From positions 53,860-117,859 of the forward strand of contig JANQPQ010000031.1 of assembly GCA_028285445.1 (NCBI GenBank): a DNA stretch of 64,000 nt, written 5' to 3'. A program made the position numbers and the translations under genes. Under the pieces are notes generated by a model, which was not told the origin of the DNA, did not search any database, and saw only the letters and a list, made by a program, of their open reading frames with translations. Below are positions 1 through 64,000 of the stretch, piece after piece. This DNA is from Cyclobacteriaceae bacterium (GTDB taxonomy: Bacteria > Bacteroidota > Bacteroidia > Cytophagales > Cyclobacteriaceae). The first letter of the stretch is position 1, and every line of letters starts with the position of its first letter.

Positions 1-296
1 ACAATGTTTTCTCGTGGCATGGCCTCCAGGGGGCCGTAAGCTCCGTAGCCGGCATTATTTAACACCACATCAATTTGCCCGAACCTGTCAATACCCGTGC
101 TCACCGCATTCTCTATAGAGTGCAAATCAAGCACATCCAGGCGGGTCACCAGCACATTGTCCAAGTTACCAAGCTCTTCCTCCTTTTCAGGAGTACGCAT
201 TGTTGCAATAACATTCCACCCTTCCTGGTGAAACTTCATAACACTAGCCCTGCCAATTCCTGTGCTCGAGCCGGTTATCAGAATAGTTTTACTCAT
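1..296 (-). CDS. Short-chain dehydrogenase/reductase, 3' part cut by window edge
   Basis: The first 98 codons of an SDR-family NAD(P)-dependent oxidoreductase are visible; the rest lies left of the window. The Rossmann nucleotide-binding motif TGSSTGIG is at residues 8-15 and the structural NNAG motif at 80-83, both diagnostic of classical SDRs. The substrate cannot be told because the YxxxK active site is outside the window. The ATG at 294-296 directly precedes MSKTILITG, the expected family start. A 16-bp operator-like element lies 39 nt upstream and recurs in front of the neighbouring TetR gene, so this dehydrogenase is probably repressed by that TetR protein. Confidence 0.9.
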   Translation of the reverse strand, partial: MSKTILITGSSTGIGRASVMKFHQEGWNVIATMRTPEKEEELGNLDNVLVTRLDVLDLHSIENAVSTGIDRFGQIDVVLNNAGYGAYGPLEAMPRENI

Positions 297-335
297 CTTA
301 TTCTTGTGTCTTTCAGTTTAAGTATTAATTAATAC

Positions 336-351
336 GTGAGTACTCACTCAC
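336..351. promoter_or_regulatory. Putative TetR operator copy 1
   Basis: GTGAGTACTCACTCAC, containing the perfect 12-bp palindrome GTGAGTACTCAC (336-347). It lies between the SDR start and the TetR stop. It matches 14 of 16 bases of the element at 903-918 in the same orientation. Assignment to the adjacent TetR protein is inferred. Confidence 0.6.
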
Positions 352-367
352 TTGTTGCAAAAAATTT

Positions 368-898
368 TTAGACTTTGTATTTCTTCTTCAGCAACTCCAG
401 TTGGCTTTCTATTTTAAATCCTTTTTGTTGCAAATAAAAACGAGTGGCCAGGCCGTCGATAGTAATCAAAAGTAGTTGTGCTTCTGCTTCCGGTTGATTG
501 TAACCCAATGCTTCGAAAGCCTTGGTAAGCGCTTTCTGCAAGGGCTCTACCTTGTGCTCTCCATAGACTTCCATCTCCCATTTTATTTTGTATTGAAGTT
601 TCCAAAAATGTACTTCATCTGGTTCCTTGTTAACCGTATTGAAGGTTTCTATAGTCTTCTTGATCACCTCCTTTGGCTCGGTTTCAAGTACTATATCTGC
701 ATAAAGCAACTTTACTCGCTTCTCACCTTCGTCAACAATCGCGTTTAGCAAGCCTTCCTTATTGGTGAAATGGCGAAAAATCAATCCTTCGGAAACCCCG
801 GCCTTGTTCGCTACCTTGCTAGTCGATGTCGCTTTGAAACCTTCGTCGGCAAACAACTCGAGAGCCGCATTCAATATTTTCTCTTTCTTGTCAGTCAC
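368..898 (-). CDS. TetR/AcrR family transcriptional regulator
   Basis: A 176-residue one-component repressor. Residues 5-50 form the TetR_N domain, with the helix-turn-helix at about 25-44 (TSKVANKAGVSEGLIFRHF) followed by the usual NKEGLL. The C-terminal ligand domain is not assignable to a specific inducer. The start is GTG at 896-898, directly before TDKKEKILNAA, which is the usual position for the family. The gene is co-oriented with the SDR gene and has an operator-like element only 4 nt upstream, so autoregulation and control of the SDR are likely. The ligand is unknown. Confidence 0.92.
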   Translation of the reverse strand: MTDKKEKILNAALELFADEGFKATSTSKVANKAGVSEGLIFRHFTNKEGLLNAIVDEGEKRVKLLYADIVLETEPKEVIKKTIETFNTVNKEPDEVHFWKLQYKIKWEMEVYGEHKVEPLQKALTKAFEALGYNQPEAEAQLLLITIDGLATRFYLQQKGFKIESQLELLKKKYKV

Positions 899-902
899 AC
901 TT

Positions 903-918
903 GTGAGTAATCACTTAC
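903..918. promoter_or_regulatory. Putative TetR operator copy 2 (autoregulation)
   Basis: GTGAGTAATCACTTAC, an imperfect palindrome immediately upstream of the TetR GTG start. It differs at two positions from 336-351. Its position would let bound repressor block transcription initiation or early elongation. Confidence 0.6.
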
Positions 919-987
919 AAATATAATACCGAGCCCCTGCCAATGCAAGCACTCCTCCATCCGGGGTGTAACTATCAAACGCAAGTC

Positions 988-1008
988 ATCAAATTGCGTC
1001 AATTTGAT
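988..1008. promoter_or_regulatory. Perfect inverted repeat upstream of permease
   Basis: ATCAAATTG-CGT-CAATTTGAT: 9-bp perfect arms with a 3-nt centre, 110-150 nt upstream of the first permease gene. The symmetry fits a dimeric regulator site; the A/T-rich arms and short centre make a terminator unlikely. The regulator is unknown. Confidence 0.4.
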
Positions 1009-1141
1009 ACGATGAGTTGTTTCTTTATGGAACACCGTAGTTGATGTTTATATTGAAAACATTCATTTAAGCTTCCTATGGGCCTCTTTACTCTTTCGGC
1101 ACAGGAATAGCACGGCAATGGTAGTATCTTTGAAAATATTC

Positions 1142-3511
1142 ATGCTTAAGAATTACCTATTAATTGCTATCAGAACCTTGCTTAAACACAAGGTGTTTAC
1201 TGCGGTGAACATCACCGGGTTGGCATTCGGAATGCTCTGTGCTTTCTTTCTTGCACTTTGGGTTTGGGATGAAATTAGTGTGGATAAATTCCACCTCAAC
1301 GGGGAAAGCATCTACAAAGTGCTCGGTGAAACTGACAATGACGGGCAAACCCTTGTTCGCCCCTATGCCCCTTCCTCTATCGCAGAACCTTTGCAAACCA
1401 GTTTTCCTGAAATCGAAAATGCCGCACGTACATTTCCGGCAGAAGTTGTGTTTTCAGTCGGCACATCCAAATTTAAGGAGTCCGGAATCTATGCCGATCC
1501 ATCATTTCTGGAGATCTTTAGTTTTGAACTCATTGAAGGAAGTCTATCCCTGGCCTTCCCCAACCCACAGTCTGTTATTATCTCTGAAGGGTTGGCAAAC
1601 AAGTATTTCCCGGGAGAAAGCGCCTTGGGCAAGCCCTTGGAGATAATCGAGCAAAGAGCCAGTCCTTATGTGGTCAGTGCAGTGCTCAAAGAAATTCCAG
1701 CCAGTTCTTCGATCCAATTCGATTTTATATTGGCTTATGATGAGTTCGAGAAGAAGCACAGGCCATGGTGGGGAAAAGACAACAAGGCTTCTTTCAACAA
1801 CTTCAATATTAACCTATACCTGACTTTAATCGAAGACGCTGACGTTAATGCTCTAAACGACAAACTATTTAGTTTCATTACTAATTACACCGAAGAGCCC
1901 AGCAGGAATTCATTATTCCTTTACCCCTTCCAGGAGTACTACCTGCATGCCGACTTCTCACATGGGAGAATACCAACCGGCAGAATTGAGCAGGTGCGAT
2001 TACTTTCAATCATTGCGGTACTGGTTTTTGCTATTGCCGGCATCAACTTCATTAATATGTCTACAGCTATCGCTGGCAAGAGAGCTAAGGAAATAAGCCT
2101 ACGAAAAGTGGCTGGTGCTCGGAAACAGCAGTTGGTGGGGCAGTTTCTTTTGGAATCAGTTCTGATATCTATGGTAGCTACCACTATTGCCATTACCCTG
2201 GTAGAGATAACCCTGCCTATTTTTAATGCACTAACCCAGAAAAGTATTTTACTACCATTTAGTTCTCCTACTTTTCTATTGCTGCTGTCATGCACTGGCA
2301 TAGTCATGGGTATTGTGGCAGGGGCCTATCCGGCATTTGTGCTTTCGTCTTTTGACCCTGCTCAGTCATTGAAAGGAAAATCAGCAGGCGTGAGCAAGGT
2401 TTGGTTGCGAAAAGGCCTGGTAGTTGTTCAATTCTCACTTTCTGTAATGTTTATCTCCTTTGCAGTCGTTATTTCAGACCAGCTAAATTTTCTGCAGAAC
2501 AAAGATCTCGGTATCCGCAAGGAGAACATTATTCAGCACAGCCTCAATAGCATAAGAGGTAGCAAGGAGGCCTACAAACAGGAATTGCTGAAAATACCAG
2601 CAGTGCAGTCGGTAACTTTTACCGAGCAAAATCCCCTGGGTTTAGCCAACGACAATCTTGGGGTGTTCTGGGAGGGAATGCCTAACAATGCTAATGTGTT
2701 CTTCAACGTAATTCAAACCGGGGCAGACTTTGTTAAAACCTTTGAGCTGGACTTAGTTGATGGCAGGTCGTTTAGACCAAATCTGCAAGCTGCAGAGGCG
2801 CAGTTCTTGTTAAATGAAGCCGCCATTGCAGCCATGGGCATTGATGACCCTATCGGCACGCCCCTGACAGTTTGGGGCAGGGAAGGTAAGGTGGTTGGTG
2901 TGGTCAGAGACTACAATCATCAGTCATTGGTAGCTAAGATTGAGCCAGTAGTGGCCATCTACAACCCGGAAGAAACCTGGAGTGCTTTTATTAGTTTAAG
3001 CGGTGAGCAAACTTCCAAAACACTGGCCGCCATAAAGGAAGTTTATGAACAATTTGAAAGAGATTACCTGTTTGAATACTCATTTGTTGAAGAAGATTAT
3101 AAAAGCAACTATGGAGATGAAGCTACCGTGGCCTACTTAAGCCAGGCCTTTGCTCTGGTGGCGGTGGTAATTTCTTGCCTTGGTCTTTTTGGCTTATCTG
3201 CCTTCATGGCTGAACAAAAAACAAAGGAGACTGGCGTGCGAAAAGTGTTAGGCGCTGGATTACCTGGCTTAATATATCTATTCTCAGGTGAGTTTCTAAA
3301 ATTGGTACTGGGAGCAATTACCTTGGCAACGCCATTGGCGTGGGTTTACGCAAATCAATGGCTAAGTAACTATTCCTATAGAATTGAGCTTTCTTTGACT
3401 CCATTTATTATAGCGGCTCTGTTGGCCTTAGCAATCTCGCTGGCAACGGTTTTATACAATACTCTTAGAGCAGCCCTAGCCGATCCAGTACAGACCTTAA
3501 GACAGGACTAG
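1142..3511 (+). CDS. ABC transporter permease, MacB/FtsX type (orphan)
   Basis: An inner-membrane protein of about 789 residues with the duplicated MacB_PCD-FtsX layout: one TM helix near the N-terminus, a large periplasmic domain, a three-helix FtsX block beginning near VFAIAGINFINMSTA, then a second copy ending with FALVAVVISCLGLFGLSA and the typical C-terminal DPVQTLRQD. I chose ATG 1142 (MLKNYLLIAIRTL) because all other such permeases here start in that register; an in-frame ATG at 1118 would add 8 residues. No ATPase gene is adjacent. The substrate is unknown; the family includes macrolide, lipoprotein and peptide exporters. A TAnnTTTG-like box at 1125-1132 would place transcription close to this ATG. 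Confidence 0.9.
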   Translation: MLKNYLLIAIRTLLKHKVFTAVNITGLAFGMLCAFFLALWVWDEISVDKFHLNGESIYKVLGETDNDGQTLVRPYAPSSIAEPLQTSFPEIENAARTFPAEVVFSVGTSKFKESGIYADPSFLEIFSFELIEGSLSLAFPNPQSVIISEGLANKYFPGESALGKPLEIIEQRASPYVVSAVLKEIPASSSIQFDFILAYDEFEKKHRPWWGKDNKASFNNFNINLYLTLIEDADVNALNDKLFSFITNYTEEPSRNSLFLYPFQEYYLHADFSHGRIPTGRIEQVRLLSIIAVLVFAIAGINFINMSTAIAGKRAKEISLRKVAGARKQQLVGQFLLESVLISMVATTIAITLVEITLPIFNALTQKSILLPFSSPTFLLLLSCTGIVMGIVAGAYPAFVLSSFDPAQSLKGKSAGVSKVWLRKGLVVVQFSLSVMFISFAVVISDQLNFLQNKDLGIRKENIIQHSLNSIRGSKEAYKQELLKIPAVQSVTFTEQNPLGLANDNLGVFWEGMPNNANVFFNVIQTGADFVKTFELDLVDGRSFRPNLQAAEAQFLLNEAAIAAMGIDDPIGTPLTVWGREGKVVGVVRDYNHQSLVAKIEPVVAIYNPEETWSAFISLSGEQTSKTLAAIKEVYEQFERDYLFEYSFVEEDYKSNYGDEATVAYLSQAFALVAVVISCLGLFGLSAFMAEQKTKETGVRKVLGAGLPGLIYLFSGEFLKLVLGAITLATPLAWVYANQWLSNYSYRIELSLTPFIIAALLALAISLATVLYNTLRAALADPVQTLRQD

Positions 3512-3518
3512 GTGGCCT

Positions 3519-4385
3519 TCATTGCTCCCATTCCTCAAGGGCCTTATGCAGATCTTCCTGAAATTTGCTGCTTGTCCACATGTTTTGCAGGGCTTTGTGC
3601 GCCAATACCCTCGCCGCTTCCTCATCGCTGGGGTAATGTATGCCCATAATCTCTCGCGATTCTCCTACCTCATAAGCGATATTGAGAAATTCGCTTCGTT
3701 TTGCCGGAAGCAGATGTGACCAGGTAAATGCCTGCACGTAAGCCCAAAGCGTATGGCCGCTGGCAAATGACGGTGAAGATATGCGTGCCATTGGTTGCAG
3801 CCGTGGCTCCAAGTGATAGGGGCGCGCTCGTAAGAGATTGTACTTTATGGTAAATTCAACAATCCTAATGTCTCTTGTTACACCAGCAAGTAGCTTTGAT
3901 GTTGCTGGGTAATCCCGCTGGCTAATTTGCTTTCCCACTACCTCTTTGTATTCCCAAAAGAGGTGGCTGACATTGTAACCAAAACCCGAGGCAGAAGCCT
4001 CCACCGGGGGCCAGTAACCAACTCTGGCAATTTCCCTCGCCCTTTGCATCTGTGCAGTTGTTCTGTTTTTCTGCCATTCCAGTAAGAAATCTAGCTCAGC
4101 CCTGGTTTGTTCTGAACTATTGGCTGGGAATGCCACACTCTTCTGGAGCTGGGTAACCTGGGCTGAGGTAAGATATGTTGGCTCGGCGCCCACGAAAACA
4201 TTTCCAGAGTTGCCATCAGTTAGTGGGTACTTAACTTTATCCAGTGCGAACCTCGATGAGTTTGCTGCAGCTTCAAGCTGTTGCAAGGTGGCATAATGCC
4301 CCTTTGTAGCTTCAAGCGGATGTAGGTCCTGAGCATTGATAACTGTGGCTATCAACAGCAAGAACGGTAGAAACAAGTAAGTCAT
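3519..4385 (-). CDS. Secreted PAP2 / class A acid phosphatase family protein
   Basis: 288 residues with an N-terminal signal peptide (hydrophobic to about residue 18, AQ cleavage). All three PAP2 phosphatase motifs are present: K-x6-RP at 181-189, PSFASGH at 205-211 (the histidine takes part in catalysis) and SREIMGIHYPSD at 243-254 with nucleophile H250 and D254. The layout resembles class A non-specific acid phosphatases and other periplasmic PAP2 enzymes, so it probably hydrolyses phosphomonoesters in the periplasm; the substrate is not determinable. It converges on the upstream permease with a 7-nt gap. Confidence 0.9.
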   Translation of the reverse strand: MTYLFLPFLLLIATVINAQDLHPLEATKGHYATLQQLEAAANSSRFALDKVKYPLTDGNSGNVFVGAEPTYLTSAQVTQLQKSVAFPANSSEQTRAELDFLLEWQKNRTTAQMQRAREIARVGYWPPVEASASGFGYNVSHLFWEYKEVVGKQISQRDYPATSKLLAGVTRDIRIVEFTIKYNLLRARPYHLEPRLQPMARISSPSFASGHTLWAYVQAFTWSHLLPAKRSEFLNIAYEVGESREIMGIHYPSDEEAARVLAHKALQNMWTSSKFQEDLHKALEEWEQ

Positions 4386-4408
4386 TACAAGTTAGTCAGT
4401 ATTATAAA

Positions 4409-4429
4409 TCGTTTATAGACGATAAACGA
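4409..4429. other. Inverted repeat between permease and PAP2 gene
   Basis: TCGTTTAT-AGACG-ATAAACGA, 8-bp perfect arms, 24 nt upstream of the PAP2 start and 49 nt after the end of the upstream permease gene. It could be an operator for the PAP2 gene or a weak hairpin; no T-run follows. Confidence 0.35.
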
Positions 4430-4477
4430 AATAATGACCGCTAAGTTCGAGCTTATAGGGTTAAAGTGAGTCACTTG

Positions 4478-6919
4478 CTACTCGTTCTTCAGAGTATCTA
4501 CCGGATTAGAGAAGGCCGACTTCAGTGAGTGGTAACTTATAGTAATCCACAAGATAAGTAGTGTTAGCCCGGCGCTGCCAATGAAAAACAGAGGAGAAAT
4601 ACCAATGCGATACGTGAAATTATCCAGCCACTGATTTCCAAAGTAATAAGCTAAGGGAATGGCCAGCACTAAGCTTGCGAGGTAAATCCAGGTAAACTCT
4701 GTAAACATGATCTTTACTATTCTGAACGTTGAAGCTCCCAGTACTTTTCTGATGCCGATTTCCTTTTCTTTGTGCTTTGCGTTGAACATCACCAAGCCGT
4801 AGGCACCCAAGCAAGAAACCAGGATGGCCAGGATGGCGAAGTATTGCATCATCTCCGCAAACTGGTTGTCATTTTGGTAGAGATCCCTTACATCCTGACT
4901 TAGATAGCTGTATTCGAAAGTCTTCTCTGGAAAGTGTTCTTGCCACACCCTTTCGATTTCAGCAACAGTGCCTGATGCGTTTTCAGCATTGAGCCTTACG
5001 CTAAAAACTGTGAAAAGCGGCACCTGAATATTCAACACCAAAGGGCCGATCTCATTTCTCATATTAGCAAAGTGAAAGTCATTGGTAATGCCAATGATGG
5101 TTCCTTGCTTCCCTTCTACTTCAATACTTTTACCTATGGCAGCCTCCGGTGTACCCCACTCCCAACTTCTTACAGCTTCCTCGTTAACAATAAAAGCATT
5201 GAGGTGGTCGCTGCCTGCGCCTTTGTCGAAATTGCGTCCCGCCAATACCTGCAAGTCGTAAACCTGCAGAAAATCATAGTCGACAGCCATTACGGGAGCA
5301 AACATCGTTTCTTCCGGATTTGACCCCTCCGGAATTATCCTTCTATTTACTGATCCCATTCCTGGTAAGATTGATGAAAGGGTGGTTCCCTCCACATTAG
5401 GATTAGAAGCCAGCAACTCTTCGAAGCTGTTTAAACGCACCCGCATGCGCCCATCTACGCCGCCAAAAGCATTGTTAAAACTCTGGCTTAGCAACGGAAC
5501 ACCAATTATTGCATCGGTCTTAAAACCAGTGGACTTGCTAACCACATAGTTTACCTGGCTGAATATTATTACCGCATAGGTGATCAAGGTTATGGAGATA
5601 GCAAACTGTAAAACCACTAACGCCTTTCTCACAGAAAACAACTGCCTTCGCTCATCTAGCTTATTTCGTAAAGTCTTGATTATACTCAACTGCGCCAGGT
5701 GGAAAGACGGATAGGCCCCTCCAACAATTCCGGCCAGAAGAAATACCAGGGAAAAGACCCAGATTACATTGGGATCTATCAGGTCTGCTGGCACAAACTG
5801 CTTTGCAGTTAGCGCATTCATTTTGTCAAGTGTTAAGGTTCCAAGCCCTAATGCCAAAGCAAAGGCAATGAGAATTACCAATGATGATTCGCCCAGAAAT
5901 TGGACAAAAACCTGCCATCTTCTGGCCCCCAGCACTTTTCTCATACCTACTTCCCTCGCACGTTTCATTGAGTGAGCTGTAGTTAGATTGATAAAATTGA
6001 AACATGCTATTAAAAGAATTGCCGTGGCTATTCCTCCAAACATATAGATAAAGCGCATGTCTCCGGCTGTTTCTACTTCTATCAGTAAGGGATCTCCGAG
6101 ATGAATATCCAGCATGGGCTGAAGTGAGAATAATTGGCCAATTCGCATATTCTCTGGCGTATGCTCTTCTAGAAATCCTTCAAATTCTCGATTGACATTT
6201 AGTGGATCTGCCCCTTCCTTCAATAGCACGTAGGTATAGGAGTGAGACGCCATCCAGTTTCTAGACAGGTTATTGCGCATGGCAGCCCCAATACCTTCCG
6301 GTTCGATGTCGAACATAGCATCATAGGGCAGCAGCATATTGAAATGTATATGAGAGTTGTCAGGAAAGTCCTTAAAAACACCAATTACTTCAAACGGCTT
6401 GTTGGCCTGTAAATGAATAGTTTTCCCCAAAGCATCCACGCCATCGAAATAGCGTTTGGCAACTTCCTCGCTTATGACCACTCCATTGGGTTGCCTCAAT
6501 GCCACATCTGGATTACCCGCAACAAACTCAGGACTGAGGATTTCGAATAAGGTAGAATCTGCAAAAAACACTCGGTCTTCTTCAAAGCGCTTTGGCTCCC
6601 GATTCTCTTGTGAAATGGATACACTTACATTCCTGGTAAACAACCGGGCCGACTGCTCTACTTCTGCGAAGTTATCTTTCATTAATGGTCCGATTGGAGG
6701 GGGGATGGCGGCAAGGTTAAACCCCTGAGCAGTGTAGGCTATGCGGTAGATTCGATCGGCCTTGCTGTGAAACTTATCGTAGCTGAGTTCATGCTTAATA
6801 AACATTACTATCAGCAAACAACAAGCTATACTAAACGAGAGGCCAACAATGTTGATAAAAGAATATGCCTTGTTCTTGGTTAGGGTTCTAATGGCAATTT
6901 TGAGATAATTCCGGATCAT
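4478..6919 (-). CDS. ABC transporter permease, MacB/FtsX type (orphan)
   Basis: 813 residues with the same two-half MacB_PCD-FtsX architecture as the other permeases in the window. It starts MIRNYLKIAIRTLTKNKAYS, has a first TM at about 22-42, a periplasmic domain opening with ELSYDKFH, a FtsX block from about residue 290 (ATAILLIACFNFINLTTA), a mid-protein TM at about 430-450, and a C-terminal FtsX block ending NPVDTLKNE. No ATPase lies beside it, so it must use an unlinked ATPase or act otherwise. It precedes the PAP2 gene on the same strand by 92 nt but a hairpin lies between. Function beyond inner-membrane permease is unknown. Confidence 0.92.
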   Translation of the reverse strand: MIRNYLKIAIRTLTKNKAYSFINIVGLSFSIACCLLIVMFIKHELSYDKFHSKADRIYRIAYTAQGFNLAAIPPPIGPLMKDNFAEVEQSARLFTRNVSVSISQENREPKRFEEDRVFFADSTLFEILSPEFVAGNPDVALRQPNGVVISEEVAKRYFDGVDALGKTIHLQANKPFEVIGVFKDFPDNSHIHFNMLLPYDAMFDIEPEGIGAAMRNNLSRNWMASHSYTYVLLKEGADPLNVNREFEGFLEEHTPENMRIGQLFSLQPMLDIHLGDPLLIEVETAGDMRFIYMFGGIATAILLIACFNFINLTTAHSMKRAREVGMRKVLGARRWQVFVQFLGESSLVILIAFALALGLGTLTLDKMNALTAKQFVPADLIDPNVIWVFSLVFLLAGIVGGAYPSFHLAQLSIIKTLRNKLDERRQLFSVRKALVVLQFAISITLITYAVIIFSQVNYVVSKSTGFKTDAIIGVPLLSQSFNNAFGGVDGRMRVRLNSFEELLASNPNVEGTTLSSILPGMGSVNRRIIPEGSNPEETMFAPVMAVDYDFLQVYDLQVLAGRNFDKGAGSDHLNAFIVNEEAVRSWEWGTPEAAIGKSIEVEGKQGTIIGITNDFHFANMRNEIGPLVLNIQVPLFTVFSVRLNAENASGTVAEIERVWQEHFPEKTFEYSYLSQDVRDLYQNDNQFAEMMQYFAILAILVSCLGAYGLVMFNAKHKEKEIGIRKVLGASTFRIVKIMFTEFTWIYLASLVLAIPLAYYFGNQWLDNFTYRIGISPLFFIGSAGLTLLILWITISYHSLKSAFSNPVDTLKNE

Positions 6920-7041
6920 GGTTAGGACGTTTACTGTAATTATATTACAGCTGCTCCTTACCGCCGGGTTTGAATATTATGTAAACGGCCCCGATTATTG
7001 ATTCGAGGCCGTATTTAAAGCTGAGGTCAGGGTGAAAAATA

Positions 7042-8562
7042 CTATTCTTCCCGAATTTTTAATAGCTGATTTGCTGCAACACCTTCCAGTTCACTTTCTT
7101 TTCCGGAAGGCCATTGAATGCGCACTTTAGCTGCCTGAGTAGCCTTACCTAACCCGAAGTGCAGAATCAGGCCGCTTTGACTTCTCCAGTTAGGATGGGC
7201 TGAAACCTCGCGCATCTGAGTTCTCTCATTCTCACCCGACTTCGTTGTTACCAAAGCCTTGGCTCCGACGGCGGAGCGGTTAGAGGTTACTCCCTCTAAT
7301 TTTATCTTAAGCCAGTTGTTATCTGTACCATCACTGAGGTAAAGGTGGTTCTCCTCTCCTTCCTTACCTCGAAAGTTCGGCCACTGACCAATTACCACAT
7401 CAAGATGACCATCATTATTAGCGTCGCCATTGGCAATTGACCCATTGAATACCAAGAAGTTGCCGAGATCTCCGGGTTGCTTAAATGCAAAACCCGTTCC
7501 TTCCTGGCTTTCGAAAAAGTGCGGCCCGGAACCCCATTGACTGGTAATAATGTCTATGAAGCCATCATTGTTAAAATCTGCCGCATTTGCTCCAAAGGCA
7601 TCACCCGAGATAAGAAACGCAGGGTCTTTATCTACCCTGGCTGTGAAATTAGCCTTGCCGTCATTCTCATAAAGATAATTGGAGCCTCCCAGTGATCGAT
7701 AGACAAACACATCTATATCACCATCATTGTCGAAATCCTGAGCTAGGGCGCCAGCAGTTCCATAAAACCTAAGAAATCTGTCTAATGGAAGCTCTCCTTC
7801 TACAAAACTCCAGTCACCTTGGTTTAGATAAACATGGTCATCCCCGCCACGATTGGATAAGTAGAGGTCTGGATCATTATCGTTATCAAGATCTGTCCAA
7901 AGTCCGCCCACTGAAGCTATTGAATCCTGTACGAAAGGTACGTCTTCCACAGTGGTGAAAGTGCCATCACCATTATTCTTATAGAGGAAATCTGGCTGCC
8001 TTTGACTTAGCCCTCCGTTTGATACGTAGAGATCTACAAACCCATCCGAATCTACATCCACCCAAGAAGAGGCAAACGAGTAACCGCCATCGGTTACAAC
8101 CGGACTATCCTTGATTGGCGTAAAGGTGCCATCGCCATTATTACGGTAAAGGAAATTTGGTCGATTTCCCTGGTTTGAAATGAATACATCTACATGTCCA
8201 TCATTGTCGTAGTCAGCCCAGGTGCTTCCACTTGAGAACCCACTATCAAGATCAAAAACCGTATTTTCCAATAGCCTGAAATTCCCATCTCCCAAATTCT
8301 CATAGAACTTATTGGGCTGAGGAGTTGCTGGTCGGGAACTGACGTCATACCCATTGGTTATAAATATGTCCTGGTCGTCATCGTTGTCAAAATCAATCCA
8401 TGTAACACCACCGGTGCTAGCCAGATCTTCTGACAGAACTGAGTCAAAATCGCGGCTAAAACTCAGTTGCTTTTCCGGTACTTCCCGGCAAGCCAGTAAT
8501 CCAGCCGTGCATAGCATAGCCAAAATGTATGTGGGCCGGTTGCTTAATATTTGTAACTTCAT
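7042..8562 (-). CDS. VCBS/FG-GAP repeat lipoprotein with ASPIC/UnbV C-terminus
   Basis: About 506 residues. The ATG at 8560-8562 gives a lipoprotein signal with lipobox LLAC, so the longer TTG-initiated frame from 8667 is not favoured. The body holds at least seven Asp-rich FG-GAP/VCBS repeats (patterns such as DFDNDGDIDVFV, DVDSDGFVDLYVSN) expected to fold as a calcium-binding beta-propeller. The C-terminal 90 residues form an ASPIC/UnbV domain (GAKALVTT...HFGLG..WPSGKE). This CRTAC1-like architecture is widespread in Bacteroidota surface proteins of unknown role. It is divergent from the membrane winged-helix regulator at 8661. Confidence 0.88.
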   Translation of the reverse strand: MKLQILSNRPTYILAMLCTAGLLACREVPEKQLSFSRDFDSVLSEDLASTGGVTWIDFDNDDDQDIFITNGYDVSSRPATPQPNKFYENLGDGNFRLLENTVFDLDSGFSSGSTWADYDNDGHVDVFISNQGNRPNFLYRNNGDGTFTPIKDSPVVTDGGYSFASSWVDVDSDGFVDLYVSNGGLSQRQPDFLYKNNGDGTFTTVEDVPFVQDSIASVGGLWTDLDNDNDPDLYLSNRGGDDHVYLNQGDWSFVEGELPLDRFLRFYGTAGALAQDFDNDGDIDVFVYRSLGGSNYLYENDGKANFTARVDKDPAFLISGDAFGANAADFNNDGFIDIITSQWGSGPHFFESQEGTGFAFKQPGDLGNFLVFNGSIANGDANNDGHLDVVIGQWPNFRGKEGEENHLYLSDGTDNNWLKIKLEGVTSNRSAVGAKALVTTKSGENERTQMREVSAHPNWRSQSGLILHFGLGKATQAAKVRIQWPSGKESELEGVAANQLLKIREE

Positions 8563-8601
8563 CGTACTTATTTGAGTTAGAATTATCGAATAGGCCCAAA
8601 G

Positions 8602-8609
8602 TAATTTTG
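8602..8609 (+). promoter_or_regulatory. Putative -7 box (TAATTTTG)
   Basis: Matches the Bacteroidota TAnnTTTG consensus 51 nt ahead of the TTG start of the winged-helix gene. No clear -33 TTG at the right distance. Confidence 0.4.
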
Positions 8610-8660
8610 CGAACCTTAGATAACCTGAGGCAAGCTTAGGCCATCTAGATTTCGGCGCAA

Positions 8661-10733
8661 TTGTCAAGAGAATTTCAAAACGCTATTCCTTTAGGCCCTT
8701 GGACCATCCATCCTGCAGAGGATGCGATTTCTCTGGGGAAAAAGCGCATCAAAACAGAGACGAAGGTGATGCAGGTACTGCTCGCCTTACTTTCACAACC
8801 TGGAGAGGTTGTAAGCCGCGAATCATTGATGGCAGAAGTTTGGCCAAACAATAATGTAAATGAGGAAACGCTCACTCGCTGTATCTCCATTCTAAGGAAG
8901 CTTTTCCAGGCAAATAATTCCGTTAGAATACAAACCCTAAGAAATCAAGGCTATCGTCTGTTGGTAACTCCTCAACACCTCAGTCACACATCAGCGATCG
9001 GGAGTGGGGTTTCGATTTTTGCTAAAGCCGGCATACCATTGGTGTTAGTAATTATGGTGGTAGTTGTTGGGTTTAAGCTGAATTGGTTTGTGCCTGAATT
9101 CGCTGCTGGTAAATGGAAAAAGGAACCAATGCTAACCTCCAAATTGGATGAGCGCTACCCGGAAATATCACCAGATGGAAGCCGTATAGTTTATTGCAAG
9201 TATAGCAACGACGCGAGCGGGGAGGATCTTTATGTGAAAGTACGTGGGTTAGATGGAAACACCTTACGCCTTACAGATTCTCCTGGACATGATGTTAGCC
9301 CTACCTGGTCTCCCGATGGCCGCCTAATTGCCTACCAAAGGAAATCCGGAAAGCGGGTTACCATTCATTTGATGTCATCTTTGGGAGGAAAAAGCAAATT
9401 GCTGGCTGAGGCAAGGGGGGGAGTAGTGGAAAAAATGGCCTGGTCTAAGGATGGGAAGTTTGTCGCCTTCACCGACCGGGAAAGTAATGCTGACCCATTT
9501 TCAATATTCCTGGCAAATGTATCCACCGGGCAAGTTGAAAAACTGACTCAACCTACTCATCAACATTGGGGAGATTACTATCCGTCTTTTTCACCAGATG
9601 GAAAACAAATGTCGTTTATACGTGGAATTAGTGCCGGTACACACGACGTTTACACTATTGACTTGGAATCTAAAACCGAGGCTCGCCTAACCTTCGAAAC
9701 GCAAAGAACCCTAGGGCAAATCTGGTCTGCAGACGGGGAGAGCATAATATTTTCTACAGCTCGTGGGCGCACAGGGTACTTACACGAAATTGAGAAGTCC
9801 GGGAAGCATTCCAGCCCATTGGAGATTCCCGGGCGTAGACCTAGCATGGATAAGGAAGGCCAGTATTTGTTAGTGGAAGACTGGGACCACGACTATGATG
9901 TGATAAAGGTGAGATCAGACAGTTCAGGATTTATAAGAGATGGTCTTCCTGAACTAAATTCCAACTTTGAAGACTTTTCACCCAGCCTCAGCCCCAATGG
10001 CAAGGAGCTAGCCTTCATCTCGAACCGAACGGGATTCTACGAGGTTTGGATACTAAGCATTGAAACCGGAGAGACTCGGGTGGTTACCGACCTGAAAGCC
10101 AACTATCTCTCTTCCGCCAATTGGTCTCCGGACGGCCAAAGATTGGTGCTTACTAAGTTCACCCGAGAGGGAAACGCGGACATATCTATAATTGAAATCG
10201 AATCTCTCAGCGAGAAATCCATACTACAATCAGCTTATAATGAAATGGCCCCACGCTGGTCTGTAGATGGCAAATCTATCTATTTCAGTAGCAACAAAAC
10301 CGGGCGCTACGAAATATGGGGTTATAGCCTGGAGGTTAGCCAGCCCATTCAAATCTCTAATAACGGTGGTTATGCGGTTTTGCCCTCAGATGAAGAAGAT
10401 TTGCTCTATTTTACCAAGTATGATCAACCGGGGGTCTGGCAAATCGATATCAGCTCTGGAGTGGAGAAACAACTGGTTGATGACCTTCATCTTTTTGATT
10501 GGGCCAACTTATCTGTTAGTAACAACAAATTATTGTACTTGAGCCGCCCTTCGGCCTGGGCCAACACTACGCTCCGGTCTTACAATCTAAATACTGGTGA
10601 TAGAGACTCTTTGTTCTCGCTTAGCTATTTGCCACCTGTGCCCGGTTTGGTAGCTTCTGCTAATCCTGAATTTTATTTTCTAACACAATCGGTGAAAGAC
10701 GATGTTGACGTTATGCTCTACGTCAGGAATTAG
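8661..10733 (+). CDS. Membrane-anchored winged-helix regulator with TolB-like propeller (CadC-like)
   Basis: 690 residues. Residues 9-102 form an OmpR/PhoB-type winged helix, followed by one TM helix at about 123-143 and a large periplasmic region of TolB/WD40-like repeats (ERYPEISPDGSRIVY, PTWSPDGRLIAY, PSFSPDGKQMSF and others). The topology matches one-component membrane regulators such as CadC/ToxR, with a propeller as sensor. The start is TTG 8661: the next in-frame ATG (residue 37) would delete the N-terminal beta-sheet of the winged helix and a stop lies 15 nt upstream. The signal sensed is unknown; the divergent VCBS lipoprotein is the closest candidate target. Confidence 0.85.
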   Translation: MSREFQNAIPLGPWTIHPAEDAISLGKKRIKTETKVMQVLLALLSQPGEVVSRESLMAEVWPNNNVNEETLTRCISILRKLFQANNSVRIQTLRNQGYRLLVTPQHLSHTSAIGSGVSIFAKAGIPLVLVIMVVVVGFKLNWFVPEFAAGKWKKEPMLTSKLDERYPEISPDGSRIVYCKYSNDASGEDLYVKVRGLDGNTLRLTDSPGHDVSPTWSPDGRLIAYQRKSGKRVTIHLMSSLGGKSKLLAEARGGVVEKMAWSKDGKFVAFTDRESNADPFSIFLANVSTGQVEKLTQPTHQHWGDYYPSFSPDGKQMSFIRGISAGTHDVYTIDLESKTEARLTFETQRTLGQIWSADGESIIFSTARGRTGYLHEIEKSGKHSSPLEIPGRRPSMDKEGQYLLVEDWDHDYDVIKVRSDSSGFIRDGLPELNSNFEDFSPSLSPNGKELAFISNRTGFYEVWILSIETGETRVVTDLKANYLSSANWSPDGQRLVLTKFTREGNADISIIEIESLSEKSILQSAYNEMAPRWSVDGKSIYFSSNKTGRYEIWGYSLEVSQPIQISNNGGYAVLPSDEEDLLYFTKYDQPGVWQIDISSGVEKQLVDDLHLFDWANLSVSNNKLLYLSRPSAWANTTLRSYNLNTGDRDSLFSLSYLPPVPGLVASANPEFYFLTQSVKDDVDVMLYVRN

Positions 10734-10735
10734 GT

Positions 10736-13048
10736 TTACAAACTCACGGCTTTCACTTCTATGAAAATATTGGAATTGCGGCCTTTGTCGTCAGTGCAGG
10801 ATATTTTTACCCTTCCAGCTTTGGGACTAAAGAAGACATTTTCTGTGGCAATGGTTGATTGGTAAAACTTGTCGTCGATATACCAGAATACTTTATCAAC
10901 ATCATTATTTACATCAGCACTTAGCATCAGTTGCATGGAGTCTTCCTTGTTTACATAATATTCTAAGCCATCGATCGGTGAGGTTATACTCGGTGGTCCC
11001 TCCACGAAAACTCTTTCGCAAAGCGGATTATGGGGCGGGGGTTTTAGGTAAGTGATATTCTCAGATTCGAACCAGGTGATTATCTCTGGCGCGTGATTAT
11101 GATAATGAACTACCTTGTAGCCAGTAGCTGGCAGGCATGTTGTGCAGTATGATTCCGTGGCGTCGGCGTTTACATACACCGGACGAAGGTGGTTGCATTT
11201 TTCATTTGGGCTCACTCCTGGTATGAAATAATCCATAATCTGATTAGTGCAGAAGTCATTGGCGGGCATTCCGGTCTCGGAGCAAACAAACCTGATGTCC
11301 AGTTCCTCTGGTGCAACAAACCACTCTCTGGCTGAGTTTTGGTCGATGGCATTGAAGACCCTGAATAACAGAGGCGCAGCGGTTGTAGCACCTGCCAACT
11401 CTGGTACACCTTGTGCCGAAAAATTACCAACCCAAACACCGATTGTATAATTCCGATTATAACCAATGCTCCAGGCATCCCTCCGACCGTACGACGTTCC
11501 GGTTTTCCATGCCACCCGCGGAAGGTTAGCACTATTCTGCCATTGTAAAGGAAGGTCGGGCCTGGTAACTTTTAGCAAAATCTCGGTAATCATATAATTC
11601 GCCTCCGCAGAAATTATCGAAAGGGTATCGGGCTCTTCTTCCATTTTTGTGTAGTGCAATTCGGAAAGAACTCCATCTGCAGCAAAAGCGCTATAAAGCC
11701 TTGTAAGTTGCTCCAAGGTAACGCCGCAGCCACCTAACACCATGGATAAACCAAGCTTGTCGGCGTCGTCATCAATCTTGGAAAAATCAGCATTGCGAAG
11801 GGTGGTAATCAGCTCATTCACCCCAATTCTGTCTAGAACTTTAACCGCTGGCACATTGAGTGAGTTCGAGAGCGAATACTCAATATTTACGTTTCCATAG
11901 AATTTTTCATCATAGTTTTCCGGTGCATAATTCCCGAAACTGGTTGGCACGTCAGCAATCACCGTTTTGGGCGTTATACTACCCCTGTCAATGGCCACTC
12001 CGTACAGCAAAGGCTTCAAAGTGCTACCAGGCGATCGTATCGCTCGAACACCATCAACCTGGCCTCCATCTTCATCGTTGTTGAAATCTGCAGAACCTAC
12101 ATAGGCCTTAACCTCATTGGTGCTATTATCTACTACCAGCACAGCGGCGTTCTTAATGTTGCGATGGTAAAGCCGATTGACATAGTTACTTACCAAAGCC
12201 TCTACCGTTTGCTGAGTCTGCAATTCAATAGTAGAGGAAATTATTGGCTGGTTCCCAAAATTGCTTTTTAACCTGTAAGCCAGGTGCGGGGCCCTGCGCG
12301 GAACTTCATTGCGACGAATAGCCAAATCCTCTTCCAATGCATCCACAATATCCCTGTCTGGAAATAGCCCTTTATCTCTAAATCGAGCGAGCAACCTGTC
12401 TCTTTCTTCCTGGATCAGTGTGTTGTTCTTTCCTAATGCTAAGGATGTAGGCCTATTCGGGACTAAGGCCAAGGCAGTTACCTCGGCCAGACTGAGCTGA
12501 TTAGGTGATTTTTCAAAGAAGATTATTGCTGCAGCTTTAACACCCTCAATGTTTCCGCCGTAGGGAACCAAGTTGAGGTAGAGTTGCAAAATCTCATCTT
12601 TGGAATACTTCCATTCCAATTGCAAGGCTCTGAAAAGTTCCACTAACTTATTGCCATAACTACGTTCTTTTGGTTCAAGTAGCCGTGCAACCTGCATAGT
12701 AATGGTCGATGCTCCGGACGTTCTCCTTCCAGTCCTCAGATTATTGTAAAATGCCCTGAGAATTGAAATCGGGTTGAAGCCAGGGTGGTAATAAAAGAAC
12801 CGATCTTCTTTGTGCACAATCGCTCTCCTCAGCGTTGGCGAAATCTCTTGCAACTCCGTCATCATCCGCCATTTATCGTCCTTGCTAAGGAAGCCATGAA
12901 TTACCTCACCCCGCTTGTCTACGATAATAGTAGAATAATCTATCGCTGTTTTGAGCGGAAATAAGACGTTAAGTATCAGGAAGATCGCAACAAAAGCTCC
13001 CCCCGAAATGAGCAACCACTTTATTTTTCTGTTAACTTTAAGTAACAT
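10736..13048 (-). CDS. pbpC: Penicillin-binding protein 1C
   Basis: A 770-residue bifunctional peptidoglycan synthase. After an N-terminal TM anchor (about 11-31) comes a GT51 transglycosylase domain (HKEDRFFYYHPG with catalytic E81; TITMQVARLL). The transpeptidase domain has S342-T-L-K345, SLN at 396-398 and KTGTS at 515-519, all intact. The C-terminal 130 residues match the penicillin-binding protein 1C C-terminal domain with several Cys residues. It is divergent from the alpha-2-macroglobulin gene across 133 bp, the well-known PBP1C/YfhM pairing. Convergent with the upstream winged-helix gene with a 2-nt gap. Confidence 0.96.
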   Translation of the reverse strand: MLLKVNRKIKWLLISGGAFVAIFLILNVLFPLKTAIDYSTIIVDKRGEVIHGFLSKDDKWRMMTELQEISPTLRRAIVHKEDRFFYYHPGFNPISILRAFYNNLRTGRRTSGASTITMQVARLLEPKERSYGNKLVELFRALQLEWKYSKDEILQLYLNLVPYGGNIEGVKAAAIIFFEKSPNQLSLAEVTALALVPNRPTSLALGKNNTLIQEERDRLLARFRDKGLFPDRDIVDALEEDLAIRRNEVPRRAPHLAYRLKSNFGNQPIISSTIELQTQQTVEALVSNYVNRLYHRNIKNAAVLVVDNSTNEVKAYVGSADFNNDEDGGQVDGVRAIRSPGSTLKPLLYGVAIDRGSITPKTVIADVPTSFGNYAPENYDEKFYGNVNIEYSLSNSLNVPAVKVLDRIGVNELITTLRNADFSKIDDDADKLGLSMVLGGCGVTLEQLTRLYSAFAADGVLSELHYTKMEEEPDTLSIISAEANYMITEILLKVTRPDLPLQWQNSANLPRVAWKTGTSYGRRDAWSIGYNRNYTIGVWVGNFSAQGVPELAGATTAAPLLFRVFNAIDQNSAREWFVAPEELDIRFVCSETGMPANDFCTNQIMDYFIPGVSPNEKCNHLRPVYVNADATESYCTTCLPATGYKVVHYHNHAPEIITWFESENITYLKPPPHNPLCERVFVEGPPSITSPIDGLEYYVNKEDSMQLMLSADVNNDVDKVFWYIDDKFYQSTIATENVFFSPKAGRVKISCTDDKGRNSNIFIEVKAVSL

Positions 13049-13181
13049 AGATCACCAACCCCCTCTGAAATGGCCTATAGGGTGATTGTTAGCACTCAGC
13101 CCTGCGTATACGCCATTCTTTTTTGCTAAATTTAGTGTTTGCTTCATAGATAATCTAAGACATTTTCAACCAACCTAACCT

Positions 13182-16100
13182 ATGAGAAACTTAGCATTTG
13201 CAATTACCTGCATCTTACTACTTTTAAATGCTTGTGGCCCAGATAACTCTACCCTAAGAATTAGCTACACCAGTTTCGAAGATGAAATTCCTGAAGCGGG
13301 AAATCTAATTTTTACTTTTAACAAAGAGGCGGTGCCTCGTAACATGGTAGACCGTTGGGATACTTTGGCTTACCTCGATTTCAACCCTCCGATAAGAGGC
13401 ACTTACAAATGGCGAGCGGCCAATGAGCTGATGTTCTCTCCAGTGGAGCCATTTGCGCCATCCACAGACTATGAAGTAAAACTTGGCAATCCCCTTGGCG
13501 ATCTTAACGGTGGCCAAGCTATTGATAAATCCCAGACTATAACTTTCCATACACCTTACCTGCAGTTGCAAACAGTTAGGGCCTACTGGAAGGCCGAATC
13601 AGACAACGCAGAGGCCATGGTGCATTATGACTTTGGCTTTAACTATGAAGTAAAACCATCCGATTTGGTCAATCTTGTATCACTACAAGTTGATGGCCAG
13701 GCGCACAACATAGAATTAGTAACCCAGGATGAATCCTCGTCAGTAACTGTTAGAGTACCCGGCATTAAAGCTGAGGACAGGGTTTTCTCTTCTGAAGTGA
13801 ATCTCAAAGAAGGACTTAAGCCTGCAAGAGGTAGAACAGGTATGGTAAAGGCTGTGGTGGAAAACCTCGACATTCAGTCGCCATACAGATTTTCTATCCT
13901 TGATATCCAAACCACCCACGACGGGTCTGAAGGTAAAGTTACAGTGTCAACGAGCCAGCAAGTGTCGAGGGATAATATCAAAAATTTCATCAGGCTCCAG
14001 CCTGCTGTTAATTACACCGTAGATATTACAGCCCAAAGCTTTACGCTATCTAGTGAAAACTTTGATGTAAATCAGAAATACGCACTCACTTTAAGGGAGA
14101 ACCTTGCTGGCGCATTAGGTGGCAGTCTCAAAACTGATTACAATCAAGACCTCAGCTTCGGCGAGCTTCGCCCCACGGTAAAATTCAACAACAGAAAAAG
14201 CATTTACCTGGCCGGCAAAGGCAATAAGAACTTAGAAGTAACTATCGTCAATGTAGACAAGGTAAAAGTGCGCATCACAAAAGTTTATGAGAATAATATC
14301 TTCAATTTCTTAGGCTCCAGCGATTACCGCTACGATTATGAAGCTGACGAGTATTTCTACGATTATGACTATTACCGGGCTAGCAACTTGGGTGATGTGG
14401 TCTGGGAACAAGAAATCGAAACCAGCCAATTGGGTCGATCTGGACCCAATAGAGTAATTAAGATGGATTTTGAAGATAAGATTCCCAATTATCGAGGGCT
14501 TTATATTCTGCAAGTGTCTTCAGATGAAGAGTACTATCTGCGGGCTAATAAGGTTGTAAACATTTCCGACATCGGATTGATTGCCAAAGCTGGTAAGAAA
14601 GGAGTTGCTGTTTTTGCCAATAGCCTCGAAACAGCTCAACCCATTAGTGGTGCGAGTGTTAATTTCATCGGAAATAATAACCAGTTGGTTTCTACCGTAC
14701 AAACTGATGCTGAAGGTTATGCCTACCTGGAAATGGAAGACCTGCTGGCTCCGGGATTTACCATTGGAATGATTACAGCCAACCTTGAGGAGGACTTTAA
14801 CTACTTGCCTTTCAATAATACTAGTGTGAACACCTCTCGGTTTGAAGTGGGCGGCAAGTACCAAAATAGCAGTGGCTATGAAGCCTTCCTCTATGCCGAA
14901 AGAGACATCTATCGGCCCGGGGAAAGCATTAACATCAGTGGCATCATTCGCGATTTTGATTGGCAAATGATGGGTGAAGTTCCGGTAAAGCTGAAAGTGA
15001 TTACCCCCAGTGGAAAAGAATACACCACCATTCGAAAAACCCTCAACGAATTCGGTTCATTTGAAGCTACCGTTGAAACTCCCAGCGCTGCTCTTACCGG
15101 CTCTTACAGCTTTCAGCTTTACACATCAAACGATGTGCTGCTAAGTTCAAAATCCATTCAAGTTGAAGAGTTTGTCCCCGACCGTATTAAGGTCGAAATT
15201 AAAGCTGACAAAGAAGAATTGAAGTCTGGTGAGACGCTTTGGCTAGACCTAAAAGCAACAAATTTCTTCGGTCCGCCTGCAGCCAATCGAAACTACGAAG
15301 TAGACTTCTCTTTGCAAAGACAAAGCTTTTACTCCCGTGAGCACAGCGATTACAATTTCGGTTTGCAAGGGTATTCAACGAGTTTCGATCGAGACCTGAG
15401 GTCAGGCAGCACCGATGCCACCGGATCTGCGCAGGAAGACTTTATTGTATCAGGCAGCTACCGGGACATGGGCCTACTGAGAGCCGACATCTTTGTAACG
15501 GTATTTGATGAAACCGGGCGGCCTGTAAGCAGAAGACAAACAGCCAGGGTCTATACCCAAGATGTTTTTTATGGCGTGCAACGTTCCGGCTACTACTTTA
15601 AAACCGGATCGCCGGTGAAAGTGCCCTTGGTAGCTTTGGATAAGGAATTTAAGGAATTGGAAGGTGTTTCGGCCCGCGTGCAGCTAATTAAGCATGAATA
15701 CAAAACGGTGCTTGCCAAGTCCGGCAGATACTTCCGCTACAACTCACAAAAGGTTGAGAGAGTTATTGAATCAAAAGAAGTATCCATCAGTGGAACTGCC
15801 AACAACTACACTTTCACCCCAGAACTCTCAGGGAGATATGAAGTGCGCGTTTCGAGACCAGGAGCAAGAACTTATGTAAGCCGCAGATTTTATGTTTACG
15901 GGTGGGGCCGAACCAGCTATTCTTCCTTTGAAGTAGATACCGAAGGTCAAATTGATATCGCCTTGGACAAAGAGAGATACGAAACCGGCGATATTGCTAA
16001 TGTAATTCTGAAAACACCCTTTGCAGGAAGAGTATTGGTGACCGTGGAAACTGATGAGGTCGTCGATCATTTCTATGTTGATACTGACAAACGGGCTGCA

Positions 16101-18575
16101 AGTTTTCAACTGGAGCTGGATGAAAGACATATACCCAACGTCTACATTTCTGCCACACTCTTCAAACCACATACCATATCAGAATTGCCACTGACGGTGG
16201 CCCACGGTGTTGCACCGGTAGTAGTGGATAATCCGGCTAACAATATGGCCATTGAGATTGAGGCCCCTGAGACTTCCCGATCTCATAAGAAGCAGACAAT
16301 CAAAGTGAAAGGCGCTCCTAACTCTGCAGTGACGTTGGCAGTTGTTGATGAAGGCATTTTACAGCTTACCGGCTACAGCACACCTAACCCGTATAACTTC
16401 TTCTATGGAAAAAGAGCATTGCAGGTAACATCCTATGATCTATACCCCTATTTATTCCCGGAAATTGCAACCAGCAGTACCGGAGGTGATGCCATGGCCA
16501 TGGAGAAAAGGGTGAACCCCTTGACAAATACCCGGATCAAACTAGTCTCTTACTGGTCTGGCGTTCTAACTACCGACGGGAGCGGAGAAGCCAGTTACGA
16601 AATTGATATCCCACAGTTCTCCGGAGACCTGCGAATAATGGCTGTTGGGTATAAGGATCAAACGTTCGGATCAGCCAGGACCAACATGAAAGTTGCTGAC
16701 CCCTTGGTGATCAGCACCGCGTTGCCCAGGTTCCTCAGTCCACGTGATGTGCTCAAGGTTCCGGTAGTCGTCAGCAATACTACTGAGAGCGCAGCAAGTT
16801 GCGACATTAAGATTAATGTTGAAGGCCCAATGACAGTTAATGGATCCTCTGAGCAAAAAGTTAGCATTGGTGCAAATAGTGAAGGAATTGCGACATTCGA
16901 TGTCTTGGTCAGCCCTGCCATCGGTCAAGGCAAGATCTCGGTTACTGTGGATGGCTTGGGCGAGGAGTTCCTGAATGAAACCGACATTACTGTTCGGCCG
17001 GCTGCTCCTTTGCAAAAAATCAATGGCTCGGGCATAGTGAAAAGTGGAGACGCAGAGGCTATCAATATGGATGTGGCTTCATTTATACCAGCCAGTGTAG
17101 ATAATCAATTAATTGTCAGTAAGTCTCCCCTGGTAGAGTTTACCGACGACCTTGAATACCTTATAAGATACCCCTACGGTTGTATTGAGCAAACAGTATC
17201 AAGTGCTTTCCCCCAGCTCTACTTCTCGGATATTGCCAATGATATCATTCGACCAGAAAACAGTGATGCAAACCCCGCTTACAACGTACGGGCCGCAATT
17301 AGTAAGTTGCAGCTTATGCAACTCTACAACGGCGGCATGGTATATTGGCCAAACGGGGGTTATGAAAGTTGGTGGGGAAGTGTTTATGCTGCCCACTTTC
17401 TACTCGAAGCTGAGAAAGCTGGCTTTGCAGTAGACAAAACAATGCTGAATAAGTTATTGAATTACCTGAAGGGAAGACTGAAGGAAAAGAAACTGATAAC
17501 CTATTTCTTCAATAGAAATCAGAACAAGCGCATTGTTCCGAAAGAAATTCCTTATTCACTGTTCGTTCTTTCTTTGGCTGGTAAGCCACAGAAGTCAACT
17601 ATGAATTATTACAAGTCGAACTTGCATGAGTTAAGTCTTGATGGAAAGTATCTGCTTGCCACTGCTTATTACTTGTCAGGTGATACCAAGCGCTATCAAG
17701 AGGTGTTACCCCCTGCATTTGAAGGTGAAGAATCGAATGCTGTTTTTGGCGGAAGTTTCTACTCACACCTTCGAGATGAAGCCCTGGCATTATACTGCCT
17801 ACTAGAAGTAGACCCCGACAACCAGCAGGTTGGAATTATGGCACGACATGTTTCTTCGGCTTTGAAAAACCGCAGATACCTCAATACCCAAGAGCGATCA
17901 TTCAGTTTCTTATCGCTGGGGAAAATAGCTCGCAAAGCTGCCGCCAGTGACATTCAGGCTACTATAAGCGTTAATGGTAGCAAAGTGGCTGACTTCGACA
18001 ATGAAACTATTACACTTAAAACTAATGACCTCAATGGCACGGCAGTTAATATTAATGCTTCTGGGTCTGGTCAACTTTACTATTTCTGGGACGCCGAAGG
18101 CATCAGTGCCGATGGCTCGTACAATGAAGAAGACAGCTACCTGCAGGTGCGGAAAACTTTTTATGATCGCTACGGTGGGTTAATAACAAACAACAGTTTT
18201 GAACAAAACGACTTGGTAGTTGTAAAACTCTCTGTGAGAGGGTTAACTGCTTCGCTTGTCGAGAATGTAGTGATCACGGATATGCTACCTGCTGGATTTG
18301 AAATTGAAAACCCAAGGGTTTCCGAAATACCGGGAATGAATTGGATTAAGGATAAGTCAAGTCCAACTCATTTGGATATTCGTGACGATAGGATAAACCT
18401 ATTTGTAGATGTTGGAGCCAGTCAACGCAGCTATTACTACGTGGTAAGAGCAGTATCTAAGGGTGATTTCCAAATGGGACCGGTGGGCGCCGATGCCATG
18501 TACAATGGAGAATATCATTCATACCATGGCGGCGGGGTAATAAAAGTGTTGGAAAAAGGGGGAGAAAGTAACTAA
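13182..18575 (+). CDS. Bacterial alpha-2-macroglobulin lipoprotein with thioester
   Basis: 1797 residues. N-terminal lipoprotein signal with lipobox LNAC (C18). A macroglobulin (MG) domain near residues 566-660 (YEAFLYAERDIYRPGE) and the A2M family domain near 1120-1200 (SYWSGVLTTDGSGEA...FSGDLRIMAVGY) precede the thioester domain with GC1334-I-E-Q1337, the intact C-x-E-Q motif. Such proteins trap attacking proteases at the cell envelope; in E. coli the homologue YfhM works with PBP1C. The pbpC gene is divergent just upstream, supporting that partnership. The length fits the family (about 1650-1900). Confidence 0.95.
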   Translation: MRNLAFAITCILLLLNACGPDNSTLRISYTSFEDEIPEAGNLIFTFNKEAVPRNMVDRWDTLAYLDFNPPIRGTYKWRAANELMFSPVEPFAPSTDYEVKLGNPLGDLNGGQAIDKSQTITFHTPYLQLQTVRAYWKAESDNAEAMVHYDFGFNYEVKPSDLVNLVSLQVDGQAHNIELVTQDESSSVTVRVPGIKAEDRVFSSEVNLKEGLKPARGRTGMVKAVVENLDIQSPYRFSILDIQTTHDGSEGKVTVSTSQQVSRDNIKNFIRLQPAVNYTVDITAQSFTLSSENFDVNQKYALTLRENLAGALGGSLKTDYNQDLSFGELRPTVKFNNRKSIYLAGKGNKNLEVTIVNVDKVKVRITKVYENNIFNFLGSSDYRYDYEADEYFYDYDYYRASNLGDVVWEQEIETSQLGRSGPNRVIKMDFEDKIPNYRGLYILQVSSDEEYYLRANKVVNISDIGLIAKAGKKGVAVFANSLETAQPISGASVNFIGNNNQLVSTVQTDAEGYAYLEMEDLLAPGFTIGMITANLEEDFNYLPFNNTSVNTSRFEVGGKYQNSSGYEAFLYAERDIYRPGESINISGIIRDFDWQMMGEVPVKLKVITPSGKEYTTIRKTLNEFGSFEATVETPSAALTGSYSFQLYTSNDVLLSSKSIQVEEFVPDRIKVEIKADKEELKSGETLWLDLKATNFFGPPAANRNYEVDFSLQRQSFYSREHSDYNFGLQGYSTSFDRDLRSGSTDATGSAQEDFIVSGSYRDMGLLRADIFVTVFDETGRPVSRRQTARVYTQDVFYGVQRSGYYFKTGSPVKVPLVALDKEFKELEGVSARVQLIKHEYKTVLAKSGRYFRYNSQKVERVIESKEVSISGTANNYTFTPELSGRYEVRVSRPGARTYVSRRFYVYGWGRTSYSSFEVDTEGQIDIALDKERYETGDIANVILKTPFAGRVLVTVETDEVVDHFYVDTDKRAASFQLELDERHIPNVYISATLFKPHTISELPLTVAHGVAPVVVDNPANNMAIEIEAPETSRSHKKQTIKVKGAPNSAVTLAVVDEGILQLTGYSTPNPYNFFYGKRALQVTSYDLYPYLFPEIATSSTGGDAMAMEKRVNPLTNTRIKLVSYWSGVLTTDGSGEASYEIDIPQFSGDLRIMAVGYKDQTFGSARTNMKVADPLVISTALPRFLSPRDVLKVPVVVSNTTESAASCDIKINVEGPMTVNGSSEQKVSIGANSEGIATFDVLVSPAIGQGKISVTVDGLGEEFLNETDITVRPAAPLQKINGSGIVKSGDAEAINMDVASFIPASVDNQLIVSKSPLVEFTDDLEYLIRYPYGCIEQTVSSAFPQLYFSDIANDIIRPENSDANPAYNVRAAISKLQLMQLYNGGMVYWPNGGYESWWGSVYAAHFLLEAEKAGFAVDKTMLNKLLNYLKGRLKEKKLITYFFNRNQNKRIVPKEIPYSLFVLSLAGKPQKSTMNYYKSNLHELSLDGKYLLATAYYLSGDTKRYQEVLPPAFEGEESNAVFGGSFYSHLRDEALALYCLLEVDPDNQQVGIMARHVSSALKNRRYLNTQERSFSFLSLGKIARKAAASDIQATISVNGSKVADFDNETITLKTNDLNGTAVNINASGSGQLYYFWDAEGISADGSYNEEDSYLQVRKTFYDRYGGLITNNSFEQNDLVVVKLSVRGLTASLVENVVITDMLPAGFEIENPRVSEIPGMNWIKDKSSPTHLDIRDDRINLFVDVGASQRSYYYVVRAVSKGDFQMGPVGADAMYNGEYHSYHGGGVIKVLEKGGESN

Positions 18576-18622
18576 ATCAATATTGATTCATCTAACCAAG
18601 GATAGTTCCTCTATTCATATTG

Positions 18623-18630
18623 TACTTTTG
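18623..18630 (+). promoter_or_regulatory. Putative -7 box (TACTTTTG)
   Basis: Fits TAnnTTTG 36 nt before the GTG start of the thioredoxin gene; would drive the thioredoxin-apbE-DUF4266 operon. Confidence 0.45.
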
Positions 18631-18666
18631 AGGCAGCTATTGTAAAGATTATGAAGTAATAAGATC

Positions 18667-19122
18667 GTGAAAAAGTTATCGACTTTAATCGTATTACTTG
18701 CTGTATCTCTCACTATGACTTCAAACTCGTCAATTGAGGATGGTTGGTTAACAAGCATTGATGAAGCGAAGGTTCTGGCTAAAGAAGAAGGAAAACCCAT
18801 ACTTATCAGTTTTGCAGGTTCAGACTGGTGTAAGCCCTGCATCAAGCTAACCAAGGAGGTCTTCGATACGCCACAATTTGAAAGCTATTCGCAAGATAAT
18901 CTGGTACTGCTTCTTGCAGACTTTCCGCGGCTTAAGAAAAACAAACTTCCTATCGATCAGACTCGGCATAACGAACGGCTTGCAGCCAAATACAACCGAC
19001 AGGGCATTTTCCCCTTGGTAGTCGTTATCAGTGAAAAAGGTGAATTGCTTGGCAAAATTGGATATGAAGCCGGAGGAGCCGAAGGCTACATTAAGCGAAT
19101 TCAATCTTTAATTGAGGGGTAG
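18667..19122 (+). CDS. Secreted thioredoxin-family protein
   Basis: 151 residues: an N-terminal signal sequence (to about residue 20) and a thioredoxin fold with the CxxC active site W-C55-K-P-C58. The context FAGSDWCKPCIKLTKEVF is typical of the thioredoxin_7/DUF255-like group of periplasmic thioredoxins. The start is GTG at 18667, giving a proper KK-hydrophobic signal. It is the first gene of a tight three-gene unit: apbE begins one nucleotide after its stop. The likely role is disulfide reduction or exchange on an envelope partner, plausibly the DUF4266 protein or electrons received from DsbD. Partner assignment is inference. Confidence 0.9.
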   Translation: MKKLSTLIVLLAVSLTMTSNSSIEDGWLTSIDEAKVLAKEEGKPILISFAGSDWCKPCIKLTKEVFDTPQFESYSQDNLVLLLADFPRLKKNKLPIDQTRHNERLAAKYNRQGIFPLVVVISEKGELLGKIGYEAGGAEGYIKRIQSLIEG

Positions 19123-19123
19123 T

Positions 19124-20170
19124 ATGAGGAGTTTCCTTGCCCTGGTAGTTGTTAGCACATCTTTCTTTGGTGCTGTAGGGCAATCAACGGAAAATTTAAG
19201 AGCTTACAAAAGGGTGCTCTCCTTGATGGGCTCTCGGTTTGAGATTAGCGCTGTAGCAAAATCTGAGCAGGAAGCTAATAGGGCCATTGATGCCGGAGTA
19301 GCTGAAATTACCAGAATCGAAAAGCTCATTTCATCATGGGACCCGAACTCACAAACCAGTAAGATTAACCGGTTTGCAGGTGTTGAGCCTGTAACGGTAT
19401 CTGAAGAACTCTACAACCTTATTTTTAGAAGCATAAAAGTATCGAAGCTAACAAATGGCGCTTTTGATATTTCCTATGCCGCCATCGACAAGATTTGGAA
19501 ATTCGACGGAACGATGACTAAACCTCCTTCCCAGGAACAAATTTCTGCTTCGGTTTCAAAAATTAATTTTGAGCATATCACTCTCAACCCATCCAGCCAA
19601 AGTGTTTTTCTTAAGGAAAAAGGCATGAAAATTGGCTTTGGTGCAATTGGCAAGGGATATGCAGCAAACAGAGCTAAAATGGTTATGATGAGCCTCGGAA
19701 TAGAAAGTGGGGTTGTGAATGCTTCCGGCGATCTTATAACCTGGGGAAAGCAGGAAACCGGGAGCGCTTGGAGGGTAGGAATTGCAAATCCGAAAAATAT
19801 TGAGAAGGTATTTTCCTGGTTGTCTGTGGAGAATATGTCAGTAGTGACATCTGGCAATTACGAAAAGTTCTTTATGCATGAGGGGAGACGATATTCACAT
19901 ATCATTAACCCGAAAACAGGATACCCCACCACTGGGATTAAAAGTGTTACCATCGTTTGCCCTGACGCTGAACTCGGTGATGCATTGGCCACTTCAGTTT
20001 TTGTGATGGGAAAACAGGGTGGATTACAATTAATAAATAATTTGAAGGGCATTGAATGTCTGATAATAACCGATGAAGACGAAATTGTGACATCGGAAAA
20101 CCTGGAGCTCAACTATTATGACGGTAGTGCTAATCAAAGTAAAGACTATAACTATAAAGTAGGTGGATGA
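19124..20170 (+). CDS. apbE: FAD:protein FMN transferase
   Basis: 348 residues starting at ATG 19124 (a TTG 12 nt earlier overlaps the thioredoxin stop and is unlikely). Signal peptide to about residue 19. ApbE hallmarks: MGSRFEI near the N-terminus, GFGAIGKGYAANRA and NASGDLITWG in the middle, HIINPKTGYPTTG near residue 258, and DALATSVFVMG near 287-297 (Mg and flavin site). ApbE moves FMN from FAD to Ser/Thr of a secreted target. No NqrC- or RnfG-like substrate is in the window, so the target is open. It overlaps the DUF4266 gene by 4 nt (ATGA), implying translational coupling. Confidence 0.93.
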   Translation: MRSFLALVVVSTSFFGAVGQSTENLRAYKRVLSLMGSRFEISAVAKSEQEANRAIDAGVAEITRIEKLISSWDPNSQTSKINRFAGVEPVTVSEELYNLIFRSIKVSKLTNGAFDISYAAIDKIWKFDGTMTKPPSQEQISASVSKINFEHITLNPSSQSVFLKEKGMKIGFGAIGKGYAANRAKMVMMSLGIESGVVNASGDLITWGKQETGSAWRVGIANPKNIEKVFSWLSVENMSVVTSGNYEKFFMHEGRRYSHIINPKTGYPTTGIKSVTIVCPDAELGDALATSVFVMGKQGGLQLINNLKGIECLIITDEDEIVTSENLELNYYDGSANQSKDYNYKVGG

Positions 20171-20397
20171 TTAAGAGACTTAAAAACCTGGTTATAATAT
20201 TCGCCATAAGCACCCTTGGTATGGGCCTGGAATCTTGCGTGACAGTGGAGGCCTATCAGAAAGTTTACCTTAATGATGAGGACATGAATCTAAGTGCGAA
20301 GAAGGTTGAAATCTTCGAAACCAATTTTCAATCTTATCGGGAAGGGGCTTCCGGTGCTAATGGAGGTAAGGCTGGCGGTGGCTGCGGATGCAACTAG
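20167..20397 (+). CDS. DUF4266 mini-lipoprotein
   Basis: 76 residues. N-terminal lipoprotein signal with lipobox-like LESC; a short middle part (YLNDEDMNLSAKKVEIFE); and a glycine-rich tail ending GGGCGCN with two cysteines. I recognise it as DUF4266, a family that from memory travels with thioredoxin and ApbE genes and often with a DUF3570 gene, which is absent here. The sequence EGASGAN resembles, but does not match, an ApbE flavinylation site (Ser-Gly-Ala followed by Thr/Ser). Its function is unknown; a metal- or cofactor-carrying envelope peptide is a reasonable guess. Confidence 0.85.
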   Translation: MIKRLKNLVIIFAISTLGMGLESCVTVEAYQKVYLNDEDMNLSAKKVEIFETNFQSYREGASGANGGKAGGGCGCN

Positions 20398-20753
20398 TCA
20401 CATCCGTGTATCTTCAACCTTACTGTGACGAGCCTGAGGTGCTTAACTTTTGCATCTCTGATTGCGACCCCTCTGGTCTAACAGCCAGTAATACTTGGTT
20501 GGTAATACAATTTAGCCTCGCATTATAGCATCGGAAGATTCAAACTTCCGTCTTAATAGGAAAAAAGATGAAGGCTGTGAAATTTCCAGGGCGCCCATTT
20601 GTGATAAGCTTACTGCACCCACTCTGCCGGCCTGACTACTTCAATCATTAGCAACGACCATTCTTTCCAATCAAACAAACAAAAAAGGCACTGTAGGGAA
20701 CCCTTTTTAATAAAATCGTATTAATAAGTAGTTTTGTACGGAATAGCGTAGAC
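20398..20753. other. 356-bp intergenic region with a small hairpin
   Basis: No convincing ORF. It holds a perfect 6-bp stem, CGGAAG/CTTCCG (20532-20537 and 20545-20550), with a 7-nt loop and no following T-run, and near its right end a TAGTTTTG promoter box. I do not recognise a known riboswitch or small RNA. Confidence 0.4.
20729..20736 (+). promoter_or_regulatory. Putative -7 box (TAGTTTTG) for dsbD
   Basis: TAnnTTTG match ending 17 nt before the dsbD ATG. No -33 TTG seen at the usual spacing. Confidence 0.45.
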
Positions 20754-23240
20754 ATGCAGCGACACTTATTTGCTATTTGCCTGGTTTTGGCTACTCTCGC
20801 CGGGTTTGGCCAGATTCTGGAACCAGCTAAATGGAAACATAGCACCTCAACCAACGAAGTTGAAGTGGGAGCGGAGATTGACTTGATCTTCACGGCTACC
20901 ATTGATGCGAACTGGTACCTCTACTCCTCTGACTTTGATCCCGACCTGGGACCCATGGTGACAGAGTTTAACTTTAATGAAGATGACTCCTATCAACTGG
21001 TTGGTGAAATCCGCCCGATAAACCCCAAAGAGAAATACGACAGCATTTTCGAAGGAAACTATACTTATTTCAAAGGAACTGGGGAATTCAGGCAGACTAT
21101 AAAGGTGCTTTCGGCAGATCTCAGAATCACCGGCAGTTACTCTTACCAGGTTTGCTCTGATATTGATGGCAAGTGCATTCCTTTCGAGGAAGATTTTGAA
21201 TTCACTGATTTTAGAGGAGGCAGCAGTAGTACCCTTGCTCAAGAAACTTCCTCACCATTGGCGTCGCCTTTTGCAAACACTGGAAGTCCTATTGGCGGTC
21301 AATTGCTGCATCCGGCTGAGTGGACTTGGGAAGCCAGCCAAACCAGCCTACAAACCGGAGACGAGGTGGAGCTTATATTCCTGGCAGACATCGATGATGA
21401 CTGGTACCTCTACTCCTCAGATTTCGATCCGGACCTTGGCCCTCAGGTAACTCGCATCAATTTTGTTCCTCACCCCTCTTATGAATTGGTGGGCGACCTG
21501 AAACCAATAAATCCCAAGGAAAAATACGATAGCATTTTCGAAGGAAACTACACCTACTTTAACAAGCGAGGTGAGTTTCGGCAAAAGATCAGGGTGCTAA
21601 GCGCCGACCTCACCATAACCGGCAACTATGAGTACCAGGTTTGTTCTGATATCGATGGCAAGTGCATTCCGTTTGATGAGGGCTTTGAATTTACCGGACT
21701 ACAAGTATCCGGCGAGCGAGTGAGCCCAACAGCGGCAGCTGTCTCCTTGACAGTCAGAGATAGCAATGACCCTTACTCCTTACTGGCATTTATGTTGTTC
21801 GCTTTTCTGGCAGGTTTAGCTGCTATTTTAACGCCGTGCGTTTTCCCCATGATCCCAGTTACTGTAACCTTTTTCACTAAAGGAGCCAACAGCAAAAGCG
21901 GAAAAGTAAAAGCACTCTTTTATGGAGTTGCCATCGTTCTTATCTACTCCTTAATTGGCGTGGGTGTATCGGTTGTATTCGGCGCCGAGGTAGCAAATGA
22001 TATCGCCACCAGCGCCACGGCCAACCTCATCTTCTTTGCTTTCTTCGTACTTTTTGGTCTGTCGTTCCTGGGCCTTTTTGATATTAACTTACCCAATTCA
22101 TGGGTTAACAAAGCTGATACCCAGGCTGATAAGGGTGGATACATTGGTGTAATATTCATGGCCCTTACTTTGGTGTTGGTTTCGTTTTCCTGCACCGGGC
22201 CAATCGTGGGCAGTATTCTTGTGGAGTCTGCAGGCGGGGCCTTCGTGAAACCTCTGCTGGGAATGTTTGCTTTCTCCATGGCATTCGCCATTCCCTTCAC
22301 ACTTTTTGCGTTTTTCCCGGGCTGGCTCAATTCTCTGCCAAAATCCGGGGGCTGGCTCAATTCTGTAAAAGTAGTTTTGGGTTTCGTTGAATTGGCCTTG
22401 TCGCTTAAGTTCTTAAGTATTGCTGATCAGGTTTATCACTGGAACCTGTTAGATAGAGAGGTCTTTCTTGCCATTTGGATAGTAATTCTGGTTATGCTCG
22501 GTTTTTACCTGCTTGGTAAAATCCGCATGCCACATGACGACGAGTTAAAAGTGGTTAGCGTGCCAAGAATGTTGCTGGCTATTGCAACTTTCTCATTTGT
22601 GGTCTACCTGGTGCCAGGCATGTTCGGAGCTCCACTAAAAGCCCTGGCCGGTTATCTTCCGCCAATTACCACTCACGATTTTGATGTACCGAGCCTTATA
22701 AGGCAAAACAGCGGTGGCGGCTCTTTGATGGCCAGTGAACAAGAGCTATGTGATGAACCTAAATATGCTGAGTTCTTGAAATTCCCGCATGGCATCCGTG
22801 GTTATTTTGACTACCAGCAGGCCATAGCTTGTGCACGCGAACAAAATAAGCCACTATTTATTGATTTCACTGGGCACGGTTGTGTTAACTGCCGTGAAAT
22901 GGAAGCCCGGGTGTGGTCTGACCCTGAAGTACTTCGCAGACTAAAGAATGATTTTGTGGTTGTTGCTCTTTACGTCGATGACCGCATGGAGCTACCTGAA
23001 CAGCAATGGTATACTTCTGATTATGATGGCAAGGTGAAGAAAACTATCGGCAAGCAGAATGCAGACTTCCAGATCAGCAAGTTCAATAACAATGCCCAGC
23101 CATTCTATGTTATTCTAAATCACCAGGAGCAACTGCTGATGGATCCTACTGCTTACAATTTGGACGTCGGTGATTTTGTGAAGTTTCTGGATGATGCCAA
23201 GGACAACTTCGAGAACAAGAACTCTGTCGCTACTAATTAG
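20754..23240 (+). CDS. dsbD: Thiol:disulfide interchange protein DsbD with duplicated N-terminal domain
   Basis: 828 residues. Signal peptide to about residue 19. Two copies of the periplasmic DsbD N-terminal domain follow (22-152 and 185-315), each with a C-x6-C pair (C134/C141; C297/C304). Then an eight-helix CcdA/DsbD membrane domain with C362 (TPCVFPM) and C480 (FSCTGP), and a C-terminal thioredoxin domain with C710-V-N-C713. It carries electrons from cytoplasmic thioredoxin to periplasmic proteins. The usual protein has one N-terminal domain; the duplication is unusual. It follows the thioredoxin-ApbE-DUF4266 operon but has its own promoter-like box. Confidence 0.93.
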   Translation: MQRHLFAICLVLATLAGFGQILEPAKWKHSTSTNEVEVGAEIDLIFTATIDANWYLYSSDFDPDLGPMVTEFNFNEDDSYQLVGEIRPINPKEKYDSIFEGNYTYFKGTGEFRQTIKVLSADLRITGSYSYQVCSDIDGKCIPFEEDFEFTDFRGGSSSTLAQETSSPLASPFANTGSPIGGQLLHPAEWTWEASQTSLQTGDEVELIFLADIDDDWYLYSSDFDPDLGPQVTRINFVPHPSYELVGDLKPINPKEKYDSIFEGNYTYFNKRGEFRQKIRVLSADLTITGNYEYQVCSDIDGKCIPFDEGFEFTGLQVSGERVSPTAAAVSLTVRDSNDPYSLLAFMLFAFLAGLAAILTPCVFPMIPVTVTFFTKGANSKSGKVKALFYGVAIVLIYSLIGVGVSVVFGAEVANDIATSATANLIFFAFFVLFGLSFLGLFDINLPNSWVNKADTQADKGGYIGVIFMALTLVLVSFSCTGPIVGSILVESAGGAFVKPLLGMFAFSMAFAIPFTLFAFFPGWLNSLPKSGGWLNSVKVVLGFVELALSLKFLSIADQVYHWNLLDREVFLAIWIVILVMLGFYLLGKIRMPHDDELKVVSVPRMLLAIATFSFVVYLVPGMFGAPLKALAGYLPPITTHDFDVPSLIRQNSGGGSLMASEQELCDEPKYAEFLKFPHGIRGYFDYQQAIACAREQNKPLFIDFTGHGCVNCREMEARVWSDPEVLRRLKNDFVVVALYVDDRMELPEQQWYTSDYDGKVKKTIGKQNADFQISKFNNNAQPFYVILNHQEQLLMDPTAYNLDVGDFVKFLDDAKDNFENKNSVATN

Positions 23241-24003
23241 TGCTTACCGTAACATCTTCGTGGATAATTTTTGAAAGCTCCCGCAACTTTCCTTCCTGGA
23301 ATAGTTGATCATAATTAGCCAGGTCTGGTTCATTCTGCTCATCACTCTTGTAGTTAATGTAGTCATTAAAGATAATCCCACCCACTTGTCTCTGGTTGAT
23401 AGCTTCACGAAAGCGGTTGCCGTATTTGCTGTATCCCATGTAGTCCAGGGTTCCATTTTCCTTGTGAAACCAGTAGTAGAAAACATTGTCAGGGTCTTTT
23501 CCTCCTCCTTCACCCTGGAAGGTGATTTTCACCTTATTGTAGAGTTGATCTCTAATGGCTACCTCTCCCACATACTCCTTCACAACCGCCGGGTCGTTGA
23601 GCTTGAATGGCAGTAGGGCAAAGTAAGGAACTGAATTCACCTGACTTATTGCCTCTGATCTTCCCTGTACTTCAGAAACCTCATTGCCATCTATTAGCCG
23701 TGTAAACTCACCGCGGTTGTTATAGCTATCTACGAAAGTCTTATCTCCAACCTCATATTTGCAGGTATACCGGAATGAGTTCTCCCCCATTTGCACCGTG
23801 AAATTCTTACCCCTAAAAGAGAAGGCAATCTCTGATCTCATGTATAAATCACCGCCATGAACCGCGATGGCACTATCCACAACTTCTTGCGCCAGATCAG
23901 GGTTTTGAGCAATCCCTTGATCGCTATCCTCCGATCTAACCGAACACGCGGCAAGGGAAATGATAACGAATAGAACAAATAGTGGGATGGTATGAAGTTT
24001 CAT
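23233..24003 (-). CDS. DUF6503 family lipoprotein
   Basis: 256 residues with a lipoprotein signal (lipobox SLAAC, then SVRSED). The conserved AIAVHGG element near residue 48 and the pattern of short beta-strands match DUF6503, a LolA/outer-membrane-lipoprotein-sorting-like group common in Cytophagales and Flavobacteria. No function has been assigned that I know. Its 3' end overlaps the convergent dsbD gene by 8 bp. Confidence 0.8.
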   Translation of the reverse strand: MKLHTIPLFVLFVIISLAACSVRSEDSDQGIAQNPDLAQEVVDSAIAVHGGDLYMRSEIAFSFRGKNFTVQMGENSFRYTCKYEVGDKTFVDSYNNRGEFTRLIDGNEVSEVQGRSEAISQVNSVPYFALLPFKLNDPAVVKEYVGEVAIRDQLYNKVKITFQGEGGGKDPDNVFYYWFHKENGTLDYMGYSKYGNRFREAINQRQVGGIIFNDYINYKSDEQNEPDLANYDQLFQEGKLRELSKIIHEDVTVSTN

Positions 24004-24138
24004 TTTATTGGCTTAGTTACTGACTCACTACCAAATCTCACGCGCTAAAGTTCCGTTTCTGGTTATAAAAGCACTAACTACGCTGCAACCCACATCGCAA
24101 TTTCATTACTTATCTCATGTTAAAATGCAATAAAATCC

Positions 24139-24146
24139 TATTTTTG
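24139..24146 (+). promoter_or_regulatory. Putative -7 box (TATTTTTG)
   Basis: TAnnTTTG match 39 nt upstream of the M23 gene start. Confidence 0.4.
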
Positions 24147-24185
24147 CGTTGATTCGACCAAGGTAAAAATGTGAATTAGCAGGTT

Positions 24186-25463
24186 ATGTGGAAGAAAGCA
24201 GCAGCCTTTTTCGTGATTGCAATTGGGTTTGCCGGAACCTATTTGTACAAAGTTTGGCAGACTCCTATCCCCGCTCCTGAGCCAGAGCAGGTGGCCGTTG
24301 AGCCAGATCCTGTACCGGAGCCTACACTCTTCTATGGTTATGTTGTTGACAGTCTTGATCTGGTTGAGGGAAAAGTAAAACGGAATCAGAACCTCTCCGA
24401 AATCCTCTTGAAGCACAATGTATCGGGAGAAACAATTCACGAGTTGGCGATTGCCGCCAAGCCTGTGTATGATGTTAGAAGAATTCTTCCTAGAAAAAAA
24501 TACACGCTTATCTGTGAGAGAGATTCGTTACAAACCGCTCGCGCATTGGTCTATGAACCAAATCGGCTGGAATATGTAATCTTTAATTTTTCAGATTCTG
24601 CCTTCGTTAGAAGAGTGGAACGCAAAGTAGAGATTGTGGAAAAAGTCACTGCTGGTACCATCAGCAACTCACTTGCTGTTTCGATGTCAGATCAGGACCT
24701 GTCTCCGCAACTGACCAATGATTTTGCGGATATTTTCGCCTGGGAGATCGACTTCTTCCATTTATACCCCGGCGATCAATTCAAAGTGATTTATGAAGAT
24801 AAGATGGTTGAAGGGCAATCTGTTGGGATTGGAAGAATACTTGGGGCATACTTTCAACATGATGGCGAGGAATCATATGCAATATATCTAGACCAGGGGA
24901 ATGGTCCTGACTACTTTGATCGTGAAGGCAACAGCCTGCGCAAACAACTACTTAAGTACCCTCTCAAATTCAACCGCATTAGTTCGCGATACAGCGGCCG
25001 CAGGTATCATCCCGTTCTCAAGCGCTATAAGGCTCACCGGGGAACAGACTTTGCCGCCGATCGAGGAACACCAATTAGGTCGGTGGGCGAAGGAGTTGTT
25101 ACCGAAGCAAGGTATGGTAAATACAATGGGAATTACGTTAAGATCAAGCACAACGGTATTTACTCCACGCAGTATCTGCATATGTCTAAAATTGCCAAGG
25201 GCATTAGGCCAGGCACTAAGGTAAAGCAAGGCCAAACCATTGGTTATGTCGGTAGCACAGGTCTCGCCAGAGGAAATCACCTCTGCTTTCGATTTTGGAA
25301 AAACGGATACCAGGTTGATGCCCTCAATGTGAATCTTCCTCCTTCAGAGCCAGTAACATACGAAAACCGCATCGACTATGAGGTGCTAAAAGACCGTATG
25401 GTCAACCGCCTCAACAAAATTCCCCTCGATAGTAAAGAGAAGCTCCTAGCTAAGGGAGTTTAG
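24186..25463 (+). CDS. M23 (LytM-type) peptidoglycan endopeptidase family protein, H-x-C variant
   Basis: 425 residues with a signal-anchor at 5-24, an OapA/LysM-like region and a C-terminal M23 domain. Metal motif H284-RGT-D288 and the catalytic histidine H332 (YLHMS) are present. The final H-x-H motif reads H365-L-C367, so cysteine replaces the histidine that is a zinc ligand in LytM. I recall similar NHLCFRFW sequences in other Bacteroidota proteins, so this is probably a subfamily rather than a mutation. Expected role: cleavage of peptidoglycan cross-links during growth, or, if inactive, regulation of other hydrolases. Confidence 0.9.
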   Translation: MWKKAAAFFVIAIGFAGTYLYKVWQTPIPAPEPEQVAVEPDPVPEPTLFYGYVVDSLDLVEGKVKRNQNLSEILLKHNVSGETIHELAIAAKPVYDVRRILPRKKYTLICERDSLQTARALVYEPNRLEYVIFNFSDSAFVRRVERKVEIVEKVTAGTISNSLAVSMSDQDLSPQLTNDFADIFAWEIDFFHLYPGDQFKVIYEDKMVEGQSVGIGRILGAYFQHDGEESYAIYLDQGNGPDYFDREGNSLRKQLLKYPLKFNRISSRYSGRRYHPVLKRYKAHRGTDFAADRGTPIRSVGEGVVTEARYGKYNGNYVKIKHNGIYSTQYLHMSKIAKGIRPGTKVKQGQTIGYVGSTGLARGNHLCFRFWKNGYQVDALNVNLPPSEPVTYENRIDYEVLKDRMVNRLNKIPLDSKEKLLAKGV

Positions 25464-25503
25464 TTCTTCCTGTGTTTTGTAGTTAAAAGGGCAATATTAT
25501 TGC

Positions 25504-25532
25504 TTGATACTTAGTTACTTCGAGTAGTTTTG
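25504..25532 (+). promoter_or_regulatory. Putative promoter of patatin gene (TTG-N18-TAGTTTTG)
   Basis: TTG at 25504-25506 and TAGTTTTG at 25525-25532, spacer 18 nt, 34 nt ahead of the ATG. This is the best match in the window to the Bacteroidota -33/-7 promoter. Confidence 0.55.
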
Positions 25533-25566
25533 AAGGATAGATAAATGCATCTATTCTCTTGTCGCA

Positions 25567-27861
25567 ATGGTTCATCGCTGTACGATACTGGCAGTAATTC
25601 TGGTTACAATATCTCCAGTGATATTGGCACAAGAGGTAGGCTTGGTTCTGAGCGGTGGGGGTGCTAAGGGCTTAGCGCATATTGGAGTTTTGAAGGCCCT
25701 CGAAGAAAACGAAATTCCCATTGATAATATCGTTGGTACATCGATGGGCGGCATAATAGGTGGCTATTATGCTGCGGGTTTTTCCGCCCATGAAATTGAA
25801 GAGATTGCCCTCTCAGGTGAATTCCAAAATTGGGTTAATGGGCGATTCTCAGATAAGTACAATTATCACTTTAGCCAACGCGATGACAACCCATCAATTC
25901 TTACAATTAATCTGGCCTTAGACTCCACCCTTACTGCCTCCTGGCAAACTACGTTAGCCAACGATCTCTTTATAAACTTTGTGTTGGCTGAGATGCTTGC
26001 ACAGGCATCGCAGGTGGCCAAAGGTGACTTTAACCAATTGTTTGTTCCTTACCGTGCAGTTGCGGCAGACATATTTACACAGACAGATGTTACCTTAAAA
26101 AGTGGAGAGTTAAGCGAGGCTGTTAGAACTACATTCACTGTTCCCTTCTTTTATCGGCCAATAGAAGTCAATGATAAGTACCTTTTTGACGGCGGCATCT
26201 ACAATAATTTTCCTGTAAACGTGGCCCGGGATGAGTTTCAGCCTGATGTTATAATCGGTTCTAATGTCTCCACCAAAACCTACAATGAATATCCTCATGA
26301 GGTAGATGAGCAACTCATAAACAACTCTCTACTTCTCTCACTAATAGATAACTCGAATCCAGAATCTCTCTATGATTCTGATATTTACATTCAACCAGAA
26401 CTAAAAGGCTACAGCGCTATAGACTTTAGTAAAGTGAAGTCGATAATCGACAGCGGTTATTACACCACGTTGAGGCAAATGCCGGAGCTACAATCCCGAA
26501 TTTCGAGGCGGCAGTCAAAAGAACAATTGAACAGGAAACGTGAGGTCTTCAAATCTAAAATGAAGTCACTGAGATTTTCACCGGTTTCATATGAAGGATT
26601 TACCGCTTCGCAGCAGAAATATCTGAAAAGCCTTTTCAAACCCAAGGGTGATTTTCTAACCATTGAGGAAATTCGAAAGGGATACTTTAGGTTAATATCA
26701 GAAGAATACTTCTCGGATATCGTTCCACGTATAACTTATGATGTCTCCTCCGAAAGTTTCCAGCTGCAGTTGCGGCAAAAACCAAAAAAAACCATCAGGC
26801 TGGAACTTGGTGGAAATATTTCTTCCAGAAGCGTGAGTTCAATTTTCCTTGGTGCTCGATTCTATCACCTTAATAGAGCATTGTTCGATCACAGTTTCAA
26901 CTTCAATACCGGCAGTTTTTATCAATCTGTACGCCTGAAATCTCGCATTAGCATTCCTGGAGGCAGCCACTTTTACGTTGAACCAGAATTTACCTTTAAC
27001 CACTGGGACTATATTGACTTTGACGACTTTGTGCAGGAAACCAAGCCCACCATTATAGACGAGATAGATAGAAAGTACGCTCTAAATATCGGGCTTCCAG
27101 TTGGCACTCATTTCAAGCTTAAGCTACAGGGCGGGCTGGTAAACAACAGATATAGATTCGGGAATAACCCGGTGTTTCTTTCATCTGATACTCTCGATCT
27201 ACTCAAGATTGATGGAACCCGGGTGGGTATGAGTTTCTCCAGGAACACCCTCAATGCTAAACAATATCCCAAGAGCGGGGGCTCACTCAATTTATCTCTT
27301 GACTACTTTGATCTCCGGGAGCAGTACTTCCCTGGAAATACCTCCGTTCTTTCCGGAAATGACGCAGAAAACCACAGCTGGTATCGACTAAAACTTGAGG
27401 CTGAGCAGTATTTTCTAATGGGCCAATACTCCACGGGTTATTTTTTGAAGACCATTATTTCAAACCAAACCTTCCTTTCCAACTACAATGGTTCCCTGAT
27501 AGCCTCACCTTCTTTTAGTCCCCTGCCAGATAGCCATTCCCTGTTCCTTCAGAATTTCAGGGCCCACAACTCAGTAGCTGTCGGCGTTAGAAATGTCATT
27601 TCATTAAGAAATAATCTGGATTTCAGGTTGGAGGGCTATATCTTCAAAGCGTTTAAAAGAATAGTCGAATCAGAACCACAAGTTCCGGCTTATAATGGAG
27701 ACTTAAAGAGCATCTTTTTAGTTGGTAGTGCCAATACGGTTTTCCACAGCCCATTTGGTCCGATTAGTCTTAGTGTCAACTATTACGACGATGATGAGAC
27801 CCGACTTGGGGTGTTGCTACATATTGGATATCTGCTGTTTAATAATCGTTCCTTAGACTAA
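25567..27861 (+). CDS. Patatin-like phospholipase with C-terminal outer-membrane barrel
   Basis: 764 residues: signal peptide to about residue 21, then a patatin domain with oxyanion motif GGGAKG (30-35), nucleophile S59 in GTSMG and catalytic D208 in DGG. A POTRA-like linker and a roughly 350-residue C-terminal region rich in amphipathic beta strands, resembling the BamA/Omp85 barrel, follow. This is the layout of type Vd (PlpD-like) autotransporters and of Bacteroidota surface patatins. It probably hydrolyses phospholipids at or beyond the outer membrane. It has its own promoter-like sequence and no operon partner. Confidence 0.9.
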   Translation: MVHRCTILAVILVTISPVILAQEVGLVLSGGGAKGLAHIGVLKALEENEIPIDNIVGTSMGGIIGGYYAAGFSAHEIEEIALSGEFQNWVNGRFSDKYNYHFSQRDDNPSILTINLALDSTLTASWQTTLANDLFINFVLAEMLAQASQVAKGDFNQLFVPYRAVAADIFTQTDVTLKSGELSEAVRTTFTVPFFYRPIEVNDKYLFDGGIYNNFPVNVARDEFQPDVIIGSNVSTKTYNEYPHEVDEQLINNSLLLSLIDNSNPESLYDSDIYIQPELKGYSAIDFSKVKSIIDSGYYTTLRQMPELQSRISRRQSKEQLNRKREVFKSKMKSLRFSPVSYEGFTASQQKYLKSLFKPKGDFLTIEEIRKGYFRLISEEYFSDIVPRITYDVSSESFQLQLRQKPKKTIRLELGGNISSRSVSSIFLGARFYHLNRALFDHSFNFNTGSFYQSVRLKSRISIPGGSHFYVEPEFTFNHWDYIDFDDFVQETKPTIIDEIDRKYALNIGLPVGTHFKLKLQGGLVNNRYRFGNNPVFLSSDTLDLLKIDGTRVGMSFSRNTLNAKQYPKSGGSLNLSLDYFDLREQYFPGNTSVLSGNDAENHSWYRLKLEAEQYFLMGQYSTGYFLKTIISNQTFLSNYNGSLIASPSFSPLPDSHSLFLQNFRAHNSVAVGVRNVISLRNNLDFRLEGYIFKAFKRIVESEPQVPAYNGDLKSIFLVGSANTVFHSPFGPISLSVNYYDDDETRLGVLLHIGYLLFNNRSLD

Positions 27862-27990
27862 CCCTGAAGACACAGTTTAGCCATCGTTAAGCCATTGTAA
27901 AAAAGCCCCTAGCATTTAAAAGAAAGCAAAAATTATTATATTTTTACCTTCATCCTTACTTCCGTAAGCTATAGCTGAATAACAGTCGTT

Positions 27991-30009
27991 ATGAATAGAA
28001 ATTATCTACTGTGTGGAATATTGCTTTTTTCGCTAACCACTGCCAAGAGCCAAGACGTTCAATGGGCGTCTACGGTTTTAGAGTTTTCTTCTGAACTTAC
28101 TAATGTGCAATACTCTGCGCAGCAGCTCCTTGGTGCACCCAATGTGCTGCCTGCTGGAGGTGAAAGCCCAAATGCCTGGACCCCCGACCGCGCCAATCGT
28201 CAGGAGTTTGTAAAGGTTGGCTTCGCCACCTCAACAAAAGTGAGGCAGATTTCAATAGGAGAATCTTACAACCCGAGCGCCTTAACCAATGTGTACCTTT
28301 ATGATACGCAAGGAAATGAGCACCTCATATACACCTTTCAACCTAAACCACTTGACGTAAATGCCCGGCTGCTGAGCATATTTATGGATGAGACAAGCTA
28401 TGAAGCCAACGCTATTAAGCTTGAGTTCAATGGGGAAACTATGGGTGATTACTACAGTATAGACGCCATTGGAATCTCCAACTCCAATATCCCAATTAAT
28501 GTTCAAATTAACCTGCCAGATACTTTGGCAGAAAATATTGTAGTAGAACGATTGAGTGAAAACGTCAACAGTCCATACAAAGAATTTAAGCCATTATTAT
28601 CCCCTGATGGTAACACCCTCTTCTTCAGTAGGAAGAATCACCCTGAAAATACCGGAGGAATCGAGGACCCGGAAGATATATGGTATTCCGAGAAGGACGA
28701 AACCACCGGAGAATGGAAACTAGCCAGAAACATTGGGCCTGAACTAAATACAGACGGTCCAAATTATGTAAGTTCCGTCACCCCAGATGGTAAGAGTGTG
28801 GTGGTGCTTGTTGGTAACAAGTACAAGAAAAATGGTAAGCTAGAGGCGGGGGTATCTATTAGCTCCAACGAGGGAGGCAAATGGTCGCAACCCGTTGCGT
28901 TGGAGATAGATAATGACTACAACTACTCTGACAAGGCGCATTATTTCTTAACCAACAACAGGGAAGTACTTCTGATGTCAGTAGATCGGGATGATACTGA
29001 AGGGGGTAGAGACCTCTACGTTACCTTCTTAAAGCCTGACAGCACCTGGACCGAACCGAAGAATATTGGCGCTAATGTTAATACCGCCGGCGAGGAAGGT
29101 TCTCCCTTTTTGGCAGCGGACAACAAGACGCTTTACTTCTCATCTGATGGCTATGCTGGTTATGGTGGATCTGATATCTACGTGACTAAGCGACTGGATG
29201 ATACGTGGCTTAGGTGGTCTGATCCGCAGAATATGGGATCGCAAATTAACTCTGACCAGGAAGACCTCTTTTTCAACATACCGGTTACCGGAAATTTCGC
29301 TTACTACTCCAGGGGTATGAGCGCCGATGATGCAGACATCCATCGCGTTCAATTCCCTCTGTTTGTTGTACCTGAACCAGTTGTTGCAATCAAGGGAACT
29401 CTCCTGAATCAAAAAACCAATCAGCCTATTGAAGCGGTAATTATATATGATCGTGCAAGCGACAATACGGAAATTGGCCGCATCAAAACTGATCAGGGAA
29501 CTGGCAAATTCGAGATGGTACTTCCCGCCGGGGAAATCTACAACTACCATATCGAAATGGATGGCTTCTTACCTATGACGGAGCAGATTGACCTGCGCAA
29601 CCCAAGCTCAGAGTATGCAGAGATTCAGCACGACCTCTTCCTTACTCCTGTAGAGGAGAAGGCTAAGTTTACGGTTCAAAACGTATTATTCGACTTTGAC
29701 CGCGCTACCATTAAGACGGAGTTCCACCCTGAAATGGATAGAATCTATACCTTCCTTAATGAGAATGGTACCATCAGGGTTGAAGTTGCCGGACACGCAG
29801 ATAGCACCGGGCCTGAGCAGTATAACCTGGGACTATCTGAACGCAGAGCTAAAGCAGTAGTAGCTTACCTTGTTCAAAAGGGTATAGCTGAAGGAAGATT
29901 TGTAGTGGCATTCTTTGGTGAAGGCAAGCCCTTAGCTCCTAATGATAGTAACGAAAACCGAGCGAAAAACCGTAGAGTTGAGTTCACAATTTTAGACGTT
30001 GAAAATTAA
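27991..30009 (+). CDS. PD40 and OmpA domain envelope protein
   Basis: 672 residues: signal peptide (to SQ at 21), a beta-sandwich domain resembling galactose-binding/NPCBM folds (about 23-170), three or more TolB/PD40 propeller repeats (LLSPDGNTLFFSR, VTPDGKSVV, LAADNKTLYFSSDG), a carboxypeptidase-regulatory-like domain (IKGTLLNQKTNQPIEAVI) and an OmpA C-terminal peptidoglycan-binding domain (about 560-672; GHADSTG, NLGLSERRAKAV, AKNRRVEF). It should tether the outer membrane to peptidoglycan. The following 231-residue gene repeats its last two domains and is probably co-transcribed (12-nt gap). Confidence 0.92.
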   Translation: MNRNYLLCGILLFSLTTAKSQDVQWASTVLEFSSELTNVQYSAQQLLGAPNVLPAGGESPNAWTPDRANRQEFVKVGFATSTKVRQISIGESYNPSALTNVYLYDTQGNEHLIYTFQPKPLDVNARLLSIFMDETSYEANAIKLEFNGETMGDYYSIDAIGISNSNIPINVQINLPDTLAENIVVERLSENVNSPYKEFKPLLSPDGNTLFFSRKNHPENTGGIEDPEDIWYSEKDETTGEWKLARNIGPELNTDGPNYVSSVTPDGKSVVVLVGNKYKKNGKLEAGVSISSNEGGKWSQPVALEIDNDYNYSDKAHYFLTNNREVLLMSVDRDDTEGGRDLYVTFLKPDSTWTEPKNIGANVNTAGEEGSPFLAADNKTLYFSSDGYAGYGGSDIYVTKRLDDTWLRWSDPQNMGSQINSDQEDLFFNIPVTGNFAYYSRGMSADDADIHRVQFPLFVVPEPVVAIKGTLLNQKTNQPIEAVIIYDRASDNTEIGRIKTDQGTGKFEMVLPAGEIYNYHIEMDGFLPMTEQIDLRNPSSEYAEIQHDLFLTPVEEKAKFTVQNVLFDFDRATIKTEFHPEMDRIYTFLNENGTIRVEVAGHADSTGPEQYNLGLSERRAKAVVAYLVQKGIAEGRFVVAFFGEGKPLAPNDSNENRAKNRRVEFTILDVEN

Positions 30010-30021
30010 TAACCGGGAATA

Positions 30022-30717
30022 ATGAAGAAATTTACCATCATTGCTGTATTTGCTTTTGTAGCATCCGCCGTGCTAGCACAGGATGCCGAGGAAAATCCAT
30101 TTGTTAATTTTTCCGGGAAAGTACTGGATGCAGAAACTAATGCGCCCATTGCTGCCAGCATTACATATGAGCGCATGCCTAATGGTAGCGACATCGGGTT
30201 TATCAGTTCAAGATCCAGTGATGGCGCCTTCAGTTTCTACCTAAGGCCTACATACAGATATAGCGTTAGCGTTAAAGCTGATGGTTATTTCAATTTCGTA
30301 GAAATCTATGATGCCAGCAGTGGATCAAACGGCGCACTAAACGCCGACATCATGATGAGGCCTGGTGGCGTTGGTTCGGTAATAACACTGGAGAACCTAA
30401 TATTTGCAGCTGGTAAGTCGGAAATTACCGAAGAGTCTTTTGACGAACTGGATAAGCTGGCGTTGATGCTTGAAAGTACGCCAACCATGGAAATACAACT
30501 CGAAGGACACACTGACTATGCCGGTTCGGCAGGAGCTAATCTCGCCCTATCAGAGCAACGTGTACTTGCAGTAAAAGCTTATTTACAACGCAAGGGCATA
30601 GACGGTGCCAGGGTTGCTACCAAAGCCTTCGGTGGTTCTAATCCAATCGTCAGAGATAATGATGTAAGCAAAAGATCTGCTAACAGACGTGTGGAAGTTA
30701 GAATCACAAAGAATTAG
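30022..30717 (+). CDS. OmpA family protein
   Basis: 231 residues: signal peptide (to AQ at 20), a short carboxypeptidase-regulatory-like beta domain (FSGKVLDAETNAPIAASI) and an OmpA C-terminal domain (LIFAAGKSEI..., GHTDYAGS, NLALSEQRV, SANRRVEV). It corresponds to the C-terminal two-fifths of its upstream neighbour, indicating duplication or shared ancestry. It ends just before a strong bidirectional terminator. Confidence 0.92.
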   Translation: MKKFTIIAVFAFVASAVLAQDAEENPFVNFSGKVLDAETNAPIAASITYERMPNGSDIGFISSRSSDGAFSFYLRPTYRYSVSVKADGYFNFVEIYDASSGSNGALNADIMMRPGGVGSVITLENLIFAAGKSEITEESFDELDKLALMLESTPTMEIQLEGHTDYAGSAGANLALSEQRVLAVKAYLQRKGIDGARVATKAFGGSNPIVRDNDVSKRSANRRVEVRITKN

Positions 30718-30736
30718 AGTAACAAATCGAAATCAA

Positions 30737-32221
30737 CTAAATAGCGGCCCTGGAGCCGCTATTTTTGTTTAGTGCCCTTGCCAGGGAAGCAATAGCAGCT
30801 GCAGCATCGGCTGTTTCCAAAGACGCAAACCCCAATCTAAGGGCATTAAATTTGGGGATGAAATCCAGGTTAACATTCAGGAAGATGCCCTCTTGCAATA
30901 AGTCGCTCGACAACTGCTGAATATTAACTTCTCGCTTGAACTTCGACCACACCGCCATACCTCCATTTGGTATTTCAAAATCCACGTAATCATCGAGAAA
31001 CTCAGAAAGCAATTGGCAGAAATTATCCCTGCGCTCGCGATATACCTTCACTGCTACTTTTTGGTGACGTTGCACCAAGCCCCTGTTGATCATTTCACCA
31101 ATGGCTTTTTCCAGGACGGGGTCTCCCTGTATTTCCACTATCCTTCTGAGTTTGTTTAGCTCTACGATTAAATTATGCGGCGCAACCACATAGCCAATGC
31201 GAACATTGGGGGACAATAATTTGCTGAAAGACCCGACGTAAATAACCCTGCCGGATGAATCCATACTGGCCAGGGGCAAAATTGGATTTCCTGAGTAATG
31301 AAAGTCGTAGTCATAGTCATCTTCTATTATGGCCAGATCATATTTTTCAGCAATCTCAGACAACTTAACTCTGCGCTCTGCGCTGAGGGTTACCGTGGTA
31401 GGGAAATGATGGTGCGGTGTGATATACATCGCGCGGATTTTCTGCTTCCGACAAACTCTCTCAACCTCATCCACGTCCAGTCCCTTTTCGTCCATTTTTA
31501 TTCTTACTAATTCGCCTCCAATATGCTTTATCGCATTGTCTGCGGAGGGATAGCTACTATCTCCCACAATAACCTTGTCACCACGAGAGAGGAGGACGTT
31601 AAATATTAAGAATAGTCCCATCTGCGTTCCCCTCGAAATAAAAATATTCTCCGGCCCACAGACCAAACCACGAGTTTCTCTCAGGAAATCAGAGAGCGTA
31701 TCGCGGAAACTACTTTCGCCCTGGGAGCTTGTATAGTGCAATAGTCGTGAGTTGGCTGGGTCTTCAATAATCCGCCGCATTACTTTTAGCAACTCTGGCA
31801 ATGGAGCCAACCGGCTGTCTGGAGTACCATCATCGATTTCAAACTGGTAATCTCTTGGGGGATGAATATTGCTAACGTCCCAGAGCTCCTCAATTTCATA
31901 CCCGGTACTATTGGCAATGGTTAGTTCTTTTAGCGGTTCAGCAATGCGTTTATACTTTACCATGGGCAAAGCCTCCGATATAAAGGCCCCTCTCGATGGC
32001 AGAATTTCTACCCACCCCTGCGCCATTAGCTCGTCGTATGCAATTTCAACCGTTTTACGATTCACTCCTATTAGGCTTGACATCGCCCTCGTTCCCGGCA
32101 ATTTTTGGGCAGCTACAATTCGTCCATTCATAACCTCATTTATAATGGCATTTACTATCTGCACAAACACTGGAGTGTTTACTTCGCGATCAATGTGGAT
32201 TATCGTTTTCCAAGGGTACAT
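30737..32221 (-). CDS. MocR/PdxR-type PLP-dependent regulator
   Basis: 494 residues: N-terminal GntR winged helix (about 10-80; GRIVAAQKLPGTRAMSSLIGVNRKTVEIAYDEL) joined to a fold-type I aminotransferase domain. The PLP lysine is K334 in SFSK, with IEDDYDYDFHY carrying the conserved Asp and Tyr. MocR proteins use the aminotransferase domain as a PLP or amino-compound sensor. The divergent flavoprotein gene at 32335 is the obvious target; PdxR relatives control vitamin B6 genes. The 3' end is shared with a terminator hairpin. Confidence 0.92.
   Translation of the reverse strand: MYPWKTIIHIDREVNTPVFVQIVNAIINEVMNGRIVAAQKLPGTRAMSSLIGVNRKTVEIAYDELMAQGWVEILPSRGAFISEALPMVKYKRIAEPLKELTIANSTGYEIEELWDVSNIHPPRDYQFEIDDGTPDSRLAPLPELLKVMRRIIEDPANSRLLHYTSSQGESSFRDTLSDFLRETRGLVCGPENIFISRGTQMGLFLIFNVLLSRGDKVIVGDSSYPSADNAIKHIGGELVRIKMDEKGLDVDEVERVCRKQKIRAMYITPHHHFPTTVTLSAERRVKLSEIAEKYDLAIIEDDYDYDFHYSGNPILPLASMDSSGRVIYVGSFSKLLSPNVRIGYVVAPHNLIVELNKLRRIVEIQGDPVLEKAIGEMINRGLVQRHQKVAVKVYRERRDNFCQLLSEFLDDYVDFEIPNGGMAVWSKFKREVNIQQLSSDLLQEGIFLNVNLDFIPKFNALRLGFASLETADAAAAIASLARALNKNSGSRAAI
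30739..30764. terminator. Bidirectional intrinsic terminator
   Basis: Perfect 10-bp stem AAATAGCGGC/GCCGCTATTT with a 6-nt loop; T-rich on the plus side (TTTTTG). It lies between the convergent OmpA and MocR genes and overlaps the last codons of the MocR gene on the minus strand. Confidence 0.8.
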
Positions 32222-32245
32222 GCTGGACCATTAAAATGTTAAAAA

Positions 32246-32281
32246 ACGGATGGTTCACTACTCCAGTATATACGGTAGGTT
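32246..32281. promoter_or_regulatory. Possible MocR direct-repeat site with promoter box
   Basis: ACGGATGGTT (32246-32255) and ACGGTAGGTT (32272-32281) agree at 8 of 10 positions, 26 bp apart in direct orientation, and the second overlaps TAGGTTTG (32276-32283), a -7 box for the downstream gene. Direct repeats are typical for MocR sites. Weak evidence. Confidence 0.3.
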
Positions 32282-32283
32282 TG
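32276..32283 (+). promoter_or_regulatory. Putative -7 box (TAGGTTTG) for PNPOx-like gene
   Basis: TAnnTTTG match 51 nt ahead of the ATG at 32335, overlapping the possible MocR repeat. Confidence 0.4.
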
Positions 32284-32334
32284 GTTGTCTGTTTGTAAAA
32301 ACAGGCATCAAGTTTCATTATTTATTTTAATCAT

Positions 32335-32988
32335 ATGAGTGAAAATAATTTCAACATCGATGGGCGCAATAAAGTCAAGAGGGTGCCTGATAGGGGACAC
32401 TATGATCGTGAAACTCTCTACCAAATATTAGATGACGCCTTTGTTTGCCACGTGGGTTTTGTAATGGATGGCCAACCATTCGTTATCCCTATGGCCTATG
32501 GTAGGAAAGATGACAAGCTCTACCTTCATGGAGCCACCACTAGTCGGCTAATGTCGTCTTTATCAGCCGGCATTCCTGTGTGCATCACCGTAACTCATGT
32601 TGATGGCATTGTAGTAGCTCGATCGGCCTTTCACAGCTCGATGAATTATCGTTCGGCAGTGGTTTTCGGAACGGCAACCCTAGTTGCCGATCAGAATAAG
32701 GAAGAAGCTTTGATTGTTGTCTCCGAACAAATTTTACGAGATAGATGGCCGGAGGCCAGACCGCCTCTTGACAAGGAGATGAAGGCTACCACTGTGTTGG
32801 AAGTGTCGATTGAGCACGGTTCCTCCAAAATCAGAACCGGACCGCCAAAAGACGATAAGGAGGATTATGAGCAACCTTACTGGGCCGGGGTAATTCCCAT
32901 GACCGTAGAGTACGGTGAGGCCATTCCTGATCCGGACTTGAAATTTGACCTGGAATTGCCACAAAGCGTTAAGCAGGTCGTTGGCTAA
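32335..32988 (+). CDS. Pyridoxamine 5'-phosphate oxidase-like (PNPOx/NimA) flavoprotein
   Basis: 217 residues with a split-barrel FMN-binding fold of the pyridoxamine 5'-phosphate oxidase-like type: GFVMDGQPFVIPMAYGRKDDKLYLHGATTSRLM and FHSSMNYRSAVVFG are typical of the nitroreductase-like NimA group. A role in PLP metabolism or general flavin-linked reduction is likely; the substrate is unknown. It is divergent from the MocR regulator (113 bp shared region), the arrangement expected for a PLP-responsive gene. Its 3' end overlaps the convergent MazG-like gene by 20 bp. Confidence 0.88.
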   Translation: MSENNFNIDGRNKVKRVPDRGHYDRETLYQILDDAFVCHVGFVMDGQPFVIPMAYGRKDDKLYLHGATTSRLMSSLSAGIPVCITVTHVDGIVVARSAFHSSMNYRSAVVFGTATLVADQNKEEALIVVSEQILRDRWPEARPPLDKEMKATTVLEVSIEHGSSKIRTGPPKDDKEDYEQPYWAGVIPMTVEYGEAIPDPDLKFDLELPQSVKQVVG

Positions 32989-33448
32989 GAATCCCTTTTA
33001 GGTCGGCTGGTGAGTAGTTGATGGACTTGAGGGTTTTGTTATCCGAAGACCTATATACCAGAAACTTTCCATCAATTTCTTTCACGTAACTCTCTGTATT
33101 GTCCTTTTCCTTATAATGTCGAACCGTTGCTTCGGCCTCCTCCATAGTCTTGCAGGCTTTGCTCATATTTGAGCGCTGAACCTCGTCAAACAAAGATTTG
33201 AATTTTTCACCGAGGCCAAATTCGAGAATTGCCCCTGACAATACATACTGGATGTCGCATAATGCATCTGCAACTTCAACCAGGTCGTTATCAGCGATGG
33301 CTTCCTCCAACTCTTTTAATTCCTCAGCAATTAGACTCACCCTCAAAGCACAACGGTCTGGAGAGGGTATACTGGGTTCGGGTAGAATCGGATGCTTGAA
33401 AGTGGTATGAAAATCTGCTACACTATTTAATGCTTGGGCTTCTTCCAT
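32969..33448 (-). CDS. MazG-like nucleoside triphosphate pyrophosphohydrolase
   Basis: 159 residues of the all-alpha NTP pyrophosphohydrolase superfamily (PRA-PH/MazG-like). The metal motif E43xxE46...E58xxD61 (AEELKELEEA, VEVADALCDIQYVL) is present. Similar proteins hydrolyse non-canonical NTPs or phosphoribosyl-ATP; no his operon is nearby, so house-cleaning is likelier. Overlap with the convergent flavoprotein gene is 20 bp. Confidence 0.85.
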   Translation of the reverse strand: MEEAQALNSVADFHTTFKHPILPEPSIPSPDRCALRVSLIAEELKELEEAIADNDLVEVADALCDIQYVLSGAILEFGLGEKFKSLFDEVQRSNMSKACKTMEEAEATVRHYKEKDNTESYVKEIDGKFLVYRSSDNKTLKSINYSPADLKGILSQRPA

Positions 33449-33512
33449 TAATTAGAAATTTTTGTTTCGTAAAAATAACACAACAGGCCGAAGTGAAAAC
33501 TAGACTTGGTAA

Positions 33513-34829
33513 TTAGTATTTATCTTGAATGTAAGCTAAGATCTTTTGCATCTCCCTTTTGATATTAGAAGACGACACAACGTAGTTGTTGTGCATAAAA
33601 CTAAAGATCAATACTTTGCCTTGAGCTGTTACCAGATATCCGCTAAGGCAATGGTTATTACGAAGGGTACCGGTTTTGGCGAAAACGTAGGGCTCTGCTC
33701 CCTGATACCAACTCCTAATAGTTCCAGATTCACCTCCGGCCGGTAGCAATGCAAAGAGCCGCTCCCGCGGCGCCTCCTGATAGATCTTCTCTAGTAAACT
33801 CACCAGCGATCTGGGAGTAAACAAATTGTATCTTGACAGACCAGACCCATCTACCCACATGGGTTCATCAGGCAAATCAGCAAGAAAAGTTTTTTTCATG
33901 TGTTGGATAGCAATTTGGGAGTTAATTGTATCTGAAATACTCTCAGCCGCCATCAGCAAGATTTGCTCGGCGAGAAAGTTGTCGCTATCCTGAAGCATAG
34001 GCCTATAAATACTATCAACTGGTACACTAAAGTGTTTGGTGGTGTTTGGCAGCTTCGGCAGGTCAACCGTTTCCACCGTTATGTTCAAGGTGTCTTCCAA
34101 CAACGCCTTTATTGTTGCCCAATCTGTTCTAAAAGGCAACCGCCTTTCAAAGCTAGCAGTATCACGTGATGGTATGTGATCAATTAAGTTGCTTTCTATG
34201 CGTCGGGTAAACTGGTTGCGACCAGAGTCAATAGCCGCCTGTCTCAGCAAGAACTTATTGAAAACTTGCGGTTCTGCAGTTGTTCTTCCTTGTCGGCCGG
34301 CAAGCGTTATTACATTTCCATAGATAGGTAGAGAAGAGCGTTCGGCGGAGTAGGCATAATTGTAGTCGTCCCACGACCATCCCGGCCCGAAGTACTCATC
34401 TTGAAAGTTGTGGGTTGAAACGTAAATCGACTTGCGCTGCTGAAGAAACCTAAACGACTTTCCATTGTCAAGTTCCGGGTGTAGAAATGTGGGGTCTCCA
34501 GCCGGCCAAAGTATTAGTGAATCATTCTGCTGAGCAGTTGAAAACGATGGCACCGAGTCACCCAGCAATTTCAGACCTGCGTAGAAAGTAAAAAGTTTCG
34601 TATTGGAGGCTGGAGTAAAATAGTGGTCTCCGTTCTGATCGAATAGTACTTTCTTAGATAGTGGATCGTATAAGTAGAACCCCGAAAAATTTTGATCCAA
34701 GACTGTTGATTCCTGCAGTGTCTTCCGTATGTAAGCATTTGGGCTACAGGAGCTTACCATAATTAAGGCAGCCAGCAATTTTACTCCATTAGCGGCTAGT
34801 AAATATCTATGTGATTTCAATTTTATCAA
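33513..34829 (-). CDS. dacB: D-alanyl-D-alanine carboxypeptidase, S13 family (PBP4-like)
   Basis: 438 residues. All three catalytic boxes are present: S75-N-T-K78, S282-D-N284 and K385-T-G387. The order and spacing fit peptidase S13 (PBP4/DacB), which trims or cleaves peptidoglycan stem peptides in the periplasm. The N-terminus has a hydrophobic stretch and a lipobox-like MVSSC (C28), so the protein is probably a lipoprotein. The start is TTG 34829; an upstream in-frame stop lies 4-6 nt before it and the next Met (residue 24) would destroy the signal. Confidence 0.9.
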   Translation of the reverse strand: MIKLKSHRYLLAANGVKLLAALIMVSSCSPNAYIRKTLQESTVLDQNFSGFYLYDPLSKKVLFDQNGDHYFTPASNTKLFTFYAGLKLLGDSVPSFSTAQQNDSLILWPAGDPTFLHPELDNGKSFRFLQQRKSIYVSTHNFQDEYFGPGWSWDDYNYAYSAERSSLPIYGNVITLAGRQGRTTAEPQVFNKFLLRQAAIDSGRNQFTRRIESNLIDHIPSRDTASFERRLPFRTDWATIKALLEDTLNITVETVDLPKLPNTTKHFSVPVDSIYRPMLQDSDNFLAEQILLMAAESISDTINSQIAIQHMKKTFLADLPDEPMWVDGSGLSRYNLFTPRSLVSLLEKIYQEAPRERLFALLPAGGESGTIRSWYQGAEPYVFAKTGTLRNNHCLSGYLVTAQGKVLIFSFMHNNYVVSSSNIKREMQKILAYIQDKY

Positions 34830-34881
34830 AAGCTAAAGGTATTGTGAATTATCCGTGATAGTTAAGGTTCAATATTGTAAA

Positions 34882-35142
34882 ATGCTAAGTAAACTAACAA
34901 ATGCGGATATGGAAACACTTGACTTCATTCCGCGTTACATTGAGTCCGAGTCGGGAGAAGTTTTTGAAATTGCCGGTTATAAAGAGGGTATGTTGATGAT
35001 CAAAGATCACAGTGAGATAGCGGCATATGACATCTCAGCTGGTGAGTTCTACAGAGATCTAAATGGCCATCTAATCCCTGCTGGAGTCATGGCAAAGTCC
35101 CCTGTATTATTCGCTCTTTGGCGCAAAGCTTTTTTGCTATAG
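34882..35142 (+). CDS. Hypothetical small protein
   Basis: 86 residues from ATG 34882 (GTG 34855 would add nine). No domain is recognised; the composition is soluble, mixed alpha/beta, with PRYIESESGEVFEIAGYKEGMLMI. No competing frame and good codon use. Divergent from dacB with little space. Function unknown. Confidence 0.6.
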   Translation: MLSKLTNADMETLDFIPRYIESESGEVFEIAGYKEGMLMIKDHSEIAAYDISAGEFYRDLNGHLIPAGVMAKSPVLFALWRKAFLL

Positions 35143-35200
35143 GCCAGGAATTTTCGACTGCACTTTATGTCTTCTAAAACTCCATTTCAACCTAAAAATC

Positions 35201-35237
35201 CAGGATGAAACGCGCGTAAGATTAATTGCGTTTCCTG
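35201..35237. terminator. Possible hairpin terminator
   Basis: CAGG(at)GAAACGC pairs with GCGTTTCCTG across a 14-nt loop, 59 nt after the hypothetical gene. No T-run. Weak terminator or structure. Confidence 0.3.
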
Positions 35238-35309
35238 CCTGTTTTCCAGCGATAATTTCATAAATTTAATGTTCTCTCTTCAGCGACTTTAACCACTAAG
35301 ACCCTCGAC

Positions 35310-35723
35310 ATGGACATTGTTACGCAAAAGCAATTAAACATGCTAGTGCAGCTTGCAAAGAAGGACAAGCGATTCCATCGCAGTGAAAGGGAAATGATCT
35401 ATCAACTAGCAGAGACGAAAAATTTTCCTAAAAACGAAGTAGATCAACTGTTGAAATCTACCGAACCAGTTGAGTCACTTGGAGCACTCTCTCCAAATCA
35501 GAAATTCGAATATTTGTACAACGCCGTTAAGCTCATGAAAGTCGATCGGGATATTGCAGAATGTGAAGTAACATTCTGCCAGGACCTTGCTATTAAGATG
35601 GGCTATCGCAAGGAGGTTGTTCAAATGTTAATAGATGAAATTGACCCCACGGAAGAAAGTCCCAACCTTAAGCCGGTTAGGGAAAAGTTTGATCATTACG
35701 ACGCCTTTAAGGCATATTACTAA
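35310..35723 (+). CDS. TerB-like domain protein
   Basis: 137 residues, all-helical. The pattern LVQLAKKDKRFHRSEREMIYQLAE and VDRDIAECEVTFCQDLAIKMGY matches TerB/DjlA-N-like folds, where paired acidic loops bind metal. No signal peptide or TM, so cytoplasmic. It is convergent with the PadR-linked permease 21 nt away. A second TerB-like gene (38899) lies on the other side of that module. Function unknown. Confidence 0.7.
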   Translation: MDIVTQKQLNMLVQLAKKDKRFHRSEREMIYQLAETKNFPKNEVDQLLKSTEPVESLGALSPNQKFEYLYNAVKLMKVDRDIAECEVTFCQDLAIKMGYRKEVVQMLIDEIDPTEESPNLKPVREKFDHYDAFKAYY

Positions 35724-35744
35724 TCCATTAAATATTTCGGAGTC

Positions 35745-38366
35745 TTACTCGTAGCGTAGAGAATCTACAGGGTTTGCCCGTGCCGCACGCATTGAGTGGT
35801 AGCCAATAGTAATTGCCGCTACCAAAATTGACAGTATCCCGGCCATTACAAAAATCATAGGTCCAATTTCTGCATGGAAAACAAAATTCTGCAACCATGT
35901 ATCCATCATGTACCACGAGGCAGGAATTGCCAACAAGAATGAAATTAGCAACAACACCGCGAACTGTTTGAAGATTAGTGGCAGTATGTCTCCTGTTCCT
36001 GCACCAAGCGCTTTTCGAATTCCAATCTCCTTGAATCGCTGTTCAGTTGCGAAGGATGATAGCCCGAAAAGGCCCAGGCAGGCAATGAATATGGCCAGTA
36101 CTGAAAAATATACAAACGATTGACCCAACCTGATATCAGACTCATATTGCCTCGCCAATCGATCATCCAGGAATGATATATTGAAAGGCCAGTCAGACAC
36201 TTGCCCTTTCCAGATTTTTTCAATGGAGGCAATTGTCTCTTGTAGATTTCCTGGTTCAACACGAGCCGTAACCTTCCAATACCAACTGTCTTCCATCTTG
36301 AATAAAAGTGGGTTAATTTCTTCATACAACGAACCGGAGTGAAAATCCTTTACCACTCCAATTACCTTTACCTCGTTCTGTCCATTGAGGCTGAACTCTG
36401 CCCCAATAGGGTCCTCCAATCCAAGCAGCTCAACTGCAGACTGGTTGAGCAAAATTGCTTCCAAACTATCGCTGGCAAAATCCCGGGAAAAGTTCCTGCC
36501 GGCCACCAAGTCAAGGTTCAAAGTTTGAAGGTAGTCGTAGTCAAACACCATCACGTGTAAGCTTGTCTGTGCCTTTTTATCAGGGTCCAGGGACTCCACT
36601 CGCCAACTGTTCAGTCCATCCCCGGGAACGTTGCTGGCCAATGAGGTGGAAATTACATTAGGTAGACGGCTGATTTCATTTTTCAGAAACTGCTTCTTCT
36701 CGCTAGCCTGCGAATTGGTAATACTAAGCACAAGCACATTCTCTTTGTTGAAACCAAGTTCCTTTGCCTGAATAAAATTCAATTGCTTGTAGATAATCAA
36801 TGTGGCCGCTATTAAAATTATTGAAGCTGTAAACTGAAGTATTACTAAGCCCTTGCGCACAATGGCGGCACTCATGCCGGCTGACTTTCCCCCATGGGAT
36901 GTCATGAGGGATGATGGCGAGAACCTGGAAAGGTAGATAGCGGGGTAACTTCCGGCGAGCAACGATATTACTGCCCCTCCTGCCACAATCCAAAAGAGCT
37001 CCGTCTGCAAATTACTGAATCCCAATGGCAACTCTCTACCGAGCACTTTGTTGAAAAATGGAGCAATAAGCTGAGCCAGGGCTACGGCAATAACACAGGC
37101 AAGAGCCGTTACCAAAACTGATTCGAGTAGAAATTGAACTATCAGGTTTTTTCTATAGGCGCCTACTGCTTTCCGTACACTTACCTCCTTCACCTTCTTT
37201 GTTGAGCGAGCCGTTGCAAGGTTCATAAAATTGAAACAGGCTATCAAGAGAATGATTAGGGCAGAGACTGCACTCCCCTGCACGATCAACAGGCTACCGT
37301 TCGTTCCAATGTCTCCACCATCTGTCTTGGTTTTAAGGTGGATATCAGCAAGCGGTTGCGTATAGTAGGTAGTATTTTTTGCGAAAGGATTATCTCCTGC
37401 CCATTTCTCATAAACTTTGGAAAGATTATAGTCTATTTCTTCAGCACCAAAGCCCTCCGGAGCCATCGCATAGGTATACATCCATAAGTTGCCAGGATGT
37501 TCGAAAGATGAGGCGCTGCGAAACTTTCTATTGGTTTCAAATGAAAGCAGAAAATCAAAATGGAAATGTGAATTCTGAGGCATGCGCTTTACAATCCCCA
37601 CAACACTGTAGGTTTGGTCACGCACAGAAATGAACTTACCTATTGGGTCTTCCTCTTCAAAGTATTTAGTTGCAATGTCTTTAGTGAGAATAGCCAGGTT
37701 TGGCTGATGGAAGTCGTTGGCTGGGTTTCCTGCAACAAATTCAAAATCGAAAATCTTGAAAATATTCTCATCGACCATCAAAATATCATTCTCAACAAAT
37801 TTCTTTTCAGCGGCTACAGTCAAGCCACTATGCGGAGCTATCCGACCAAAAACTACATCAGGCATATCTGTTTTTGCCAGCTCTCCTATCAAGTATGGCG
37901 ATGCCGTATTTGTGCCAGTTTCAAAATCGTTAACCTTGCGATCTCGAATAATGCGGTAGGTATTTTCGTAATTCGTGTGGAACTTGTCAAAGCTCAATTC
38001 GTACTGGATGAATCGGGCTATTAGCAGGGTGATGGCAATACCAATCGCCAGGCCAAAGACATTTATGCTGGAATAGAAGTAATCTTTTCTGAGGTTTCTA
38101 TAAGCCACTTTAAAGTAGTTCTTGATCATAGCTAGGTTGTTTAAGTTTTTGACTCTTGTTCTTTTGAAGGAGTATGGACGAAAAAATTTAAAGACGTCAA
38201 GCACGAAATGCCACCGGGCCTTTTTCGCTCCTATATGTTTTGTTCGATAGTCGAAGGCCTCATAGAGGTCGCCCTGAATTTCTTCCAATAGCTCTGCTGA
38301 GCAATACCAGCGAAGAAACTTGTCAGCCCATTGTGGTGGTTTAGTCCTATTGTAGAGTTGCGTCAT
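35745..38366 (-). CDS. ABC permease with N-terminal permease-prefix domain (module A)
   Basis: 873 residues. Residues 1-80 are a cytoplasmic permease prefix domain (KPPQWADKFLRWYCSAELLEEIQGDLYEAF) that the other three permeases in the window without a PadR partner lack. From MIKNYFKVAYRNL onward the protein has the usual MacB_PCD-FtsX twin layout and ends NPVDSLRYE. The gene lies 8 nt downstream of a PadR gene, so the pair forms a unit, repeated at 41485-44471. No ATPase gene is nearby. The substrate is unknown. Confidence 0.92.
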   Translation of the reverse strand: MTQLYNRTKPPQWADKFLRWYCSAELLEEIQGDLYEAFDYRTKHIGAKKARWHFVLDVFKFFRPYSFKRTRVKNLNNLAMIKNYFKVAYRNLRKDYFYSSINVFGLAIGIAITLLIARFIQYELSFDKFHTNYENTYRIIRDRKVNDFETGTNTASPYLIGELAKTDMPDVVFGRIAPHSGLTVAAEKKFVENDILMVDENIFKIFDFEFVAGNPANDFHQPNLAILTKDIATKYFEEEDPIGKFISVRDQTYSVVGIVKRMPQNSHFHFDFLLSFETNRKFRSASSFEHPGNLWMYTYAMAPEGFGAEEIDYNLSKVYEKWAGDNPFAKNTTYYTQPLADIHLKTKTDGGDIGTNGSLLIVQGSAVSALIILLIACFNFMNLATARSTKKVKEVSVRKAVGAYRKNLIVQFLLESVLVTALACVIAVALAQLIAPFFNKVLGRELPLGFSNLQTELFWIVAGGAVISLLAGSYPAIYLSRFSPSSLMTSHGGKSAGMSAAIVRKGLVILQFTASIILIAATLIIYKQLNFIQAKELGFNKENVLVLSITNSQASEKKQFLKNEISRLPNVISTSLASNVPGDGLNSWRVESLDPDKKAQTSLHVMVFDYDYLQTLNLDLVAGRNFSRDFASDSLEAILLNQSAVELLGLEDPIGAEFSLNGQNEVKVIGVVKDFHSGSLYEEINPLLFKMEDSWYWKVTARVEPGNLQETIASIEKIWKGQVSDWPFNISFLDDRLARQYESDIRLGQSFVYFSVLAIFIACLGLFGLSSFATEQRFKEIGIRKALGAGTGDILPLIFKQFAVLLLISFLLAIPASWYMMDTWLQNFVFHAEIGPMIFVMAGILSILVAAITIGYHSMRAARANPVDSLRYE

Positions 38367-38374
38367 TTATTACT

Positions 38375-38692
38375 TTAGCTCAATTCAGGAATTAGCTTCC
38401 AGAGTTTTTGCCGATCAGACTTCATCTGGCTAACTGCAGTTACACCCGCCTTTGTGGCACGGAAAATCCTCTTCCGCCTCCCTCCCCGTTCCTCAGTTGC
38501 CCCTCCCATCGCAGAGGAGATAAAACCCTTCTTTTCCAATCGGCTCAATACACTGTGAACAGCACTAATTGAGATCGACTTCCCTGTATGCTCCTGGTAA
38601 TGCTTCACTACTGAAAAGCCATAGGCCTCATCCTTGATTACCATCACCAGCAGCAGGATGGTCTCTTCTAAATTCCCAAGACTGTGATTCAT
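38375..38692 (-). CDS. PadR family transcriptional regulator (module A)
   Basis: 105 residues of PadR winged-helix type: LGNLEETILLLVMVIKDEAYGFSVVKHYQ, then SISISAVHSVLSRLEKKGFISSAMGGATEERGGRRKRIFRATKAG. It precedes the prefix-domain permease by 8 nt. Two tandem 17-bp operator-like repeats lie 22 and 65 nt upstream of its start. It is likely to repress its own operon until an envelope or drug signal is sensed; the signal is unknown. Confidence 0.92.
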   Translation of the reverse strand: MNHSLGNLEETILLLVMVIKDEAYGFSVVKHYQEHTGKSISISAVHSVLSRLEKKGFISSAMGGATEERGGRRKRIFRATKAGVTAVSQMKSDRQKLWKLIPELS

Positions 38693-38713
38693 AATTTAAT
38701 GGTTAGGTATTTC

Positions 38714-38773
38714 TTCAACATTTGTAGAACGTAATATAGCCTTTGAAGGTTATTATTTCAACAGATGTAGAAC
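38714..38773. promoter_or_regulatory. Two tandem PadR operator-like palindromes
   Basis: TTCAACATTTGTAGAAC (38714-38730) and TTCAACAGATGTAGAAC (38757-38773): 15 of 17 identical, 43 bp apart, each with near dyad symmetry TTC(A/T)ACA-NN-TGTAGAA. Located upstream of the PadR A gene. Confidence 0.6.
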
Positions 38774-38898
38774 TAATCCAGTCGCTGAAGCTATTTTTGT
38801 TAGGTAAATTTTTCTTGCAATCTGTGTAACTGTAACTGAGGGCTGCCGTATATGATCTTTTGATTCTATTTAGAGTTATGATTTTAAGTGAGTTAGAG

Positions 38899-39270
38899 AT
38901 GGGCGAGCAGAAAGACAAAAGACTGAAACATTTTGAAAATCTTGTAGCGATGGCCGCGGCAGACGGCAAGATTGTTCATGAAGAAGAAGTATCCCTCCTC
39001 AACAAATCAAGAGAGTTAAGGATTCACGCTGCAGATGCTTTCGATATCTTCAGCAAGGCACGAAAAGTAAGAAGCTTGTCTCTGGTTGACGGCATCGATG
39101 CGAAGACACAATTGCTTGATCTAATGCAAATAGCCAAAGCCGATGGTATCATTATGCCGGAAGAATATCAGCTATGCTACGATCTGGCGAAAGCAATTGG
39201 AGTCAGTAAAAATGCCCTTGACAAAAAGTTCAGCGATATTCCTGAAGTGGAATTCCCCCGCAGCGCATAA
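38899..39270 (+). CDS. TerB-like domain protein
   Basis: 123 residues from ATG 38899 (earlier options are ATG 38878 and TTG 38860). It carries two acidic TerB motifs: AAADGKIVHEEEVSLLN and AKADGIIMPEEYQLCYDLAKA. Tellurite resistance TerB family, cytoplasmic, probably metal-binding. Divergent from PadR A; ends 46 nt before the acyl-ACP thioesterase. Function unknown. Confidence 0.85.
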   Translation: MGEQKDKRLKHFENLVAMAAADGKIVHEEEVSLLNKSRELRIHAADAFDIFSKARKVRSLSLVDGIDAKTQLLDLMQIAKADGIIMPEEYQLCYDLAKAIGVSKNALDKKFSDIPEVEFPRSA

Positions 39271-39315
39271 GGTAAGGCGCTTTTTCATTTGAAATAATAT
39301 CCCGATTTTGGCCCA

Positions 39316-40053
39316 ATGGAAGGAATTGGGAGAGAGTTGTTCAGAATTCGGGCTAATGAGGTTAATACCCGGAAAGATGCACACCTGCATGTACTAATTA
39401 ATTGCATGCAAGAGGCTGCCTGGAACAACGCTGCCGACCTCGGTTTTTCCGTTTATGAGCTGTTGTCAAATAACATTACCTGGGTTATCCAGGGAATGAA
39501 CCTCAACGTTCTTCGTTTACCAAAACATGGTGAAGAGGTTTCTGTAGAAACCTGGCCGTCAGGCCTTGACAAATACTATGTCTACCGTGATTTTCGTATT
39601 TATGTTGGTGAGGAGTTGATTTGTGAAGCCACCTCTCGATGGCTGGTTTTTGATGTTAATGAAAGGAAGATGATAGCAGTTCCTCCCAGTCTGATTGAAG
39701 CGGTACCTTCATTCAACCACGATAACCTTCCCCACGTCTTTGAAAAGATTCCGATTTCAGCCGAATATAAGGGCGACTATGAGATCACAGTAGGTTGGCA
39801 CCATTTGGATGCAAATGGCCATGTGAATAACGCCATGTATTTTCAGTGGATGCTTGAAAGTCTACCTTGGGAGGTATTATCGTCGAAAGCGCTACAGCAC
39901 CTTGAAATTACCTTTAGATCTGAATGCAGTCAAGGAGACAAACTGATGTCTCAATCTGCTTATGAGTCTCCCGAATCCTCGGTTTTCCTCCATAGGATTT
40001 CAAAGTTAAACTCGGACAAAGAGGTAATACTGGCCCGCTCAGTTTGGTCTTGA
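39316..40053 (+). CDS. Acyl-[acyl-carrier-protein] thioesterase (FatA/FatB-like)
   Basis: 245 residues with two hotdog folds. The second contains HHLDANGHVNNAMYFQWMLES (D165, N167, H169), the catalytic Asp-Asn-His pattern of the acyl-ACP thioesterase family. It releases free fatty acids from acyl-ACP in the cytoplasm. No fatty-acid genes are adjacent. No signal peptide. Confidence 0.9.
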   Translation: MEGIGRELFRIRANEVNTRKDAHLHVLINCMQEAAWNNAADLGFSVYELLSNNITWVIQGMNLNVLRLPKHGEEVSVETWPSGLDKYYVYRDFRIYVGEELICEATSRWLVFDVNERKMIAVPPSLIEAVPSFNHDNLPHVFEKIPISAEYKGDYEITVGWHHLDANGHVNNAMYFQWMLESLPWEVLSSKALQHLEITFRSECSQGDKLMSQSAYESPESSVFLHRISKLNSDKEVILARSVWS

Positions 40054-40140
40054 TTCTCAGGAAATTGGATCTAAGCGATTCAGCACATTTATTGTATATT
40101 GGTATCAATATATTGAATGTTTTTAAGAATTAATTTCATT

Positions 40141-41406
40141 ATGAAGAAGTTGGCGTTGTTGATTTTGCTTGCCTCAGTCTCGGTGTTTGGCCAAGACAAC
40201 ACTCAGTCCACATTGCTTATTCCTGAAAGAGTTTTTGATGGTGAAGTTGTCCATTCTGGTTGGGCCGTGCTTATTAATGGTGAGATTATTACCAGCGTTG
40301 GGCCTCTTAAAGACATCAAAGTGCCAAAAGATACCGAAGCGATTAATATGCCGGGCATGACACTTATGCCAGGGTTAATTGAAGGCCATTCTCACTTATT
40401 ACTGCATCCTTATGACGAAACTTCCTGGAATGATCAGGTACTAAAAGAATCTGAGGCCGAACGTGTTGTAAGAGCCACAGTTCATGCTGAAAAAACACTC
40501 ATGGCGGGTTTTACCACAGTTCGGGATCTTGGCAGCGAAGGGGCGGGCTTTGCTGACGTGGGGGTTAAGACTGCGATTGAAAAAGGCCTGATTCCAGGCC
40601 CTAGAATGTTGGTCGCTACTAAGGCAATTGTTGCCACCGGCAGCTACGGACCTAAGGGGTTTGCGCCTCATTTCAATGTACCTCTTGGTGCTGAAATTGC
40701 TGATGGTACCGACGATTTAATTAAAGTTGTGAGAAATCAAATTGGGCATGGAGCTGATTTTATTAAAGTGTATGCTGATTACCGGTGGGGGCCTAACGGT
40801 GAAGCGATGCCAACCTTTTCGAAAGAAGAATTGGAGTTGATAGTTGAAACTGCCAGAAGTAGTGGCAGGCCAGTGGTTGCCCACGCCGCCACTGCCGAAG
40901 GCATGCGCAGAGCGATTCTGGCTGGGGTAGAAACCATTGAACATGGCGATGGGGGCACCAAAGAAGTTTTTGAACTGATGAAAGAAAGAGGGGTGGCCCT
41001 TTGCGCTACCATCGCGGCTGGAGATGCTATCGTACAGTATGGCGGTTGGAAGAAAGGTTCAGAGCCCGAGCCAGCAAGAATAGTGGCTAAGAAGAAAAGT
41101 TTTAGGCTGGCCCTGGAAACGGGTGTAAAAATTTGCGCAGGCAGCGATGTTGGCGTTTTCTCACATGGAGACAATGTACGTGAACTGGAACTCATGGTGG
41201 AGTATGGCATGGAGCCTATGGATGTACTTATTGCTGCCACATCTCAAAACGCTGATATTATCCATATGAATCGACTAGTGGGTAGAGTTTCAACAGGGCT
41301 GCTCGCTGACCTTATTGCTGTTGAAGGTGATCCTACCAAAAATATCAGCACCCTTAGATTTGTCAAATTCGTTATGAAGGGCGGCAAAATCTATAAACGA
41401 CCCTAG
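40141..41406 (+). CDS. Secreted amidohydrolase (prolidase/organophosphate-hydrolase-like)
   Basis: 421 residues from ATG 40141, which gives a clean signal peptide cleaved near Q18; ATG 40117 would add nine residues before it. Metal-binding H83-S-H85 (EGHSH), VVAHAATAEGMRRAILAGVETIEHGD and KICAGSDVGVFSHGDN match amidohydrolases of the Xaa-Pro dipeptidase/imidazolonepropionase-like group. Probably a periplasmic peptidase on Pro-containing or aryl-dipeptide substrates; unconfirmed. Confidence 0.9.
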   Translation: MKKLALLILLASVSVFGQDNTQSTLLIPERVFDGEVVHSGWAVLINGEIITSVGPLKDIKVPKDTEAINMPGMTLMPGLIEGHSHLLLHPYDETSWNDQVLKESEAERVVRATVHAEKTLMAGFTTVRDLGSEGAGFADVGVKTAIEKGLIPGPRMLVATKAIVATGSYGPKGFAPHFNVPLGAEIADGTDDLIKVVRNQIGHGADFIKVYADYRWGPNGEAMPTFSKEELELIVETARSSGRPVVAHAATAEGMRRAILAGVETIEHGDGGTKEVFELMKERGVALCATIAAGDAIVQYGGWKKGSEPEPARIVAKKKSFRLALETGVKICAGSDVGVFSHGDNVRELELMVEYGMEPMDVLIAATSQNADIIHMNRLVGRVSTGLLADLIAVEGDPTKNISTLRFVKFVMKGGKIYKRP

Positions 41407-41484
41407 GCAATTCCAAACCTTTTTCACGCGTTTTCCGTTATCCACTTTATCTATTTATATTAGTTCTCAAAAATAGAAACAAAT

Positions 41485-41826
41485 ATGAAAGGCTACCTTG
41501 GAGAATTCGAAGAATTGGTGCTGTTAACAATTGCCGTACTTGGCGATAAAGCCTATGGCGTTGCCCTAAAAGAGAACATCGAAGAACGAACCAACCGCAA
41601 CTTGAGCATTGGAGCGTTGCATTCAACCATAACCAGATTGGAAGAGAAAGGCTTTGTAGAATCATGGTTAGGCGGTGCCACCAACGAGCGCGGCGGCAGG
41701 CGCAAACGATTTTTCAAAGTTACCCAAACTGGTAAGGTTGGCCTCCACAACATGAAATCACTAAGGGACGAGCTGTGGAAAAATGCGAAAGTGGAGTTGG
41801 CTTTTGATAAGAAAAACCAGGCATGA
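41485..41826 (+). CDS. PadR family transcriptional regulator (module B)
   Basis: 113 residues, clearly paralogous to the PadR at 38375 (SIGALHSTITRLEEKGFVESWLGGATNERGGRRKRFFKVTQTG). It overlaps the following permease by 4 nt (ATGA), implying translational coupling. The upstream region lacks the tandem repeats seen at module A, so the operators differ. It probably regulates the downstream permease. Confidence 0.92.
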   Translation: MKGYLGEFEELVLLTIAVLGDKAYGVALKENIEERTNRNLSIGALHSTITRLEEKGFVESWLGGATNERGGRRKRFFKVTQTGKVGLHNMKSLRDELWKNAKVELAFDKKNQA

Positions 41827-44471
41827 GTCAGCGATTACGCATAAATCCACCCCAACTCCCAGTTAGAATTCTTGATTGGTATTGCACCCACCCTGCAGTG
41901 GAAGATTTGATCGGTGACATGGATGAGTTGTTTTATCGCAACATCCAAAAGATGCACCCGCTAAAGGCCAAAATGAAATACTGGGGACAAGCAATGGCCT
42001 TGCTCTTCTCTTACGGTTTACGCAAAAGGAAGCAAAAGCAAAGCAAGAAAGGTTACTCTCAAAATAATTTCGCCATGTTCAAAAACTACTTCAAAGTGGG
42101 AATAAGAAGCTTAGCCAAGCAAAAGCTTTTTACTATTCTAAACGTGCTGGGGCTATCAATTGGAATGTCCCTGGGGCTACTAGCCCTCGCCTCTTATGTT
42201 GATATGCTCGAAGTGGATCAGTTTCATGAAAAGAAAGATCGCATATACAGGGTAATAACGCAAAGCGATGACTTGCGCACTGTAGATTTTGATTTCGGCT
42301 GGGCCTCTACCACGGAAGCCCTTGCTGCGGCGCTACTTGAAGAAGCGCCCGCGGTGGAGCAAGCTGTACGTTTTAATGACAACTTCAATGAGAATGTAAT
42401 TCTCGGCAATACGGAAATTCCCGTCCGCGGTTATTATACTGATGCCAACTTTTTCGATGTATTCTCTTTTGAACTAGTGAAGGGAAACCCTGCCAATGCC
42501 CTGGATGGCCCTTTCAACATAGTTGTTACCGAAAATACTGCCAAGAAATTATTCGGTAACGCCGATCCTATGGGTAAACTTATTACCGTAGGCTCATTGG
42601 GCAACTTTCAGATAACGGGTGTAATTAGGGAGGCCAAACGGACTCATTTTCTGTTTGATGTGCTGGTATCTTTTGAAACGCTTCCCGTCCTGGAACAACA
42701 AGAACTGGTAGAGGCTGGACTTGGTGACTGGAATGATGTAGTGTCAAACTATGTCTACCTGCTCTTCAATGATCAGAACGCGGCAGAGAGCACAAAGCAA
42801 GTACTGGACAAAATTTCAGAGCGCCAGTACAACGATCCTGACAAATTTGAGGCAAGATTTTACCTTCAAGCAATAACTGATATCTCCACTGGCGAAGAGC
42901 TAAACAATGACATAGGCTTAGTATGGGGGTTCTGGGTGATGATCCTTTTCTTTTTCCTTTCCTTGCTAATCTTGCTACCGGCTTGCCTCAATTACGCCAA
43001 CCTATCGATTTCCCGATCGCTCAAGCGAGCCAAAGAAATTGGTTTGAGAAAAGTGGTTGGTGGCCAAAAGCAACAGATATTCATGCAGTTCATTATTGAA
43101 ACTAGCATTATCTCAATCATTTCTCTAATTGGCGCTTTATACATTTTTGTGATGGTGCGGTCTGAGTTTAAGGCAATTATAATAGAAGGCGCCAGAACTT
43201 TCGACCTGGAAATTACTACCCCTACTTTCTTAGCTTTCCTGGGCTTTGGGTTGTTTACTGCCCTTTTTGCTGGCTTAATTCCCGCCCATTATTTCTCTAA
43301 ACTGAACCCGATTGATACATTACGCGGTACAGTTACCGCGGGGTCTCTCGCCAAAATAGGTGTTAGGAAAGTACTGCTGGTCGGGCAGTTTTCGCTATCC
43401 CTTTTCTTCATAATGGCCGTGTCTATAATGTTGAAACAACATATGTATGCCCTCACTTATGACTTCGGTTTTACAAAAGAAAATATTCTAGATGTTCAGC
43501 TCAAAGGACTAGAGCCTAACCTGGTCAGAAGTGAATTTGGTCGATTGGCTGATGTCAACAGCATCTCGTTTTCGTCTTCAATTGCAGGCAGCTGGATGTC
43601 TTCTAATACCTTCTTCTGGCATCCGGAAACCAACGACTCTGTATCCACTTTCCAGATGTATGTTGATCATAATTATATTCCCAATCTGGAATTGCAACTT
43701 TTAGTTGGAGAGAATTTCCAGGCATCTGTACCAAACAACGAGGACTACATCATTGTCAACGAAAAGTTTCTGGAAGATTATGGGTTTGATAGCCCACATG
43801 AAGCACTGGGCAGCACTGTTCTTCAAGAAGACGATTCGCCTCTCACCATTAGAGGCGTAGTCAAGGATTTCAACTTTATGCCTTTACGAGAACAAATTAC
43901 AGCTTTCTGTTTTCGGTATAATCCCCAATACTACGCTTTTGCCAATTTAAAAATTACCTCGAGCAATATTGAGGAGACCCTTAGCCAACTTGATCAGACT
44001 TGGGAAAAGCTGGCTGGAGACATCACTATGGAAGCCAAATTTCTAGATGATACATTAGAGGAAGCACTGGTCGGTTTTCGCAGTATGGTTAAGATATTCG
44101 GGTTTCTAGGGATATTGGCTGTTTCTATCAGCTGCCTTGGCCTACTAGGTATGGTGGTCTATTCTTCCGAAAACCGAATTAAAGAAATTGGGGTGAGAAA
44201 AGTAATGGGCGCAAACTCCTTTGGGCTTACTATGATGCTTTCTGGAGGTTTTTTTAAAATGATGGTAATCGCCTGCTTCATAGCCATTCCGATCGCCTAT
44301 TTCTTCTTTGATCTACTCTTCTTGAACATGGCTTATTACAGAACCAACATTGGGATTGTTGAGATTGCGGGTAGCACTGCAATACTTTTCATTTTGGGAA
44401 TTGCGACTGTGGCTTCACAAACTGTAAAGGCCGCCAGGGCCAACCCGGTTGACAGCTTGCGGTATGAGTAG
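41823..44471 (+). CDS. ABC permease with N-terminal permease-prefix domain (module B)
   Basis: 882 residues with the same order as module A: prefix domain (about 1-85; WYCTHPAVEDLIGDMDELFYRNI), then MFKNYFKVGIRSLAKQK and the twin MacB_PCD-FtsX layout ending NPVDSLRYE. It is translationally coupled to its PadR. The last six residues are identical to module A; the two proteins are otherwise clearly diverged, so the duplication is old. No ATPase adjacent. Confidence 0.92.
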   Translation: MSQRLRINPPQLPVRILDWYCTHPAVEDLIGDMDELFYRNIQKMHPLKAKMKYWGQAMALLFSYGLRKRKQKQSKKGYSQNNFAMFKNYFKVGIRSLAKQKLFTILNVLGLSIGMSLGLLALASYVDMLEVDQFHEKKDRIYRVITQSDDLRTVDFDFGWASTTEALAAALLEEAPAVEQAVRFNDNFNENVILGNTEIPVRGYYTDANFFDVFSFELVKGNPANALDGPFNIVVTENTAKKLFGNADPMGKLITVGSLGNFQITGVIREAKRTHFLFDVLVSFETLPVLEQQELVEAGLGDWNDVVSNYVYLLFNDQNAAESTKQVLDKISERQYNDPDKFEARFYLQAITDISTGEELNNDIGLVWGFWVMILFFFLSLLILLPACLNYANLSISRSLKRAKEIGLRKVVGGQKQQIFMQFIIETSIISIISLIGALYIFVMVRSEFKAIIIEGARTFDLEITTPTFLAFLGFGLFTALFAGLIPAHYFSKLNPIDTLRGTVTAGSLAKIGVRKVLLVGQFSLSLFFIMAVSIMLKQHMYALTYDFGFTKENILDVQLKGLEPNLVRSEFGRLADVNSISFSSSIAGSWMSSNTFFWHPETNDSVSTFQMYVDHNYIPNLELQLLVGENFQASVPNNEDYIIVNEKFLEDYGFDSPHEALGSTVLQEDDSPLTIRGVVKDFNFMPLREQITAFCFRYNPQYYAFANLKITSSNIEETLSQLDQTWEKLAGDITMEAKFLDDTLEEALVGFRSMVKIFGFLGILAVSISCLGLLGMVVYSSENRIKEIGVRKVMGANSFGLTMMLSGGFFKMMVIACFIAIPIAYFFFDLLFLNMAYYRTNIGIVEIAGSTAILFILGIATVASQTVKAARANPVDSLRYE

Positions 44472-44474
44472 TCT

Positions 44475-44530
44475 AGTTTCAAGTTTGAGGTTTAAAGGTA
44501 AAAGTGCCTTTGAACTTGAAGCCTGAAACT
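44475..44530. terminator. Long imperfect inverted repeat between convergent genes
   Basis: Left arm 44475-44498 and right arm 44507-44530 match as reverse complements at 19 of 24 positions, with several remaining pairs being G-T, around an 8-nt loop. Located between the convergent permease B and M20 hydrolase genes; probable bidirectional terminator. The AAACTTGAA-type wording resembles intergenic repeats I have seen in other Bacteroidota genomes. Confidence 0.55.
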
Positions 44531-44538
44531 TTGAATTG

Positions 44539-45768
44539 TTATTTAGCCAATTCCAGCACCATATTTAGCAGCACATTGGCGCCAGCTTCTATCTGCTCTG
44601 GTGACGAGTACTCATGCACATTGTGACTAATGCCATCCTTACTGGGGATGAATACCATGGTAGTTGGACATATTGCGGCCATCATTTGTGCATCGTGGCC
44701 CGCCCCACTGGGCATACGCTTGTTTGTATAGCCCAGCCTGTTGGAACATTCTGTTGCCAGGCTTATCATTTTGTCATCAAAATCCACCGGGTCGAAGCGA
44801 ACGAGTTTATTTGAATTAAGTACTACTCCCTCCTTCTCAGCAGCTTCTGCGGCATATGCCTGCATGCGACTTTCAGCTTCCGCTAGGTTCGCGTTATTTG
44901 TATTCCTGAGATCAACCGTAAATCGCACCCGTTCAGCCACAACATTTATCAGGTTGGGCGATTGCTCCCAAAGTCCGATCGTTCCAACCTGCCCGGGGAT
45001 GTCATCCGTTAGCGTTCTTACAAAATTTGTGATATTGCTTGCTACCAGAGCCGCATCTTTCCTCAGGTGCATGGGAGTCGTACCAGCATGATTGGCCTGT
45101 CCTTCAATCACAAATTCTGTCCACGAAATGCCCTGCACCTTCTCGACACAGGCTATCTGAACCTCCTCTTGCTCTAGCACCGGGCCCTGTTCAATATGCA
45201 ATTCGATAAATGCTGAAGCCCGCAGTGAAGCGGGCTCAACATCTCCATGGTAACCAATTCTCTGTAACTCATCACCAAGTACCACACTGCCATCTACAGA
45301 CTTAATTTTAAGAACCTCTTCCAAACTCATGCCCCCGGCTGCTACATGGCTCCCCATCATATCAGGAGTAAACCGAACTCCTTCTTCATTTGTAAAGTTT
45401 ATAAGCTCAATAGGAATCGTCGTCTCTATACCTAATTCATCAATCCTTTCTATTACCTCCAATGCTGCCAGCACTCCCAGGCTACCATCATAGCAACCGC
45501 CGGTACCAACCGTATCGAGATGGGACCCTATGCAAACCGGAGCTTGTGCAGTTTGACCCCTCCTTCTTCCAAACATGTTACCAATGCTATCAGTTCTCTG
45601 GTCAAGACCCAGATCGTTCATCCAGGATTTGAGCAAATCCCTGGAGACTTTATCCTCATCGGTTAGAGCAAGGCGACAAACGCCACCCCCAGGCAACGCC
45701 CCAATCTTTGACATTTCGGTCACTCTTGCCATTAGACGTTCCAGATTAATAGTAGGTAATTCAGACAT
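44539..45768 (-). CDS. M20 zinc hydrolase (N-carbamoyl-amino acid hydrolase/allantoate amidohydrolase-like)
   Basis: 409 residues. Metal ligands in order: H83 (GSHLDT), D94 (YDGSLG), E128/E129 (TNEEG), H191 (IELHIEQGPVLE) and a C-terminal His in ISHNVHE. GSHLDTVGTGGCYDG and IEQGPVLE are typical of allantoate amidohydrolase, ureidoglycolate and N-carbamoyl-L-amino acid hydrolases. No signal peptide, so cytoplasmic. The exact substrate cannot be read; no purine catabolism genes are adjacent. Confidence 0.9.
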   Translation of the reverse strand: MSELPTINLERLMARVTEMSKIGALPGGGVCRLALTDEDKVSRDLLKSWMNDLGLDQRTDSIGNMFGRRRGQTAQAPVCIGSHLDTVGTGGCYDGSLGVLAALEVIERIDELGIETTIPIELINFTNEEGVRFTPDMMGSHVAAGGMSLEEVLKIKSVDGSVVLGDELQRIGYHGDVEPASLRASAFIELHIEQGPVLEQEEVQIACVEKVQGISWTEFVIEGQANHAGTTPMHLRKDAALVASNITNFVRTLTDDIPGQVGTIGLWEQSPNLINVVAERVRFTVDLRNTNNANLAEAESRMQAYAAEAAEKEGVVLNSNKLVRFDPVDFDDKMISLATECSNRLGYTNKRMPSGAGHDAQMMAAICPTTMVFIPSKDGISHNVHEYSSPEQIEAGANVLLNMVLELAK

Positions 45769-45868
45769 ATTTGGAGATATTTTTGAGGATGTTAGATTAA
45801 ACCAAAGCTTAATAATAATTCAATACTAATGTTCGTAAATTGAACAGGATAAATCAAAAAGTAGGGTC

Positions 45869-48800
45869 ATGATTAAGAAAATTTTGATATTCTTCGCGGG
45901 CTTATTTGTGTTGGTGATTGCAGCGGCGATTATCATCCCTATTGTCTTCAAAGACGATATTAAGGCGGCCATTGATGCTGAAATTGAAAAGTCGGTGAAT
46001 GCGGATGTATACTTCGATCCGGCCAACCTCAATATTTCACTATTTAGCAACTTCCCCAATGTTACTGTAGGCATTGAGCAGTTCGGGGTTTTCAACCGGG
46101 CGCCATTCGACGGGCAACTTCTGGCGGGAATTGAAAAATTTGAAGTTGAGGTAAATCTTAACTCTGTTCTTTTTGGTGATGAGTTGCGCATTAGTGGTAT
46201 CTATTTGCACCATCCCGAAATCTTCATTAAAGTACTGAAAGATGGTACAGCTAATTATGATATTGCCATTGCTGACACAACCGTAACCGAAGAGGAAATT
46301 GTAGAAACTACGGAGCAAACGGCAGATGATTTCTCTTTCGGAATTGACCACTGGGAAATCACTAATGGGCACGTAATCTACGACGATGCGACCTTGCCAT
46401 TTTACACAGAGTTGAAAGGACTAAATCATAGCGGCAGTGGCGACTTTACATTGTCGGTTTTCGACCTAAAGACACAAACTCGAATTGATACTTTCACCGT
46501 TGCTTACGGTGGGGTAACCTATATGAAAAATAAGGTCATAGATATTGATGCGACACTAAACATGAATCTTGATGACTTTAGTTTCGCCTTTAAAGAAAAC
46601 AGCATAAAGATAAATGACTTTGCCTTGGGCTTCGATGGTTCATTCGCGATGCCTGAAGATGGTTTTGATATGGACCTTACTTTTTCATCCCAAGACAATA
46701 CCTTCAAAAGCCTGCTTTCATTGGTCCCTGGAATCTATACCCAAGACTTTGCAGGAATTCAAACATCAGGAAGCCTTGGTTTTGATGGAGCTGTGAAAGG
46801 GAAGTACACAGAGACTACCATGCCTGCATTTAACCTCGGGTTGAATGTTGACAATGCCCGTTTTCAGTACCCCGATTTGCCAGCAGCAGTTACCAACATC
46901 GCAATCGATTTAAGAGTTGACAATACGGATGGAAACATAGACAACACCGAGGTCAATCTCAGCAGGTTCCACATGGAATTTGGCAATAACCCAATTGATG
47001 CCAAGCTCATTGTTAAGAACCTGGTGACCTATCCTATTGAGGCAGCCGTTGATGCTACCTTAGATCTTGGCGAACTGGCCACCATGTTCCCAATGGAAGG
47101 GCTGGAAATGCGCGGCAAGTTCAATATGAAAGCTACCGCCAATGGCGTTTATGATAGCATTCAATCAATAATTCCTACAACTGATGTGGTGATGACGCTG
47201 GAAGATGGCTATGTAAAATCTGCCGACTTCCCTATTCCCATGGATAATATGCGACTAAATGCCCGTGTAAAAAACAGCTCTGGTAGAATGGCAGAAACTC
47301 TGATTACAGTTGAAGAGTTTTTCATGCACATGGGTGAAGAGGAGATAAGCGCTAATATGACTTTGGAGAACCTTGATGACTACACCTGGAATGTGAATCT
47401 TGATGGGGGTATGGATATTGGCCAGGTAATGCAGGTATTCCCTATTGAAGGGATGGAGCTAAGCGGAAAGGTCTATGCCAAGGTGAACACCAGTGGAAAA
47501 ATGTCTGATCTGGACGCAGAGCGTTATGATAAGTTGCCCACCAGTGGTGATTTTAGCGTGGCCGATTTCAAGTATGTTGATCAGGAGTATTTACCCCAGG
47601 GATTTGTCATAACCTCAGCAAAGGGAAGCTTCGACCCTGAAAAAATTACTTTAGCAAGTTTCTCTGGCAACGTTGGGAAAACCGATATGAAAGCTGATGG
47701 TGCCATTACTAATTATATGAATTACGTTTTTCATGATGAACTCATTAAAGGCAATCTTAACTATAGCTCGAACCTTGTTGATGTAAATGAATTCCTCTAT
47801 GATGAAGAAGCAGCGGAAGAATCAATTAGTGAGGCTGATACACTACCACTAGAGGTTGTGCCTATTCCCAGAAACATCGATTTCACTCTTAAGTCATCTA
47901 TAAAGCGTATCATTTACGACAATATGGTAATGACAAATGCCAAAGGCGACATAATTATTAGAGATGGGGTGATGTACCTTGATGGACTTAAGGTAAATAT
48001 GCTTGGAGGCCAATTTGTATTTAATGGCTCTTATAGCACCCAAGATGAAACCAGCCCCGCCTTTGACATGGACATGGCGGTTAACAATGTTTCCATTCGG
48101 CAGTCATTTGCTACTTTCAATACTGTGCAATCCCTGGCCCCAATTGCCCAGACTGTCAACGGCAATGTAACTACCAACTTCAAATTAAAAGGCAATCTCG
48201 GCAGTGACATGATGCCAATTATGAGTTCCCTGGATGGAGGCGGATTGCTGGAAATTGCTCAGGCAGCAATTCAGGATTCTAAAATTGTGGCTGGCATAAC
48301 CAGCTTAACCAACCTTGACAACACCAGCACCGCCGCGATTAAGGATTTGGCCATGTCGGCCAAAATTGAAAACGGCCGCTTTAGCGTTAAGCCATTTGAT
48401 ATCAAGCTGGGGAACTATGCCACGAATATTTCCGGAAGCACTGGTCTCGATGGTTCCCTGGATTACCGATTGCAAATGGATGTACCTCCCAACAAGCTTA
48501 GTAATGAAGTGATGGGAAGCGTCTCTTCCTTCTTGGGCACCAGTCATGATCCAAACAAGCCAATCAAACTAGCCATAGGATTGGGGGGAACTTACAGTGA
48601 CCCCAAGCCGCAACTTCTGCTTGATGAAACCAAAAGCCAGGTAGCTGACCTAGCTAAAGATCGGGCCACGGAACTGGTTAAGGATAAGGCCGCAGACTTG
48701 ATTGGTGGTGATGACAAAACCAAAGAGCAAATCTCGGAAGTAACTGACCGGCTGAATAAAGACAGCATTGAAGCCGCCAAGGCCGAAGCTGCCGCCAAGC

Positions 48801-48976
48801 TTAAGGCAACACAAGATAGCCTGAAGAGGTTAGCGGAAGAAAAGAAGAAGGCTGTTGAGGACAGTATTAAAAGAGCTGTTGAAGCAGAGAAGAAAAAGAA
48901 AGAAGAGGAATTAAAGAAGAAAGCCGCGGATAAGCTTAATAGTCTTTTCAAAAAGAAAAATAAAGGGGGTAATTAA
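45869..48976 (+). CDS. AsmA family protein
   Basis: 1035 residues: an N-terminal TM anchor (5-27), long repetitive beta-rich AsmA/TamB-like region (for example DLGELATMFPMEGLEMRG repeated as MDIGQVMQVFPIEGMELSG), and a Lys/Ala/Glu-rich coiled coil at about 940-1035. Family members of this size form hydrophobic grooves thought to move phospholipids across the periplasm. The stop codon sits inside the terminator hairpin. It is divergent from the M20 hydrolase. The charged coil is unusual for the family. Confidence 0.88.
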   Translation: MIKKILIFFAGLFVLVIAAAIIIPIVFKDDIKAAIDAEIEKSVNADVYFDPANLNISLFSNFPNVTVGIEQFGVFNRAPFDGQLLAGIEKFEVEVNLNSVLFGDELRISGIYLHHPEIFIKVLKDGTANYDIAIADTTVTEEEIVETTEQTADDFSFGIDHWEITNGHVIYDDATLPFYTELKGLNHSGSGDFTLSVFDLKTQTRIDTFTVAYGGVTYMKNKVIDIDATLNMNLDDFSFAFKENSIKINDFALGFDGSFAMPEDGFDMDLTFSSQDNTFKSLLSLVPGIYTQDFAGIQTSGSLGFDGAVKGKYTETTMPAFNLGLNVDNARFQYPDLPAAVTNIAIDLRVDNTDGNIDNTEVNLSRFHMEFGNNPIDAKLIVKNLVTYPIEAAVDATLDLGELATMFPMEGLEMRGKFNMKATANGVYDSIQSIIPTTDVVMTLEDGYVKSADFPIPMDNMRLNARVKNSSGRMAETLITVEEFFMHMGEEEISANMTLENLDDYTWNVNLDGGMDIGQVMQVFPIEGMELSGKVYAKVNTSGKMSDLDAERYDKLPTSGDFSVADFKYVDQEYLPQGFVITSAKGSFDPEKITLASFSGNVGKTDMKADGAITNYMNYVFHDELIKGNLNYSSNLVDVNEFLYDEEAAEESISEADTLPLEVVPIPRNIDFTLKSSIKRIIYDNMVMTNAKGDIIIRDGVMYLDGLKVNMLGGQFVFNGSYSTQDETSPAFDMDMAVNNVSIRQSFATFNTVQSLAPIAQTVNGNVTTNFKLKGNLGSDMMPIMSSLDGGGLLEIAQAAIQDSKIVAGITSLTNLDNTSTAAIKDLAMSAKIENGRFSVKPFDIKLGNYATNISGSTGLDGSLDYRLQMDVPPNKLSNEVMGSVSSFLGTSHDPNKPIKLAIGLGGTYSDPKPQLLLDETKSQVADLAKDRATELVKDKAADLIGGDDKTKEQISEVTDRLNKDSIEAAKAEAAAKLKATQDSLKRLAEEKKKAVEDSIKRAVEAEKKKKEEELKKKAADKLNSLFKKKNKGGN

Positions 48977-48983
48977 CCCCCTT
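48963..48983. terminator. Bidirectional GC-rich hairpin terminator
   Basis: AAGGGGGT-AATTA-ACCCCCTT: 8-bp perfect stem, 5-nt loop, followed by a pyrimidine tract on the plus side. It contains the AsmA TAA stop (48974-48976) and lies before the convergent hydrolase end. Confidence 0.65.
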
Positions 48984-48992
48984 CTTCTATCA

Positions 48993-50417
48993 CTATCGTT
49001 TCTTAATCCAGTTTGCGATGTACTCCATTACGGCTAGGGCCATAGTTTCATCAATATTAGCGTACTCATTTGGAGATCCGGTTTTGGCTGTTTGGAACAG
49101 ATGATTTAGCCCCGGGAAGATCTTACTTTCCAAGGACCAATTACCTGCTTCGTCCAGGCCTTGTTTGATAGCATCAAGATTTTCCTTGGCCGGCACCTGG
49201 AGATCTAACTCGCCATTAATTGCCAGCACTGGAGTATCCCTGATTTCTGCCAACTCATAAAAGGGGTCGTGTTTTAGAAAGTACCTAAACCAAGGAGTCA
49301 TCAATGCTTTAGCGCCGGCACGCAGGTTTGCCTCAGAATTTTGAGGCTGCTTTTTTTCTTCTTCAGTAAAACCGGCAAGGGTTTCGGCAATCCAAGTATC
49401 AACTTTTGATTGAAGTTTTTCCAGGTCTGATTCTGAAGTAATGAGGTTAAGTAGCTGCCCTTGCCGTTTAAGGGCTTCTTTCACCTGGGCCTCGGTGGCA
49501 CCATTGGCTTTAGCAATAAGGCCGGTTTGCATTTGAAGGATGTTAGTACCCGGCAGACCTGGTGCTGCCATCAATATGAGAAAATCTATATCCTCTCTGT
49601 CATTAGCTACCATTGGAGCCACCAGGCCTCCTTCGCTATGTCCAGCAAGTCCTAGTTTAGCAATCTCAATCAAATTCTGGTTGCGGAGATAATCCACGGC
49701 TGCTCCCACATCACTGGCAAAATCTCTGGTGGTAGCAGTTGCAAAATTTCCTGTTGACTCACCTACCCCGCGCTCATCAAAGCGCAACACAGCGAAGCCT
49801 TGTTTGGTTAGATGGTGAGACAACACCAGGAAAGGCTTGTGCCCCAAAAGTTCTTCATCTCTATTTTGCGGACCTGAACCTGAGATCAGTATTACCGTGG
49901 TAAAAGGTCCGTCTGATCTGGGATAAGTTAGAGTACCAGCAAGCGTAATATTAGCTTGGTCATTTCTGAAAGTGATAAAATCCTCATTATAGGGAAATGG
50001 ACGAATTGGTTCTTGCGGCTTTCGGGAATTCTTAGGCTCTAACTCCGCTGGATCAATCTTGTTCATCCGCAGAGCCAGTTTACCCGCTCCTTGATGCCAC
50101 TCTCCTTCAAGGGCTCCCTCTTTATATTCCCCAACAAACTTCCCCCCAACTGCCGCCACTGTAAGTTCCACCGCCTGGCCATCTAAATTCACCGCAGAGA
50201 CAGGAATTCCCTTGGCTCCCTGGTCAGGGCTATCCATTGTTGCGCTAAGTCCTGAACTAATGGCTTCATCAGATTTTATATGAAAAACTATGCGAAGTTC
50301 AGTAGATGGGAGGTTCAGTTTTCCCAACCAGGTGCCGCTAAGTTGCTCCGGCCCTACCTGAGAGTATAGTGAAATTACTACCAGTAGGCCGGCTATTGTT
50401 ATCATTACCTTTTTCAT
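48993..50417 (-). CDS. Secreted alpha/beta hydrolase (third gene of sdpRI operon)
   Basis: 474 residues: signal peptide to about Q20, a beta-rich N-terminal domain (about 24-120), and an alpha/beta hydrolase domain with GSGPQNRDE and nucleophile S261 in GHSEGG. Related proteins are annotated as acyl-aminoacyl peptidases or esterases. It lies 7 nt downstream of the SdpI-like gene on the same strand, so it is probably expressed under the SdpR repressor. Substrate unknown. It could act on an envelope lipid or a peptide. Confidence 0.88.
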   Translation of the reverse strand: MKKVMITIAGLLVVISLYSQVGPEQLSGTWLGKLNLPSTELRIVFHIKSDEAISSGLSATMDSPDQGAKGIPVSAVNLDGQAVELTVAAVGGKFVGEYKEGALEGEWHQGAGKLALRMNKIDPAELEPKNSRKPQEPIRPFPYNEDFITFRNDQANITLAGTLTYPRSDGPFTTVILISGSGPQNRDEELLGHKPFLVLSHHLTKQGFAVLRFDERGVGESTGNFATATTRDFASDVGAAVDYLRNQNLIEIAKLGLAGHSEGGLVAPMVANDREDIDFLILMAAPGLPGTNILQMQTGLIAKANGATEAQVKEALKRQGQLLNLITSESDLEKLQSKVDTWIAETLAGFTEEEKKQPQNSEANLRAGAKALMTPWFRYFLKHDPFYELAEIRDTPVLAINGELDLQVPAKENLDAIKQGLDEAGNWSLESKIFPGLNHLFQTAKTGSPNEYANIDETMALAVMEYIANWIKKR

Positions 50418-50424
50418 AGCTCTA

Positions 50425-51090
50425 TCAGTCTTGATGGTTTTGAGTTGGAACTGCTTTTATCTGTTTATAAATGATGTAAGAGTAGATAATTGGAACCACC
50501 GCCAAAGGCACAACCAATCCCAAAATGACAATGCCAATGTCTTCAATCTTTATAAAGAAGGTTAAGATGAAAGCAACCAGACCTCCCCAAAACCAGAGCT
50601 TACCCGCTAATCGATGTGTCCTTTTCCAAACTTCGTCGTTCTCCAGGGTCCAGGGTGTACGAACACCAATAAACCAATTTGGCCTGATGTTGCCCATGTA
50701 ATTGCCCAACACCACAAACATTAGCGTTACCGCCATGTGTATCATCTTATTCAATTGAATATTGTAACCCAGCCCTTTTGCCATGGTGGCTACGCTAATG
50801 GCAGCAATAAAGAATACCAGAATTATTCTCAGCTTGTAGTAAGTATTTGAGAATATATCGTAGTTCTTCTTCCGAGGGTCTATAAGAGGAATGAACAGCA
50901 TTAATAGGTAAACTCCGGCAGTGATTATAGGTAGTATATATTTTGGCCCATAGTCATCGGCCACACCTTTGTAGTTCCAGTGGGTGGGTAACTGATCTGG
51001 CAGGGCTTGCCAATTAAGCCATAATACCAAAGCAGGAATAAGGGCAATGATAATAATGGGAGCTTCTTTCTTTAGGTTAGTTGGGTTCAT
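50425..51090 (-). CDS. sdpI: SdpI family (DUF1648) membrane protein
   Basis: 221 residues with about six TM helices. The N-terminal LPDQLPTHWNYKGVADDYGPK is the DUF1648 motif, and GNYMGNIRPNWFIGVRTPWTLENDEVWKRTHRLAGKLW is the SdpI signature. In Bacillus SdpI is the immunity protein for SdpC toxin and a signal transducer that sequesters SdpR. The ATG overlaps the sdpR stop by 4 nt. No SdpC-like toxin gene is in the window. Confidence 0.9.
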   Translation of the reverse strand: MNPTNLKKEAPIIIIALIPALVLWLNWQALPDQLPTHWNYKGVADDYGPKYILPIITAGVYLLMLFIPLIDPRKKNYDIFSNTYYKLRIILVFFIAAISVATMAKGLGYNIQLNKMIHMAVTLMFVVLGNYMGNIRPNWFIGVRTPWTLENDEVWKRTHRLAGKLWFWGGLVAFILTFFIKIEDIGIVILGLVVPLAVVPIIYSYIIYKQIKAVPTQNHQD

Positions 51091-51353
51091 GCTTTTTTGT
51101 CGTTAAGATTCATAAGCCATTTGATTAAATCATCCATCACTGTCATATTCAATGAGTAATAAAGGAACTGCCCATTCCTCACACTCACCACCAACCCCGA
51201 TTGCTTTAGTAAATCAAGATGATGAGATATGCTGGGCTTGGATATATCGAAATGGTCGGCAATTTCTCCAGCACTCATATCCGTTTCCTTCAGTAATTCA
51301 AGGATCCTCCTTCTGGTAGGATCGTTAAGTGCTTTAAAAAAAGTGTTATTCAA
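51087..51353 (-). CDS. sdpR: ArsR/SdpR-family autorepressor
   Basis: 88-residue winged helix: FKALNDPTRRRILELLKETDMSAGEIADHFDISKPSISHHLDLLKQSGLV. The canonical family opening fixes the start at TTG 51351-51353; the frame is closed by a TAA six nucleotides upstream and no ATG exists. It heads the sdpR-sdpI-hydrolase operon and sits 7 nt downstream of a large perfect palindrome, its probable operator. Confidence 0.9.
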   Translation of the reverse strand: MNNTFFKALNDPTRRRILELLKETDMSAGEIADHFDISKPSISHHLDLLKQSGLVVSVRNGQFLYYSLNMTVMDDLIKWLMNLNDKKA

Positions 51354-51360
51354 TAATTAG

Positions 51361-51384
51361 ATATTTAGACAACTGTCTAAATAT
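51361..51384. promoter_or_regulatory. SdpR operator candidate (24-bp palindrome)
   Basis: ATATTTAGACA-AC-TGTCTAAATAT: 11-bp perfect arms around a 2-nt centre, 7 nt upstream of the sdpR TTG. Arm spacing and sequence suit an ArsR-family dimer. Confidence 0.75.
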
Positions 51385-51429
51385 TACGACAAGTTTGTAA
51401 TGAAGGTTGCAACAAGTTAACCGGTTGCC

Positions 51430-51837
51430 CTAGGGTTCTAGAACATCCAGTACTTCTATATCAAATACTAAAGTGGAGTTTCCTGGAATTGCAGGTAACC
51501 TTCCAGCAGCACCATAGCCCAAATCCGGTGGGATTATCACTTTGTAACGATCGCCTTTTCTCATCATGAATGTTATCTCATTCCAACCGGCAATCATTGG
51601 CATTTGTCCAACCACATACTCAAAAACCTTATCGTCTTCGCGGGTGTTCCAAACCGGAGTGCCGTCTTCCAGCGCTAGAATACAATGGGCCCTGATCTTT
51701 TTGCCATCTTCAATAGCCGGACCATCTCCCTTCTGCAGAATCGTATACTTTAAACCGCTTTCGGTTGTTAATTCTTTGCTTGAGTTACAGCTACAAAATA
51801 TTGCTATTGCAATTAAATAGATTCCGATTGTTCTCAT
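51430..51837 (-). CDS. FKBP-type peptidyl-prolyl isomerase lipoprotein
   Basis: 135 residues: lipoprotein signal with lipobox FCSC, then an FKBP domain (GLKYTILQKGDGPAIEDGKKIRAHCILALEDGTPVWNTREDD...IIPPDLGYGAAGRLPAIPGNSTLVFDIEVLDV). It should catalyse prolyl isomerisation for envelope protein folding. Divergent from the Rrf2 gene. Confidence 0.92.
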   Translation of the reverse strand: MRTIGIYLIAIAIFCSCNSSKELTTESGLKYTILQKGDGPAIEDGKKIRAHCILALEDGTPVWNTREDDKVFEYVVGQMPMIAGWNEITFMMRKGDRYKVIIPPDLGYGAAGRLPAIPGNSTLVFDIEVLDVLEP

Positions 51838-51862
51838 ACTACAGATTTCAATGTCGCTAAAA

Positions 51863-51915
51863 TAGACATTTGGTCTGTCTAGACCACCACCATTAATGTA
51901 ACTTAATTGGTTACA
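51863..51915. promoter_or_regulatory. Two inverted repeats in FKBP-Rrf2 intergenic region
   Basis: TAGACA-N7-TGTCTA (51863-51881; same half-site as the SdpR palindrome) and TGTAAC-N7-GTTACA (51897-51915). Both lie between the divergent start codons; either could be an Rrf2 site. Confidence 0.45.
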
Positions 51916-51944
51916 GATGCGTAAATTGTATTAAGTCTACACAC

Positions 51945-52385
51945 ATGCAAGCTAACAGCAGGTTTACAATTGCTATTCACATTTGCCTTTTCTTGAAATT
52001 TAAAGGTGAAGTTTTGGTATCGTCCCAGCAGATTGCCGAAAGTGTTAAAACCAACCCTGTGGTAATTCGCAGGCTAGTAGGCAATCTACGAGATACCGGC
52101 ATTATTAAAAGCGTGGCTGGAGCAAAAGGCGGATTCTTACTTAATAAGCCTGCAAACAAGATTAATCTTTGGGACATTTACCTGGCCATAAGAGAAAATG
52201 ATTTTTTTTATAAGCCAAAGCCCAATCCTGAGTGCAAGGTAAGTAGCAACCTGGCTGTACTGGTTGATGATTCCTATCGCCAGGCCGAGCTTTCCATGAA
52301 AACCACTTTAGGCAAAGTGACCATAGCCGATTTAAACTCCAGGCTTGATGACATTCTGGAGTTGCAAGAGGAAGAGTTCTGCTAG
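51945..52385 (+). CDS. Rrf2 family transcriptional regulator
   Basis: 146 residues: winged helix MQANSRFTIAIHICLFLKFKGEVLVSSQQIAESVKTNPVVIRRLVGNLRDTGIIKS followed by AGAKGGFLLNKPANKINLWDIYLAI. Three cysteine-type Fe-S ligands as in IscR are not present (single Cys at NPEC and the C-terminal EEFC), so it may sense something other than an Fe-S cluster. Likely target is the divergent FKBP gene or itself. Confidence 0.9.
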   Translation: MQANSRFTIAIHICLFLKFKGEVLVSSQQIAESVKTNPVVIRRLVGNLRDTGIIKSVAGAKGGFLLNKPANKINLWDIYLAIRENDFFYKPKPNPECKVSSNLAVLVDDSYRQAELSMKTTLGKVTIADLNSRLDDILELQEEEFC

Positions 52386-52541
52386 GCGACAGGTTTAGTT
52401 TAGTCATCCAAGTCCCCTACCCTATGGTGTTAAGTCGAAGGTATTTCGTATAAACCAAAGTAAATCTATAGGCCTTTAGGCCGATGCAACCGCTTGGCCC
52501 CAATAAACGTCTAAAGTTCGAATACTCAAAAAACCACAACC

Positions 52542-54965
52542 ATGCTCTTCAACTATTTTAAGGTTGCCTTGCGAAATATGCTTCGGCAAAAGTTCTATTC
52601 CATTATCAATATCTTCGGGTTAAGTATTGGCATTGCCGCCACCATCCTAATTACCTTATACATCTCTGATGAATGGAGTTACGATAGGTTTCACACTGAT
52701 GCTGAACGGATCTATCGAGTTGGTATAGACGGCATTCTCTCAGGACAGGAGATCAAAGCTTCGAGTTCTCCTTCTCCAATGGCAGCTACCCTGGTAGAGG
52801 AGTTGCCCGAAGTAGAGGCCGCCACAAGAATTGATCTGTTCACGGAGATAGTCACTCGCTATGAAGACAAAATCTTCAGCGAGCCGAATCTACTTTTAGC
52901 TGACTCCAATTTCTTTGACTTCTTCACTTTCGAAGTAGTGGCCGGTGATGCCGGTGAAGCTTTGAAGGGCCCCAACAAAATTGTATTAACGGAATCTACT
53001 GCCAAGAAATACTTCGGATACAGTGGAACCGGCGACTCCTCGCCATTGGGTAAGACTTTAACTTTATTCACTACGAATGTTGAATGTGTGGTAACCGGTA
53101 TCATAAAGGATCCTCCACAGAATTCTCATTTTCTATTCACAATGATTCTTTCCCTGGAGTCTACTCCACGGGGGCGGTCCACGCAATGGACTAACAATAG
53201 TATTTACACTTATTTCAAATTAAGAGAGGGACATGATATTCTTGCGACCCAGGATAAGTTTGATGATCTGGTTGAAAAATATGTTGGGCCGGAGATTGAG
53301 CAGTTTCTGGGTTTTAACCTTGAGACATTCAGGGCACAAGGTGGAGAATACGGTTATGTGCTAGAACCTATGCTGGATATTCACCTTAAGTCGCAGTTTA
53401 CAGATGGGCCCCAGCCCGGAGGCAACATCACTTACCTGTACATTTTCTCGGCCATTGCAGTTTTCATCATATTTATTGCATGTATAAACTTCATGAATCT
53501 CTCCACAGCCCGATCTGCCAATAGGGCAAAAGAGGTGGGTATACGTAAAACCGTCGGAGCCCTAAGGCAGAGGCTTGTTGGCCAGTTCATGGCTGAGTCA
53601 GTGCTATTTAGTATAATCTCTATGCTGCTGGCTATACTTTGGATCTATTTGTCAATTGCTCCATTTAATCAGATTGCAGCCAAAGCAATCGTTTTTGACC
53701 CTTTCGGCAACATTGTGCTTTTGCCTACTATGCTCTCTGTTGCGCTAATTGTTGGTATTCTGGCTGGGAGCTATCCAGCTCTTTATCTCACATCATTCAA
53801 ACCAGCAGAAGTTTTAAAGGGCAAGATTCGGGCAGGCTTCCGCAGCAGCGGGATACGTAGTTTTTTGGTTGTTTTCCAGTTTACGATTTCTATCTGTCTG
53901 ATCATTTGTACTACCCTTGTTTATCAGCAACTGTCCCACATTCAAAATAAAAACCTCGGCTTCGACAAGGAAAACGTAGTAGTAATCGATAATAGCAGAA
54001 GTTTAGGTAGCAATCAAAATGCATTCATCGAAACAATTAAGAGCTATCAAGAAGTGGTTAGTGTTAGTTCTTCCAATATGCTTCCGCCTGCCATTTACAA
54101 CAATTCGGTTTTCCGCCCTGTAGGTGAGCCAGAAGATCAGCTCATAAATTACTACACCGCTGATTTTGATCATCTTGAGACTATGGAGTATGAGATGGCT
54201 GCTGGCCGATTCTTTTCGGAAGATTTCCCCTCTGATAGCAACGCAGTTGTTATTAACGAATCTGCCATGCGCCAAATTGGTTGGGACAACTACGATGGTA
54301 AACAGATATACGCCTTCTTCAATAGCATGGATGATCCACCGGTTAACGTAATTGGTGTAATCAGGGATTTTAACTATGAAAGTTTAAAGAATGAGATCAA
54401 ACCCCTGGCCATCTTTCTTCGACCAAACAACCAGTTAACGTCAGTAAGGTTAACAGCTGGTAACACTGCTGAAAAAATCGAATTCCTGGAAAGCAAGTGG
54501 AAGGAGTTTGCTCCGAACTCGCCTTTCTCATTTACTTTTCTTGATCAAAATTTCGATGCCCTCTTCAAAGCCGAGCAACAGTTGGGTAAAGTCTTTCTGA
54601 TTTTTACAGTGCTGGCTATTGCTATTGCTTGCCTTGGGTTGTTTGGCCTGGCAGCATTTACTGCAGAGCAGCGAGCTAAGGAAATCAGTATACGAAAGGT
54701 CATGGGAGCCTCAGCTTCAGGAATTACTGTACTACTCTCAAGGGATTTTACCAAACTGGTACTGATCTCTTTTATTATCTCCGCTCCCATCTCATATTTC
54801 ACCATGGATTGGTGGCTTAGTAGCTTCGCCTACAAAATCAACATTGGTGTACTTACATTCATCCTGTCTGGCGTGCTAGCAATGGTTATTTCATGGCTTA
54901 CCGTTGGCTACCAATCAATAAAGGCAGCTCTCGGCAATCCAGTTACCGCTTTGCGCAACGAATGA
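52542..54965 (+). CDS. ABC transporter permease, MacB/FtsX type (orphan)
   Basis: 807 residues: MLFNYFKVALRNMLRQKFYS start, periplasmic domain opening EWSYDRFH, FtsX block from IFIACINFMNLSTARSANRAKEVGIRKTVGA, mid TM SFLVVFQFTISICLIICTTLVYQQ, and the C-terminal FtsX block ending NPVTALRNE. No prefix domain and no linked ATPase. Substrate unknown. Confidence 0.92.
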   Translation: MLFNYFKVALRNMLRQKFYSIINIFGLSIGIAATILITLYISDEWSYDRFHTDAERIYRVGIDGILSGQEIKASSSPSPMAATLVEELPEVEAATRIDLFTEIVTRYEDKIFSEPNLLLADSNFFDFFTFEVVAGDAGEALKGPNKIVLTESTAKKYFGYSGTGDSSPLGKTLTLFTTNVECVVTGIIKDPPQNSHFLFTMILSLESTPRGRSTQWTNNSIYTYFKLREGHDILATQDKFDDLVEKYVGPEIEQFLGFNLETFRAQGGEYGYVLEPMLDIHLKSQFTDGPQPGGNITYLYIFSAIAVFIIFIACINFMNLSTARSANRAKEVGIRKTVGALRQRLVGQFMAESVLFSIISMLLAILWIYLSIAPFNQIAAKAIVFDPFGNIVLLPTMLSVALIVGILAGSYPALYLTSFKPAEVLKGKIRAGFRSSGIRSFLVVFQFTISICLIICTTLVYQQLSHIQNKNLGFDKENVVVIDNSRSLGSNQNAFIETIKSYQEVVSVSSSNMLPPAIYNNSVFRPVGEPEDQLINYYTADFDHLETMEYEMAAGRFFSEDFPSDSNAVVINESAMRQIGWDNYDGKQIYAFFNSMDDPPVNVIGVIRDFNYESLKNEIKPLAIFLRPNNQLTSVRLTAGNTAEKIEFLESKWKEFAPNSPFSFTFLDQNFDALFKAEQQLGKVFLIFTVLAIAIACLGLFGLAAFTAEQRAKEISIRKVMGASASGITVLLSRDFTKLVLISFIISAPISYFTMDWWLSSFAYKINIGVLTFILSGVLAMVISWLTVGYQSIKAALGNPVTALRNE

Positions 54966-54990
54966 TGTTGAGATAATAAATTCATATCTT

Positions 54991-55016
54991 CATAGCAACT
55001 GAAAAAGTTTGCTATG
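54991..55016 (+). promoter_or_regulatory. Hairpin enclosing the start codon
   Basis: CATAGCAA (54991-54998) and TTGCTATG (55009-55016) form a perfect 8-bp stem with a 10-nt loop; the right arm contains the ATG of the VOC lipoprotein. May sequester translation initiation. Confidence 0.4.
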
Positions 55017-56354
55017 AGAAAATATGTAATTGGCATTCTCACTGTGGTTGTCTGCTCCTGCTCAAAGCAGGATAATAACAACGATTATGGCCTGGGAGGA
55101 GTTGGTGCGTTTAGTGAAATGATAAATGCCGGTGTCAAGCAACTGGCCTTGAGTTCGCCGATGACCGCTAGTGAAATGGATGCCTTCATAGTCGAAGCGG
55201 AAAAAGTAGCAGCCAGACACAATGTGAAAATCTATCGAGAATCGCATTTCCTGGTGACTGATCTTTTCTCAGAAGAACTCACCGCGGATAAAGAGGTGCT
55301 TGTTCTTTACCAAGGAACTACCCTGGATCAATATCACAAGCTAAAACGAGACAAACAGGATCTTATATCTAACGATCTATACAATGGAGATGAACGGCAA
55401 GAAATTGCCAGGAGGTTCGGTCGAATGCTTAGCTATACTCCGCAGAAGATAAACAGTCTACTAGCCCAAAACACTGACTTCAGAACCTTAGCTGATTTTG
55501 GTATTCGAGCAAGTAACGTATTCCTGTACTATCGCGATTTAAGGGCCGCTACAGATTTCTACCAAAACACTCTGGGTTTGGAATTGCTTGCCGATTATGA
55601 AATGGCCACCATTTTTAGGATTGCCTGGGAGTCGTATGTAATTCTGGTCGATGCTGAAAAGGGAATGCATACTGCTGATGAGCCAAAAACGGTTGCCCTG
55701 GCTTTGTTAACCAGAGAACTTGATCAGTGGTATCAGTACTTACAAAACAAAGGAGTGCCTATGAGGTATCAGTACAACCCCAAAGATGGCAGCGCCCACG
55801 ATGGGTTTGTAGCCATTGACCCTGAGGGGTATCTGCTGGAGTTTGAGCGATTCAACCAGCATGAAGAAAATGAGCGGTTCATTCCTGAGCTTAACCTCAG
55901 CACTTCAATCAATACAAATATTGAAAACTCCCCACCACTTACTTTTCACGGCACCATAACCTGGCTCTATTACAAAGATGTGTTGGCCATGCAAAATTTT
56001 TATGAAACAACTTTTGGTTTAACTCTGGTCGCTGACCAGGGGTGGACCAAAATCTATCAAGTAACTAACTCCAGCTATATAGGCCTAGTTGATGAACGGC
56101 GAGGTATGCATCAGTTTACGGAAGATAAGGGTGTAACGCTTTCATTTATTATCGACGACCTCAATGGCTGGTTCGATTATGTTGCAGCAAAGAACTCATT
56201 TGAATTGCGATCAGAAAAGGTGGAAACCGGCCCTGAGAATAAGTACAGAGCATTCGTTGGCTACGACCCTGAAGGATACTACCTGGAATTTGACCGGTTC
56301 TATGAACACAATGACAACGTTAAGTTGCTGAATTATCTAGGGGCAAGCAATTAA
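55014..56354 (+). CDS. Secreted double-VOC (glyoxalase-like) lipoprotein
   Basis: 446 residues. Lipoprotein signal with lipobox VCSC. Residues 30-160 are unrecognised alpha-helical sequence. Then two VOC/glyoxalase modules: about 165-285 (RASNVFLYYRDLRAATDFYQNTLGLELLADYEM ... DPEGYLLEFERF) and about 305-440 (HGTITWLYYKDVLAMQNFYETTFGLTLVAD ... DPEGYYLEFDRF). The repeated EFERF/EFDRF carry possible metal ligands. Placement outside the cytoplasm is unusual for this fold. Function unknown; binding of small molecules or resistance are options. Confidence 0.85.
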   Translation: MRKYVIGILTVVVCSCSKQDNNNDYGLGGVGAFSEMINAGVKQLALSSPMTASEMDAFIVEAEKVAARHNVKIYRESHFLVTDLFSEELTADKEVLVLYQGTTLDQYHKLKRDKQDLISNDLYNGDERQEIARRFGRMLSYTPQKINSLLAQNTDFRTLADFGIRASNVFLYYRDLRAATDFYQNTLGLELLADYEMATIFRIAWESYVILVDAEKGMHTADEPKTVALALLTRELDQWYQYLQNKGVPMRYQYNPKDGSAHDGFVAIDPEGYLLEFERFNQHEENERFIPELNLSTSINTNIENSPPLTFHGTITWLYYKDVLAMQNFYETTFGLTLVADQGWTKIYQVTNSSYIGLVDERRGMHQFTEDKGVTLSFIIDDLNGWFDYVAAKNSFELRSEKVETGPENKYRAFVGYDPEGYYLEFDRFYEHNDNVKLLNYLGASN

Positions 56355-56440
56355 GCACTACTTTGCATTCTTCAGACTAGCTAGTATCCCACAAACCGTT
56401 TATCATTAAACACCAACCGAAGGGGGTTAAATGCGGTAAC

Positions 56441-56448
56441 TACCTTTG
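56441..56448 (+). promoter_or_regulatory. Putative -7 box (TACCTTTG)
   Basis: TAnnTTTG match 88 nt ahead of the cyclase-like gene start. Confidence 0.4.
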
Positions 56449-56536
56449 GTCATTAAGTGTGACGCCGATAACATTTTAATTGCTAAATCGTTAACTTTCT
56501 TCACTATAGGTTGTCTTTGTGGAGTAAATATTGCCT

Positions 56537-58414
56537 ATGAAAGAAACCTTACTACTCATTTTTCTTTTTTGCATTACCCTCTCAGGATTAAGCCAGTCTG
56601 CGGAACAACTGGAGAAGTCACTGGATGACAAATACGGTATTGATCGCCTTCGAGGCCTTAATCAAGTTTCTGGTTTATACCTGGAAAGCTCCCCTCGTAA
56701 AGCATTGCGATTTAGTCGAGAGGCGGTTGACCTCTCTGAGAAGATATTCCACACCAAGAATGGTAATCTAAACAAAGAGCATGCGTACCTGCAGGTAGAT
56801 GCCTATAATCTTCTTGGGGAATCGCAATACAATCGAAGCAAGTACGAATCTGCCAAGAAGAGTTTTGATTGGTCTCTTTACCTTGCCAAAATGCTGAAAT
56901 ACCAGGCCGGCATAGACAAAGCTGAAGATTATATGACCAAGCTAACTGCGGTGGAAGTGAAAGACAGAAAGGTAGACCTGGAAGATATTAAGATCGGACA
57001 GGCATTAAAATCCAAAGCCTCTGATCTCAACATTAACGCAGCGCATAAACTTGCTGTTGATGCGGAAAAAAATGGCAATAGCACGAAGGCAATAAACCAG
57101 TACCAGCGGGAAATACAATTGCGCGAAAACGAAGGTGATTACGCTTCCATCGCTTCTATCAATTTGAAAGTAGGTGAAATCTACCAGCAGAGTGGAGACA
57201 ATACAAAGGCACTTGAATTTTACAGCGAAGCACTAAGGTTAAAAGAGGGATTGAGGGATACCACGGAGCTGTCTGTAATTCGGGCCAACCTTGAACAATT
57301 GAATACTGACCGGAAAACTGAAATTGAAACAATAGCCAAAGTATCGCCGTGGACTGAAAGTGAACAGCAGGAGGTTGAGGCAAAGAAGAACGACTACATC
57401 CAGCTTGCTGCTACATCTGAATTAAAAGAAGACTACAAGAAGTCCCTGGAGTACTATAAGCTTTACACACAGATTCGGGAAACTGAACAAGCTCAGCAAT
57501 TAGCACTACTTGAAAAAACCAACGAGCTAGACCGACGGTCCAAAGACTTGAACCTACTGCAACAGGAAAAGGAAATTCAAGACCTCCAATTACAACAGCA
57601 AGAAGAGAAGATTGCGGAAGAGCAAGCTTTCAAGGCAAACCTGGCAATTGGCCTGGGCATTGTAGCCATTTTAGCCATCGGAATTTTTGTGCTTTATCGA
57701 TCTAAGAACAGCGCTTTGTCAAAATTAGATAAAGCCTACACCGACCTACAAGAGACGCAAGTGAAGTTAGTTTCGGCTGAGCAACGAATTAAGAAGTTAT
57801 TGGATCAACAGGTGGGACCTAGAGTCGCTGAGCAGCTAATGGTGGCAAAAGATAAAAAGGATGTTCAGAAGAAATTTGTCTGTGTAATGTTTCTAGACAT
57901 CCGTGGATTTACTCCCTTCGTTGAGAAAAAGAAACCAGAAGAAATTATTGCCTATCAAAATGCCGTCTTCGGATTTATGATAGATATCATAGATAAGCAT
58001 CATGGTATTATCAATCAATTTCTCGGCGATGGGTTTATGGCAACATTCGGTGTCTCTGATAATTCCGATAATGTGTGCCAGGATGCTGTTGATGCTGCGG
58101 AAGAGATTCTAAAGGAATTAAACTCCAAAATAGAAATGGGGGAAGTTGCGAAAACAGAGGTGGGTATCGGCCTCCACGCCGGAGACGTTGTGGCCGGTAA
58201 TGTTGGGACCGACTTAAGACAACAGTATTCCGTAACGGGCAATACTGTAATCCTTGCTTCTCGCATCGAACAACTGAATAAAGAGCACAATTCTCAATTG
58301 ATTATATCTGAAGAAGTGCATGATCATCTAACCCGACCAGCAGCAGAAGCCGACTTCATTTCGGTTCAGGTAAAAGGCCGCAAGCAGCCAATCAAAATAA
58401 TGAAAGTGGCTTAG
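56537..58414 (+). CDS. TPR receptor with class III nucleotidyl cyclase-like domain
   Basis: 625 residues from ATG 56537 (a TTG two codons earlier is unneeded). Signal peptide to about SQS (21), periplasmic TPR-like helices (about 30-330), coiled coil, one TM (about 366-388), a second coil and a cyclase domain at about 445-625. Metal Asp D454 (LDIRGF) and D498 (GDG) are kept. Three catalytic positions differ: Q494 where class III enzymes have Lys, N569 for Asp in the GDTVN segment, and I572 for the Asn; R576 remains. Activity is uncertain. The architecture suggests envelope signal to second messenger. Confidence 0.85.
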   Translation: MKETLLLIFLFCITLSGLSQSAEQLEKSLDDKYGIDRLRGLNQVSGLYLESSPRKALRFSREAVDLSEKIFHTKNGNLNKEHAYLQVDAYNLLGESQYNRSKYESAKKSFDWSLYLAKMLKYQAGIDKAEDYMTKLTAVEVKDRKVDLEDIKIGQALKSKASDLNINAAHKLAVDAEKNGNSTKAINQYQREIQLRENEGDYASIASINLKVGEIYQQSGDNTKALEFYSEALRLKEGLRDTTELSVIRANLEQLNTDRKTEIETIAKVSPWTESEQQEVEAKKNDYIQLAATSELKEDYKKSLEYYKLYTQIRETEQAQQLALLEKTNELDRRSKDLNLLQQEKEIQDLQLQQQEEKIAEEQAFKANLAIGLGIVAILAIGIFVLYRSKNSALSKLDKAYTDLQETQVKLVSAEQRIKKLLDQQVGPRVAEQLMVAKDKKDVQKKFVCVMFLDIRGFTPFVEKKKPEEIIAYQNAVFGFMIDIIDKHHGIINQFLGDGFMATFGVSDNSDNVCQDAVDAAEEILKELNSKIEMGEVAKTEVGIGLHAGDVVAGNVGTDLRQQYSVTGNTVILASRIEQLNKEHNSQLIISEEVHDHLTRPAAEADFISVQVKGRKQPIKIMKVA

Positions 58415-58427
58415 CTTGGTTAACAGC

Positions 58428-59576
58428 CTAGTCCATTTTCCAGAAAGCTATACCACCAGCCTGTTTCCCCATTTCGGTAGAGGCTACTTTCTTTAGAGAT
58501 TTCAGGTCCAAGATATCCACTGTTCCTGGTTCGCCACCAATACCCTCTACAGAAACGAAAGCGTACTTGCTATCTGATGTTATTGCCACCCCATGTGACA
58601 CTCTACGGGTATTTGGGATTTTTGCAAGCTCCTTTCTTTTCTTGGCGTCCCAAATTGCAGTAGCCCCTTCTGACTTGTAGGTTACTACAATTTTTGAACC
58701 GTCGGGAGTAACCTCAACGTTGTATGGCCCTTTACCAGTGGCCAACCTGTGTGTTACCTTCCATTCTTTCGTGTCTATCTCCAGAAGCTCACCCGAACCA
58801 TTTCCGGCAACATATAACTTTGGTTCAGTTGGATGCGGGATCACCCAGGTTGGTTTGGTCTTAGAGTGATACATCTTCTTCTCACCCATATCACCATGGT
58901 TCATTTTGCTATGGTCCATGTTACTGTGGTCCATATTTGCGTGATCTCCTCCCATATCTCCCATCTTCTTCTTCTCCATTTCCATCGCGTCAAGCTGCAA
59001 TACCCGATCAACATTGAGCGTTGCGGTGTTTATTTCAAACAACTCACCGGACATCATTCCAACTGAATATTGCTTTAGGCCGTCTGGAGAAATCCTGGAG
59101 CCGTGGGGCATTACTCCGGTAGTAATCTGTTTAAGCTCCGTCATAGTTTCAGGATCAACAACAGAAACTGAACTTGGCACCATATCTCCATGGAGATTAA
59201 AATTCACCACATACAATAACCCTGTGGCTTTTGAAATTTGCATAGAAGCCGGGAACAGGCCAAGCTGGGTTTGTCCAACCATTTCGTCACTGCCGGTTTT
59301 GTATTTGTACACCGTTCCATAGGGGTTGCCATGGGCTAGTGACAGGTACCAATACTCCCCGGATGGATCTACCGTAATACCATGAGGCCCTTCAATTTCG
59401 GCCGGCCATACGCCAACTTGAATTGTCTTAACTGTTTCGGCTTTTTCGCCATCAAACTTCACCACTGAAACCTCATCATCAGATTCAGCTGTTACATACG
59501 CGTAGTAATCCTGAGCGCTTAGACCTGTCGCCGACAGGAACAGAACCAACAGCGCTATACTTCTCACTCTTCTCAT
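58428..59576 (-). CDS. Secreted YncE-like beta-propeller with Met/His-rich insertion
   Basis: 382 residues: signal peptide (cleavage near Q22), then seven-bladed YncE/cytochrome d1-like repeats (SVVKFDGEKAETVKTIQVG, ITVDPSGEYWYLS, VEVTPDGSKIVVTY). Between blades, residues 196-240 are a Met/His-rich loop with MDHSNMDHSKMNHGDM, resembling copper-binding tracts in CopA/PcoA proteins. Second gene of a unit with the LVIVD protein (9-nt gap). Possibly a metal-binding periplasmic protein. Confidence 0.85.
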   Translation of the reverse strand: MRRVRSIALLVLFLSATGLSAQDYYAYVTAESDDEVSVVKFDGEKAETVKTIQVGVWPAEIEGPHGITVDPSGEYWYLSLAHGNPYGTVYKYKTGSDEMVGQTQLGLFPASMQISKATGLLYVVNFNLHGDMVPSSVSVVDPETMTELKQITTGVMPHGSRISPDGLKQYSVGMMSGELFEINTATLNVDRVLQLDAMEMEKKKMGDMGGDHANMDHSNMDHSKMNHGDMGEKKMYHSKTKPTWVIPHPTEPKLYVAGNGSGELLEIDTKEWKVTHRLATGKGPYNVEVTPDGSKIVVTYKSEGATAIWDAKKRKELAKIPNTRRVSHGVAITSDSKYAFVSVEGIGGEPGTVDILDLKSLKKVASTEMGKQAGGIAFWKMD

Positions 59577-59585
59577 ACTTCCAGT

Positions 59586-61574
59586 TTATTTAGTCTCAAC
59601 TTTTGTGTCCTTAGGTTTTTCCGGCTCCAACTTGGCAGCCCAGAGTCCGCTGTTCCAATCTGAATAGAAAATATGACCCTTATATGGCTGCGCACCCCAG
59701 GTAAATGGAGCATTTGGAACATACCCATCAGGATCGCTAGGGATAATCCATCCAATTTCGCGACCTTGGTTATAAAGATCTCCCATTAATTCGCCACTCA
59801 AGTCCACAACACGAACACCTCCATTGTAAAAGGCTACATAAAGAATATCATCTTCAACCCAGAAGTTGTGAGACCCTGCTCCTGGTACTTCAAACCTTGC
59901 CACTTCCTTAGGATTGTCTACGTCGGTAAAGTCGACCACGTGAATGAAGCCTCCCGCAATATTGGTGCTTTGCATATTCAAACCATATGGAAAGATTTCA
60001 TCACCGAGTAACATATAGAATTTACCTGTACTCTTACTGCGGAATGGGAATGCCGCATGATTAGCTCCACTGGGATAGGTATAACTTGCAAATTGCTTAG
60101 GGTTTTCCGGGCTTCCGCCTGCAATACCATTACCAACATCTACTAGCTGAACGCCGTCACTCCAGTTTGACGAATAAGCGATGCCATCTTCAACCCATAC
60201 GTCGTGTATTGCGTGGCCTCTTGTTTCCAACTCAAATTCGCCAACGATCTTGGGTTTAGTTCTATCATCAATATTGATGACATAATATTTTCTTCCCGCA
60301 CTGAGCGCATATACATGATTCTGATAGATGAACAGGTTGTGAACACCACCAGTAAGATTCTCCGTGAAGGTGGCAATTACATTCGCATCACGCGGATTGG
60401 TAACATCAATAATTACAATGCCATTTTTTCGGTTTGAAGCTCCTTCCCTACTGATAATACAAGTTTTGCCATCTTCGGAGATCTTCACATCATTTACTGT
60501 TCTGGCATCAACCTGAACGCTGTCGATCTTAACCATATTGGCAGGATTGGTAACATCCCAGAAATATGCAGTTCCATCAGCTCCCCAGGTTCCTGTTACG
60601 GCGTAGTCTTTGCCATCAACGCCCTCCCAAACCCAAAAATCAGAAGTGTGCTTATCGTTAACAGTTCCCTTGCCAACAAACTCTACTTTTCTTTCAATGC
60701 CGCGATCAACCACATTGATGGTTTTTTGTGTTGAAAATGGCCCGCTGGAAGCCGTGATCGTATAAAGGCCTGCTTCATCGGCAACAAAATCTCCCATTTC
60801 GTTTATAAGTCCAGCAGCGGTTGAAGAAACATCGTAAGCCTCGCCTTTGTATGTGAACAGTATTGGAATATCAGTTATTTCCTTCCCTGATTTATCCACA
60901 GCCTTTGCTCTGAATTTAAATACATCTCCAGTTCTGGCTTCTTCAGCATTTACTGTCATGGTAACTTCAGTTACCGGATTGCTAGAAATGGTAATGGATT
61001 GCTCACTTTGGATGTCATCTACACTGGCTATCACTTTTGTCTTACCTGGTTTTACAGCTCTCAGGTTTCCAAAAGCATCTATGGTAGCTACACTTTGGTT
61101 AGCTGTGCTATACTTTACCACAACATTGTCACGCTCAAAATCCAGCTCGTCGAACACCCGGGTTTCAAGCCGGATCGTAGTACCCTCGTAAATCTTACTT
61201 GGCACATCTCTAATCTCAATTTTGGCCAAATCCGGGTAGTTGACACTGACTGGTAGATCAGCTCTTACTCTATTTCCTTCGGGATCCGGGCTGATGGCAA
61301 TCACGCTAAAGTCACCAGGTTGGTGAGCTGTAACATTACCCAATGAGTCGATGGATAATGACCTGCGAGCCCTTGAGAAAAATCTGATGCTACGGTCTTT
61401 CAATTCCTTTCCATTACTATCATAGACTTTCGCTGAAATAGTAAGGGTTTGGCCAACGTTTAATGTCAGCTTTTCCGGTTGAAATTTGATGCTAGAATTG
61501 TCTTGAGCCTGAACAGTGACAGTGTAGGCAAATATGCATACAAGTGCCAGAACGGAAATGGATAATTTCTTCAT
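59586..61574 (-). CDS. Secreted LVIVD propeller protein with Ig-like domains
   Basis: 662 residues: signal peptide (AQ near 24), three BIG2-like Ig domains (about 28-290; KFQPEKLTLNVGQTLTISAKVYD, IEIRDVPSKIYEGTTIRL, TVNAEEARTGDVFKFRAKAVD) and an LVIVD beta-propeller (about 295-640; repeats such as NGIVIIDVTNPRDANVIATF, GGFIHVVDFTDVDNPKEVARF). Likely exported and cell-surface or periplasmic. Substrate unknown. It is upstream of the YncE-like gene in the same operon. Confidence 0.87.
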   Translation of the reverse strand: MKKLSISVLALVCIFAYTVTVQAQDNSSIKFQPEKLTLNVGQTLTISAKVYDSNGKELKDRSIRFFSRARRSLSIDSLGNVTAHQPGDFSVIAISPDPEGNRVRADLPVSVNYPDLAKIEIRDVPSKIYEGTTIRLETRVFDELDFERDNVVVKYSTANQSVATIDAFGNLRAVKPGKTKVIASVDDIQSEQSITISSNPVTEVTMTVNAEEARTGDVFKFRAKAVDKSGKEITDIPILFTYKGEAYDVSSTAAGLINEMGDFVADEAGLYTITASSGPFSTQKTINVVDRGIERKVEFVGKGTVNDKHTSDFWVWEGVDGKDYAVTGTWGADGTAYFWDVTNPANMVKIDSVQVDARTVNDVKISEDGKTCIISREGASNRKNGIVIIDVTNPRDANVIATFTENLTGGVHNLFIYQNHVYALSAGRKYYVINIDDRTKPKIVGEFELETRGHAIHDVWVEDGIAYSSNWSDGVQLVDVGNGIAGGSPENPKQFASYTYPSGANHAAFPFRSKSTGKFYMLLGDEIFPYGLNMQSTNIAGGFIHVVDFTDVDNPKEVARFEVPGAGSHNFWVEDDILYVAFYNGGVRVVDLSGELMGDLYNQGREIGWIIPSDPDGYVPNAPFTWGAQPYKGHIFYSDWNSGLWAAKLEPEKPKDTKVETK

Positions 61575-61670
61575 AATTAGGATGATTAAATGGCAAAGAA
61601 CAGTAAGAAAACAGGCAACTAAATTACTAAAAATTTGGGAGCGAGCCTGTGAATTTACATAACTGGTCGA

Positions 61671-62159
61671 TCACTTCTGGTGAGGATTCTTCAACCCAGC
61701 CTCCAGTTTTTCAATGGTTGCGGCTAATCTCTTAGTACGAGTTTCTTCCTTTTTGGCGGAAGTTATCCATTCTACGTATTCCTTCTTGTTAGTAAATGAT
61801 AAAGTATCGAAAAGCTCAGAAGCCACTTTCGACATTGCTAGTGCTTTTTGTAGGTCAGTTGGAATTTCAACTATTCTTTCCTCCTTATCTAACTCCAGGG
61901 TAACCGCTACAATATCGCCATGCGATTTATTGATTTCCTTACGAATTGATTTAAGTACACCTACAATATGGCAGCCTGTACCCATATTAGCAATTGATCC
62001 CCTATAAGGAATGCCATCAAAAGTGGCCTTAACTTTTACACGTCCCTTAGTGCCATACACTTCCTCTACGCTAAAAGGAATATTTATCCAAGCTGAATCT
62101 TGCCCGTTGTCTGGCTTCTCAATTTTGGCGTTGAATGAAATTAGGCCTGGGTTTTTCAC
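61671..62159 (-). CDS. DUF1905/YdeI family protein
   Basis: 162 residues: an N-terminal DUF1905 domain (residues 8-95; SAWINIPFSVEEVYGTKGRVKVKATFDGIPYRGSIANMGTG) and a C-terminal OmdA/YdeI helical region (ALAMSKVASELFDTLSFTNKKEYVEWITSAKKEETRTKRLAATIEKLEAG). YdeI relatives are linked to bacteriocin resistance, but the mechanism is unclear. The start is GTG 62159, six nt from the end of the upstream TPR gene, suggesting an operon. Confidence 0.87.
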   Translation of the reverse strand: MKNPGLISFNAKIEKPDNGQDSAWINIPFSVEEVYGTKGRVKVKATFDGIPYRGSIANMGTGCHIVGVLKSIRKEINKSHGDIVAVTLELDKEERIVEIPTDLQKALAMSKVASELFDTLSFTNKKEYVEWITSAKKEETRTKRLAATIEKLEAGLKNPHQK

Positions 62160-62165
62160 CAGTAT

Positions 62166-64000
62166 TTAGTTTACAACTTTCTCTTCTTTGAAATCGCCAC
62201 GGAGATTTCTAAATCTCTTGCGTGATTCGGCGGTATAGACACTTCCTGGATAGCGCACCAGGAAATCCTGGTATATCTCCATAGCTTTTTCAATGTTGCC
62301 AAGTTGCTCCTCATAGATGGTCCCAATCATGTAGTAGGCGTCATCACTCAAAACGTCATAATCGAATTGATCTACCACCTGCTGTAGCAAATGGATGGAT
62401 TTATCAAACTCTCCTTTCTGCATGTGGATTTTGGCATTAAGCATAAGCAACTCATCGGTGAGGCTGTGGCCTTCCAGGTCGTTTAACATTTGAGATACTT
62501 TGGCGAGTGCCTCTTCTGTTTTGTTTTGGAAAAGCATCAACTCAACGCTGGCGTAGTCTTTCATAGCCTGGTTGGTGGTGTCAACATCCAGGCCAGTATT
62601 ATCCTGAATGAGAATTGATAAGGCCATGGCATCGTTAGCTATTTCGCGCGTGGTTGCCATTTTCAGAATATCCAAATGCTCTTGAGCCAATTCAAACTCA
62701 CCTTTGTAATAAGACAGCTTGGCGTTGCGCAATTTAGCTTCATAGCCTGTTCTGGTATCCTTCCTGCTTTTTTCAACCTGGGAATATAGAAGAGTAGATT
62801 CCCAGGATTCCTCCGTTAATACATAAATATCTCCTAGGTCCAACTTTGAAGAAGCTCGTAATTCGGGATCTACATTTGGTGACTTTATAATCTTATCAAG
62901 AATCTGGATCGCGGAATCCTTTTCATCGAGATAAAAAGCGTAGAGCAGTGCCTGGTTGCGAAGGGCCTCCATGGTGGTTCTGGTCAATCCAATCTCGGCC
63001 ACAAAAGATTTATACTCTTCAATAAGTATTCTAATGTCTTCGTGCTTTACCGGGAATGAATTCTTTACAATTCCCTCTCTTGATTCTATCAAATACTTCT
63101 TAGCGAAAATAAAGTTTGAAGTTCCCGGGTAGCTGTTAATAACGTATTGGAAAATCTTAATGGCATTTTGGTAATCCTCATTCTCCATGGCAATCATGCC
63201 AATGTCCAGCACTTTTCTCCCCTCCAATTTCAAACGCTTATCTAAAGCCCTTGCCTGCACAAACGCCCCATAAAAATTCTTTTGCTGGAGATTTACCCAG
63301 ATCAGGAGCTTACTATAAATCTCTTTGTCCGGATCCTTTTGTGTTCTTTCATAAAGAAGATTCTCAAGGCTTTCCAATTCATCCGCTTCTGAAAGTAAAT
63401 TCTGTAAAGAGTTTTTTACATAATCAATGTTACTTGGGTTCTGAATCACGTAGTTCAGATACTCGGCAACCATAGGCTCCTTCTTGTTAAGCAATCTGTA
63501 AATGTTAGCCAGTTCCAGGGAATATGCTAAAGGAGTCTTGAGTGACTTTCTTGCTTCTGAATAGGTTGCAATCGCCAACTCCATCAGCTGCTTGTTAATA
63601 AGATATTGAGCAGTTATTCTAACCTTGTAGTTATCGTCCTTAATTCTATTGATAACCTTCTTGAAATATGATTCAGACTTTTCATCGTCCCCTTCTCTTT
63701 TGTAGAGAATTCCAAGATCCAACTGATAATACATGTTATCGGGATAGCGCTTGATCAGGCGCTCTAGATATTTTTCCGCTTCAGGAAAAACACCCAGATC
63801 CATCATTACATTAAAGTAGTTGTTATGAATGAGTGCAACGTTCCTCGAATTACGCGCAAGATCATCATACAATTTTTTTGCCTTCTCTAACTCGCCGTTA
63901 GCATAGTACTCATTGGCCAGCTCAATATTGTTTGAGTTCTGGGCCATTGAAAATGAAACTACCAGAGTGGATAGTAGAAATATTATGAATGAACTTTTAA
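62166..64000 (-). CDS. Secreted tetratricopeptide repeat protein, 5' end beyond window
   Basis: At least 611 residues. The frame is open from the right edge; an internal ATG at 63947 would cut off upstream codons reading KSSFIIFLLSTLVVSFSMAQ, which is a signal peptide, so the true start is just outside the window. The rest is a solenoid of TPR units (ANEYYANGELEKAKKLYDD, YQLDLGILYKREGDDEKSESYFKKVI, DDAYYMIGTIYEEQLGNIEKAMEIYQDFL). Likely periplasmic or surface scaffold. It probably heads an operon with DUF1905/YdeI. Confidence 0.88.
   Translation of the reverse strand, partial: KSSFIIFLLSTLVVSFSMAQNSNNIELANEYYANGELEKAKKLYDDLARNSRNVALIHNNYFNVMMDLGVFPEAEKYLERLIKRYPDNMYYQLDLGILYKREGDDEKSESYFKKVINRIKDDNYKVRITAQYLINKQLMELAIATYSEARKSLKTPLAYSLELANIYRLLNKKEPMVAEYLNYVIQNPSNIDYVKNSLQNLLSEADELESLENLLYERTQKDPDKEIYSKLLIWVNLQQKNFYGAFVQARALDKRLKLEGRKVLDIGMIAMENEDYQNAIKIFQYVINSYPGTSNFIFAKKYLIESREGIVKNSFPVKHEDIRILIEEYKSFVAEIGLTRTTMEALRNQALLYAFYLDEKDSAIQILDKIIKSPNVDPELRASSKLDLGDIYVLTEESWESTLLYSQVEKSRKDTRTGYEAKLRNAKLSYYKGEFELAQEHLDILKMATTREIANDAMALSILIQDNTGLDVDTTNQAMKDYASVELMLFQNKTEEALAKVSQMLNDLEGHSLTDELLMLNAKIHMQKGEFDKSIHLLQQVVDQFDYDVLSDDAYYMIGTIYEEQLGNIEKAMEIYQDFLVRYPGSVYTAESRKRFRNLRGDFKEEKVVN

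Follow-up and report, generated by a model that had tools for sequence, protein, structure and literature searches.

Gene clusters that join protein flavinylation to thiol electron transfer were described by Meheust et al. (2021; PMC8238504). Their cluster survey lists 285 flavinylation clusters with DsbD, in which ApbE, DUF3570, DUF4266 and a PF13899 thioredoxin are typical members; another 316 clusters of these families lack DsbD. The same report describes flavinylation of the Chlorobium luteolum DUF3570 protein by ApbE at two [S/T]GA[S/T] sites, points out that DUF4266 ends in a conserved CXC and proposes a hybrid thioredoxin/flavin electron path; iron has been suggested in print as the final electron acceptor. 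A second point of comparison is provided by the yeast Erv2 thiol oxidase and its relative Erv1, which use a shuttle disulfide, carried in Erv2 as a C-terminal CXC (PMC4019985). In these enzymes, electrons travel between the active site with its flavin and a thiol partner by way of a terminal arm that bears a cysteine pair (PMC4019985). In the literature covered, which lies outside subscription journals and preprints, Meheust et al. was the only paper found to mention DUF4266 or DUF3570 by name, the accessible text of a 2024 follow-up and of a 2025 ApbE review adds nothing on this cluster type, and no paper was found on Erv2 together with Cys-Gly-Cys and flavin.

The DNA considered here is a window of 64,000 nucleotides (the whole stretch that was analysed) from a Cyclobacteriaceae genome of 5.48 Mb, assembled in 57 contigs and 97.8% complete. 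The window carries a trx-apbE-DUF4266 cassette and a DsbD gene. The reading that we favour, and consider reasonably probable, is that these genes are the remainder of a flavinylation operon and serve a remote DUF3570 protein encoded on contig C45. ApbE would load the C45 protein with FMN, and electrons from DsbD and the thioredoxin would reach it through the Cys-Gly-Cys (CGC) tail of DUF4266.

The cassette, DsbD and the gap between them

The earlier note on this DNA described three packed genes, with a 1-nt gap and a 4-nt overlap, and a 76-residue last product ending GGGCGCN. All of these features are present in the sequence, and Pfam agrees on the families (Table 1). The apbE start codon lies 1 base past the trx stop, and the start codon of the DUF4266 gene shares 4 nt (ATGA) with the apbE stop. 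Read off the sequence, the N-termini of the thioredoxin and of ApbE both look signal-like; the resemblance of the thioredoxin to DsbH is weak (98 bits, where the cut-off is 190). The DUF4266 protein has a lipobox-like Cys24, the stretch EGASGAN and a Gly-rich C-terminus. All three frames are open, DUF4266 retains every residue that is invariant in its family, and a genome search finds one copy of DUF4266. The order trx-apbE-DUF4266 is seen again in relatives, arguing that the cassette is not a chance arrangement. An Rfam scan of the window gave no match at gathering scores.

Table 1. Features of the cluster, in positions of the window
Feature	Position	Strand	Basis
trx, thioredoxin-like, 151 aa, CKPC active site, GTG start	18667..19122	+	Pfam Thioredoxin_7 (PF13899) 1.3e-11
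apbE, FAD:protein FMN transferase, 348 aa, ATG at 19124	19124..20170	+	Pfam ApbE (PF02424) 1.1e-84
DUF4266 protein, 76 aa, predicted lipoprotein (Cys24), ATG at 20167	20167..20397	+	Pfam DUF4266 (PF14086) 3e-19
Tail codons Cys73-Gly74-Cys75-Asn76	20383..20394	+	CGCN end in family and database relatives
ATGCAACTAG, overlapping ATG reading M-Q-L where relatives begin DUF3570	20388..20397	+	Relatives compared
Relic of operon DUF3570, ~85 C-terminal codons, two frames, several stops	20403..20670	+	Profile and tblastn matches
DsbD, transmembrane thiol electron carrier with fused C-terminal thioredoxin domain	20754..23240	+	Pfam DsbD_TM (PF02683) 3.3e-25, DsbD_N, Thioredoxin_7

A fourth member of the cluster, which the earlier note did not mention, is the DsbD gene that lies downstream of DUF4266 after a gap of 356 nt. 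It provides the only DsbD_TM match in the genome, and its product is 57% identical to the DsbD encoded 3' of DUF3570 in two loci from related genomes, L078 (genome G035) and L080 (G106), where the gene order is trx-apbE-DUF4266-DUF3570-DsbD. The gap in the window falls at the position where these two loci carry DUF3570.

Several lines of evidence point to a decayed DUF3570 gene in this gap. The C-termini of DUF3570 proteins match it in a tblastn search (160 proteins; best E 5e-5). A profile built from these 160 proteins gives two matches, one of positions 311-358 of 397 in frame +2 (20403-20546) and one of positions 342-395 of 397 in frame +0 (20497-20670), which are colinear on the + strand and share 50 nt. 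The better frame scores 8.0 bits and the other 5.0 bits, where 2986 scored dinucleotide shuffles (3000 made) yield no more than 6.5. Chaining raises the score to 12.6, and shuffles chained by the same rule attain at most 6.1; this sum counts the 50-nt overlap twice and follows a chain rule set after the matches were seen. None of the 2986 shuffles scored as high as the relic, whether on the best single frame or on the chain, and the tiles over the relic rank 1 and 2 among the 358 tiles of the window. The M-Q-L start codon that overlaps the DUF4266 stop recurs in 8 of the 11 relatives compared. The relic is faint, neither frame being strong alone.

The low single-frame scores, and a blastn comparison with four loci (L078, L080, L082 and L006) in which the best match had only E 0.2, would fit a different view, namely that the gap is unrelated DNA with a chance likeness and that DUF3570 was never part of the operon in this lineage. 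That view is very improbable given two colinear matches with the correct strand, order and place, the shuffle and tile results, and the retention of the overlapping M-Q-L start. The simplest reading of the sequence is that a DUF3570 gene once stood here and has since been stripped of its first ~300 codons. The description of DUF3570 as absent holds for an intact gene in the window, but it overlooked the decayed C-terminal remnant in the gap and, beyond the window, an intact copy on contig C45.

The DUF3570 protein of contig C45 and the ApbE that may serve it

The genome-wide search for DUF3570 that the earlier note proposed finds one intact copy: the sole PF12094 match in the genome lies at C45:131193-131912, deep within a contig of 174,893 bases. 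This rules out loss of DUF3570 from the genome. The protein carries two acceptor motifs, TSAS at residues 92-95 and SSAS at 104-107, a relaxed form of [S/T]GA[S/T], and these align with VTGAS and SGAS in the DUF3570s of L199 and L200 from the same phylum. The N-terminal part holds at least two acceptor-like motifs in 36/39 DUF3570s of the family and in 117 of the best 120 of at least 4865 database relatives; one or both are missing in the alignment for some distant DUF3570s (L189 to L192).

A structural model of the C45 protein (mean pLDDT 90, pTM 0.85) contains 19 DSSP strand pieces, which were merged into 16 strands, so that a 16-strand barrel is predicted. A fold search of the PDB with this model returned FadL, OmpG and Occ porins at TM ~0.4, which places it only broadly among outer-membrane barrels. 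The acceptor motifs (92-107) sit in the loop that joins strands 3 and 4 (residues 93-108, pLDDT about 67), on the long-loop side of the barrel model. In ordinary porins the long-loop side faces outside. Judged by loop lengths, the acceptor loop would face outward, and it might then lie beyond the reach of a periplasmic DUF4266 tail if it is not folded inward.

The relationship of this protein to the decayed operon gene was addressed with a tree of 39 family sequences from 42 places, from which G008, G013 and one G086 place (unfetched) and a broken G086 copy (too short) were left out. The C45 DUF3570 falls in an 11-member clade (100/99) composed mostly of second-locus DUF3570s, away from the DUF3570s of the operons that have the nearest ApbE and DsbD. 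Besides the C45 protein, the clade holds the orphan DUF3570s of G035 and G141, those of the whole operons of G045, G109 and G071, and those of DUF4266-DUF3570 pairs without a neighbouring apbE from G015, G018, G089, G057 and G118. Forcing the C45 protein together with the operon-type sequences of G086a, G130b, G106, G035 and G141 makes the tree 21.9 log units worse (p-AU 0.0015), and forcing it with those of G106, G035 and G141 only gives p-AU 0.0003, so that both groupings are rejected; the groups for these tests were chosen after the tree was seen.

The C45 gene also has a partner of its own, encoding a 218-residue protein without a Pfam match; the relative of this partner in L067 gives weak matches to barrel families that are borderline or below threshold. 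Relatives of the partner lie near 9/11 members of the clade versus 0/28 other DUF3570s (in stretches of 3 to 14 kb), a distribution that requires two changes on the tree. The partner adjoins DUF3570 directly in the source genome, G035 and G141, DUF4266 stands between the two in G015, G018 and G089, and the partner is more distant in G045, G109 and G071. A whole-genome search of ten relatives found it in 9/10: G057 is the genome without it, and in G086 it lies on a different contig, at the contig end. Because of the conserved partner gene and the different clade, the C45 DUF3570 is most likely an old paralogue; the same two features disfavour the idea that the operon gene simply moved.

The window ApbE belongs to a 32-row clade (100/100) of ApbEs from DUF3570 systems, and no second member of this clade was found in the source genome. 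It groups with the ApbE of G130b (97/91), within a partly unresolved clade of 15 rows (95/86) that contains the ApbEs of G106, G035 and G141 and also those of G045, G109 and G071. Because this smaller clade includes ApbEs from operons of the second DUF3570 type, ApbE alone cannot show which DUF3570 was the former partner. The genome's second ApbE (C4) lies outside the 32-row clade, in a different one that also contains the second ApbEs of G071 and G057, and for this reason it is disfavoured as an equal candidate for the barrel. One FMN_bind protein was found in the genome, in an operon read as nqr-like, and that protein is a likely target of the C4 ApbE. Across the family, an ApbE match occurs in 34/34 genomes with a DUF3570 match, the match in G118 being a fragment only.

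DUF4266: pairing with DUF3570 and the cysteine tail

In the genomes searched, DUF4266 goes with DUF3570, and the split arrangement in the source genome suggests that it does so wherever the latter is encoded. In a family sample of 148 genomes, DUF4266 was found in 33 and DUF3570 in all 33 of these (G013, in the same sample, has a DUF3570 fragment only). In a phylum sample of 395 genomes, in which the source genome and some family genomes are counted again, the corresponding numbers are 113 and 113/113, with DUF3570 alone in five. The two genes are usually close: DUF4266 lies within 2.5 kb of DUF3570 at 37/39 family places, the exceptions being the source genome and a broken locus on contig C637 of G086. 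DUF3570 stands without a DUF4266 in the surrounding 2.5 kb at five places (the source genome, G035, G141, G086 contig C726 and G013). Among the best 80 of 545 confirmed named loci, DUF3570 lies inside the fetched stretch in every case.

A broken operon barrel gene is seen in two relatives as well. In G089 a C-terminal DUF3570 remnant (E 2e-8) lies directly 3' of trx-apbE, where DUF4266 is missing, and an intact partner-DUF4266-DUF3570 locus is found elsewhere in the genome. On contig C637 of G086, apbE-DUF4266 is followed by a DUF3570 that ends after ~60 profile positions; with about 740 contigs in this assembly, the break could be a misjoin. G086 also has a trx-DUF4266-DUF3570 locus. Away from their second loci, G018 retains only trx-apbE and G015 only apbE, and no DUF3570 remnant was found beside either. 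In G445, trx-apbE-DUF4266 lies about 41 kb from its DUF3570, with no DUF3570 remnant at the cassette at E 0.001. A further candidate for a split arrangement, G324, was not counted; its DUF4266 is near a contig end.

These cases could be taken to mean that the cassette in the window is itself a dying remnant, in which trx, apbE and DUF4266 have been functionless and drifting since DUF3570 was lost: the operon barrel gene is decayed in the window and broken in two relatives (G089 and G086), DUF4266 has gone from the same place in G089, and G018 and G015 are down to two genes and one. We consider this improbable, as the three frames are open with all DUF4266 invariants kept, and the genome retains a DUF3570 with both motifs while no other DUF4266 or DUF3570-clade ApbE was found.

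The tail of DUF4266 is highly conserved. The alignment of tails that the earlier note suggested gives CGCN at the terminus in 38/38 family proteins (of 39 places; G008 unfetched), in 120 of the best 120 of 4243 database relatives, and in 79/79 proteins of the named loci (L112 gave no frame, and the search patterns partly contained CGC). Ten distant loci of the phylum, partly picked for odd ends, have CGCN in 6, CGCG in 3 and CGCAK in 1, arguing that CGC, and not the Asn, is constant. Invariant in all 38 family proteins are Cys24, Tyr30, Asp37, Met40, Arg58, Glu59 and GCGCN. A model of the window protein, of low confidence (mean pLDDT 61), has a signal helix only and a tail without structure.

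The earlier note saw in EGASGAN a likeness to an ApbE acceptor site, and the corresponding proposal is that DUF4266 is the ApbE substrate, with covalent FMN on its tail and the thioredoxin keeping its cysteines reduced. The tight packing of apbE and DUF4266, and an SGAN one residue off the acceptor motif, speak for this. The likeness turns out not to be meaningful. The window protein has no [S/T]GA[S/T]-like motif; a [ST][GS]A[ST] motif occurs in 1/38 family DUF4266s and in none of the best 120 of 4243 relatives, so the idea of DUF4266 as acceptor fails. The final column of SGAN is Asn in 27/38 and Thr in 2/38, with Ser/Thr neither fixed nor visibly decayed, and the alignment rules out a degenerate acceptor. 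In addition, the proven ApbE substrate in such clusters is DUF3570 (PMC8238504), and DUF4266-DUF3570 pairs occur without apbE in the fetched stretch (some of it short contigs) in L072, L088, L093, L096, L097, L098, L037 and L039. Modification of DUF4266 by ApbE is scarcely credible on this evidence. The note had alternatively allowed that ApbE modifies a third protein. A thioredoxin and flavin-transferase system that acts on a third protein is supported, the third protein likely being DUF3570, which is flavinylated by ApbE in the published case.

A tail that is rich in Gly, has no structure in the model and carries an invariant CXC could instead bind a metal. The CGC tail would then hold Cu(I), Zn or Fe and deliver it to or through the DUF3570 barrel, with the flavin and the thioredoxin setting the redox state of the metal; consistent with this, a VIT1 iron transporter co-occurs with some of the published clusters (PMC8238504). 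The invariants beyond CGC and the lipidation Cys24 include no His or Cys, with Met40 as an invariant residue, and the usual neighbours, in a search that did not extend to metal transporters, are thiol and flavin redox proteins. A role in metal delivery appears rather unlikely.

A possible electron path and its relation to described systems

If the cassette and DsbD do serve the C45 barrel, ApbE would flavinylate Ser95 and Ser107, by analogy with the Chlorobium luteolum DUF3570, and this placement of FMN would precede insertion of the barrel. Electrons would pass from the cytosol to DsbD, then to the thioredoxin (CKPC), to DUF4266 (CGC) and to the FMN on DUF3570. DUF4266 is pictured as a flexible arm on a lipid anchor, able to reach the barrel and to work in the way that yeast Erv2 uses its C-terminal CXC. 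We infer both the flavinylation of the C45 barrel and this path. With the remote barrel served in trans, the chain would work across two loci in this genome.

A more general proposal, which we advance only tentatively, is that DUF4266 is a tethered shuttle, a disordered arm on a lipid anchor, that takes electrons at its CGC end from the DsbD-thioredoxin chain into covalent FMN on DUF3570, and that the shuttle and the barrel can be encoded separately. The repeated loss of the operon barrel in genomes with a second barrel suggests that the two need not be co-encoded. If true, this would amount to a thiol-driven electron conduit across the outer membrane without cytochromes. The source genome, which has one DUF4266, one ApbE of the DUF3570 clade, one DsbD and an intact barrel divided between two places, can be regarded as a natural complementation test, and a split system of this kind suggests which parts interchange. 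Ser95 and Ser107 of the barrel and the CGC of the tail are direct targets for mutation.

The cluster resembles those of Meheust et al. (2021) in having the same gene families together with DsbD in one place. It differs in that the cluster has just a relic of its DUF3570, the only intact DUF3570 found being on another contig, and in that the intact protein belongs to a different subclade and has its own small neighbour gene. Like the C. luteolum DUF3570, the C45 protein has two acceptor-like motifs close together, as judged from the alignment with L199 and L200 and not with the C. luteolum sequence itself; unlike it, the motifs are TSAS and SSAS and not SGAS-like. The likeness to Erv1 and Erv2 lies in the terminal cysteine pair, the CGC end of DUF4266 being the putative shuttle arm. 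However, DUF4266 has no Erv domain (Pfam matches DUF4266 only), arm and flavin belong to two different proteins, a covalent FMN is predicted, and the flow of electrons is assumed to be outward. The Erv comparison is one of working and not of membership. The kind of cluster is already known; a fossil barrel gene in the operon combined with a barrel at a second locus is its unusual state here.

A companion gene of the C45 DUF3570

The intact DUF3570 paralogue on contig C45 of the same genome is accompanied by a small gene for a 218-aa protein that gave no match in a Pfam scan. Among the fetched loci compared, relatives of this gene lie near DUF3570 genes of one clade only, and its product is apparently an undescribed companion of the DUF3570 subtype encoded on C45. 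Permease genes lie near the orphan DUF3570 loci of two relatives, L067 and L068 (see table); no ArsP_1-type permease was seen among the listed neighbours of the C45 DUF3570, which were partly scanned.

Features discussed in this part (L-numbers are fetched loci)
Feature	Location	Strand	Remark
Alpha-2-macroglobulin gene, bacterial, large	window 13182-18575		adjoins cassette, upstream side
DsbD gene	window 20754-23240	+	
DUF6503 gene	window 23233-24003	-	convergent with DsbD gene
218-aa partner protein gene	L006:10221-10877		contig C45
ArsP_1-type permease gene	L067:4691-5929		by scan; near orphan DUF3570 locus
Permease gene, similar by eye to ArsP_1 type	L068:8953-10188		near orphan DUF3570 locus
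Operon with FMN_bind gene	L065:4798-9590		own genome; FMN_bind gene scanned
Second ApbE gene	L066:5787-6836		own genome

Flanking genes and gene order

The alpha-2-macroglobulin gene of the window gave no match in the listed neighbourhoods fetched from relatives. The window's DsbD carries a tandem duplication of its N-terminal domain; residues about 19-154 and about 182-333 each match the single N-terminal domain of DsbD in two relatives (L078 and L080). Two loci from the same phylum, L199 and L200, have the order DUF4266-DUF3570-apbE-DsbD-thioredoxin, the thioredoxin match being weak, and the acceptor motifs of their DUF3570 proteins are VTGAS and SGAS.

Second ApbE and FMN_bind operon

The second ApbE gene of the genome has no neighbours of the nqr-like kind. 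The sole FMN_bind protein found in this genome is encoded within the tabulated operon, which we read as putatively nqr-like.
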